From assembly GCA_018816645.1 (NCBI GenBank), contig JAHIVN010000067.1, positions 1 through 42,492 of the forward strand: a stretch of DNA of 42,492 bases, written 5' to 3'. Made by a program: the position numbers and the translations under genes. Every line of letters starts with the position of its first letter. Within the stretch, counting starts at the first letter, position 1. The notes under the pieces were generated by a model. That model worked only from the letters and a program-made list of their open reading frames with translations, was not told the DNA's origin and searched no databases. This DNA is from Patescibacteria group bacterium (lineage in GTDB: Bacteria; Patescibacteriota; Dojkabacteria; JAHIVN01). Positions 1-42,492 of this stretch are shown one piece after another.

Positions 1-131
1 CGTCTCGAGGTGGTATACGGGAAGATAGGCTTCCAGTTTATCTTATAGAATATATTTGGAGATTTAATAATCGAAAATTGGATATCAATACTAAAGTAAA
101 TAAACTGTTAAATTTGGTGGCTAAATTTTGA
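1..131 (+). mobile_element. 3' end of an IS1595/ISXO2-like transposase (partial)
   Basis: The third forward frame is open from the window edge to a TGA at 129-131. It encodes about 42 residues, including LPVYLIEYIWRFNNRKLDI, which resembles the C-terminal tail of ISXO2/IS1595-family DDE transposases (a leucine-proline-x-tyrosine-leucine segment followed by E-(F/Y)-x-W-R-(F/H)-N-x-R). The catalytic part lies outside the window, so the family call rests on one short motif. The bases just after the stop (CATTACCC, ending at 139) could be the terminal inverted repeat of the element, but the other end is not visible. Frame 1 is also open to a stop at 46-48 but shows no recognisable motif. Confidence 0.5.
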
Positions 132-364
132 CATTACCCTAGATTATTAGATTTTGGCTTACTTTGCAATAATAAGGGGACCGGTATTTCGGTAAAGTAT
201 AAGATAAGTTACGGCTATATACATTGAATTAGTATTAACCTGACTGTAGGTTGTTTCTAAATTGTTTATGTTTATTGTTTATTTACTTTTAGATCCAATA
301 ACTGTAAAATTAAGGTTAGTTTCTGTAAATTTATTACTAATTTATAACTTTTAGAGAATCAGTA
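132..364. other. AT-rich intergenic stretch
   Basis: This stretch lies between the transposase tail and the first intact gene. It contains several weak -10-like sequences but no convincing promoter pair, hairpin or RNA gene. Confidence 0.5.
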
Positions 365-688
365 ATGGACCTAAACCAAAAAGATCCCAATGTGATGACA
401 TTTATGATGCAAATGATACAGGAGAAGCATGGTGATTCTGTTGACAGCAAATTCTTAGAGGAAGAGGCAACAAAACTATACGACGAGTTTGGAGACAGAC
501 TGGTGGGCTATTTTGAGCCAATGCTTACAGATGAACAGAAGGGTCAATTTGATGAGCTTGTGACACAGGGTTCTGACCAAGATAAACTTCTGGAGTTTTT
601 GGTTGGTTCAATTGACAACCTGGAACAGAGAATTTTGGATACTTTGAACCAGTTTAAGTCTGAGTATATGGGTAGGTCTTCGGCCTAA
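365..688 (+). CDS. small acidic helical protein, possibly DUF5663-like
   Basis: This 107-residue acidic protein is predicted to be all helix, with no signal peptide, membrane segment or metal motif. Residues 28-103 carry a pattern (LxDEFGxRLxxYFxPxL, then EQ, then FLVGSIDNLEQRILDTL, ending near EYMG) that recalls short Patescibacteria proteins annotated as DUF5663; this comes from memory and is not tested. The ATG at 365 follows AGAGAA about 8 bases upstream, one of the few purine runs in front of a start in this window. It is 34 bases upstream of a Gln-rich coiled-coil gene and may be co-transcribed with it. The function is unknown. Confidence 0.75.
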   Translation: MDLNQKDPNVMTFMMQMIQEKHGDSVDSKFLEEEATKLYDEFGDRLVGYFEPMLTDEQKGQFDELVTQGSDQDKLLEFLVGSIDNLEQRILDTLNQFKSEYMGRSSA

Positions 689-722
689 TTTCTTCTTGAA
701 ACTATTTTTTACGTAGATTTAT

Positions 723-1214
723 ATGCGAGCTCCTGGTATGCAACAATTTGAACGTGCTGCAGATCAAATAAAAACTCAAGCACGAGAGAAGCAGGATCAA
801 GTCAGGGAAAGTGTGAGTAAGACTGATCAAGGGATCGAGCAGATTTCGAAGCAGCTGAATTCATATAGATCTGCTAAAAAGAAAATTCAGGGTGCGATAT
901 CTCAACTTCAGGCTCAAGCTCAGCAAAACCCCCAGCTTCAAAATCACCCGATGTATCAAAAGAGAATGCAAGCTTATAAAGAGCAGTTATCGAAGTTAAA
1001 TGCTGCAATTAGCAAAGCCGAAAGCCAGTTGGAGATGTTGAGAGGGAGAAAGGGTTATCTTCGTAGTGCATTGATTAAAATTGCGGGACAAGCCTCTTCG
1101 CAGCTTTCAATGATAAGGAAAAGACAGCAGGCTACGAAGCAGCAGCAACAAGCTGCTCAGGATCAACAAAAGAGAAAAGCTGCAAAAGGAGAAACAGGGA
1201 AAGTGCGAGGCTAG
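723..1214 (+). CDS. Gln/Lys-rich coiled-coil protein, unknown function
   Basis: I do not recognise this 163-residue basic protein. Two long heptad-rich helices (about residues 5-65 and 80-112) are joined by a Gln/Pro-containing linker, and the C-terminal 35 residues are Gln/Lys-rich and probably disordered. There is no signal peptide or transmembrane segment, so it should be cytoplasmic, perhaps a DNA-binding or scaffold-like coiled coil. The start is the ATG at 723 within TTTATATG, with no Shine-Dalgarno sequence. It follows the 107-residue gene closely on the same strand, and no terminator is seen after it. Confidence 0.65.
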   Translation: MRAPGMQQFERAADQIKTQAREKQDQVRESVSKTDQGIEQISKQLNSYRSAKKKIQGAISQLQAQAQQNPQLQNHPMYQKRMQAYKEQLSKLNAAISKAESQLEMLRGRKGYLRSALIKIAGQASSQLSMIRKRQQATKQQQQAAQDQQKRKAAKGETGKVRG

Positions 1215-1340
1215 TTTTTTCTTCATTATGATTATTTTTCCAGAACTTATTATAGGTCACGAGATTTTTTGTATTTGCTTAGGGAGTGTCGTTTCGATTT
1301 TATCCAGGTTCAATAGTAGGAGTTACATTTAAGAATATGC

Positions 1341-1370
1341 TTGCTGATTGTTAGCCAAATTGAGTATAAT
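1341..1370 (+). promoter_or_regulatory. putative sigma70-type promoter
   Basis: TTGCTG at 1341-1346 and a perfect TATAAT at 1365-1370 are separated by 18 bases. Transcription would start near 1377, giving a leader of about 190 bases ahead of tRNA-Leu. It is assigned by sequence match only. Confidence 0.45.
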
Positions 1371-1449
1371 TACACATTCTAGGTGGTTTCATTCAATACA
1401 AGTACTTGTCCTGTTATTTGAAAATTAATGAAAGCCAATGTATTATAGT

Positions 1450-1479
1450 TTGACATTGGATGTGTGTTGTCTGTACTTT
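1450..1479 (+). promoter_or_regulatory. putative promoter nearest to tRNA-Leu
   Basis: A consensus TTGACA at 1450-1455 is followed after 18 bases by TACTTT at 1474-1479. The predicted start near 1486 lies just ahead of the tRNA-like remnant, so the primary transcript would carry the remnant, tRNA-Leu and possibly the EF-P gene, whose start is 44 bases after the tRNA. Confidence 0.45.
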
Positions 1480-1494
1480 AAATCCTATTTTATA

Positions 1495-1555
1495 GCCGGA
1501 GTGGCGGAACCCTGTAAAAATCTCGTCTAATTCGATTTCACAGGGAAAGTTGGCA
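1495..1555 (+). pseudogene. tRNA-Leu-like remnant or tRNA-like structure
   Basis: The first 16 bases (GCCGGAGTGGCGGAAC) closely match the 5' end of the intact tRNA-Leu 71 bases downstream (GCCGAGATGGTGGAAC). The anticodon arm is missing. Next comes a hairpin with CCCTGT (1510-1515) pairing with ACAGGG (1540-1545) and AAATC (1518-1522) pairing with GATTT (1534-1538), with a T-loop-like TTCGATT on its 3' side. The segment ends in GTTGGCA, which can pair with the 5' GCCGG using G-U pairs. At about 61 bases it is too short for a class II tRNA. It may be a decayed duplicate or a processed leader structure. Confidence 0.4.
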
Positions 1556-1565
1556 GTGCTATAAA

Positions 1566-1651
1566 GCCGAGATGGTGGAACTGGTAGACACGCGGGTCTC
1601 AAAAACCCGTCTCCTTTACCGGAGGTGCGAGTTCGATTCTCGCTCTCGGCA
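1566..1651 (+). tRNA. tRNA-Leu(CAA)
   Basis: The acceptor stem GCCGAGA (1566-1572) pairs perfectly with TCTCGGC (1644-1650), followed by discriminator A at 1651. The anticodon stem CGGGT (1593-1597) pairs with ACCCG (1605-1609) around the loop CTCAAAA, giving anticodon CAA at 1600-1602, which reads UUG. A long variable arm (CTCC...GGAG) marks it as class II, and the T-arm carries GTTCGATTC. CCA is not encoded. The length is 86 bases. Confidence 0.95.
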
Positions 1652-1695
1652 TTAACAATTATGAGAAATTATTTTAGATCATAAGTTCGCAATTT

Positions 1696-2262
1696 ATGGC
1701 TGGGGATCTTCATAGTACACAACTTAAAAAGGGTGCTGTTTTCAAAGACAGCAAAAATGTTTATATAGTCTTGGATTATAAACATATAAAGAAGGGAAGA
1801 GGTCTAGCGGTAGTACGAGTTAAGGTGAAAGATGTGGAGGGTGGGTCGATTATCGAAAAGACTTTTAGTAGCAATGAAAAGGTAGCATCAGTTACTCTTG
1901 TTCACAAATCAGCGCAATATCTCTACTCCGACGCTGAATTCTGTTACTTTATGGACGGCAAGGACTACTCGCAATTCCAGGTCGAAAAGGCAAACATAGA
2001 TTGGCAGAAAAATTTCTTGGTTGAGGGCGGTAAGATAGATGTCCTATGGTTGGGGGAAAAAGTTGTTGGAGTCGAAATACCAAAAAAGGTTTCTCTTAAG
2101 ATTAAGTACACGGAGCCCGCTGTAGCTGGTAATACAGTAGGGTCTGCCTATAAAGAAGCAGAGCTTGAAACTGATTTTAAAATTCAGGTGCCTTTGTTCA
2201 TAAAGATTGGTGATGTTGTCCAAATTAATACAGAAAGAGGAACATATTGTTCAAAGGATTGA
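1696..2262 (+). CDS. efp: elongation factor P
   Basis: The 188-residue length and three-barrel layout match EF-P, which binds beside the peptidyl-tRNA and relieves ribosome stalling at polyproline. The N-terminal KOW-like domain carries KHIKKGRGLAVVRVK, the central OB domain carries the TYLYND-like block QYLYSDAEFCYFMD, and the C-terminal OB domain carries VPLFIKIGDVVQINT. The modified loop residue, Lys34 in E. coli, is Arg35 here (KKGRG), the residue type used by rhamnosylated EF-P. No EarP-like gene is in the window. The ATG at 1696 has no Shine-Dalgarno sequence. It lies 44 bases after tRNA-Leu and may share its transcript. Confidence 0.93.
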   Translation: MAGDLHSTQLKKGAVFKDSKNVYIVLDYKHIKKGRGLAVVRVKVKDVEGGSIIEKTFSSNEKVASVTLVHKSAQYLYSDAEFCYFMDGKDYSQFQVEKANIDWQKNFLVEGGKIDVLWLGEKVVGVEIPKKVSLKIKYTEPAVAGNTVGSAYKEAELETDFKIQVPLFIKIGDVVQINTERGTYCSKD

Positions 2263-2334
2263 TTCTTTGTTTGAGATCATTAAACTTAAGTTGGTTCTTT
2301 TCGTTAACATTAGCTAAATTTTTATATTAAAGTA

Positions 2335-2991
2335 ATGTGGGATTTTTTACTTGACCTTATCAAGGTAAACGAAGATGTTAATTATTCCTTTATTATATCT
2401 TTATTTGTAGGATACTTCTTTATCATATGGTTTATCATTTCTCTTTGGGTGTTCTTTGATGCAAAAAAAAGACATAGTTCTGTTGTTCTTTGCATTCTGT
2501 ATTGGTTCTTTGTTTTTGTATTTGGTCCACCAGCGCTTGTTTTCTATATAATGATTAGGCCTGAGCATACTCTGGAAGAAAACTATTACATGAATCTTGC
2601 GTTGAGTGGAGAGAAAAGTGTTCGTCCTATTTATTTCGATGGCAACAAAGGTTTTGATATTTCGATAAACCTGTCGGTTCAGCCAAAAGAAGCAGAGGAT
2701 TCTGAGCATAAGATGTATATGAATGTAGAATGGTTTCCAAATGATCAAAAGGGAGCTGAGCTAGGAAAACCAAGAAAGAGAGGAGAGAGTATACGTATAA
2801 TCAAGAAAGGGTTTGTAACGTTTGTAAATAAAATTAAAGAGCTCCCGACAAAGAAAAGTAAGTCTAAAAAGGAAAATAAGCCTAAAGAAAAGGATACTGA
2901 TAAGCTGAGTAAAGAAAGTACTAAAAGCAAGGGAAAGAATAAGTCGAAGCGCAATAAAACTTCAGTTAAAGAATCAAAGAAGAAATCTTAA
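2335..2991 (+). CDS. two-helix membrane protein with a Lys-rich tail
   Basis: This is a 218-residue protein of unknown function. Two hydrophobic segments (about residues 17-42 and 49-73) flank the cytoplasmic turn FFDAKKRHSS and end in FGPPALVFYIMIRPEH, a pattern seen in many small bacterial membrane proteins. Residues 75-150 are soluble. The last 60 residues are almost entirely Lys/Ser/Glu/Asn and probably disordered; such tails often bind nucleic acid or acidic surfaces, but that is inference. It is followed 21 bases later by the MFS gene, so co-transcription is likely. The ATG at 2335 has no Shine-Dalgarno sequence. Confidence 0.75.
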   Translation: MWDFLLDLIKVNEDVNYSFIISLFVGYFFIIWFIISLWVFFDAKKRHSSVVLCILYWFFVFVFGPPALVFYIMIRPEHTLEENYYMNLALSGEKSVRPIYFDGNKGFDISINLSVQPKEAEDSEHKMYMNVEWFPNDQKGAELGKPRKRGESIRIIKKGFVTFVNKIKELPTKKSKSKKENKPKEKDTDKLSKESTKSKGKNKSKRNKTSVKESKKKS

Positions 2992-3012
2992 TGTAAGGAT
3001 TCCACTAAACAT

Positions 3013-4305
3013 ATGATTAATCAGATTTCTCGTTTAAAGCGGATAGTTCTTCACAACAAGAACTTTTTCTATTTATGGCTTGCTCAGATATTTACCCAAA
3101 GTGCTGTCAGTATTATCACTATAAATATGGGGATTCTTTCACATGAAGGAATTATATCAAGTTCAATGAAGGATTCTGCTGTAAGTATTGGCATTCTTGT
3201 TAATTTGTCGACACTTCCGGGGTTACTTGTTGCTCCGCTAGCTGGAGTCTTTGCTGATTGGTTTCCCAAAAGAAAGATCATGATTATCTCGAATCTCTTG
3301 CGTTTTGGAATCCTAATAATTTTTCTTGCAACAAGAGGATGGGAAAGGGTTCTTGATTCATATATCTTAATTTTTGTTCTTTCTGTAGTATTACAGTTCT
3401 TTATTCCTGCAGAGGGAGGTCTAATCCCGAGACTTGTCAAGAAAAAGTATATCCTTCTTGCGAACTCTTTGTTCTCGATAACCGTGTATTCGAGTCTCGC
3501 TTTCGGAGTGACAATTTCCGGGGTCATTCTTAGTATCTTTGGGATAAAAAACATGTTTATTCTCTGTACAATATTTATTGTTATAAGCACCTGGCTTCTT
3601 CTGAAAATACATATTTATGAACCAAGAAAAAGCAAGCGTTCGATAAACTACTTGTTAGGATTTTTCTCAAATCTTATCAAGGATGTCGGAAGCGGCATAA
3701 AATATTCTTTTGGGAAAAGTAAGCTGCGCTTTGCATTATTCCATCTCTTGCTTCTCCAGATAGTTGCCTTGACACTTGTCACGATAATTTTCAGAATTGG
3801 AAGTGAGATATATGGTGTCTCCCCCCGGACTGCCGGAATAGTTGTATTTGTGCCTCTAATAGTGGGATTACTTCTAGGGCTTGCCACCTTGAATATTTTT
3901 GGAAGGAATAAAAGCAGAGTAAAACTTATATGGCTTGGGACAATTTTCAGTTCATTTGCTTTTGGACTTATGGCTGTAATTGCACTAGCAGATGATTTCC
4001 TTGAGAAATATCTTCTTAGTCAGATAATCGCGACAATTAGCCTTGTTGCGGTTGGTATCTGTGTACCGTTTCTATTGATACCTGGGCAAACACTTCTATA
4101 TGAAAATACCGAGAAAAGTTTTCGTGGACGAGTCCTTGGAATTTGGCAAGCGCTAACTTCCTCTCTTGCATCAGTTGTTGCAATTTTTATCGGATTTTTA
4201 ACTGATCGAGTTGGAGACGTATTTATTGCTATAATTTTGATAGTGATTGCTGATATAATATATTCGATAGTTATTTACTGGCTGCAAAAAAAGCATAAAA
4301 TATGA
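3013..4305 (+). CDS. major facilitator superfamily transporter (MFS_3/EntS-like)
   Basis: The 430-residue protein has about 12 hydrophobic segments. After transmembrane helix 2 it carries the MFS motif A region GVFADWFPKRKIMIISN, and a second, weaker motif A-like loop (GFLTDRVGD) lies near residue 400. The N-terminal arrangement resembles the EntS/MFS_3 group of drug and siderophore exporters, but the substrate cannot be predicted. AAGGA about 12 bases before the ATG at 3013 may serve as a ribosome site. The stop TGA overlaps the ATG of the next gene (ATGA at 4302-4305), so the two are probably translationally coupled. Confidence 0.85.
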   Translation: MINQISRLKRIVLHNKNFFYLWLAQIFTQSAVSIITINMGILSHEGIISSSMKDSAVSIGILVNLSTLPGLLVAPLAGVFADWFPKRKIMIISNLLRFGILIIFLATRGWERVLDSYILIFVLSVVLQFFIPAEGGLIPRLVKKKYILLANSLFSITVYSSLAFGVTISGVILSIFGIKNMFILCTIFIVISTWLLLKIHIYEPRKSKRSINYLLGFFSNLIKDVGSGIKYSFGKSKLRFALFHLLLLQIVALTLVTIIFRIGSEIYGVSPRTAGIVVFVPLIVGLLLGLATLNIFGRNKSRVKLIWLGTIFSSFAFGLMAVIALADDFLEKYLLSQIIATISLVAVGICVPFLLIPGQTLLYENTEKSFRGRVLGIWQALTSSLASVVAIFIGFLTDRVGDVFIAIILIVIADIIYSIVIYWLQKKHKI

Positions 4306-5273
4306 TAGCAATAGGTATGCTTAAAATTCACCTCTATCTACTTTTTCTTGTTTTGAATGCACTGCTTGTGGGTTTTGTCTTGTGGAGGTATAGAAAGAAT
4401 CTAGGTATTCACAGAGAAAGAATATTTGATTTTGTGTTCGTTTATGTCATTGTCAGTATTCTGTTTGGCAGATTTATATATGTGATTCAAAATTGGTCAG
4501 AGTTTGGAAATCTTTCCTGGTCAATTTGTCCGTTTTATTTCTTGCCGGGAGCAGAAAGAGTCTGGTTTATACAGATGCCCTATGCCCTAATAAAGTTTTG
4601 GGATCAAGGGGTTGATTATAGTGGTATTCTGTTTGGCGGAGTCTTCATAACGTTCTTTTTTTATATTACTAAACGTTTTGGAAAGAAAAATCTCTGGCAT
4701 GTAATAAAAGGACTGTGTTTGGGACAAATAATACAGTTGATTGGTTACCTGTATGAAGGAGTTTACTATGGAAAGAAAACGAATCTTATCTTTGGAATAA
4801 AATATACGGGTGTAGATGATGTTACAAGGTTTCCGCTGCAGTTGCTTGAAATAGCAGTTCTGCTTGTTTTCTTGGCAATTCTCCCCACTTTAAAGCGAAA
4901 AGATAAATCTTTGAGCGTAGGAATTTATCTTTTTATCTTTGGTTGGCTGGAGATTTTTGTATACTTTCTCAAGGAAAGAATATCTTCTGAAGGAATAGGT
5001 GTTGGTTTGGTCCAGATTTTATACCTCGTTTTTGTCTTTATTGGAATATTTATCACGGTCTTCTCGCTTCAGCAGTCAAAGCCGGTTCCAGTGTCCGAAC
5101 AAGGAGTTGATTTTGTCCCGACAGCAACAAGGGAATCTAGAATTTTGCCGTCAGACAAGCGCTCTGTAGCCCGTACATATCAGGAATCTTTCTCTTCATA
5201 CAGGAAGCCTCAGAGCAAGTTTCTTTCCTGGGTTAGAAGAAAGATTAGCAGGAAGGTTAGAGGTACGGGTTAA
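4302..5273 (+). CDS. Lgt-like (prolipoprotein diacylglyceryl transferase) membrane protein, divergent
   Basis: The 323-residue protein has about seven membrane segments and traces of Lgt motifs in the right order: GRFIYV after helix 2, GVDYSGILFGG where Lgt has GMSFHGG, LIGYLYEGVYYGKKT where Lgt has RxGNFxNGExxGRxT, and RFPLQLLE where Lgt has RHPSQLYE. The histidine of the HGG loop and the Arg/Asn of RxGNF, important for transfer of diacylglycerol to lipobox cysteines, are replaced, so it may be inactive or act on something else. The last 75 residues are a soluble basic tail. It overlaps the MFS gene by ATGA. An alternative start is the ATG at 4317. Confidence 0.55.
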   Translation: MIAIGMLKIHLYLLFLVLNALLVGFVLWRYRKNLGIHRERIFDFVFVYVIVSILFGRFIYVIQNWSEFGNLSWSICPFYFLPGAERVWFIQMPYALIKFWDQGVDYSGILFGGVFITFFFYITKRFGKKNLWHVIKGLCLGQIIQLIGYLYEGVYYGKKTNLIFGIKYTGVDDVTRFPLQLLEIAVLLVFLAILPTLKRKDKSLSVGIYLFIFGWLEIFVYFLKERISSEGIGVGLVQILYLVFVFIGIFITVFSLQQSKPVPVSEQGVDFVPTATRESRILPSDKRSVARTYQESFSSYRKPQSKFLSWVRRKISRKVRGTG

Positions 5274-5425
5274 ATGTTGTTGAAAAGTAAATTTAATTCA
5301 GGAATTTCAATAGTTTCTGATAAAGCAAATATGTAGAGATTCCTTTAAAGTATAACGTTAAGTTTGGTCTGCTTAACAAAAAGCGTATCTTTTGACTTAA
5401 CTTATTCATTTTCTACTTCTCAAAA

Positions 5426-6382
5426 ATGCAAATCAAGATAGATAAAACAAATGAGGGGAAGAGACTTGACGTGTTCTTAACGGAGAAGATTGAAGACAAG
5501 ACAAGGAGTCAGATTCAACGGCTCATACGAAGTGGGGATGTACTGATAGGTGGAGATAAGGTAACAAAGTGTGGGATACATCTCAAAAAAGGTGAACTGA
5601 TCAATGTAAGTCAAATGCCACCTGAACAGACAAAAAGAATTCTTCCTAAAAAGATGAATATCCAGATATTGTATAAGGGGTTTGGGCTTTTAGTCGTGAA
5701 TAAACTGCAGGGAGTTTCAGTACATCCCGGGAGCGGGGATGCAGAAGACACACTATTAAACGGTTTGATTTACAAATATAAGGAACTTCTAAATGTTGGG
5801 AGCGAACTGAGGTTTGGCCTAATAAATAGGATAGATAAAGATACTTCCGGGATTGTCTTGGTGGCGTTAAATACAAGAGCCCTTTGGTACTATTCAAGGC
5901 AGTTTGAAGAGCGAGAGGTCAAGAAGTATTATCTTACTGTTGTTAGCGGGGATATCGGACACTTATTCGGACAGCGACAAAATATCGTTATTACAAGTTA
6001 TATTGGAAGAAATTCCAAAAACAGAAAGAAAATGACCGAGGTGAATAAGTTGAGGGGAAGACTAGCAACCACAGAGTGCTCTTTTCTAGGGTCCTTTATA
6101 AATGATAGACTAGGCAAGTATTCAATAGTACTAGCACGGCCGATTACGGGAAGAACTCACCAAATAAGGGTTCATTTGAATGGGAAAGGGTTTCCTATTG
6201 TTGGTGACAAGAAATATGGTGGTGTTGTGTACGAGAGAATGATGCTTCATTCTCTCGCGATAAAACTCAAAATGACGAACAATGCAGTAAAATGCTTTAG
6301 GACTGAAATACCAGGATCATTTTTACAATTGTTTGACAGCCGAGAACTTGTATCCCGTATATTTAAGATAGTTGGGAAGTAA
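5426..6382 (+). CDS. RluA/RluD-family 23S rRNA pseudouridine synthase
   Basis: The 318-residue protein has an N-terminal S4 RNA-binding domain (residues 12-60, GKRLDVFLTEK and RSQIQRLIRSGDVLI) followed by the pseudouridine synthase fold. The catalytic motif is GLINRIDKDTSG with Asp137; the usual HRLD histidine is Asn134. TGRTHQIRVHL and GDKKYGG complete the RluA signature. It should convert specific uridines of large-subunit rRNA to pseudouridine in the cytoplasm; the exact site cannot be told. No Shine-Dalgarno sequence precedes the ATG. Its 3' end overlaps the TTG start of the LCP gene by 11 bases. Confidence 0.9.
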   Translation: MQIKIDKTNEGKRLDVFLTEKIEDKTRSQIQRLIRSGDVLIGGDKVTKCGIHLKKGELINVSQMPPEQTKRILPKKMNIQILYKGFGLLVVNKLQGVSVHPGSGDAEDTLLNGLIYKYKELLNVGSELRFGLINRIDKDTSGIVLVALNTRALWYYSRQFEEREVKKYYLTVVSGDIGHLFGQRQNIVITSYIGRNSKNRKKMTEVNKLRGRLATTECSFLGSFINDRLGKYSIVLARPITGRTHQIRVHLNGKGFPIVGDKKYGGVVYERMMLHSLAIKLKMTNNAVKCFRTEIPGSFLQLFDSRELVSRIFKIVGK

Positions 6383-7718
6383 TTTGCAAAATCCATTAAG
6401 AATTTTAAAAAGGAAATTAAGGAAACGAAAGGTTAGAAAGAAAGGATTCCGGGCAAACACTCTACGTTTGGGAAGAAGAGATTCTGTTCGGAATAGCTCA
6501 AGGAAAAATGGCTATCTGAATATTCTTCCTGTTCTTGGGGTCATTATCCTTATCATAGGAATAGTTGGCTGGATTGCAGTCTCAATATTCAAGCTCTACA
6601 GCTTTGAGGTGAACAGAGCTTATAGGGATGAAAGAGTCATTGAGAAAGAATGGAAAGGAGAATCCCGATTAAACATACTTTTTGTAGGTTTGGATAGCAG
6701 AGAAGGGGAATATGCTTATGTCGATGCAATTATCTTAGTAATGCTTGATCCTGATTCAAAAACAGTTGGAATTTTTAATATTAATCCTGATACCAGTGTA
6801 TATGTTTCTGAGTACGATGTTGAGGAGAAGTTACGAAATCTATACAACAGGGGAGTAATAGATCAAGAATCTATTCCGATCCTACTGCTCGAGGATAAAG
6901 TTGAAAAGCTTTTTTCCATTAATATCGACCGGTATGTTCTCATGAGGGAGGAAGGGCTGGTTGAGATGGTGGATTCTCTTGGAGCTATCTATGTAAACAA
7001 TGAGGTGAAATTAATAGATCTAGATGCTGGACAAGGCGGAATTGATATTCTCCCAGGAAGCCAGCGTCTGGAAGGGAACGATTACTGGGGGTATGTTTCT
7101 GCTGATGCCTTGGGAGTAGAACAAAAATACATTCGGCAAAATGAAGCTTTAGAGAGCTTGCTGCAGAGATCTGTAAACTATGCAGTCTTCTTTAAAATTC
7201 CGCGGATTGTCGATACATTTAGTCGTACTGTCAGGACTGACTTGAGCAGACCTGAGCTGCTACGTTTGGCACTGACGATGAATAGAGCTAATGATGTAAA
7301 GTCTGGGTTTACAAAAGAATCTGCTTTTGAGAAGGTCAAATTGGATGAAGGAATCAGGCTTGTTCCGATTCTTGAAGAAATTGATCAAGATATCCAGAAA
7401 GTCTTTGTTGATCCTAGAATTAGCAAAGAACAGGCGAGAGTTGAGGTATTCAATTCGACAAATATAATTGGTTTGGGAGCATTTCGAGCTCGGTGGTTAC
7501 GAAATATAGGAGTTGACGTTATAAGAGTAGGGGATACGGCCCAAAGTTTCGAAGAATCAGTAATCTACTCTAAAGATCCTGAAGCATTTAAGTATACTAT
7601 AAATGGAATTAAGAAATCATTTGATGAGGAACCCGAGGTAGTTAAGGGAGAGCCGTCTGATATAATTTCTACAGGAGATGTAATTCTTATTATTGGAGGA
7701 AATGCGGAGGAGAACTAA
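6372..7718 (+). CDS. LytR-CpsA-Psr (LCP) family protein with C-terminal LytR_C domain, degenerate
   Basis: LCP proteins transfer lipid-linked glycopolymers to peptidoglycan outside the membrane. Here a basic cytoplasmic tail (residues 1-47) and one transmembrane helix (about 50-73) lead into an LCP domain starting NILFVGLDSR, with AYVDAIILVML where active members have RSDT-type sequence. INPDT (138-141) replaces the conserved PRDT, so the arginines that hold the polyprenyl pyrophosphate are missing. A LytR_C domain follows (ARVEVFNSTNIIGLGAFRARWLR in two halves, about residues 356-378). The start is TTG at 6372, or TTG at 6384; no ATG is available upstream of the helix. It is probably co-transcribed with the pseudouridine synthase. 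Confidence 0.75.
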   Translation: MGSNLQNPLRILKRKLRKRKVRKKGFRANTLRLGRRDSVRNSSRKNGYLNILPVLGVIILIIGIVGWIAVSIFKLYSFEVNRAYRDERVIEKEWKGESRLNILFVGLDSREGEYAYVDAIILVMLDPDSKTVGIFNINPDTSVYVSEYDVEEKLRNLYNRGVIDQESIPILLLEDKVEKLFSINIDRYVLMREEGLVEMVDSLGAIYVNNEVKLIDLDAGQGGIDILPGSQRLEGNDYWGYVSADALGVEQKYIRQNEALESLLQRSVNYAVFFKIPRIVDTFSRTVRTDLSRPELLRLALTMNRANDVKSGFTKESAFEKVKLDEGIRLVPILEEIDQDIQKVFVDPRISKEQARVEVFNSTNIIGLGAFRARWLRNIGVDVIRVGDTAQSFEESVIYSKDPEAFKYTINGIKKSFDEEPEVVKGEPSDIISTGDVILIIGGNAEEN

Positions 7719-7741
7719 TTTGATTTGAGTGATCTGTAATA

Positions 7742-8824
7742 ATGAACATTGCTACTTACATAGAGCAAATAGCCGAGGTCCTAGGGTATGTTTTTTCAGA
7801 TGTTGATAGAGAGTATCTATCAAGATATTCAAACTATATTGTTATTGCGATAGGAGCTCTTACGACTATATTCATAATTACAAGGATTGTAGCAAAAATG
7901 AAATCGGTATCCGAATATATCGATAACGGTGTGGCTCTTTATATGAAATTAACTGATGAGGTAAATGTCTTAAATAAGCTCATAAAAACTATCATTCCTG
8001 AGCTTTATCTCTTAGCATATGAAAACTATGGAAGAAAAGAGTACTTTTCTCTTGAAATTCTTTTAAATCAGAACGTTGATAGATTTACGCTTTTTCTACC
8101 CAGCAAGATGTACCAAATTTGGGCTTCAAGAGCAAAATCTTTAGGTTTTCAAATTGTTACGGGGGAAAGGGAAAAATTTATCGAGAGTATGAATCCGGAG
8201 AATTTCTGTACAACCCTCGAACTTGCTCGGGACTATGTCTACTCTTTAGACCTAGAGGGTAAATCAAGAATTTCGGATTTTATCAAGCCTGCAGAGTCAA
8301 TTTTTTTTCAATTGGTTTGTCGGCCACAAGGTGATAAGTGGAAGAAGAAACTTCAGATTGGACTTGAAAAGCTGAAGAAAGGGAGACCTTTTGACTTAGA
8401 TAAGAAAGAGGGGCTTTTTGGAGGCTTAGTTTTCAACTTTTTTAATATCTTGGCTAGTATGATTACGTTTTTAGTTCACGGATCAGGTCCAACGCAAAAA
8501 GAAGAAATTGAGAATGTAAGCAAGAATAGTAAACATAAAATACAGATAATAAATCGTAAATTAAGTGATTATGGTTTTGAAGTACAATGTCGTCTGGTAA
8601 TATCAGGAGATGACGAAGAACGTACATACTTTTTGGTTGAGAGATTGATGGATATATACAGTTCTGAGGGACAGAGTGATAGTAACTTCTTTGTCCCAGA
8701 TAGATTACAAGCGAAATTGACGACCACCTTCAAGAACGATCTTATCCTTGCAAATATTGATAAATCCTCAGTAGACATCTTAAACGAAAGAGAAATTAAC
8801 CGGGTTCTTGAGCATTTTATCTGA
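7742..8824 (+). CDS. membrane-anchored protein resembling the N-terminal part of T4SS-type ATPases
   Basis: This 360-residue protein has one transmembrane helix (about residues 30-48) and a large cytoplasmic alpha/beta region. FFQLVCRPQGDKWKKKL (about 189-205) and the C-terminal stretch SVDILNEREINRVLEHFI resemble, from memory, the N-terminal domain of Patescibacteria HerA/VirB4-like DNA-binding ATPases, where a similar segment (ending L-x-x-x-E-L-x-x-L-(Y/F)-H) precedes the ATPase. No P-loop ATPase follows here; the gene ends and yebC begins. It may be an orphan partner or a split gene. A terminator overlaps its stop codon. Confidence 0.5.
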   Translation: MNIATYIEQIAEVLGYVFSDVDREYLSRYSNYIVIAIGALTTIFIITRIVAKMKSVSEYIDNGVALYMKLTDEVNVLNKLIKTIIPELYLLAYENYGRKEYFSLEILLNQNVDRFTLFLPSKMYQIWASRAKSLGFQIVTGEREKFIESMNPENFCTTLELARDYVYSLDLEGKSRISDFIKPAESIFFQLVCRPQGDKWKKKLQIGLEKLKKGRPFDLDKKEGLFGGLVFNFFNILASMITFLVHGSGPTQKEEIENVSKNSKHKIQIINRKLSDYGFEVQCRLVISGDDEERTYFLVERLMDIYSSEGQSDSNFFVPDRLQAKLTTTFKNDLILANIDKSSVDILNEREINRVLEHFI

Positions 8825-8862
8825 GGGGAATCACACGAATGTATCCTTCCCTCGATTTTTCT
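8822..8862 (+). terminator. intrinsic terminator after the unknown membrane gene
   Basis: GAGGGGAA (8823-8830) pairs with TTCCCTC (8847-8853) with one bulged G, and is followed by GATTTTTCTTT. It overlaps the TGA of the upstream gene and separates it from the yebC-ruv operon. Confidence 0.6.
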
Positions 8863-8865
8863 TTA

Positions 8866-8874
8866 TGCTATAAT
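8866..8874 (+). promoter_or_regulatory. extended -10 promoter of the yebC-ruvCAB operon
   Basis: TGC directly precedes a perfect TATAAT (8869-8874), forming an extended -10 element; the -35 region is poor. Transcription would start near 8881, 30 bases before the yebC start codon and just after the upstream terminator. Confidence 0.55.
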
Positions 8875-8910
8875 TCAAGTATGTAAAGTAATATTTAGTG
8901 TTTTGGTGAT

Positions 8911-9666
8911 ATGTCAGGACATTCCAAGTGGAAAAAAATTAAAAGGCAAAAGAGTACAGCTGACCTAAAAAAGGGCAACTTGTTTACTAAATTGGGACAA
9001 GCAATAACGCTTGCAGTAAGAGAAGGCGGTGGGGGTGAGGAAGATACGAACTTTATGCTTCGGATGGCTATAAGCAAGGCGAAAGAGGCTAATGTTCCCA
9101 AGGACACTATTGCACGTGCAATAAATAGAGGTTTAGGGAAAAGTGAATCTGGAACTACTTTAGAACAGGTAACCTATGAGGTTGTGGGAGCAGAGGGAAT
9201 AACGTTGCTTATTGATTGTGTAACGGATAATAAAAACAGAACAATAAGTGATATTCGAAGAGTGCTGTCAAATTCGGATTTTAGTATGGGTGGAGGGAGC
9301 CTGGCCTGGCAATTTGATTCAAAGGGAATTATTATATTGGAAGCAAGGAAGGGTAGAGAACCAATAAAAGAGGAAGAAATGATATTGGCAATAATGGAAA
9401 TATCAGGTGTGGAGGATGTTCATACTCAAATAGGAGAGAATAATGAGAGTTTAATTGCCGTATTTACACAGAGGGAGTGTTTTAAGGAAGTTTTTCAGGG
9501 TATAAAAGAGCAGGAATACGAGGTTTTGGAGGCATATATGGGAAAAAAGGCAAAGAATTTCTTGACAGTTAAAGATTCGCTGAAGTTACGGGTAAATGAT
9601 TTAAAGAACAAGCTATTGGATTTGGAAGATGTAGAAAACGTCTGGACAAATATCGATTTACAATAG
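8911..9666 (+). CDS. yebC: YebC/PmpR family regulator
   Basis: The 251-residue protein begins MSGHSKWKKIKRQKSTAD and continues LFTKLGQAITLAVREGGG, the standard YebC N-terminus, and keeps the three-domain length of the family. YebC proteins were long described as DNA-binding regulators and are now also linked to relief of ribosome stalling at proline stretches, which fits the presence of EF-P nearby. GGTGAT three bases before the ATG may act as a ribosome site. It opens the ruvC-ruvA-ruvB operon, a common arrangement. Confidence 0.93.
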   Translation: MSGHSKWKKIKRQKSTADLKKGNLFTKLGQAITLAVREGGGGEEDTNFMLRMAISKAKEANVPKDTIARAINRGLGKSESGTTLEQVTYEVVGAEGITLLIDCVTDNKNRTISDIRRVLSNSDFSMGGGSLAWQFDSKGIIILEARKGREPIKEEEMILAIMEISGVEDVHTQIGENNESLIAVFTQRECFKEVFQGIKEQEYEVLEAYMGKKAKNFLTVKDSLKLRVNDLKNKLLDLEDVENVWTNIDLQ

Positions 9667-9684
9667 ATGTTATAGATGTTATAG

Positions 9685-10173
9685 ATGGATACAACAGTTT
9701 TGGGAGTGGATTGCGGTCTTGCTACAACTGGATGGTCAGTTGTTAGTAAAAGAAAAAATAGATTTTGTGTCTTAGGGTATGGAGTTATCAAGACCAAGTC
9801 TAAAGAAGAGCTCGGTGTGCGTATGCAGAAAATTTATAAATCTTTAAGGAGTGTTATCGGTGAATTTAAACCCAAGAGTGCAGGGGTCGAAAGCTTGTTT
9901 TATTTTAAGAATAAAAAAACTGTTATGACAGTGGGGCAGGCAAGGGGAGTGATTTTATTAGCAGTGGCTGATGAGAAATTACGTGTGTATGACTATACTC
10001 CCTTGCAGGTTAAACAAGCTGTAACGGGGTATGGGAAGGCAACCAAAAACCAAGTACAGCTTATGGTAAAGACCATACTTGGACTTAAGGAGAGTCCGAA
10101 ACCGGATGACGCTGCCGATGCCTTGGCAGTCGCGATTTGTCATCTCAATTCAAATTTAAAGTTGCTACCATAA
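9685..10173 (+). CDS. ruvC: Holliday junction endonuclease RuvC
   Basis: The 162-residue protein has the RNase H-like fold motifs: VLGVDCGLATTGW with Asp9, GVESLFYF with Glu69, and DDAADALAVAICH with Asp142 and Asp145, spaced like the four catalytic acids of E. coli RuvC. It cuts four-way junctions symmetrically together with RuvAB. The start ATG at 9685 follows a short tandem repeat (GTTATAGAT units) in the 18-base gap after yebC. The stop is immediately followed by the ruvA ATG. Confidence 0.95.
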   Translation: MDTTVLGVDCGLATTGWSVVSKRKNRFCVLGYGVIKTKSKEELGVRMQKIYKSLRSVIGEFKPKSAGVESLFYFKNKKTVMTVGQARGVILLAVADEKLRVYDYTPLQVKQAVTGYGKATKNQVQLMVKTILGLKESPKPDDAADALAVAICHLNSNLKLLP

Positions 10174-10770
10174 ATGATTGGCTACATAGAGGGGAAAATA
10201 AGATATATAAATGATAACAGTATTATTGTTGTATGCGGCGGTGTCGGTTACAAAATAGAACTGGGTGATTCTTCGAAAGATTTAAAGAAAGATGTTGAAG
10301 CATCTTTCTTTATTCATACACATCAAAGGGAGAATGAACTTAGTCTTTTTGGATTTAGAACGAGAGAAGAGCTAGAAATGTTTGAGCTTTTGATCGATGT
10401 GAGTGGAATTGGTCCTAAAGGTGCACTTCAACTGGTTACCGATATTGGTGTTCCACATCTAGTTAAAGCAATCCTGGAAAGTGATGCTGAAGGTTTGAAA
10501 GTCCCGGGTATTGGGAGGAAAACAGCTGAAAAAGTGATTTTAGAGCTTCGTGATAAGGTAGAGAAGGGGAGGTTTTCAAGCTTTGAAAGTAAAGCCAGTG
10601 GGAAAGATTCAAGACGAAAACTGGAAGAAGTAGCAGATGCTCTGAGGGCATTGGGATACACTTCCAGGCATGTAAGTAGTGTAGTTCCTGAACTCAAGCG
10701 GGTTGCTGGGTGGGAAAAGCTGTCGTTGCAGGCGCTAATAAAAATAATGCTGGAAAAAATCAATAAATGA
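10174..10770 (+). CDS. ruvA: Holliday junction DNA helicase subunit RuvA
   Basis: The 198-residue protein has an N-terminal OB domain (MIGYIEGKIRYIND...GVGYKIEL), paired helix-hairpin-helix motifs (LLIDVSGIGPKGALQLV and KVPGIGRKTAEKVILEL) and a C-terminal RuvB-binding three-helix domain (residues 150-198). It holds the junction open as a tetramer and loads RuvB. It starts directly after ruvC with no gap, and its TGA overlaps the ruvB ATG. Confidence 0.96.
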   Translation: MIGYIEGKIRYINDNSIIVVCGGVGYKIELGDSSKDLKKDVEASFFIHTHQRENELSLFGFRTREELEMFELLIDVSGIGPKGALQLVTDIGVPHLVKAILESDAEGLKVPGIGRKTAEKVILELRDKVEKGRFSSFESKASGKDSRRKLEEVADALRALGYTSRHVSSVVPELKRVAGWEKLSLQALIKIMLEKINK

Positions 10771-11795
10771 AAAGAAAAGATACTCCAAAAGAAGAAAATA
10801 GTCTGGATTTAGTTAGGTCTCTCCGCCCGCGAAAGTTTTCAGAAATGATTGGAAGAGTGAAGGAGATTAAGAATTTGGGTATTATGCTGGAAGCAGCTGA
10901 GAAGAGAGGAGAAGCCCTGGACCATATTTTATTTTATGGTCCGCCGGGTCTTGGAAAAACAACACTTGCAAATGTTGTCTCAAATGAGCTCGAGGTTGAA
11001 ATGCATGTAACTTCTGGGCCTGCAATTGAGAGACAGGGAGATCTAGTCTCAATTCTCACAAATATCTCTAAAAGAGGCATTCTTTTTATTGACGAAATTC
11101 ATAGGCTACACAGATCTATCGAAGAAATTCTTTATTCTGCAATGGAAGATAAGGTAATAGACATTATCATAGGGAAAGGGCCCTCTGCGAGAACTTTGAG
11201 ACTTGACCTTGAGGATTTCTCACTTATTGGAGCGACCACTAGAATAGGACTGCTCAGCTCTCCTCTAAGAAGTCGATTTGGCGCAAGCTTCAGGCTTGAT
11301 TATTATTCTTCTGAGGAACTCGCGACAATGGTTATGCATGCTGCAAAGTCACTTCAAGTTAGAATAGATCAATCCGGCGCAAGAGAGATAGCTAAAAGAT
11401 CCCGTGGAACAGCCCGAACTGCAATTCAGCATCTGAAACGTGTTAGAGATTACGTTCAGGTTTTGAATAAGCAAGGCATCACAAAATCAATTGTTGAGAA
11501 GGTTCTGGAGATGCATGAAATAGATAATTTGGGTCTGGACTATATAGATAGACGTATCCTGGATCTTATTGTCAAGGATTTTGAAGGTGGTCCTGTTGGT
11601 TTGTCCACCATTTCAGCGGCATTATCTGAAGAGGTCGAAACAATTGCAGATGTATACGAACCTTATCTTATTCAGGCAGGGTTTCTAAAGAGAACCCCAC
11701 GTGGTAGAATGGCAACACAGAAGGCTTTTAAACATATGGGATACAGCAGGAGAAAGGCTGTTTCACAAGCTAAATTGTTTTGTAGACATTCATGA
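10767..11795 (+). CDS. ruvB: Holliday junction ATP-dependent helicase RuvB
   Basis: The 342-residue protein has Walker A GPPGLGKTT (residues 58-66), Walker B ILFIDEIHRL, sensor 1 LIGATTRIG with SSPLRSRFG, and the C-terminal winged helix DYIDRRILDLI...TPRGRMAT. It is the AAA+ motor that drives branch migration with RuvA. The family's usual RGTPR is RGTAR here. It overlaps ruvA and the following membrane gene by four bases each (ATGA), so the operon is tightly coupled. Confidence 0.96.
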   Translation: MKRKDTPKEENSLDLVRSLRPRKFSEMIGRVKEIKNLGIMLEAAEKRGEALDHILFYGPPGLGKTTLANVVSNELEVEMHVTSGPAIERQGDLVSILTNISKRGILFIDEIHRLHRSIEEILYSAMEDKVIDIIIGKGPSARTLRLDLEDFSLIGATTRIGLLSSPLRSRFGASFRLDYYSSEELATMVMHAAKSLQVRIDQSGAREIAKRSRGTARTAIQHLKRVRDYVQVLNKQGITKSIVEKVLEMHEIDNLGLDYIDRRILDLIVKDFEGGPVGLSTISAALSEEVETIADVYEPYLIQAGFLKRTPRGRMATQKAFKHMGYSRRKAVSQAKLFCRHS

Positions 11796-12604
11796 AACTG
11801 CGATCAAAGGCAATCAGTTTGTCAGTCGCGTTTGTACTTGTTTTTTTTGTAACGCGCTTTTTAGATTTAGAGAAATTTTTTGGAGTAAACAATGAAATTC
11901 TTCGTGCTCTCATTGTTTCACTGGTATTTTTCGCAGGGCTTTCTTGGGTGCTCAATTTTAAGGTAAAAGGAATTCGCGTATTTACTATACTAGGTCATAG
12001 TGCATTTATAGTTTTTATTCAAACATTATTTCTTGAGCTGATTGTATTTCAAGATGCTAGTAGAATTAGTGAAAAGACTATCTCGCTATTGATCTTGTTT
12101 TTCTGGGGTGTTGTAATCTATTTTCTCGTACTTACGGTAAATATACTAAATGTGTCATTTATTTCTCAGATACCGCTTGGACAAGCTGCAAAAGCCTCAA
12201 GTTTTGTCTATTATCTATTCACTGCTTATTTTGCGTTTCTGTTAGTTTTAAGGTCAGGGGCTCCCCTACATATGAAGTTACTACTTTTTGTTGTCGTTAT
12301 AGTAATAAATACAGTAACAACTTTTTGGTTTAAAAAGGAATCGAATAAACAACTACTTACAGAGAGTGGGGCAGTGATATTTTTCATGATTACTGTTTTC
12401 GTTCTGATGATGATTTGGCCTTTGCCTGTGGAATTAGCCTCAATGTTTCTCATAATCATATATTACATACTTATTGGATTAGGATTAGAAGAGCGTGAAA
12501 CAACATCGCTTCTTATACGTGTCGAGTACTTTGTCATTCTAATTTTTGCCGTGATATTTCTCCTAAAGCTCTCTATCTGGGGCATAAACGGTACAATAGT
12601 CTAA
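11792..12604 (+). CDS. polytopic membrane protein of unknown function
   Basis: This 270-residue, strongly hydrophobic protein has about eight predicted membrane segments and short loops. Polar residues are sparse, and I see no motif for a known transporter or enzyme. It overlaps ruvB by ATGA and so closes the yebC-ruvCAB operon. A functional link to recombination is not evident. No clear terminator follows it. Confidence 0.75.
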   Translation: MKLRSKAISLSVAFVLVFFVTRFLDLEKFFGVNNEILRALIVSLVFFAGLSWVLNFKVKGIRVFTILGHSAFIVFIQTLFLELIVFQDASRISEKTISLLILFFWGVVIYFLVLTVNILNVSFISQIPLGQAAKASSFVYYLFTAYFAFLLVLRSGAPLHMKLLLFVVVIVINTVTTFWFKKESNKQLLTESGAVIFFMITVFVLMMIWPLPVELASMFLIIIYYILIGLGLEERETTSLLIRVEYFVILIFAVIFLLKLSIWGINGTIV

Positions 12605-13198
12605 TATTTCCCCATCTCTTCAATATCAAACTTAAAATACGAAATTTATTCTATATGTATTTCAAAAACAGCTTTTAAAAAGGCAGACAGTGCAAATTTT
12701 TTTTAGAAAAGAAGATATGTATGACGTGATAGATTTCTTAGAATTATTTTCGGTTCGTATAATTTATAAAGTATATATATATGTATATTTCAAAAATGAG
12801 AGTAATAGATGGAGTAGGGGAAAGAGTAAATATTTGAAGGGGAATATACTATAAGATATAAAACTATAGGGTGTATAAGATGGCTTTATAAATAATAGGT
12901 AGATAGGTTAAGAAATTGACTCCCAGTAAAAACAAACAGAGAGAGGTATCATTAGTATGCTCTATCGAGTATATATGTCAAAAAGTTTCATAAAAGAATG
13001 TTTCATAGAACGATACGATTGTGGATAAGTTGGGAATAGAAAGAGAAGTAGAAATTGTCATGAATGCGTAATATAAGTGAACGAAAGCAAAAAGGGACTT
13101 GTTGGAATTGTAAGAAAAAGTATAAACACTTTTAAGTATGTCGCAATATCGGAACATACTTCCCTATCCTTAGAAGTATCACTAATTGTGACTATTAC

Positions 13199-13232
13199 CT
13201 TATTGCGTATAATTACCCTTATACGTAATAAG
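13199..13232. other. candidate dif site (Xer recombination site)
   Basis: Two 11-base arms, ATTGCGTATAA (13202-13212) and TTATACGTAAT (13219-13229), are separated by the 6-base centre TTACCC, exactly the 11-6-11 layout of dif. The left arm matches 8 of 11 bases of the E. coli XerC arm (GGTGCGCATAA). The right arm keeps the TTAT core and the AAT end of the XerD arm. The symmetry extends to 14 bases per side with a single mismatch. It lies 270 bases upstream of a Xer-type recombinase and near the point where gene direction converges. Confidence 0.65.
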
Positions 13233-13386
13233 ATGGTGTAGAATCGAACGTAGGGTTCAAAATTCCGAGTTTTATTTTTTGATTTCAACATGTGTTTTTC
13301 GTCATTTTTATCGGATACATTTTATGCTGAAATACTACTTCACCGAAAAGCTTCCTTTTTTGATATTCCGATCGTGTTAGAATCGT

Positions 13387-13420
13387 TAGTGGGTAGTAAC
13401 CCACTATTTGATTCTATAAT
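13387..13420 (+). promoter_or_regulatory. palindrome plus -10 element upstream of the recombinase
   Basis: TAGTGGGT (13387-13394) and ACCCACTA (13399-13406) form a perfect 8-base palindrome around AGTA. A perfect TATAAT follows at 13415-13420, 78 bases before the recombinase start. The palindrome covers the place where a -35 element would lie, so it could be an operator; the -35 itself is poor. Confidence 0.35.
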
Positions 13421-13497
13421 TATAAAAAAATTGAGATTACAAGTATCTGCAGAAATCTTATATAATATATCAAGGTGATAATATCATTGATTTTAGT

Positions 13498-14538
13498 ATG
13501 ACAAAGAAACTTTTGCCCTATATGGATGAATATCTCCTTGAGCTGTCAAATAATAATTACAGCCTAGAGACGATCAAAAATTATGAGAGAGATCTTCTTG
13601 TTTTTATGGAGTTTCTGGCTATAAAAGACATAGCTTTTAAGAAAATTACCAAGAAAACCATCACTTTATATAAGGGATTTCTGAAAAGTGAAAATTATTT
13701 TCGTTTTCTAGAGGAAATTGGAGAAAAAGCCCAGGATGACGAGGATATCTCAAAAACGTGCTCAAAGGGGTCTAGAACTCGCGGTAGCGGTTCTAGTGGA
13801 CTATCATCTCGTTCGATAAATCGAATGTTGTCGGCGTTACGGTCTTTTTTGAGGTTCTTGATAGATTTTGATTACCGAGCACCTCTAGCACCAGATGCTA
13901 TAAAACTTTTGAAAACTGAACGCAAGGAAGCTAGAGTCCCGGAGTTTGAAGATCTCGTAAAACTGGTTGAATATCCCAGCAGTTTTGAAAAGAATAAATT
14001 TGTTGCTAGAAGAAACCGAGCAATACTAGAATTGCTTTTTTCCTCAGGCATGCGTATATCTGAGCTTGTAAATCTAAATCTTAAAGATGTAGACTTGACG
14101 TCAGATAGAAGGAAAATAAGAATGGGAAAACTTTACATACTTGGCAAAGGGAAAAAACAAAGATTTGTGTATCTAACCGAAAGATGTAAAGGTCATCTGG
14201 AAGAATATCTCAGGACTCGATCTGATCAATATGAGGCTTTGTTTATTCCTACAAAGGGTAAGAGAATGAATAAAGGACTGGCAAATATGAGAATTTCGGC
14301 TCGACACGTACAAAATAGAATAGCTCTGTATAGGAAATTGTTAGGAATCGTTGTTCCTGTAAGTCCGCACAGTCTGCGTCATGGATTTGCAACTTATCTT
14401 GCAGAAAAAGGCGCTAGCCCCGTAGCAATTCAGCGTCTGCTAGGTCATGAATCGCTTCAAACAACGACCCGCTATGTTCATGCTTCGGATAGATTTGCCG
14501 AGAAGACACACAGGAAATACCATCCGCTGAGTAAGTAA
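13498..14538 (+). CDS. Xer-type tyrosine recombinase
   Basis: The 346-residue protein has an N-terminal SAM-like DNA-binding domain and a C-terminal catalytic domain with all expected residues: Arg186 (SGMRIS), Lys217 (GKGKKQR), His291 and Arg294 (PHSLRHGFAT), His317 (LLGHESL) and Tyr326 (TTRYVH). Such enzymes resolve chromosome dimers at dif. Between the two halves of the N-terminal domain (residues about 73-102) there is an extra Ser/Gly/Lys-rich segment not usual in XerC/XerD. No second Xer is in the window, so this may be a single-recombinase system. A terminator follows. Confidence 0.9.
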   Translation: MTKKLLPYMDEYLLELSNNNYSLETIKNYERDLLVFMEFLAIKDIAFKKITKKTITLYKGFLKSENYFRFLEEIGEKAQDDEDISKTCSKGSRTRGSGSSGLSSRSINRMLSALRSFLRFLIDFDYRAPLAPDAIKLLKTERKEARVPEFEDLVKLVEYPSSFEKNKFVARRNRAILELLFSSGMRISELVNLNLKDVDLTSDRRKIRMGKLYILGKGKKQRFVYLTERCKGHLEEYLRTRSDQYEALFIPTKGKRMNKGLANMRISARHVQNRIALYRKLLGIVVPVSPHSLRHGFATYLAEKGASPVAIQRLLGHESLQTTTRYVHASDRFAEKTHRKYHPLSK

Positions 14539-14640
14539 CCATGTAACTAGGTAATAAGTAATTAGGTAACTGAAATACTATGTTGTTTTAGTGCGGTATT
14601 GTTTTTGGGCTTTGTGAGGGACCTATCAACTGGAATAGCT

Positions 14641-14672
14641 TAGTTTCACAACGTGAAACTAATTATTTCTTT
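14641..14672 (+). terminator. intrinsic terminator between convergent genes
   Basis: TAGTTTCAC (14641-14649) pairs perfectly with GTGAAACTA (14653-14661) around AAC, followed by ATTATTTCTTT. It lies between the recombinase and the convergent GreA-like gene. Confidence 0.5.
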
Positions 14673-14712
14673 GTGGCTAGGTTTTGTTTAAATTATGAAG
14701 TATTCGTGAACT

Positions 14713-15171
14713 CTATTCTAGAGATTTGATTTTGTAGTGGGTTTCTCCTCTTGGAGTTTTTACGATAATCTGCTCCCCTACCCTCTTTCCCAGCACTGCT
14801 TTTCCGATAGGAGAGTCGATAGAAATTTGTGTTTCATCAGCGGAAATCGCCTGTTCCACAAGCTTAAACTTTATTTTAGATTTTGAATTTACCAGTAGGA
14901 TTTCGCTTCCTATCTCAGCTTTAGTAAAAGTTCTCCCTTCTCGGTTTTGCAGTTTTTCTTGGTTTATCAACTGCAGCTCTAGGTGACTCATATGCTTTTC
15001 GATGAGGTCTCTTTCGTCAATTAGTTGATGATACTCCAAAATTCCCTCATCGTTTGTAGAACTCCTGCGGGTTTCTTCAAGCTGGTCAGTTAGCTGATCA
15101 AACTTTTCCTTTAGGCAAAGGAGTCTCTTTTCCAGATTCTTTATGTTTTTACACTTTCTGTTTTTTGGCAT
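14713..15171 (-). CDS. GreA/GreB-like transcript cleavage factor homologue, copy 1
   Basis: This 152-residue protein has the two-part Gre layout. The N-terminal antiparallel coiled coil (residues 8-72) has an acidic tip (NDEGILEYHQL) aligning with the GDLSENAEYH tip that reaches the RNA polymerase active site. The C-terminal FKBP-like domain ends ISIDSPIGKAVLGKRVGEQI, IVKTPRGETHYKI. Gre factors rescue backtracked RNA polymerase. The tip appears about one residue shorter than in GreA, so cleavage activity is uncertain. A clear paralogue lies 72 bases upstream. The start is the ATG at 15171. Confidence 0.8.
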   Translation of the reverse strand: MPKNRKCKNIKNLEKRLLCLKEKFDQLTDQLEETRRSSTNDEGILEYHQLIDERDLIEKHMSHLELQLINQEKLQNREGRTFTKAEIGSEILLVNSKSKIKFKLVEQAISADETQISIDSPIGKAVLGKRVGEQIIVKTPRGETHYKIKSLE

Positions 15172-15243
15172 AGCAATATCATAACTTAATAATATAACGC
15201 GGTCTGTTATAAATTATGACAAATTTATATAGACTGTATATTC

Positions 15244-15699
15244 TTAGATAAATTTCTCGATGATGTAAGGTATTTCACCTTTTGGCAGGGAAACCTTGAT
15301 CTCGTCTCCGATTTTCTTGCCTTCGATAGCCTTGCCTATAGGTGACTCAGCCGTCACGTGGCCTTCGGAGGGGTTGGCATCATCTACCGATACAAGGCAC
15401 ACTTCAAGTGAACCGGTATGGTTTTGAAGCCTAACACACTTTCCGACTTCAATAGTGTCAGTTTGTTTTTTGGGACTTAGAAATTTTTCTCTCCCTATGA
15501 TTCTTTTCTTTACAAGGTCGATTTGCTTCTTGACGAATTGTCTTTCGGTAAGAAGCTCTTGATAGCTCCAGGTTTCATCTGAGATCATACCTGATAGTCT
15601 CTCTTGTTCCAATTGATTTGTGAGATCTTCGTACTTTTCCTGAAGACATGCAAGCCTCTCTTCTAGATCCTTTATATCTCCGCAGTTTTTGTTTTTCAT
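15244..15699 (-). CDS. GreA/GreB-like transcript cleavage factor homologue, copy 2
   Basis: This 151-residue paralogue of the next gene has the same start (lysine-rich, then DLEERLACLQEKYEDLTNQLE) and the same Gre C-terminal signature (ESPIGKAIEGKKIGDEIKV). The acidic tip reads SDETWSYQEL. The two copies have diverged strongly in the middle, which suggests an old duplication and perhaps separate roles. A near-consensus promoter (15773-15801) lies about 75 bases upstream of the ATG, so this gene opens a two-gene operon. Confidence 0.8.
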   Translation of the reverse strand: MKNKNCGDIKDLEERLACLQEKYEDLTNQLEQERLSGMISDETWSYQELLTERQFVKKQIDLVKKRIIGREKFLSPKKQTDTIEVGKCVRLQNHTGSLEVCLVSVDDANPSEGHVTAESPIGKAIEGKKIGDEIKVSLPKGEIPYIIEKFI

Positions 15700-15772
15700 A
15701 TTTAAATTTATAAAATAATATTTTTGAATCCGTGTGAACTATAGCAAGGTGGAAAGTTTTTTGCTTGATTTT

Positions 15773-15801
15773 TATATATTATTATTCTGACATATTGTCA
15801 A
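15773..15801 (-). promoter_or_regulatory. near-consensus promoter of the Gre-like pair
   Basis: On the minus strand TTGACA (15796-15801) is followed after 17 bases by TATATA (15773-15778). Transcription would begin near 15766, about 67 bases before the start of the first Gre-like gene. Confidence 0.6.
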
Positions 15802-15811
15802 GTTAAATTGA

Positions 15812-15837
15812 GCAAGAAAACGCCCTTGATACGGGGC
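15812..15837 (-). terminator. possible terminator after the RelA-like gene
   Basis: On the minus strand GCCC pairs with GGGC (15834-15837 with 15822-15825) around an 8-base loop, followed by GTTTTCTT. The stem is only four pairs. A second AT-rich stem lies nearer the stop codon. Confidence 0.3.
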
Positions 15838-15927
15838 TAATCCATGCGTAGCATAATCCTGACAGGAAATGGCAGGTAGATAAATAAAAGTTAAAAATTC
15901 TCTTTATCAGAAAAAGAAGGGCTGGTC

Positions 15928-18927
15928 TTATTTCAGGGCAACATATTGGTCAGAAAATTCTGGATGAACCTTTTTTAGAAGAATGATAGTTCTATCGACC
16001 CAGGATTGAGGAGGTAAACCAAAGGTGTGATTTCCTCCGTTTGCAAGACTAATACGTTTCGATATATTGAGCAATCGCTCCGGAGTTAATTTGTCTAATC
16101 GGATTTGTGAAGATAGGTATCTAATAATGAGTGATTCAAGGTTTGGACCAGCAGCACTAGCGATGATGATCAAGCTAGCAATAGCTGTATCTCTGAGTAA
16201 TCCTTCTTTTACACCTTTTGTTCTTTGCACAGAACGTTGTGCTAAATCCAATATTATAAGGACAGCTTGATCCGAAGTATCCCCGAATTCTGCTAATCTT
16301 TTGCTTATTTGAGCTTGTAAGTCGTCCGTTATAACCCTCCTTTTGGGGTCTTCTTCATAGAAATATTCCTTGATCGCTGCTACTAACCTTCTTCTTGTTG
16401 CCTTGCTTAAATGTTGGAGTACAACATTTAAGTCTTGAGGAGCAAGTTTTGCCTTCAGGATAGTTGAACTGACTTGAGGTGCAACTTTTACGAGGTTTTT
16501 AACAATTAAATCTTGCAACAAATCAAGTATCCAGCGGTTTCCTTGATCACTACAGTAGTCAGCAAGATTTTGACACAAGCCTATTGCAGTCTCTTGTGTT
16601 ATATGGGTAAAGTATGGAGACCAAGCGGCAATTTCTTCTAGCAATGACCTCAAAGAAATCGAAACTCTAATTTCTAGAGGTGATCCGAATGAAGGGAAAT
16701 TTGATCCCAAGTGCATACAACTATAGGGTATAATTTGAGGGATAAGGGCCATATGTTTTGGACTCAAGATTATCCTATCTCTTGGGCTAGGGATTCCCCT
16801 TGATGTTCTAGTTGCCCAATTACCATTTGGTGCTCCTAGCGTTGCATATAAATGGTAAGCCAATACACCCAGAAGGCGATATTCTTCTTGTAATATATCT
16901 CTGGGAAAAGGCTCTTTTATTGGTCCAAGTCTAAGCAGTGATCTTGTCAATGAGGTTGGTTCTGGATATAGGCTTTGGAGAGAATCTGTTTTTTTCCTGA
17001 ATAACGCGGCATAAAGTGTATCAGCAACTGTCCCTCCATATAGTGTTCCTGTTATAAGATCCATTTGAGGACCAGGATAATTCATATCTAACCCTTTTCC
17101 ATTTAGTACAACAGTCGTTTCTGGAATTCCAGGTCCATCTCCCAATAGAGATCTTTTAACTGGAGAAAAACCTGCTTGAGCAGAAAACATAGTTACAGTT
17201 GTTGCTTCCAGATCTCTTCCGCTCGGAAACCCTTCCTTTCGTCGGTTGTGATTTATATGCTGTGCCTGATATATTCCAAGGAATTCTTCTGGCATTATTC
17301 TGACTTCCAGTAAGGAGTATTTACCATCTATGCATGGAAGCGCAACCCACATATGAATGGCACAGTAGTTGGGATACTTTACTCTGTCCAGATACTTAGT
17401 GTGAAAACCAATCACTTTAACCCCTGTTTCTTCAAATGTATTTCTGATGTCTTCTGCAACACTTACAAAATCAATAGCAGATTGTTCTTCTGCAGGGATA
17501 TTTTCTTGTTCAGGGAAACGCAGGCCAATTACAGTTCCTGCGATATCACCTGTATAGTGATCAAGAATATCAGTACTGCATGGTTGCCCTGTTCTCAAGT
17601 ATTCGGCTATGAGAAAACAGAGAACTTCCTTTGTACAAGCTCCTTTCGGAGGGAAAACACCCTTTTCTATTCCCCAAATTTTTAGGTAAGAAGACCACAC
17701 AGATTTGTTTCTGGCACTCACATATATCGGAAAGTACTGGTGAGGACAGGTCTGTGCTTGTATTCTTCCTCTTTCTAATAACTGTGTCAGGAATATAGCC
17801 TGAGACCAGCATACTGCTTCACTGACATTATCCTCAAGACTAATACTAACTTTGTCTGGTCCGATTCTAAGGCATTCAACTGAATCCCTTGCAATAAATG
17901 CTTCTCTAAATAGCGTTGGGTTTAATACCCGGAATGCTTCATCGGCCAAATGATCGCTGGTAATTTCGAGATTAAATAAAGCAATACTTAATCGTCTTAG
18001 CTGGAAAAGAGATCTGGAGGCTTCTTGAAAAATTATGCTGTTTGGAGATACGGCTGCTCCATCTGGTTGTTGATTTCGCTGGTAAATTCTCAGTATACTA
18101 ATCGAGTGTACTAGTAAGGCAACTCCCGATTCTAAGTTGTCGCCAAGAAGGTATAAACAATTGTTAATATCTCTCCCGGATAGAATTATTTTAGCTCCTA
18201 GCCTATCTCCATTAGGATTTCTCCAGTTTATTCTTTCGGATGAAGGGAAAGGTTTTGCTTCTTCAATAAAAAGCCTAGTCTTGATAGCACTTCTTACAGT
18301 TTTAACAAGTATTTTTCTTTCCCCTATTTCAGAATCGTGAGTATCTGTCAATAAGGCTCCTAAAGGAAGTGCAGTAAGATAGTTATCCAAAAAATGTTCT
18401 GTTGAGAGACTTCTCCATCTTTCTTTGAGTGTCAAATCTAATCTTGAGGGTGTTGACATTATTCCAGCATAGATAACACTGATAATGATACCTCTTGCCC
18501 CTGTAATACAGCCAGGAGTTTGTGAACTACTTTGGACTTGGTTTGGGAGATCTGCTGGGTATTTAGGCATTTCATTCAGTAGAAATCTAGCAACTTCAAG
18601 CATTTCTAGCTGCATTTGAGATGCCATTTGTTCGGCTTGCTTCGATGGTATAGTTTGTCTGGCATTATCTATAATTGCATGAGGGAGGGATCTGAGAATA
18701 ACAATAAGCAGGTGGGCTACTTCTGCTCCATATACTTCGGTACAGCGTTCTTCTATTCCTTCTATACTTAGAGGAGTATGTTCAAGTTCAACTAAGGGAT
18801 AAATCTCTTGTACTGCCGAAAGCGCTTCTCTCAAGCTTTGTGCAAGACTGGCTTTTTCTTGAGTAGATTGATTCAGCGAAGGTGGGGTTCTTGTTTCATA
18901 CTGCTCCATATCCTTTATCTGATACAT
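15928..18927 (-). CDS. 999-aa protein with a putative embedded RelA/SpoT-like nucleotidyltransferase core
   Basis: I know no full-length family for this large cytoplasmic protein. Residues about 395-570 match the pattern of (p)ppGpp synthetases: SARNKSVWSSYLKI (Arg406, Lys408, Ser412, Lys416, the same spacing as the GRPKHIYSIYRKM segment of Rel), then DIAGTVIG (Asp461) at the DLIAIR metal site, YPNYCAIH (Tyr521, His525) at NGYQSIH, LEVRIM (Glu541) at IEIQIRT, and QAQHINHNRRKEG (His557) at AAHWAYKKG. A 32-residue insertion precedes Asp461. No HD hydrolase, TGS or ACT domain is visible. The flanks (1-380 and 700-999) are helical. It follows a P-loop/winged-helix regulator by 43 bases. Confidence 0.65.
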   Translation of the reverse strand: MYQIKDMEQYETRTPPSLNQSTQEKASLAQSLREALSAVQEIYPLVELEHTPLSIEGIEERCTEVYGAEVAHLLIVILRSLPHAIIDNARQTIPSKQAEQMASQMQLEMLEVARFLLNEMPKYPADLPNQVQSSSQTPGCITGARGIIISVIYAGIMSTPSRLDLTLKERWRSLSTEHFLDNYLTALPLGALLTDTHDSEIGERKILVKTVRSAIKTRLFIEEAKPFPSSERINWRNPNGDRLGAKIILSGRDINNCLYLLGDNLESGVALLVHSISILRIYQRNQQPDGAAVSPNSIIFQEASRSLFQLRRLSIALFNLEITSDHLADEAFRVLNPTLFREAFIARDSVECLRIGPDKVSISLEDNVSEAVCWSQAIFLTQLLERGRIQAQTCPHQYFPIYVSARNKSVWSSYLKIWGIEKGVFPPKGACTKEVLCFLIAEYLRTGQPCSTDILDHYTGDIAGTVIGLRFPEQENIPAEEQSAIDFVSVAEDIRNTFEETGVKVIGFHTKYLDRVKYPNYCAIHMWVALPCIDGKYSLLEVRIMPEEFLGIYQAQHINHNRRKEGFPSGRDLEATTVTMFSAQAGFSPVKRSLLGDGPGIPETTVVLNGKGLDMNYPGPQMDLITGTLYGGTVADTLYAALFRKKTDSLQSLYPEPTSLTRSLLRLGPIKEPFPRDILQEEYRLLGVLAYHLYATLGAPNGNWATRTSRGIPSPRDRIILSPKHMALIPQIIPYSCMHLGSNFPSFGSPLEIRVSISLRSLLEEIAAWSPYFTHITQETAIGLCQNLADYCSDQGNRWILDLLQDLIVKNLVKVAPQVSSTILKAKLAPQDLNVVLQHLSKATRRRLVAAIKEYFYEEDPKRRVITDDLQAQISKRLAEFGDTSDQAVLIILDLAQRSVQRTKGVKEGLLRDTAIASLIIIASAAGPNLESLIIRYLSSQIRLDKLTPERLLNISKRISLANGGNHTFGLPPQSWVDRTIILLKKVHPEFSDQYVALK

Positions 18928-18970
18928 AATTGAGGCAGTATTTGTATTGCACGGTTCAAGTTAGTAATAT

Positions 18971-20353
18971 TTACTGTGAAATAAGTCTCAACCCACGTCC
19001 CTTTATTGTTTGTATAAACCGAGGGTTTCTGGCAGTATCTCCTAGTTTCTTGCGGATTCTTGAAATAGTTCTATCGATTGCCCAGTCCGAGTATTTCTCG
19101 ATGACATTCTTTCCCCAGATGACTTCAGCTAGTTCTTCTCTCTTTACTATCTCTCCATTGTTTGTGTAGAGGAGTTTCAAGATTTTGAATTCACTTCGAG
19201 TAGGTTCAGTTTTTAGCGGTTTCCCATCAATATATACCGTTTCGGTCTTGGGGTCTATGAAAACCCCTTCTTTTACTGGGATTTCATCTTTTGGGGAGCC
19301 GGATTTCGATTTTATATAGAACTCGAGCAGCGGGGAGAATACTTTTTTGTAATCTCCGTTTATTATTATCCCTGTATTCTCTAGATATTTCATCTCAGGA
19401 GTACTTTGCATTTGTGGATTTACTACATACTTTTTCAAAAGTCCCTGGTAATTCTTATCAAATTTGATCCAGAATTTTTCACTTCTTGCCTGTATAGTGG
19501 ATTCCTCTGATAACTTCTGAAGATTCTCTTCTGCTAAGCAACCTTCTTTTTTGTTCGAGGCTAGGTAAACTTGATTAGCAGATTTCATATAGCCTGGATG
19601 TCCCCCAGATATTTCAAAAAGACTCTTTCTTACCTTCTCCGGAATCTTGTACCCGCATTCTCTTTCCCATTCATCTATGATCAGCTTAGCGTCTTTTTTA
19701 TTTGGTAATTTAAGTAATATCCTCTTATTGAGAAACAAACTGTATAACTCATCGAGAAGATCGGAAGTAAAGATTTTAAGGGGATCTTTGTCACTGCTGA
19801 AAGCAAAGACCACTTTCCAAAGGTCTACGTTACGAAGTGATTTAATTGAGTTGAAAAATTGCTTGTTAAAGCTAGCAAGCGTTGCAAAGTCATGTATAAT
19901 GATACAAAGTTTGAAACCAAATTCTCTTGTTATAACTTTGACGATATCTTCAACAGCACTAAATATCACGAAAAGATCTTGATTTGTGATAGCGTCTGAG
20001 TATATCTTCTCTACTTTATCGTGGACCCCATTCTGGGGAAGATCTCGAATAATGTTTCTATATAACTTGGATAAAAGGAGCTTATAGAAGCCGACAGTGC
20101 TTACATCAAGGAGTTTTGCGAGATCAAGAAAGACTACAAAAAAGTTGATTTCATCTTTTGGAACGATCACTTGCCAGAATTCATAATTTTTATCAAAGCT
20201 TTGGAATAAATCGTTTTTGCCGCTGCCAGGCATACCAAATATGGTAAAAGACTCGGACTTCTCAATCTGATCAACGAATTGGGAAATGAAATTCCTCCTA
20301 TAGCCACTTTTGTACTTTGTATAGTTTGTTATCTGTTTTTGTAGGACCACCAT
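18971..20353 (-). CDS. P-loop ATPase fused to an OmpR-type winged-helix DNA-binding domain
   Basis: Starting at the ATG at 20353 the protein has 460 residues. A STAND/ORC-like NTPase domain carries FGMPGSGKNDLF (residues 39-50), where the usual Ser/Thr after the P-loop lysine is Asn47. The last 100 residues form an OmpR/PhoB winged helix (TRSEFKILKLLYTNNGEIV, REELAEVIWG, then WAIDRTISRIRKKLGD and IQTIKGRGLRLIS). It should bind DNA and respond to a ligand through its ATPase part. A longer frame begins at 20404, but a consensus promoter covers 20375-20404, so the downstream ATG is preferred. The RelA-like gene follows after 43 bases. Confidence 0.85.
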   Translation of the reverse strand: MVVLQKQITNYTKYKSGYRRNFISQFVDQIEKSESFTIFGMPGSGKNDLFQSFDKNYEFWQVIVPKDEINFFVVFLDLAKLLDVSTVGFYKLLLSKLYRNIIRDLPQNGVHDKVEKIYSDAITNQDLFVIFSAVEDIVKVITREFGFKLCIIIHDFATLASFNKQFFNSIKSLRNVDLWKVVFAFSSDKDPLKIFTSDLLDELYSLFLNKRILLKLPNKKDAKLIIDEWERECGYKIPEKVRKSLFEISGGHPGYMKSANQVYLASNKKEGCLAEENLQKLSEESTIQARSEKFWIKFDKNYQGLLKKYVVNPQMQSTPEMKYLENTGIIINGDYKKVFSPLLEFYIKSKSGSPKDEIPVKEGVFIDPKTETVYIDGKPLKTEPTRSEFKILKLLYTNNGEIVKREELAEVIWGKNVIEKYSDWAIDRTISRIRKKLGDTARNPRFIQTIKGRGLRLISQ

Positions 20354-20374
20354 CAAAAAGCTAATATAGGTCGC

Positions 20375-20404
20375 ATTATATACAACCACAAATAGGAATG
20401 TCAA
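20375..20404 (-). promoter_or_regulatory. consensus promoter of the regulator/RelA-like operon
   Basis: On the minus strand a perfect TTGACA (20399-20404) and a perfect TATAAT (20375-20380) are separated by 18 bases. Transcription would start near 20368, 15 bases upstream of the ATG at 20353. It is the best promoter match in the window and decides the start of the regulator gene. Confidence 0.7.
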
Positions 20405-20488
20405 GTAAATGTCAGGACAGGCGTCAGGTTGAATTTAGTGTCTGAATACTGGGGATAGTTTTTGATCTGTATAAATCTATTGCACTGT

Positions 20489-23116
20489 CTATATTATCGC
20501 TATAGCCGCAACTTGATCTCCCTGCTTGATTCGCATGAGTCTCACGCCGCCAGTCTGCCTGTTTCTCTCTGGAAGATCATTTGTGGGTATCTTTACAGCT
20601 TGCCCGGATTTGGCCATGATCAAGAGTTCTGCACCTGGGTGATCAACCACTCTGGCTACTGCCAGCTTCCCAGTTTTCTCTGAGAGCCGGGCTGTAAACA
20701 CTCCCTGCCCTCCTCTTCCCTGAAGCGGGTACTGGCTCATCTTGGTGACCTTTCCGAAACCCAAGTCAGAGATTGTGAGCATGAGATCTTCATTTTTACG
20801 GATAACATCCATAGAGATGACTTCATCATCGGCAAATTTGAACTTGATGCCTCTGACGCCCATGGTTGCTCTTCCTGTTTCTCTCACATCTTTTTCTGAG
20901 AAATGTATGCTCCTGCCGTATCTTGTTATAAGAATGACATCATTCTCTCCAGTTGTCGGTCTGACCCAGTTGAGTTCATCATTTTCGGCAAGTTTGACAG
21001 CAATCAAGCCGTTAGCTCGTATCTTGTCAAAGTCTTCAACTGCAGTTTTCTTTACTGTGCCGTGCCTAGTAGCCATAAATAAGTACTTGAAATCCTTACC
21101 CTTGTTCTCTAGAGTAATCTGATCCTCTAGGATCATATCTTCTTCGATAACACCCTCTTTAGACCTTGTCAAAATGCTTGTTATAAGCTCATCTTGATCA
21201 ATGTCGATAAGATTTATTATGGCTTGGCCCTTTGCTGTTCTGCCAAATTCAGGTATGTCGTATACTTTATGCTGGAAAACGCGTCCTTTTGTAGTGAAAA
21301 ATAGTATGTTATCGTGAGTGTTGCAGCTGAAAACATGTGCAACCGAATCTTCTTCCTTTGTAGTCATGCCTTTCTTTCCTTTTCCGCCTCTCTTTTGTAC
21401 ACGATATGTGCCCTGTTTCATTCTTTTGATGTATCCCTGCTCACTTACTGTCACCAGAACTTCTTCGGCAGCAACGAGATCTTCTTCTGTAAATTCATCC
21501 ACTTTACCTTTATATACTTTTGTTCTTCGTTCGTCTGCAAATTTCTTTCTTACCTCTAAAAGTTCGGCACGAATTATGTCCAAAACCTTTTTGGGTGTTT
21601 TCAGGACAAAGAGCAAATCCTTTATTGTTTCCTGTATCTTCTTGTATTCTTCCTCAATCTTTTGTCTTTCTAAAGCGGCCAGTCTTCGTAACTGCATGTC
21701 CAAAATTGCCTGGGATTGAATCTCTGAGAGCTTAAACTTCTTTATCAAGTTCGCCTTTGCAGTATCTGCATCTTTTGACTTTCTAATTGTATCAATAACA
21801 TCGTCAAGATTTGCAAGAGCAATTATAAGTCCTTCGAGAATGTGTTCCAGTTCACGTGCTTTTGCAAGGTCAAACTCGCTCCTTCGTGCCACTATCTCCT
21901 GTCTGTGCTGGATGAATAACTCTAAAATCCTTTTTAATGTCAGAATTCTCGGCTCTCCATCGACTAAAGCCAGCATATTGGCATTAAATGCCTTCTGCAT
22001 CTCAGTCATCTTATATAGTTTGTTGAGTATCGTTTTTGGTTTACCGTCTTTTTTGATATCTATGACGACTCGAAGCCCTTCCTTATTTGATTCGTCACGA
22101 ATATCTGCTATACCTTCAATTCTTTTGTTTCTAACAAGATTAGCAATCTTTTCTACTAGGCGAGCTTTATTTACCTGATACGGTATTTCAGATATGATTA
22201 TGTTGAATCTGCCACCCGTTGTTTCTGATATACTAGCCTTTGCTCTCATAAGGATTCTTCCGCGGCCTGTAGCATAGGCGTTTGCAATCTCCTTTGCGTC
22301 ATAAATAGCGGCTGCTGTTGGGAAGTCAGGACCGGGGATAAATTCCATCAATCTGTCTACGGTTACTTCTGATTCGAACTTAGGAAATCTCTCCTGGGAA
22401 AGGATTTTTAGGTCTTCTGTAGTCTTGATGTTTTCAAAATAATTTAGTGGAGTTTTCACTTTGCCATTTGAAACCCATCGGTTTCCCTTCCTTATCATGT
22501 CGATAATGGCATCAGTGATCTCTCCGAGATTATGCGGAGGAATTTTTGTTGCCATACCAACTGCTATTCCTTCGGTTCCATTTAGAAGCAGATTTGGAAT
22601 GGCTGCTGGAAGCACAACTGGTTCCCTGTAGCTGCCGTCATATGTTGGGATGAAGTTGACGGTATTCTTTTCGATGTCAGTAAGCATCTGCATTGCAATT
22701 TTGTGAAGCCGGCATTCGGTATATCGCATAGCTGCAGCACCATCTCCGTCGACTGACCCGAAGTTACCCTGTCCGTCAATGAGCATATAACGAAGAGAAA
22801 AGTCCTGGGCCATCCTAGCAAGAGCATCGTATACGGAAACATCTCCATGCGGGTGGTATTTACCAATAACATCTCCTATTGTTCGAGCTGATTTTTTGTA
22901 TGAACCTGAAGGGAGAATTTTTTGCTTAAACATAGAATACAGAATTCTTTTCTGCACAGGCTTAAGGCCGTCTTTTACATCAGGAAGGGCTCTAGATACT
23001 ATCACACTCATAGCGTAGTTGATATAATTTGTCCGCATCTCCTGTGTAATCGATGTTAAAACGATTCCTTTAGTCTGATTCTGTTTTACGGTTGTTTCCT
23101 GTTTATCGGTTGTCAT
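20489..23116 (-). CDS. gyrA: DNA gyrase subunit A
   Basis: The 875-residue protein has the type IIA topoisomerase breakage-reunion domain with catalytic Tyr132 ([10 protein letters not shown]) and a C-terminal beta-pinwheel. The GyrA box QKRGGKG (about residues 574-580) marks it as gyrase, able to wrap DNA and introduce negative supercoils, and not as ParC. In the quinolone-binding helix the sequence is [10 protein letters not shown], so the position of E. coli Ser83 is Val93, while the acidic residue equivalent to Asp87 is kept. It lies 106 bases downstream of a small membrane gene in the gyrB-side gene group. The ATG has no Shine-Dalgarno sequence. Confidence 0.97.
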
Positions 23117-23222
23117 AATTTGTTCTGCTATTTTTCAAACTATTTTGTCCTTAATCCTTAATTTACTATTAGCTATCTGCTACTTACTAATTATAGAATT
23201 ATTTTATTAACTAATTAATTAG

Positions 23223-23384
23223 TTACTCTATCTCCTTCTGATCATCTAACTTGTAATTTCTGCCAGAACGAACTTTTCCAGTTTTCGTTTTCTCTACCAT
23301 AAAGTAGACAGCTAAGACTATTACTATTAATGCAACTGCTGCACTAACTATCGTTATTATACCCCCAATTATTAAATCGATCAT
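23223..23384 (-). CDS. 53-aa single-pass membrane protein
   Basis: This short gene encodes 53 residues: a hydrophobic N-terminal helix (MIDLIIGGIITIVSAAVALI continuing to about residue 30) and a basic/acidic cytoplasmic tail containing KTGKVRSGRNYKLDD. Its ATG overlaps the TGA of the upstream AIM24-family gene (ATGA on the minus strand, 23384-23381), the same coupling seen in other operons of this window, which is the main argument that it is real. It may work with the AIM24-family protein at the membrane, but its function is unknown. Confidence 0.65.
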   Translation of the reverse strand: MIDLIIGGIITIVSAAVALIVIVLAVYFMVEKTKTGKVRSGRNYKLDDQKEIE

Positions 23385-24223
23385 TTTTTACCTAAAGCCG
23401 AAATTATAAAACTGATAAAAATACATGCAAAAAATCCAAGTGAAATCAGAATCCCGAGTAATCTGTTGCCTGCTCCCTGCGCTCTTCCTGCATATGGCTG
23501 AAACTGTCCAAGCTGAAACTTTCTGGTTTGAAGCCACACCTTCCCGGGCCCTCGGAGTAGTCCAACAAAGATTCCTTCGCCGCCAAACAGCCAGTTGAAC
23601 GGGCCTGAGATAGTCTGGATGTCAAAGTCCACTGATTCCTCATATGCTACTAAATTTCCTTGGTCAACTGCGATTTCCTGTCCCTCTTTTAGTTCATACA
23701 TGGCTACCTCACCATCGGCGATGAGGTGAACACTCCCTGAACCGGTAACTTTCTGAAGGATGAAACCTTTTCCACCAAAAAGTCCAGCACTCAACTTCTT
23801 TACAAAGACCATCTTTCTGTCAACCCCCTCTTCTGAGCATAGATACGCTCCTTTTTGAAATACCACTGCCTGGGAACCAGGACCTAGATGAAGGGGAATG
23901 ATTTTCCCGGCTTGATCGGTTGCAAAAGTTACAATTCCAGTTCCATCTTTGCTTGTAAATTTATTGACAAAAATTGATTCTCGGCTGAAAAATCTTGAGA
24001 ACATCTGAGAACATCCTTGTCCTTTTGTTTCCATCTCAATGTTATTTGTCATCCAGCTCATTTTTCCGGCCTCGGAGTATATGGTTTCCCCCTCATCCAG
24101 CTGGACTGACAGCGCCTGCAAAGTTGTTCCGATCGTCTTATAGGTGATACCTCTGCTTCCGACTTCCTGCTTATCGACAAATTCTTTTTTCTTGATTTCT
24201 TCTATTAGTGTTTTATTTTCCAT
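23381..24223 (-). CDS. AIM24 / TIGR00266 family protein
   Basis: The 280-residue protein has the AIM24 (TIGR00266) pattern: TIGTTLQALSVQLDEGETIY, SEAGKMSWMTNNIEMETKG, a central GPGSQAVVFQKGAYLCSEEGV, GGKGFILQKVTGSGSVHL, and FGGEGIFVGLLRGPGKVWLQT. The fold is a trimeric beta-structure; bacterial members have no settled role, while a yeast namesake acts at the mitochondrial inner membrane. Unlike many short members it ends in a hydrophobic helix (about residues 254-277), which should anchor it in the membrane. It sits between gyrB (16 bases upstream) and a coupled 53-residue membrane gene. Confidence 0.85.
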   Translation of the reverse strand: MENKTLIEEIKKKEFVDKQEVGSRGITYKTIGTTLQALSVQLDEGETIYSEAGKMSWMTNNIEMETKGQGCSQMFSRFFSRESIFVNKFTSKDGTGIVTFATDQAGKIIPLHLGPGSQAVVFQKGAYLCSEEGVDRKMVFVKKLSAGLFGGKGFILQKVTGSGSVHLIADGEVAMYELKEGQEIAVDQGNLVAYEESVDFDIQTISGPFNWLFGGEGIFVGLLRGPGKVWLQTRKFQLGQFQPYAGRAQGAGNRLLGILISLGFFACIFISFIISALGKK

Positions 24224-24239
24224 TTTAATTATTTATAAA

Positions 24240-26180
<1,941 letters not shown>

Positions 26181-26212
26181 TCAACAATTATCAGATAATC
26201 TAACCCGAATTA

Positions 26213-26243
26213 CTTGCCTGCATTGCACTTCGGCAAGGCAGAC
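26213..26243. repeat. GC-rich hairpin repeat (copy 1)
   Basis: CTTGCC (26213-26218) pairs with GGCAAG (26232-26237), with further TGCCTGC/GGCAGAC sequence around it. A similar CCTGCCT-based hairpin occurs at 33747-33769. Both stand out from the AT-rich spacers and look like copies of a dispersed palindromic element. Confidence 0.35.
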
Positions 26244-26277
26244 AAAATTCAAATATATTTACTTTGATATCGAATAA

Positions 26278-26301
26278 AATGTTCTGCGGACGCAGAACAT
26301 T
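26278..26301. repeat. perfect 11-base inverted repeat
   Basis: AATGTTCTGCG (26278-26288) and CGCAGAACATT (26291-26301) are exact inverses separated by two bases. The site lies about 100 bases upstream of gyrB. It could be an operator or an RNA hairpin; no T-run follows on the minus strand. Confidence 0.5.
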
Positions 26302-26344
26302 GACATTCAATTTTAGTGTTTTTAGCATTTTATTGCAAGTCGGG

Positions 26345-26411
26345 TTACGATGGGTGAACGATTGTTGAACTATGGTTAAACAATTGTAGAACAATCGTTC
26401 ACCCATCGTAA
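26345..26411. repeat. 22-base perfect inverted repeat between holB and gyrB
   Basis: The arms 26345-26366 and 26390-26411 are exact inverses over all 22 bases, with a 23-base loop. The right arm contains the last codons and the TGA of holB. Part of the left arm (ATTGTT, 26361-26366) can pair instead with AACAAT at 26379-26384 inside the loop, so two alternative hairpins are possible. There is no T-run, so it is not a standard terminator. Confidence 0.6.
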
Positions 26412-27172
26412 TCGATCCCCCTAAGCGGCAAATTTATCATAAGATTTTCGAGAGCCAGTTTTTTGTTGACATTCTTCTCAATGGCTATTCGAGTCTTGTC
26501 GATCAAGTATATAACTTCAAGAATCTTTGTTTCCTTGCCCTTCCTCTTGATCAGCTGTTGCCGGAAGTATGTGAGCAAGTTTTCTAGAAAAGCATTGATA
26601 GAATTTATTTGTTCCTGCTTCTCTTTAGATGTCTTTTTTAGGAAATTTTCAATAAAGAAAAAACGATCGATAATATTTGAATTGATAATTTTTTTGATGG
26701 TTTCAAGGTCTACCACTTGATCAGTATAGTCAAAGGACTCAAATACTCTTGATCTAGAGATGATGGTATCTAGAATCCTGGATTTAGTCGAACAAGTTAG
26801 GATAAGGAAGGTGTTCTTTGGTGGTTCTTCTAAAGTTTTCAACAAAGCACTTTGAGCTTCTTTTGTCATCTTTTCTGCACTGATGATGATTCCAACCTTT
26901 AAGGATGCAACATACGGCTTTAGCTGTGTCTTTCGTATAAATTCATGTGTCTGTTGAATTTTGATGTTTTTCCCCTCAATGTTTTCGGGCCAAATGCCGA
27001 ACACATCTGGATACACCTTATATGACCTGTCCTGTGGGATAGGAAGTGCTATTCTTGCGAGACTCTCTGCAATTTGCTGTTGAGTACTTTCGTCGCGAAT
27101 ACAAATCAGCAGTGTCGATGTTCTTCCTGTTTCTACCATTTTTTGAAATGCCTTTTTGAGAATCGTTTTCAT
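26399..27172 (-). CDS. holB: DNA polymerase III delta' subunit-like (clamp loader)
   Basis: The protein has 257 residues from the ATG at 27172 (a TTG at 27178 would add two). It shows the degenerate AAA+ fold of delta': SLKVGIIISAEKMTKEAQSA followed by LLKTLEEPPKNTFLILTCST and RILDTIISRSRVF, the hallmark block of HolB and DnaX relatives. The P-loop and zinc site are missing, as expected for an inactive clamp-loader subunit. It is short because the C-terminal collar is reduced. It faces the pilB gene divergently, and their start regions are under 100 bases apart. Confidence 0.85.
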   Translation of the reverse strand: MKTILKKAFQKMVETGRTSTLLICIRDESTQQQIAESLARIALPIPQDRSYKVYPDVFGIWPENIEGKNIKIQQTHEFIRKTQLKPYVASLKVGIIISAEKMTKEAQSALLKTLEEPPKNTFLILTCSTKSRILDTIISRSRVFESFDYTDQVVDLETIKKIINSNIIDRFFFIENFLKKTSKEKQEQINSINAFLENLLTYFRQQLIKRKGKETKILEVIYLIDKTRIAIEKNVNKKLALENLMINLPLRGIDYDG

Positions 27173-27200
27173 TGACAATATTTACCTTTTCTATTACTAT
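27172..27200 (+). promoter_or_regulatory. putative promoter of the pilus operon
   Basis: A consensus TTGACA at 27172-27177 and TACTAT at 27195-27200 are 17 bases apart. The predicted start near 27207 leaves a leader of about 62 bases before pilB. The -35 overlaps the start codon of the divergent holB gene. Confidence 0.5.
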
Positions 27201-27268
27201 AAATATTTAGGTGGGGTAACCCATATAGTACATTTTATTCGAAAATTATTATATAAGCAATCTGCCCA

Positions 27269-29461
27269 ATGATAAATGATCCTAGATCGCAAGATGATAT
27301 TGCACAAGGACAGCAAATTTCTTCTTCTCCATTAGATGGAAGTAATCAAGTATTTCATACTGGCACATCTTCAACTGAGCCGGTATCACCTGTCTTGGGA
27401 ACTTCTTCCGTTCAACTAACGGCAAACCCCTCAACGCCTGATCCGAATCAGAAGCAGGGTACAGTTCAAGCGGAGGCAACTTTACCTGACAGCAGTTTCC
27501 AAGAGCCAGCAACACAGCAAGTACAGCAGTCGCCTCAAGCTGTTCAGGATGAGGCTAATGGCAATCAGATAGATGATCAAATCTCCCAAGATAAGAATGC
27601 TGGAAAGATGAATTTTATATCAGAGATAACTAAAGATGATTACAAGGGGAAGACGATATCTGAGATTCTAAAGGAAAAGGGGAAGATAAATCCAGTGCAG
27701 TATCAGGAGATTCAATATGCGGTAGCAAGCAGACAAGGAAGTGAAGAAGATCTGATCAAGGGAAAGGGATGGGTCAGTGAAGATGATATAGTAAAGGCAA
27801 AAGCTGCTTCTTATGGCCTTCCTTTTGTCGATTTAAGTGAAATCGATATCCCGAGAGACCTTCTGACAAAACTTCCTTATGAAGTTGCCCAGACACATCG
27901 GGCAATTGTTTTCAAAGAGGATAACTCCTTTTACCACGCAGGTATGGTAGATCCCCTTGATATTCAAAGGGTGAATTATATTCATAATATTTTGGGCAAG
28001 ACAGTAAAAACATATTTTGCCAGTCTGTCAGATGTACAGACCATTCTCGATACAAAATATGCTGGGCAGATGGAAACGGAAGTAACTGAAGCGGTCGAAG
28101 AAGTAGGAGAAGGTGTTGTGAAGATAGAAGAAAGCCTAAAGGATATAAGCGAGATAGAAAGTACTATAGCGAGCGCTCCGGTTGCTCGAATTGTAAATAT
28201 GATACTTGAATACGCAGTGAAGTACGAAGCAAGTGATGTACATATAGAACCACGAGAAAAAAGGATGGGAGTCCGATTTAGAATAAATGGTGTTATGATG
28301 GAAAGACTACAGCTGCCGACAAGTCTAATTGCTCCAGTTGTGTCAAGAATTAAAATTCTATCTAATTTGAAAATCGATGAGCATCGTGTTCCTCAAGACG
28401 GAAGATTTCAAATAAAGGTAGGTGAAAAAGAAATTGACCTCCGTGTCTCAGTCATGCCTACAGTAAATGGAGAAAAGGTCGTGATCAGGCTTCTTGAAAA
28501 AGGCGGAGGGTTGATGAAACTGGAAGATACCGGGATCAGAGGGGCTGGCTATAAAATGTTCAGAGAGGCGCTTACTTCTACTCAAGGAATCTTGCTTGTT
28601 ACCGGTCCGACTGGAAGCGGTAAGACTCAGACTTTGGCTAGCTCGCTTTTGATACTCAATAAACCGGATGTAAACATAGTAACTCTTGAAGATCCTGTTG
28701 AAATTAAAGTAGAAGGAGTAAATCAGATTCAGATAAATGCTGATGTCGGCTTAACCTTTGCAAAGGGACTGCGGTCGGTACTCAGACAAGACCCTGATAT
28801 CATCATGGTCGGGGAGATCCGGGACGAGGAAACGGCGGAACTCGCTGTTCAAGCATCACTAACCGGGCACTTGGTACTTGCCACTCTGCATACAAATAGT
28901 GCATCAGGAGCTCTTCCGAGACTGCTTGATATGCATGTAGAACCATATCTTATGACTTCTACTGTAAATGTTATCGTCGGGCAGCGTTTGGTAAGGACTC
29001 TGTGTGATAGCTGCAAGCTGGAGTACAAAGCATCAGATGAGGTTGTAAAGATGCTGCATAAAGTATTGGCAGGACTCAAGGGATTTGATATGTACTCGTA
29101 TCCTAAAAATACAGCAAATGCAGCTTCCCCAGGGCAGGTCAGCACAATGGATGTTTCCAGTGTACCTCCCAGAGAGCTTGAGAAGCAGCAGCAGATACGA
29201 AAAACGTCAGAGGTCCGATTGTATCGTGCTAAGGGCTGCGGTAAATGTAACAATACGGGTTACTCTGGAAGAATAGGAATATTTGAAGTTCTGAAGGTCA
29301 GCGATAAAGTTTCTCAGATGATAATGGAACACAGATCTTCGGGCGAGATCGAGAAGGAGGCAATACAAGAAGGAATGATCACTATGACTCAGGATGGTTT
29401 TTTGAAAGCGCTGGATGGGATAACTACAGTTGAGGAGGTTCTTAGGGTGCAGAAGAAGTAG
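27269..29461 (+). CDS. pilB: type IV pilus assembly ATPase PilB
   Basis: The 730-residue protein starts with a disordered Gln/Ser/Pro-rich stretch (1-110), then a GspE N-terminal (MshEN-type) domain (about 118-265), then the secretion ATPase domain: KYEASDVHIEPREK, Walker A TGPTGSGKTQT (from residue 445), the Asp box TLEDPVE, Walker B DPDIIMVGEIRDEETA, and the His box TGHLVLATLHTN. A four-cysteine zinc site (CDSC and CGKC) is typical of PilB extension motors. It powers pilus polymerisation from the cytoplasmic face of the membrane. It is the first gene of the pilus locus. Confidence 0.95.
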   Translation: MINDPRSQDDIAQGQQISSSPLDGSNQVFHTGTSSTEPVSPVLGTSSVQLTANPSTPDPNQKQGTVQAEATLPDSSFQEPATQQVQQSPQAVQDEANGNQIDDQISQDKNAGKMNFISEITKDDYKGKTISEILKEKGKINPVQYQEIQYAVASRQGSEEDLIKGKGWVSEDDIVKAKAASYGLPFVDLSEIDIPRDLLTKLPYEVAQTHRAIVFKEDNSFYHAGMVDPLDIQRVNYIHNILGKTVKTYFASLSDVQTILDTKYAGQMETEVTEAVEEVGEGVVKIEESLKDISEIESTIASAPVARIVNMILEYAVKYEASDVHIEPREKRMGVRFRINGVMMERLQLPTSLIAPVVSRIKILSNLKIDEHRVPQDGRFQIKVGEKEIDLRVSVMPTVNGEKVVIRLLEKGGGLMKLEDTGIRGAGYKMFREALTSTQGILLVTGPTGSGKTQTLASSLLILNKPDVNIVTLEDPVEIKVEGVNQIQINADVGLTFAKGLRSVLRQDPDIIMVGEIRDEETAELAVQASLTGHLVLATLHTNSASGALPRLLDMHVEPYLMTSTVNVIVGQRLVRTLCDSCKLEYKASDEVVKMLHKVLAGLKGFDMYSYPKNTANAASPGQVSTMDVSSVPPRELEKQQQIRKTSEVRLYRAKGCGKCNNTGYSGRIGIFEVLKVSDKVSQMIMEHRSSGEIEKEAIQEGMITMTQDGFLKALDGITTVEEVLRVQKK

Positions 29462-29565
29462 AAAGTATGGTTTTATTATGGTTAAATTGTTGTACTGCTA
29501 GATAGCAGAGCAGCGAAACAGTGAATAGTTACTTAGCATAAATATTTTAGTTTAATACTAATACA

Positions 29566-30789
29566 ATGAATCAAACAAATGATGCTGCTTATCAAGTTCC
29601 TACTCAGCCGGGAAGCAAGCCGGGCGAGGGAGGCGATGTCCAACCTGATACCTCTTCCCCGATGTCAGCTGGTACTCCGGCGGAGGCACAAGTTGCAGAC
29701 AACCAAAAGGTCAATCCGGTTATCAAAACTGCTGGTCTGAATATGGATAATCTCCTGGAGTCTACAATTCAGAACGATGCGTCTGATCTGCATATTACTG
29801 TTGGGTACCCTATCTATATCAGAGTGGATGGAGCATTGCGGAAACTCGGAGCTGAGATCGTTACTCCGGATCGTGCCAAAGAGCTGATTTACCAGCTTCT
29901 CGATGATCAAAAAAGAGAAATTCTTGAGGTGAATAAAGAAGTAGACCTGTCTTATGCATATCAGGATAAGGCCCGATTTAGGATTAATGCATATCATGAG
30001 AGAGGAAATTTGGCTGCTGCATGCCGACTGATTCCGACAAAGATCCGATCAATCGAGGAGTTGTTCCTTCCAAAGATTCTGCATGAATTTACAAAGATGC
30101 CGCAGGGTTTGGTAATTGTTGTGGGACCTACGGGTCATGGGAAAAGTACTTCTCTTGCAGCTATGATACAGGAGATAAATGTTCGAGATGCGAGGCATAT
30201 CCTGACTATAGAGGACCCAGTAGAATATATTTATTTTCCGGCCAGGTGTCTTGTCGATCAGAGGGAATTGCATCAGGATACGCATTCGTGGGAAATTGCG
30301 CTTCGAAATGTGCTGAGACAGGATCCGGATGTTATTCTTGTAGGTGAGATGAGAGATTTTGAAACGATTTCGGCTGCGATTACTGCAGCGGAAACGGGAC
30401 ACCTAGTATTCGCTACTCTGCATACGAATAGTGCTTCTCAGTCTATGGATCGTATCATTGACGTATTTCCGGAGCATCAGCAGTCACAAATTAGAATGCA
30501 GCTCGCGAATGTTATCGAAGCGGTGGTATCTCAAAGACTTGTTCCTATAATCGGCGGAGGAAGGCGTGTAGTAGCTGAGATCATGATAGGAACTGCAGCT
30601 GTTCGAAATGCTATTCGCGAAGACAAGACCTACCAGATAGATAATATCATCCAGACTAGTGCAGATGTAGGCATGGTAACGCTGGAAAGATCTCTGGTAG
30701 AACTCATACGTGAAGGAAAGATTACTGTAGATGATGCACAGAATTATACTACAAAACCAGAAGAAGTTTTGAGGTTGGTTAGGAAGTAG
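29566..30789 (+). CDS. pilT: type IV pilus retraction ATPase PilT
   Basis: The 407-residue protein has a disordered N-terminal stretch (1-60), then the PilT core: NDASDLHITVGYPIYIRVDG, Walker A GPTGHGKST (residues 187-195, with His191 where Ser is usual), TIEDPVEYIY, DPDVILVGEMRD, TGHLVFATLHTNSA, and the retraction motif AAVRNAIRE (AIRNLIRE in classical PilT). The lack of a zinc site and the presence of this motif separate it from PilB. It should depolymerise pili. It follows pilB after 104 bases. Confidence 0.94.
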   Translation: MNQTNDAAYQVPTQPGSKPGEGGDVQPDTSSPMSAGTPAEAQVADNQKVNPVIKTAGLNMDNLLESTIQNDASDLHITVGYPIYIRVDGALRKLGAEIVTPDRAKELIYQLLDDQKREILEVNKEVDLSYAYQDKARFRINAYHERGNLAAACRLIPTKIRSIEELFLPKILHEFTKMPQGLVIVVGPTGHGKSTSLAAMIQEINVRDARHILTIEDPVEYIYFPARCLVDQRELHQDTHSWEIALRNVLRQDPDVILVGEMRDFETISAAITAAETGHLVFATLHTNSASQSMDRIIDVFPEHQQSQIRMQLANVIEAVVSQRLVPIIGGGRRVVAEIMIGTAAVRNAIREDKTYQIDNIIQTSADVGMVTLERSLVELIREGKITVDDAQNYTTKPEEVLRLVRK

Positions 30790-30909
30790 AGAAAAAATGT
30801 GGCAGTATTATGTATCAAGTAGCTGTATATTAGTATAGAGTAGCATGAAAAGGTAACAGGTAACTTAATAGCTTAAACAAAAATATTTAAAATCTTAACA
30901 AATTGACAG

Positions 30910-32118
30910 ATGGCAGTTTTTGATTATATCGCGATGAATAAGGAAGGCAAGACTGTTCGCGGGGATTATGAGGCGCAAAACAGAAGCGACGTCGTGGATT
31001 TTCTCCATGAAAAACAGCTGGTAGTTGTACATATAGATGAAAAGGTGAAGTTTGGCTTGAAGGATATCAGCAGTTTCCAGATCGGAGGTATCCCGCTGCC
31101 GAACAAAGTCGTTTTTGCAAAACAGTTTGCTACTATGATTTCAGCCGGTCTTCCGCTCATTCAAGCTTTGGATGTGCTGGCCTCTCAAGAAAAAAATCCG
31201 GCATTTAGGACGGCTCTAGAAAAAGTGACAAAGTCTGTTGAGGGTGGAAACAAGTTGTCTCAAGCATTTGAAAAACACAAGGTGTTCAGCGATGTTGAGC
31301 TGAATCTGATAGCGGCCGGAGAGGAAAGCGGAAACCTGGTGGAGATCATGCAAAGAGTTGCCGAGAACCTGGAGAAGCAGAAGGATTTCAACTCAAAGGT
31401 GAAAGGCGCGATGATCTATCCGGCTATCATCACGGTAGTGATGGTGGTTGTTGTAATTCTCCTCATGATGTTTATGATCCCCGCAGTAGAAAGCCTATAT
31501 GAAGATTTTGATGCCGAGCTTCCTTGGATGACAAGGTTATTGGTAACTATAAGCAATTTTTTTGCTTCTTTCTGGTGGGCGATAGTGGCTTTTTTTATTG
31601 CTTTAATTTTTGGGATTCGATACTACTACTCTACCCCGTCCGGACGTGAGGTTATCGACAGGATTTTACTCACGATTCCTATCATCGGTGACTTAAATAC
31701 AAAAGTTCATCTGGCAGAATTTTCCCGGCTTCTGGCACTGCTTCTGAAAAGCGGTATATCTATCATAAGCGCCATCAATATCGTTGCGAATGCGCTTTCA
31801 AATATTCACTTCAAAAATGCTCTCAAAAATGCTGCGAAGGAGGTAGAAAAAGGTGTGCCTCTTGCAGTTCCTATTTCAAAAGAGGATGACTTTCCACTTG
31901 TTGTGAGTCATATGATAGCAACCGGTGAAAATACAGGAAATCTGGACAAAGTGTTGAGTGATGTTGCAAATTATTATCAGACGGAGGTTGACTACATGAC
32001 TGCAAACTTGACAAAAATCCTGGAACCTATTATCTTAGTGTTTGTAGGAGGCATGGTAGCCTTCCTTGCGTTTGCAATTTATGGTCCGATATACAATTTG
32101 GTGTCGATAATATCTTAA
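30910..32118 (+). CDS. pilC: type IV pilus inner-membrane platform protein PilC
   Basis: The 402-residue protein has two GspF/T2SSF domains: the first from VVFAKQFATMISAGLPLIQALDVL (split here for reading: VVFAKQFATMI, then SAGLPLIQALDVL), the second from HLAEFSRLLALLLKSGISI. Three long hydrophobic helices lie near residues 170-195, 220-238 and 373-397. It forms the membrane base on which PilB and PilT act. An N-terminal ~60-residue segment (FDYIAMNKEGKTVRGDYEA) is the family's usual start. Confidence 0.94.
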   Translation: MAVFDYIAMNKEGKTVRGDYEAQNRSDVVDFLHEKQLVVVHIDEKVKFGLKDISSFQIGGIPLPNKVVFAKQFATMISAGLPLIQALDVLASQEKNPAFRTALEKVTKSVEGGNKLSQAFEKHKVFSDVELNLIAAGEESGNLVEIMQRVAENLEKQKDFNSKVKGAMIYPAIITVVMVVVVILLMMFMIPAVESLYEDFDAELPWMTRLLVTISNFFASFWWAIVAFFIALIFGIRYYYSTPSGREVIDRILLTIPIIGDLNTKVHLAEFSRLLALLLKSGISIISAINIVANALSNIHFKNALKNAAKEVEKGVPLAVPISKEDDFPLVVSHMIATGENTGNLDKVLSDVANYYQTEVDYMTANLTKILEPIILVFVGGMVAFLAFAIYGPIYNLVSIIS

Positions 32119-32168
32119 AGACTATAATTTTACATATCTGATTTTAATTCTTAATACTCGTCAGTAAA

Positions 32169-32678
32169 ATGAAAAAATTCGTAAGAGAAAATGGGTTTAC
32201 CTTGCTCGAACTTGTAGTTGCAATGGCCATTTTTGGAGGACTTATTCTCGCGTTGTATGCTGCAATAGGTGCAGCCAGAAGAAGTGCAAGAGATACAGCA
32301 AAGAAAGCAGACCTACAAGCTATTGAATTATTAGTTGAGGATTACTATGGTTCCGAGGTAAGATACCCTGTTATAAGCAGATTTATCGCTATTGACACTG
32401 ATACAGTTTGTATTGGTGACACCAATACAAATTGTAATTATGGGGTTAAAATGGACTTAAGTAGTGATCTTGGGGCTTCAACTCACTTGCAGAAGACTAC
32501 TGGTGATCCAGCTCCTCCTCCTGGAGGGGTTTGTGACTGTTCGACCATGGATCATACTCTTGCAGCAACAAGGGAAAGTTGGTGGATTGGATATCGTGTA
32601 AGTAGTGATGGGCAAATTTACTGTATGTACACAAGACTTGAAAATAAGCAGTGCTTTACAGTTATGCCGCAGCACTAA
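32169..32678 (+). CDS. type IV prepilin-like protein (GspG/PilA-like)
   Basis: The 169-residue protein has a class III signal: MKKFVRENG before the cleavage site, then FTLLELVVAMAIFGGLI with Glu at +5 of the mature protein. The globular part has six cysteines, in NTVCIGDTNTNCNY, GGVCDCST, QIYCMY and KQCFTV, so disulfides are likely outside the cell. The position after pilC and the separate terminator suggest that it is a main pilin or pseudopilin. PilD, encoded next, should process it. Confidence 0.88.
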   Translation: MKKFVRENGFTLLELVVAMAIFGGLILALYAAIGAARRSARDTAKKADLQAIELLVEDYYGSEVRYPVISRFIAIDTDTVCIGDTNTNCNYGVKMDLSSDLGASTHLQKTTGDPAPPPGGVCDCSTMDHTLAATRESWWIGYRVSSDGQIYCMYTRLENKQCFTVMPQH

Positions 32679-32698
32679 GAATAAGATTTGAATGCTAG

Positions 32699-32736
32699 AA
32701 AGCCTTTTGGACGCAAGTTTAAGGGGCTTTTTTATT
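32699..32736 (+). terminator. intrinsic terminator after the pilin gene
   Basis: AAAGCCTTTT (32699-32708) pairs with AAGGGGCTTT (32721-32730), ten pairs including two G-U, and continues into a T-rich run. It ends the pilB-pilT-pilC-pilin transcript. Confidence 0.75.
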
Positions 32737-32846
32737 TGGAACCGTTAATTGTGTCAATTTTGTTGATTGAGTTAAATGGATGGGTATGGTAAATTGGAGG
32801 TGAGAAGAATGTTATTTGTGGTTATTAATAGTTATTAAGGGTGGGT

Positions 32847-33683
32847 ATGATTATTGTTTTGTATATTTTCCTTTTTCTTTTCGGGACTGCAATCGGCAGT
32901 TTTATCAACGCTTTTGAGTACCGGTTGCGTAATAAAATTGACTTTGTTACGAAGCGTTCTGCCTGCACCAGGTGTAAACACGAACTCAGTGTGCTGGATC
33001 TCATTCCCTTGCTCTCTTTTGTCCTTATCGGGGGCAAATGCCGGTATTGTGGAACAAAAGTTTCATATCAGTATCCGATAGTAGAATTTTTGGCTGGGAT
33101 GCTGTTTGTAGTCTCAGGATGGTACGTAACAGCTCGGATGCACATCTACGCGCTTTCTGACCTGTTCTGGGTGTTATGTATCTCGTTTCTTATTGGTCTT
33201 TTGTTTTCACTTTTCCTCTTCTTTGCCCTCTATGATGTGAAACATAAAATCATACCAAATAAGGTGGTTATCCCGGCTATTGCATCGGCCCTATTATTCA
33301 ACATTCTAATCGCCGCAGGTATGCATCTGGACCTGTTTCCGGCTGTTTCAAGCCTATTACAAGACTTCTCAATACTGTGGAACGTACTTTTCGCACTCCT
33401 GGGAGCACTTTTCATAGCTTCGATCATTATCGTAACAAAAGGGAAAGGTATGGGAGGCGGGGATCTGAAGCTGGTTTTTCTCATGGGGCTTGTCTTGGGC
33501 TGGCAGAAACTCATATTTGCTATATATGCGGCAGTTATTCTTGGGGCAATTGCGGGCTTGATCTGGGGCGCACTCAAAGGGAAAATAAAAGGTTTAAAAA
33601 TACCGTTTGGGCTGTTTTTGTCGATTGGGACGATAATTTCTTTTTTAGTCGGGGATGTGGTTTGGGAGTGGTTTTGGATGTGA
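32847..33683 (+). CDS. pilD: prepilin peptidase PilD
   Basis: The 278-residue protein has eight or so membrane segments. The cytoplasmic loop after helix 1 holds two CxxC pairs (CTRC and CRYC) of the N-methylase/zinc domain. The two catalytic aspartates are in YDVKHKIIPN and GMGGGDLKL, the standard type IV peptidase motifs. It cleaves and probably methylates the prepilins encoded on either side. The ATG at 32847 is preferred over GTG at 32841 because AAGGGTGG lies at a suitable distance. It stands alone between a terminator and a long spacer. Confidence 0.94.
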   Translation: MIIVLYIFLFLFGTAIGSFINAFEYRLRNKIDFVTKRSACTRCKHELSVLDLIPLLSFVLIGGKCRYCGTKVSYQYPIVEFLAGMLFVVSGWYVTARMHIYALSDLFWVLCISFLIGLLFSLFLFFALYDVKHKIIPNKVVIPAIASALLFNILIAAGMHLDLFPAVSSLLQDFSILWNVLFALLGALFIASIIIVTKGKGMGGGDLKLVFLMGLVLGWQKLIFAIYAAVILGAIAGLIWGALKGKIKGLKIPFGLFLSIGTIISFLVGDVVWEWFWM

Positions 33684-33746
33684 ACCATAAGTCGTGAACC
33701 GTAGACCGTATTCCGTAATCAGCCGCCTAGTATGCTTGATTCAAAG

Positions 33747-33769
33747 CCTGCCTACGGCAGACAGGCAGG
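33747..33769. repeat. GC-rich hairpin repeat (copy 2)
   Basis: CCTGCCT (33747-33753) pairs with AGGCAGG (33763-33769) around a 9-base loop, and an alternative CTGCC/GGCAG hairpin lies inside it. Similar in sequence and shape to the element at 26213-26243. Confidence 0.5.
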
Positions 33770-33928
33770 AGCTACGGTACAGAATTGATCAATTATAGAT
33801 GTTTTTAAAAATCGCTTAAGCTTGAAATACTAATTTTATAAACAATTGAACCAGCAGGTCTAAGTTCACAATGAATAATTGCCAAAGATTTGATATTTTA
33901 GATTTAAGTTTTGAGTTATCTTGGCTCC

Positions 33929-33956
33929 TTGCAACTTTGAGCTTTTCATGTAAAAT
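33929..33956 (+). promoter_or_regulatory. putative promoter of the minor pilin operon
   Basis: TTGCAA (33929-33934) and TAAAAT (33951-33956) are 16 bases apart. The transcript would begin within or just before the 8-base tandem repeats and run into the minor pilin genes. Confidence 0.4.
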
Positions 33957-33967
33957 GTATCAAAGAA

Positions 33968-34015
33968 CAGCTAAACAGCTAAACAGCTAAGCAGCTAAGC
34001 AGTTAAACAGTTAAA
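33968..34015 (+). repeat. six 8-base tandem repeats in a leader region
   Basis: The units are CAGCTAAA twice, CAGCTAAG twice and CAGTTAAA twice, without spacers, ending 11 bases before the TTG start of the first minor pilin gene. The paired variants suggest growth by duplication of two-unit blocks. Confidence 0.85.
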
Positions 34016-34026
34016 CAGATAGATAG

Positions 34027-34599
34027 TTGAATAGAAAATATTTACAACAAAAGTTTGGAATTGATTGGTATGAATATAATGCACGAGGTTTTACGCTCAT
34101 AGAGTTGCTTGTTGTTATGGCGATCGTGGCATTTATGACAGTGCTGATACTTAATGCTGTGACGAAATTCAAACAGGTAATACTCGTAACAAATACAGCT
34201 AAAGAGATAGTTGTGTATCTTCGGGAGGCTCGAAGAGATGCTATTAATAATGTTGTAACGTCAACCAACGAAACACCTCTGGGCTATTATATCTATTTTG
34301 ACGGAACTGAAAAATATTATTGGGGAGAATGTGCAGTCTCTATCTGTCATGCTCCAAATTTAATAAAATCTGGACAGTACGGCAATGTTGATGTAAGTCC
34401 TTGTACTAGACTAGGTGTTACCTATTTTGTGGTTAAATTTAATCATGTAACTGGAGAAATGGTTTTGACTAATGACCCATATACTTCAACTCCGTCTTCT
34501 GATTATTGTGATATCGAAGTCAGCATATCTACATCACTTATATCATCGACAAAGAAGATACGAGTGCATGCAGGAGAGAGAACAATTAAGATGTTATAG
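34027..34599 (+). CDS. minor pseudopilin, GspH/FimT-like
   Basis: The 190-residue protein has a prepilin leader ending NARG, then FTLIELLVVMAIVAFMTVLI with Glu+5. The helix continues into LREARRDAINNVV, as in GspH/FimT minor pilins. Four cysteines in the globular part (CAVSIC, PCTRL, YCDIE) suggest disulfides. The start is TTG at 34027: a TAG lies directly upstream in frame and no ATG occurs before the leader, so TTG (or a rarer codon further in) must be used. Minor pilins prime pilus assembly at the tip. Confidence 0.82.
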   Translation: MNRKYLQQKFGIDWYEYNARGFTLIELLVVMAIVAFMTVLILNAVTKFKQVILVTNTAKEIVVYLREARRDAINNVVTSTNETPLGYYIYFDGTEKYYWGECAVSICHAPNLIKSGQYGNVDVSPCTRLGVTYFVVKFNHVTGEMVLTNDPYTSTPSSDYCDIEVSISTSLISSTKKIRVHAGERTIKML

Positions 34600-34606
34600 T
34601 TATAAC

Positions 34607-35101
34607 TTGAGGATACTGCTAAAAAATGAAAAGGCCTTTAGTCTGGTAGAAGCTGTTGTAGCATTGGCTATAGTGGGTGTGGCTATGGTAATCATAACTC
34701 AAGTGAGTCTCAAGACACTAAAGCAGGCGAAGAAGAACGAGCTGCAGGAGGTAGCAGTACAAAGTGCTGTTGAGGCGATGGACTTTGCAAAGCAGCCAAA
34801 CGACCTTGAGGTAGATGTCCCGCCAGCGACAAGCAAGTTCTATAAACTGGATATAGCAAACGCTCAGCTTATCAGCACAGGAGTTACACAGAGTGAGATT
34901 AATAGTTGTAGTGCTGGCTCAGAGTATATTGTAGCTTACCTGAACAGTTCAGGTTATACAGTCTGCCAGCAAATTTATATAACTAAGCCTGGTACAAGTT
35001 CAGAAAAATGGGATATAGAAGTAAAAGTAGTTTGGCTTTCTGTAGACGGTGAGTATGAGGAGAGCAAAATAAAAGGTTATAGATTAGGAGGCTTAAAATA
35101 A
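34607..35101 (+). CDS. minor pseudopilin, PilV/GspI-like
   Basis: From TTG at 34607 the protein has about 164 residues: leader LRILLKNEKA, then FSLVEAVVALAIVGVAMVII with Glu+5. The residue before the cleavage site is Ala where Gly is normal. An upstream ATG at 34568 would extend it into the preceding gene, so the exact start is uncertain. The gap to the previous stop is seven bases. Two cysteines are in the globular part (NSCSAG and TVCQQ). Confidence 0.78.
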   Translation: MRILLKNEKAFSLVEAVVALAIVGVAMVIITQVSLKTLKQAKKNELQEVAVQSAVEAMDFAKQPNDLEVDVPPATSKFYKLDIANAQLISTGVTQSEINSCSAGSEYIVAYLNSSGYTVCQQIYITKPGTSSEKWDIEVKVVWLSVDGEYEESKIKGYRLGGLK

Positions 35102-35105
35102 TAAT

Positions 35106-35678
35106 ATGATTCTGAAGAAAATTAGAAGTAAAACTAAAAGTTGTCTATGCAAATCTTCCCATGGGTTCTCTCTTCTTGAGGTCGTTGTGACGATGGGAAT
35201 ATTTGCTATCCTTATGGTGATCATCATGAGTATTCTCGTGATAAATCTCAAGGTAAGCATGCGAGTCAAAGCTAGAAGCTACGCTCGAGAGGAAAGTTCG
35301 TTTGCCCTCAATCTTTTGAAGAAGGATATCCGAAATGCAGAATCCCTTTCGTTTGCGGGTTCTCCGGCAGGTGCAGTACCAACTTCAAGTGTTCCGCTTG
35401 TTGTCAGTGTCCTTGATGCAGGAGGTACTGGTCATATATATAATTGGTTTCTAAACGGAACACAGATAACCAGATTAGATACTGGTACAGGCAATATTAC
35501 ATATCTGACACCAGATGACGTAACATTTGATGTAAGCCAAGGTTTCTGGATAAAAGTAAACAAAGAAGGTGACAATGCAATTGTAAATGTGAAGCTGAAG
35601 GTAACCACTGGAGGAATGCCGAAAGATCAGTGGATATATAAGGAAGTTGCCGTATCGACCAGAAATATTAACTTCTAA
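35106..35678 (+). CDS. minor pseudopilin, PilW/GspJ-like
   Basis: The 190-residue protein has a 20-residue basic leader ending SSHG, then FSLLEVVVTMGIFAILMVII with Glu+5. The following AREESSFALNLLKKDIRNAESLSF is close to the R-x-E-x-x-x-x-x-L-x-x-D-I-R-x-A pattern of PilW/GspJ. It is four bases after the PilV-like gene, so the four pilin-like genes form one operon. Confidence 0.82.
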   Translation: MILKKIRSKTKSCLCKSSHGFSLLEVVVTMGIFAILMVIIMSILVINLKVSMRVKARSYAREESSFALNLLKKDIRNAESLSFAGSPAGAVPTSSVPLVVSVLDAGGTGHIYNWFLNGTQITRLDTGTGNITYLTPDDVTFDVSQGFWIKVNKEGDNAIVNVKLKVTTGGMPKDQWIYKEVAVSTRNINF

Positions 35679-35726
35679 AAAGTGCCTATTTTGACTATAT
35701 TTACATTTACTACATAGTGTACTAAA

Positions 35727-36686
35727 ATGATGAAAAATTATCTTACAATGAAAAAGCTGCTGGCAAATTTAAAATTGACCAAAAGGGAATTTAACGAAAA
35801 AGGCCAGATTCTTCTGTTCGTAATTATCATCCTTGGTATCCTGCTTTTCATCCTCCTTGCGATACTTGTGACTGTGCGTACAGATATCAAGGAAACCGCT
35901 CTCGAGAGGGAATACGAGCAGGGCTACTCGGTGGCTGAAGAAGAACTGTTTAAGATAGGAGCAGATGGTTTAGCTGCATGGAAAGATGATGCAAATGAAA
36001 CTCAACTTCTTCCTGGGATGGAATTTTTTCAGTTTTGCGAGGGGGCTGATGAGTGCTATCTCGAGTGTGGTCTTGGGGATGGGGGGAATTCTTGTGTGGT
36101 CGTAAAAGTTACCAATATATTCAACATTCATGGTATGACTATCAACCAGGACGAAACATTGGAAGTTGATGTTGAAGGAACGACTGTCACTTTGGATATT
36201 TCTTGGACTGGTGATGCAGAGGCTATGTCAGTGATTCTGGTTTGTAAGAATAATGTTTCAAATACTTATCCCAGCAAAAGAGCTGCTGTCTGCCAGCCAG
36301 TGACTGCTGCAGGTAATTGTGGACTGCCGGGAACGATAGATGGTTTCATCACGGTTGCTCAAGCACAAGGATCGCTGCCTGGAGAAAACGATTGGCCATT
36401 GAATCTAAAAGGAATACATGGTTGTTCAAGTGATGATCCTCAGATACTTAGACTTAGGGCTATCGGAGGAGAGGCTATCGGAGTAAGTGTTTACACGGAA
36501 GGCGGTGGGAATCTAGCAAATCCTCAAATGGTTGAAGTTCGAGTCCAGGCTTTCCCCGAAGGGGGTACTGCAACCGAAGATATTTCAGCTCCTGAGGTAT
36601 ATACACTTTCTATGTTAAATAAAAGGCTACCTTCTCTATTTGATTATGTACTTTTTGTTGCAAATGATAGTGTCACAAAACCGTGA
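35727..36686 (+). CDS. PilX/GspK-like minor pilus component
   Basis: The 319-residue protein has a basic leader ending FNEKG and a hydrophobic helix QILLFVIIILGILLFILLAI, followed by TDIKETALEREYEQGYSVAEEE, the pattern after the helix in PilX-type proteins (ER...A...AEE). Unlike true prepilins it has no Glu at +5, as in GspK-type tip components. Residues 100-319 form a Cys-containing beta-rich region. Its place after the FimT-, PilV- and PilW-like genes supports a role in the pilus tip complex. Confidence 0.65.
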   Translation: MMKNYLTMKKLLANLKLTKREFNEKGQILLFVIIILGILLFILLAILVTVRTDIKETALEREYEQGYSVAEEELFKIGADGLAAWKDDANETQLLPGMEFFQFCEGADECYLECGLGDGGNSCVVVKVTNIFNIHGMTINQDETLEVDVEGTTVTLDISWTGDAEAMSVILVCKNNVSNTYPSKRAAVCQPVTAAGNCGLPGTIDGFITVAQAQGSLPGENDWPLNLKGIHGCSSDDPQILRLRAIGGEAIGVSVYTEGGGNLANPQMVEVRVQAFPEGGTATEDISAPEVYTLSMLNKRLPSLFDYVLFVANDSVTKP

Positions 36687-36726
36687 GTCTAAAACTGTAT
36701 TAATTTAATTATTAGTAACTCTATAT

Positions 36727-37137
36727 ATGGAAAAGAAAGGTACTGAAAAGAAAAATAAAAAGATCCTCATAGTGGACGACGAACCGGATCTAAGAATGAT
36801 GTTCAAAGATATTCTCTCAACCGTTGGATACGAAACGGGAGAGGCAGAAGACGGTATGGAGTGTCTGGAGAAAATGGAAAAGGAGAAATACGATCTTGTA
36901 CTTCTCGATCTCATGATGCCGAGGATGGACGGTATGGAGGCACTGACCAGGATAAAGCAAGATCCTGACAAGTACGGGAAAGTCCCTGTACTCATTCTTA
37001 CAAATCTTACGAGCGATGTGGCTATAAAAGAAGGCTTTGAGCGGAAAGCAGACGGCTATCTGATCAAAACAGAACTTACTCCAGAACAGGTGATCAAAGA
37101 GATCAGCGGGGTTTTCAATGGCGGGAAGAAGAAGTAG
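36727..37137 (+). CDS. single-domain response regulator (CheY-like receiver)
   Basis: The 136-residue protein is one receiver domain: acidic pair Asp17/Asp18 (ILIVDDEPD), phosphoacceptor Asp61 (LVLLDLMMPRMDG), Thr92 (LILTN) and Lys114 (YLIKT). It has no output domain, so it should act by protein contact, plausibly on pilus motors as PilG/PilH do elsewhere. No histidine kinase is in the window. It lies 40 bases after the PilX-like gene, with no Shine-Dalgarno sequence before its ATG. Confidence 0.92.
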   Translation: MEKKGTEKKNKKILIVDDEPDLRMMFKDILSTVGYETGEAEDGMECLEKMEKEKYDLVLLDLMMPRMDGMEALTRIKQDPDKYGKVPVLILTNLTSDVAIKEGFERKADGYLIKTELTPEQVIKEISGVFNGGKKK

Positions 37138-37267
37138 GTATGTGAGTACTCTGTATCAGCTTGTCGTTGAAACTGATTTCTGTTGTTAGATGGTTATTCA
37201 TTTATAGGTTTTAATAGCTGGAGAGTTAGATAGTTGAGTTGAGCCGTTGAGATCATCTCTTTTATAT

Positions 37268-38221
37268 ATGAATGAAAAAAAGGAAATCATAATAGTAGGA
37301 ATTCTAATAGTCTTCATCCTTGGGGCGGGGTTTGGGTTGAGCTATTACCTTGGAAAGAGGGATGAAACAGAACCTGAAACTCATGCAACTGCTGAGGAAA
37401 ATAAAGCCTGGGCTGATGCTGAGCTGGCGAAGATTCCTGGTTATGAGAATTATAAAAAGGTAGTGTTGGTTGGAAAGGAATATCTGTTTGAGGATGACAT
37501 TAAACATTATCTGTCTATGAGGGGAAGACTTGATGAATCAGGAGATGCTGCTGTCCAGAAGGAAGTATTAGATGAACTAGCAAATCAGTCTGTAGTTTTG
37601 CAGGAAGGAGAGAAACAAGGCTGGATAAAACTTGAAAGCGGGTTCTTCAATAATCCATTAAAGGACTATGATCTTCGAACTGAGAAATGGTTTACGGTTT
37701 TTGAACAGGTCAATGGAAGCCAGCTGGAAGGAGTGCAATTTGAAGGCGTTGCTGTATTTTTTGTCAATGTTGAGGCAACACAAATTGTAAAGGAAAAAGG
37801 CAGAGAGTATGCTCGGGAATTGGTATATTCTAAAGTGAAAGATGTGTATGATGATGTAAAAAAAGGGAACCTAAGTATGAAAGAAGCAGGCGACATACTG
37901 GATGCTGACGAAGAACTCAAGACCCTAAGTCCCACAGGCAAACTTTACTCATACAGCCCTCCTTCACTGCTGGAGGCTAAAGATATTGAAAATATTAAAT
38001 ATCCATTAAAGAAAGAAGCTTTTGAAAAAACGAAAGTAAATAAATTATCAGATTTGATGCTTCTGCAGGAGGATAAAACAAATCCATCAAAGGAAACAGA
38101 AATTTACTGGGATGGGTACTATGGGTTTTATAGAATTCTTGAACGCAATAGTGCTCAAGTGTCATCATTTGATGAATGGATGCAAAGAATAAAGGTAAAT
38201 TACACTTTTGAATATTTTTAA
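37268..38221 (+). CDS. membrane-anchored SurA-N-like chaperone, copy 1
   Basis: From the ATG at 37268 the protein has 317 residues: a short basic start, one transmembrane helix (about residues 7-25) and an extracellular domain. KKVVLVGKEYLFEDDIKHYL and LDELANQSVVLQEGEKQGWI (about 62-125) resemble the N-terminal chaperone domain of SurA/PrsA-type foldases. The later segment YSKVKDVYDDVKKGNLSM, KEAGDIL recalls the first helix of a parvulin domain, but no complete parvulin active site is visible. The stop TAA is directly followed by the ATG of a secreted protein, suggesting a dedicated chaperone. A paralogue is at 40402. Confidence 0.65.
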   Translation: MNEKKEIIIVGILIVFILGAGFGLSYYLGKRDETEPETHATAEENKAWADAELAKIPGYENYKKVVLVGKEYLFEDDIKHYLSMRGRLDESGDAAVQKEVLDELANQSVVLQEGEKQGWIKLESGFFNNPLKDYDLRTEKWFTVFEQVNGSQLEGVQFEGVAVFFVNVEATQIVKEKGREYARELVYSKVKDVYDDVKKGNLSMKEAGDILDADEELKTLSPTGKLYSYSPPSLLEAKDIENIKYPLKKEAFEKTKVNKLSDLMLLQEDKTNPSKETEIYWDGYYGFYRILERNSAQVSSFDEWMQRIKVNYTFEYF

Positions 38222-40240
38222 ATGAAGCTAAGGATCTTCATTGGGGTTATTGTTTCGATTATGTTTTTTGCCTTTGTGGCAAAAGATGCTTCTGCTGATT
38301 CGCCTGATGTATATGGAACTTTAAATGTTAATGGTGTTGCCTATACGGGGCATGCAGGTTTGAAAATATGGTGGACTGACCACCTGAATGACGGCAGATC
38401 TGGTTTCAGGTGGGTTCAAATTGACAATGATGGTAACTATAATTTCCGCAGTTGGCAGGGTGCTAACGAAACAGTAGAAAAAAATATCTGTGGAGATACT
38501 TTCCCCGATTGGGGCAGCTGTGACCGAGGTGCTTTGATTCAGGCTCTTTTTAATGACCCTGCTGTTGGAAAAGGTGGATGGATAAACAGAGCGGTTCCTC
38601 CAAGTGTAGCTTCTACTCATGGGAATATCGTATACCGGAATGGGACCAGCTATAGAGGACACTGGGAGTGTGAGAACGATAATATGGCAGGAACCAGTTC
38701 TGATTGTTATGCCCTGGGGTACGGAAACATAATGGGAACGGGCTTTGGCTGTGGCGATAACCCGCAGAAATTGTCTCCTGATTTTGCTGGCGATCCGGTT
38801 TATCCAGATTGCAGCTGTTCCAGGGAATTCAATATAGATAATAATGATAGCGAAACAAAGCGAGTGGACTTGAACTGTACTTGTACATCTGGAAATACTC
38901 CACCAGCAATTTCTGTTGATGCACAGGATGCTTGTTTAGGTTCAAATAACAATATAAATATTTCTGCTTCAGATAATGATGGGGCCGGTGATATACATTA
39001 TGTAAACTTGAAAATAAAACTTGGAGGAGGAACTCTTGCAGAATTTAACATCAATAGCAGTTGCGGAATCACGAAGGTGTTTGGATCTCCTTATATCAAC
39101 TTGGTAGGTACTAACTGTGGAGATGGTGACTGCTGGTGTGTGACCGGGGCAAATAATGTTTATATTACTACTCAGGTAAATCAATTGTACAATGTCGGTA
39201 ATTACATAGCTGACGCGACTGTGTATGACTATATTCCAAATAGTGCAAATGCTCAGGATCCATTTTCGGTTGGTTCTGGAGTTTCAGTATTTGTAGAATT
39301 CACACCGTCTAGTATCATGCAGGGGGGTGCTTCAACCTTGAGCTGGGGGATTTTGTCTGGAACCCCAACTACTTGTGCTTTAACGACTGAAATCGGAGCG
39401 AACTCTTCAAACTGCAACGGATCACAACCAGTCACTTCTGGTGTTGTAGATAACTATGATGCGCATTTTGAGGCCACCTCAGGAGCCTGCGGGCCGGGAC
39501 AAGATGACGCAACGCTTCAAGTAACACCTTCGGCAGATCCCTGGATGATGACAGCTTATGGAGACACATTTGTTTCAGGAGGCTATAATCTGGAGTTGCA
39601 GCAGGTGACAAGCTATAATGTGATTCCTCTAGGGGATCCTACGGCATATTTTTCGACATATATCATTTCAAGCGGAAACGATACCTGGCCGGCACCCAAC
39701 GGTCAGAGAAGCTACAGGAGTTATATTCTAGGTAACTACGCCGATCAAAATACAAAAAAAATAGGCGGGGCTCCCGGAAACATCTATGATTACTTGTGGA
39801 ATGTTGTTCTAGAGAACGGTTCAATTCCAGATAATACTGGGACAAGTCCTGTAGATAATTGTTCTGGACAGCATGTATATTTCATTAACGGGCCTCTTAC
39901 TTTTGGAGGTCGATCTGAGTATGGAGGAACTGGTAACAATGCCTGTGTTTATGTTGTGAAGGGAAATGTGACTGTAAACCCTGATGTCACTCAGATAAAT
40001 GCGTTTATCCTGACAGATGGTGAGTTTAAAACTCTTACAAATCCTGCGAAGAATAAGCTGCGTGTAAATGGTGGAGTCATATCCTATACAGCAGGTTTTG
40101 GCAGGGATCTGGCTGACAACGGCACAGATCCAGCCGAGATAATTATCTATGATGCAAAATACCTCATGCTTCTTCGTGACTGGCTTGGAGAAGGCTATCC
40201 TTTCAGGGTGAGAGAATATAAGTATGGCTTTAGCAATTAA
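38222..40240 (+). CDS. large Cys-rich secreted protein with Ig-like domain, copy 1
   Basis: The 672-residue protein starts with a signal peptide (MKLRIFIGVIVSIMFFAFVA, cleavage likely after ASA at 25). The N-terminal 215 residues are Cys-, Trp- and Asn-rich. An Ig/cadherin-like domain starts near ISVDAQDACLGS, and another Ig-like domain near FVEFTPSSIMQGGASTLSW. The C-terminal region (about 475-672) has a repetitive beta pattern and ends without a membrane helix or sortase motif. Many cysteines imply an oxidised surface protein. Placement after a SurA-like gene and the pilin operon suggests a pilus-associated or surface adhesin; this is inference. Confidence 0.7.
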   Translation: MKLRIFIGVIVSIMFFAFVAKDASADSPDVYGTLNVNGVAYTGHAGLKIWWTDHLNDGRSGFRWVQIDNDGNYNFRSWQGANETVEKNICGDTFPDWGSCDRGALIQALFNDPAVGKGGWINRAVPPSVASTHGNIVYRNGTSYRGHWECENDNMAGTSSDCYALGYGNIMGTGFGCGDNPQKLSPDFAGDPVYPDCSCSREFNIDNNDSETKRVDLNCTCTSGNTPPAISVDAQDACLGSNNNINISASDNDGAGDIHYVNLKIKLGGGTLAEFNINSSCGITKVFGSPYINLVGTNCGDGDCWCVTGANNVYITTQVNQLYNVGNYIADATVYDYIPNSANAQDPFSVGSGVSVFVEFTPSSIMQGGASTLSWGILSGTPTTCALTTEIGANSSNCNGSQPVTSGVVDNYDAHFEATSGACGPGQDDATLQVTPSADPWMMTAYGDTFVSGGYNLELQQVTSYNVIPLGDPTAYFSTYIISSGNDTWPAPNGQRSYRSYILGNYADQNTKKIGGAPGNIYDYLWNVVLENGSIPDNTGTSPVDNCSGQHVYFINGPLTFGGRSEYGGTGNNACVYVVKGNVTVNPDVTQINAFILTDGEFKTLTNPAKNKLRVNGGVISYTAGFGRDLADNGTDPAEIIIYDAKYLMLLRDWLGEGYPFRVREYKYGFSN

Positions 40241-40248
40241 GTAATTCC

Positions 40249-40272
40249 CTCAAGTAACTTTGAGATTTTTTT
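40249..40272 (+). terminator. intrinsic terminator after secreted protein 1
   Basis: CTCAAG (40249-40254) pairs with TTTGAG (40259-40264) around TAAC, followed by ATTTTTTT. It separates the two copies of the chaperone/secreted-protein module. Confidence 0.55.
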
Positions 40273-40401
40273 GTCCCCTTCTCTCTTAGGGGTCATTGTT
40301 AGGTCTAGAGTTGCTTGAAAAAAAGGATATTGCCTGAACATGTAATATGTGCTTTAATAAAGGTGAAATTGTCGTAGTTATTAATAGTTAATTAAATAGT
40401 A

Positions 40402-41403
40402 ATGCCGACAGATAAATTTTTCGTTGATAAAAAGAAAGGGGCGAGCAAAACACTTATTATCGTTTTTGTTTGTCTTGTCGCCGTAGTTTCTGCAGAAGCG
40501 GTGATGCTGCTGAATAAGAATGGAAAGGAAATCCTGCCCGAGACAGGAACTCCTGAAGTGAACGCAAAGGAACTGGCCGATGAAGGGCTTGGCGAAATAA
40601 AAGGAAGTGAGAATTTTACAAAGATTGCACTTGTAGGAAAGGAATATATTTTCGAGGATGATATTCTCTCTTTCTATTCAAGCCAGGGAAGGTTAAATGA
40701 ATATTTGGAAAATAAAACACTAGCTGACGATGCATTGGATTATCTCATAAACTCATCCGTGGCCTTGCAGGAATCCGAAAAACTCGGTTGGATAGTACTC
40801 GAGGACAGTTTTTTCAATAATCCCAAGAAGGACCAAAAGATCCGAGGGCAGAAGCTCATGGAGATTCAGGTAAAATATATGGAGGAGATGGAAGGATCTA
40901 TTTTAGTTGAGGGAAATTCGGTTTGGTTTAGAACCGTAATTCCTACTGACTATATTGAGCAAAATGGTGTTGAGGCTGCAAAAGCCTTGGCGGAATCTAA
41001 GATCAAGAATGTTTATGATAAGGTTAGAAATGGTGAAATTTCTGTCGAAAAAGCAGGAGAGATTCTTCGCAATGATCCAGAAGTTCAAGCCTTGAATCCG
41101 GTAGGTCATAATCACACCGAGTACAGTTCTGCTTCGTATTTCAAGCAAATATATGTGAAATATGAAGATCTTAATTCAGGATATGATTTTGCCGAGGAGC
41201 AACGTAAGCTGATAAATAACCTTGAAACAGGCGACATAACACCAGTTATTACAGGAAAAGACAACTTCACTGTCAACGGTTACAAGACTTTTGAAGATGC
41301 GTACTTCATTTACTATAGGGCAACTGACTCAGATAGAGCTGAGATCTCCTTTGAGAACTGGATAGCCTCTCACCTAATTGAGTATGTTACTGTCAGATAC
41401 TAA
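40402..41403 (+). CDS. membrane-anchored SurA-N-like chaperone, copy 2
   Basis: This 333-residue paralogue of the protein at 37268 has one transmembrane helix (about residues 18-36) and then ALVGKEYIFEDDILSFY, ALDYLINSSVALQESEKLGW, DSFFNNPKKD and ESKIKNVYDKVRNGEISVEK, each aligning with copy 1. The C-terminal halves differ more, which would fit different clients. It is followed one base after its stop by the start of the second secreted protein, repeating the order of copy 1. Confidence 0.65.
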   Translation: MPTDKFFVDKKKGASKTLIIVFVCLVAVVSAEAVMLLNKNGKEILPETGTPEVNAKELADEGLGEIKGSENFTKIALVGKEYIFEDDILSFYSSQGRLNEYLENKTLADDALDYLINSSVALQESEKLGWIVLEDSFFNNPKKDQKIRGQKLMEIQVKYMEEMEGSILVEGNSVWFRTVIPTDYIEQNGVEAAKALAESKIKNVYDKVRNGEISVEKAGEILRNDPEVQALNPVGHNHTEYSSASYFKQIYVKYEDLNSGYDFAEEQRKLINNLETGDITPVITGKDNFTVNGYKTFEDAYFIYYRATDSDRAEISFENWIASHLIEYVTVRY

Positions 41404-41404
41404 A

Positions 41405-42492
41405 ATGAGATTAATTATGAGTATGTTGAAATATCAAAGAAGCAAAATTTTGTTTTTTGTCTTTTTCTTTGTGCTTATACTTTTAGGTGCTTTTGCACTT
41501 CCAGGGACACAAAAAGTGAATGCAGAAATTCATACAGCTTTTCACTTCTACGGGAGTATTTTGACACCACAGGGGACTCCTTTGGTCCGGCCAAATATGT
41601 ATGTTGCAATGATAGATTCGCAAACAAATGACCAGGGACAAATTCGACGTAATAAAAGATACCAGTTAGTTGGCGGCAATTCCTGCATATTTGATCTAAA
41701 CAGTCCCCTTTCGGCCCATGAGGCGACTGTTATAGATAGATACTATCCAAATGCGGGTATGGAGCCCTGCCCTGCTGATGGGCAGTGTATCATCAATGGA
41801 AGTATGCAGGGGTGCAGTCCTGGGGCATGGGTGTGCGATGATTCTCGTTATCACTGTGATTATCCAGGTTGGAATATGGACAATCATTTTATATTTGCAG
41901 CCTGGCAGTCTTTGTTTGTGGACTGGGTAAATCCAAAGTCAAATTGGGTTCCGCCTGGTGGAAGTCAGACGGTTACAGTTGAATGGTGTAATCAAAGTAT
42001 GAATATTCCTGGTGTCGGAAATACTGAAAAGATAGATAAGCAGGTCGGCTGCGGGTATGATTCGGGAGGCTGGGGCTGCAATGAAGATCCGGTCATTTTT
42101 CGCGGATATATTGAGGGCTGCAGTTGTACTGATTGTATAGTTGAGGATTTTGAGAACATAACAGATGGAAACGGAATAAACGATTTGGCCGGGCTTTGCA
42201 GAGATCCAAGTGGGAATAGGATATACGGTATTGTTTGTACGTGTGCCAATAATCCTATAATAACAAACATCAGTGCTCAGGACATCTGCGTTGGACAATC
42301 TTCCAGTGTTTATCTTGAGGCTCAGGATGATGATGGAGCCTCGGATATTCAAAGGTTTGTTCTGAATATAAATCAAGGGGCAAACACGCTTTCTCAATTT
42401 GAGATAACGGATGGAGGGACTTTTTGGAGAAATTTTGGAGATGCTAATATGACTCTTCAGGATTGTGATGTTTTTACCGCAGGTGATCAATA
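41405..42492 (+). CDS. large Cys-rich secreted protein, copy 2 (runs off the window)
   Basis: The frame is open from the ATG at 41405 to the window end, at least 362 residues. A signal peptide (hydrophobic core ILFFVFFFVLILLGAFALPG, cleavage likely after VNA near 44) is followed by a Cys/Trp/Asn-rich region. From about residue 293 the stretch ISAQDICVGQSSSVYLEAQD, then DDGASDIQRFVLNI, aligns with VDAQDACLGSNNNINISASD, then NDGAGDIHYVNLKI, in copy 1, so the two are paralogues. ATGs at 41417 and 41423 are alternative starts. The 3' end, and any anchor, lie outside the window. Confidence 0.7.
   Translation, partial: MRLIMSMLKYQRSKILFFVFFFVLILLGAFALPGTQKVNAEIHTAFHFYGSILTPQGTPLVRPNMYVAMIDSQTNDQGQIRRNKRYQLVGGNSCIFDLNSPLSAHEATVIDRYYPNAGMEPCPADGQCIINGSMQGCSPGAWVCDDSRYHCDYPGWNMDNHFIFAAWQSLFVDWVNPKSNWVPPGGSQTVTVEWCNQSMNIPGVGNTEKIDKQVGCGYDSGGWGCNEDPVIFRGYIEGCSCTDCIVEDFENITDGNGINDLAGLCRDPSGNRIYGIVCTCANNPIITNISAQDICVGQSSSVYLEAQDDDGASDIQRFVLNINQGANTLSQFEITDGGTFWRNFGDANMTLQDCDVFTAGDQ

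Follow-up and report, generated by a model that had tools for sequence, protein, structure and literature searches.

A candidate chromosomal dif site beside an Xer recombinase gene in Dojkabacteria, with KOPS-type polarity converging on the site

A 28-bp element in a stretch of 42,492 nucleotides (the window), which is one contig of a 140-contig, 1.65-Mb draft genome, very probably represents the chromosomal dif site of this Dojkabacteria lineage, with the adjacent 346-aa Xer protein as its recombinase. Computed support for this reading comes from the site itself, its single copy, its co-conservation with Xer, the intact catalytic residues of the latter, the presence of FtsK with a gamma domain, and an octamer polarity that converges on the site, the FtsK-guiding octamers being the strongest evidence. 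An earlier note on this DNA had called the element a dif site, a call that is strongly supported by the single copy, by conservation both linked to and independent of xer, and by the KOPS-like convergence. When homologous recombination leaves a chromosome dimer, septal FtsK would read KOPS of the GRGNAGGG type via its gamma domain and pump DNA to the site from both sides, two dif copies would synapse with Xer monomers on both arms of each, and strand exchange around the asymmetric 6-bp centre would yield two monomers. Binding and cleavage of the site, the assignment of Xer to the arms, activation by FtsK, and dimer resolution are predicted here from sequence. A non-exhaustive search of the open literature (including CPR, Saccharibacteria and Parcubacteria, with dif, Xer or KOPS) returned no dif site for Patescibacteria. 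The xer-dif module would offer a target for dimer resolution in a large radiation of uncultured bacteria.

Table 1. Coordinates of the candidate dif site, neighbouring genes and octamers in the window
Feature	Position	Strand	Remark
Candidate dif core	13202..13229	+	ATTGCGTATAA arm (11 bp), TTACCC centre (6 bp), TTATACGTAAT arm (11 bp); basis: single copy, kept across the class and in other Patescibacteria
Extended 14-6-14 near-palindrome	13199..13232	.	13 of 14 arm positions complementary
Xer tyrosine recombinase, 346 aa, XerC/XerD/XerA-like	13498..14538	+	Pfam Phage_integrase and SAM-like N-terminal domain
ruvC	9685..10173	+	conserved neighbourhood, one side of the site
ruvA	10174..10770	+	conserved neighbourhood, same side as ruvC
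ruvB	10767..11795	+	conserved neighbourhood, same side as ruvC
270-aa protein	11792..12604	+	no Pfam or NCBIfam match; between ruvB and the site in several families
gyrA	20489..23116	-	conserved gene on the opposite side of the site from ruvCAB
KOPS/SRS-like octamer GAGAAGGG	6700..6707	+	toward site
KOPS/SRS-like octamer GAGTAGGG	7525..7532	+	toward site
KOPS/SRS-like octamer GAGAAGGG	10561..10568	+	toward site
KOPS/SRS-like octamer GAGTAGGG	12812..12819	+	toward site
KOPS-like octamer GGGTAGGG	14776..14783	-	toward site
KOPS/SRS-like octamer GAGAAGGG	14935..14942	-	toward site
Two overlapping KOPS-like octamers (GGGCAGGG, GAGGAGGG)	20703..20715	-	toward site
KOPS-like octamer GAGCAGGG	21435..21442	-	toward site

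The site and its recombinase

The candidate core has exactly the 11-6-11 layout with a TTACCC centre that the earlier note had described, and agrees with the dif-type format of 28 bp, 11-bp arms, a 6-bp centre, and inner arms of the TATAA/TTATA type. Its left arm matches E. coli dif at eight of 11 positions. Ten of the 11 arm positions are complementary within the core, and three 11-6-11 palindromes were observed in the window versus 0.575 expected from dinucleotide shuffles, indicating that the inner palindrome by itself is unremarkable. The symmetry extends to 14 bases, as had also been noticed; palindromes of the 14-6-14 type with at least 13 of 14 complementary positions were observed once versus 0.005 expected per dinucleotide-shuffled window. 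Several copies of the 28-mer, which the note had named as grounds for refutation, were not found in the own draft genome, where it is the sole match at up to three mismatches. The relatives in the class likewise carry one copy per genome, save G013 with one extra, weaker copy. This second dif-like 28-mer (ATAGCGTATAAATATACTTATACGGAAT; L035:1501-1528, G013:C8:233102) lies within an open reading frame at a distance of about 7 kb from the second Xer paralogue; G013 has the normal site as well.

The xer open reading frame starts 268 bp downstream of the site, close to the spacing of 270 bases first reported. The catalytic set of the encoded protein (R, GKGKK box, H, R, H, and Y) is kept in 108-109 of 109 relatives, the K box being scored at the neighbouring glycine column. 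The Xer proteins closest to it among named organisms come from Candidatus Dojkabacteria (85% and 70% identity) and from other Patescibacteria. The best-scoring families are XerC (TIGR02224; 191 bits, cut-off 335), XerD (TIGR02225; 175 bits, cut-off 330), and XerA (NCBIfam NF040815; 168 bits, cut-off 220), all under their equivalog cut-offs. The XerS family scored 124 bits (cut-off 267), and no XerH family model occurred among the family matches of the protein. The best solved-structure match was a XerC-like chain (4a8e), presumably the XerA protein of Pyrococcus abyssi, with E. coli XerD also among the best.

That only one Xer acts at dif, as the earlier note had supposed, is unproven, because a degenerate paralogue (X2, 296 aa) exists. 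Its catalytic K box is lost and its first H is replaced by N in 29 of 29 aligned proteins. The X2 gene of the own genome (L004:1447-2337; G000:C104) adjoins a gene that is FtsB/DivIC-like by eye. A further integrase-like fragment (L003; G000:C127:2501-3085) is found on a small contig, with a 255-aa open frame resembling XerA and integron integrases. A dif site served by two proteins, with Xer on one arm and X2, structural or weakly catalytic, on the other, is rather unlikely; it would be compatible with dif and contests solely the action of a single recombinase. Such a division of labour would fit the retention of X2 in 54 of 58 class genomes with its R, R, H, and Y residues conserved, and the greater variability of the right arm over the left in one family. 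The arms are nearly symmetric, as expected with one protein on both, four genomes, including at least two with the site (G006 and G055), lack an X2 match at the threshold used, and X2 is without any link to the site. The near-symmetric arms favour one active protein that would serve both.

FtsK-guiding octamers

Of the 58 class genomes, 57 encode an FtsK with a gamma domain. The octamer GRGNAGGG, which covers both the KOPS of E. coli (GGGNAGGG) and the SRS of B. subtilis (GAGAAGGG), points toward the site 185 times and away from it 24 times within about 6 kb of 65 sites, and GGGNAGGG does so 86 and six times, respectively. This convergence was absent when the octamers at the 65 sites were counted around pseudo-sites shifted by 2.5-4 kb. 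KOPS-type polarity converges on the site, with GRGNAGGG and AGAGNAGG as candidate target words of FtsK-gamma. In the window, 11 of 12 GRGNAGGG octamers point toward the site and one away (p = 0.006), which is a modest signal alone; the context in the own genome spans 42 kb. Outside Dojkabacteria, GGGNAGGG in plus-strand genes is counted 31:1 on the left of the site and 0:13 on its right.

Whole-genome polarity was assessed by sampling about half of each genome, more densely near the site. The maximum-likelihood strand switch of the 7-mer AGAGNAG lies 0-3 kb from the site in six genomes, namely G010 (switch 761,411-765,595; site 761,652), G029 (731,102-733,591; 733,531), G003 (255,734-255,927; 256,777), G009 (256,618-256,769; 259,365), G019 (241,152-242,925; 242,597), and G011 (157,064-157,173; 157,116). 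The polarity switch of G014 is broad (334-557 kb) and merely compatible with the site at 395 kb. With gene strand controlled, AGAGNAG ranks first among 4096 gapped 7-mers (z 8.6; five genomes, G010 set aside). AGGGNAG and GGAGNAG come next, which defines a family, RGRGNAG, at the core of both E. coli KOPS and B. subtilis SRS. The word AGAGNAG was first spotted in a toward-site count, before the blind test. In the blind search of gapped 7-mers, it was the most strand-polar word in G010 only and among the top motifs in G029; in G010, with the site not used, its switch fell at the sampled-stretch boundary at the site. The strongest polar words of G003 and G009 in this search track GC skew instead.

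It is very unlikely that the octamer convergence is a mere by-product of converging genes or replication-strand bias and no marker of dif. The genes left of the site nearly all face it and the motif is purine-rich, as such a by-product would have it, but the AGAGNAG flip holds separately within plus-strand and within minus-strand genes in most genomes, and the z score of this word over all six genomes is 10.5, versus 5.4 for the next motif of the same composition. Furthermore, the polarity of this word runs counter to GC skew on the stretch from dif to the skew terminus in G003 and G010, where RGRGNAG words point at the site (165:82 and 127:36, respectively). They have no clear direction there in G009 and G014.

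Position relative to the skew terminus and known Xer systems

Deriving a terminus from the GC skew of the window was abandoned, as skew there tracks gene direction; third-codon-position GC skew split by gene strand replaced raw skew and resolved the replichores clearly. In the single-contig genomes G003, G009, and G010, the skew terminus falls at 20-45, 60-80, and 950-1000 kb, respectively, and in G014 at about 585-690 kb, each time near the antipode of the skew origin. Forcing the terminus onto the site costs 270 (G003), 155 (G009), 38 (G010), and 192 (G014) log units. The offset between site and skew terminus amounts to 180-240 kb, or 17-27% of the genome, in G003, G009, and G010, so that the terminus position claimed in the earlier note is not supported there. 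The skew extremum, which it had expected at the site, lies elsewhere in at least three genomes, yet KOPS convergence at the site is present. In G029, the skew ends 20-67 kb beyond the site, which is compatible with a terminus at the site; in G019 and G011, the skew has no sign switch at the site, nor does GC skew switch there in G014. The dnaA gene was rejected as an origin marker, being at the skew minimum in G014, near it in G029, and elsewhere in G003, G009, and G010.

The lack of a skew switch at the site in G003, G009, and G010 suggests that dif is uncoupled from the replication terminus in these genomes, and the convergence of KOPS on the site suggests that dif function is retained although the terminus claim is dropped. 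The preferred reading places dif and its KOPS, whether shifted there or maintained there, away from the zone where forks meet; rearrangement or assembly error in every off-terminus genome is possible but less likely. A general uncoupling of the FtsK/KOPS/dif axis from the terminus in Dojkabacteria, with forks meeting opposite the origin and dif and KOPS convergence lying about 160-320 kb from the origin, has the balance of probability slightly in its favour. On this reading, the GC-skew switch is at the antipode, and KOPS between dif and terminus would oppose, or ignore, replication strand bias. If true, it would represent a natural experiment showing that selection for dif, and not inheritance from GC skew, maintains the polarity of KOPS. 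In Proteobacteria and Firmicutes, the offset between dif and skew shift is within 3% of the genome (PMC3025954), which made the two hard to separate before. In at least three relatives, the site would be a quarter-turn from the end of replication, so that two features that normally go together come apart. Since KOPS polarity tracks dif and GC skew tracks the antipode in some genomes, sequence alone can be used to test if replication terminates at dif and if KOPS are a mere by-product of strand bias.

Among known systems, archaeal XerA/dif (Pyrococcus abyssi, Thermococcales) has polarised words and a dif about 120-142 degrees from oriC (PMC2958812). Features in common with Dojkabacteria are a near-palindromic site of 28 bp with the 11-6-11 layout, short polarised sequences toward dif, a dif that is not 180 degrees from oriC, and, probably, a single main recombinase. 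In contrast, archaea lack FtsK, whereas Dojkabacteria possess FtsK-gamma and octamers of the KOPS/SRS type; the xer and dif loci of Dojkabacteria are usually adjacent, as in Sulfolobales and unlike in Thermococcales, and their protein remains below the NCBIfam XerA cut-off. Similarly, the single-recombinase modules XerS/difSL and XerH/difH, in which the recombinase gene is linked to the site (PMC5357621), have this linkage and one catalytically complete chromosomal Xer in common with Dojkabacteria. However, difSL is 31 bp long with an 11-bp centre and difH has arms of 11 and 10 bp, versus the standard 28 bp in Dojkabacteria, whose protein falls far below the XerS cut-off and is accompanied by a second Xer-like paralogue. 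The XerC/XerD-dif systems of E. coli and B. subtilis share the 28-bp site, FtsK-gamma, and the KOPS/SRS family with Dojkabacteria; the latter differ in having only one catalytically intact Xer, nearly symmetric arms, and a site that often adjoins xer and is off the GC-skew terminus in several genomes.

Conservation and gene neighbourhood

Four pattern searches and a scan of Xer loci retrieved the site in 47 of 58 class genomes; in the other 11, no site was matched by the patterns used. The consensus of the 28-mer in the class and in other Patescibacteria is ACTGAGTATAAT-nn-CCCTTATACTCAGT, and that of 65 sites is ACTGAGTATAATAnCYCTTAYACTCAGT, with GTATAA invariant. The Xer-locus scan revealed the same 28-mer upstream of most Xer orthologues across Patescibacteria, mostly with 5-600 bp between the end of the site and the start of xer. 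A sample of 250 genomes from the phylum contained 15 with the site. All seven site-bearing genomes outside the class had a close Xer orthologue, with the site at most about 600 bp away; no site was matched in non-class genomes of this sample whose only Xer protein is diverged, nor in four non-class genomes with a close Xer orthologue. The seven co-occurrences and the lack of sites beside diverged Xer alone indicate that site and Xer travel together. Conservation of the 28-mer beside Xer orthologues of relatives, another check that had been suggested, was thus found, and it extends to sites that are independent of xer.

In Dojkabacteria, the gene order is ruvC-ruvA-ruvB-(270 aa)-site-(xer)-gyrA; outside this class, the genes around the site and Xer differ. 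The site still lies between the ruvB-270 aa pair and gyrA in G029, with xer at 205 kb from the site, and in G024, with xer on another contig. It adjoins gyrA at 185 kb from xer in G014 and is situated between gyrA and ruvB in G051; xer is 1-23 kb from the site in other families. The gene convergence noted earlier holds in part. On the left, ruvC, ruvA, ruvB, and the 270-aa gene face the site; the first gene on the right, xer, faces away, and minus-strand genes start at 14.7 kb. Two neighbouring, differing GreA/GreB-like genes are located there on the minus strand (14713-15171 and 15244-15699), the former scoring well under the NCBIfam GreA cut-offs. The family match of the GyrA protein (875 aa) is interrupted at about residues 212-249, which points to a short insertion.

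An operator or promoter, with GTATAAT resembling a -10 box and Xer or another protein regulating xer, is a highly improbable explanation of the palindrome. In many Patescibacteria, 5-75 bp separate the end of the site from the start of xer, and TATAAT is invariant or nearly so, as might be expected of a promoter. Nevertheless, the site is unmoved when xer is kilobases or 185-205 kb off, and its retention between ruvCAB and gyrA where xer has moved indicates that it is not the promoter of xer, a reading mostly refuted by this. Moreover, a Kaiserbacteria/Zambryskibacteria group has the asymmetric core in the opposite orientation with respect to xer, and a promoter leaves the octamer convergence unexplained. 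That the palindrome is an attachment site used by an integrating element, or belongs to a site-specific inversion system, is extremely improbable: a tyrosine recombinase beside an inverted-repeat site is also the layout of integrase and att, but the single copy per genome, with no second one as attL/attR, the vertical conservation within the ruvCAB-gyrA neighbourhood, the KOPS-like convergence, and the absence of a match to the site among 2.9 million viral contigs contradict it. The Patescibacteria-type xer-dif module was also retrieved from MAGs named Dehalococcoides, Dehalococcoidia, or Chloroflexi (L058, L064, L068, L070, L076, and L088), which are probably misnamed bins.
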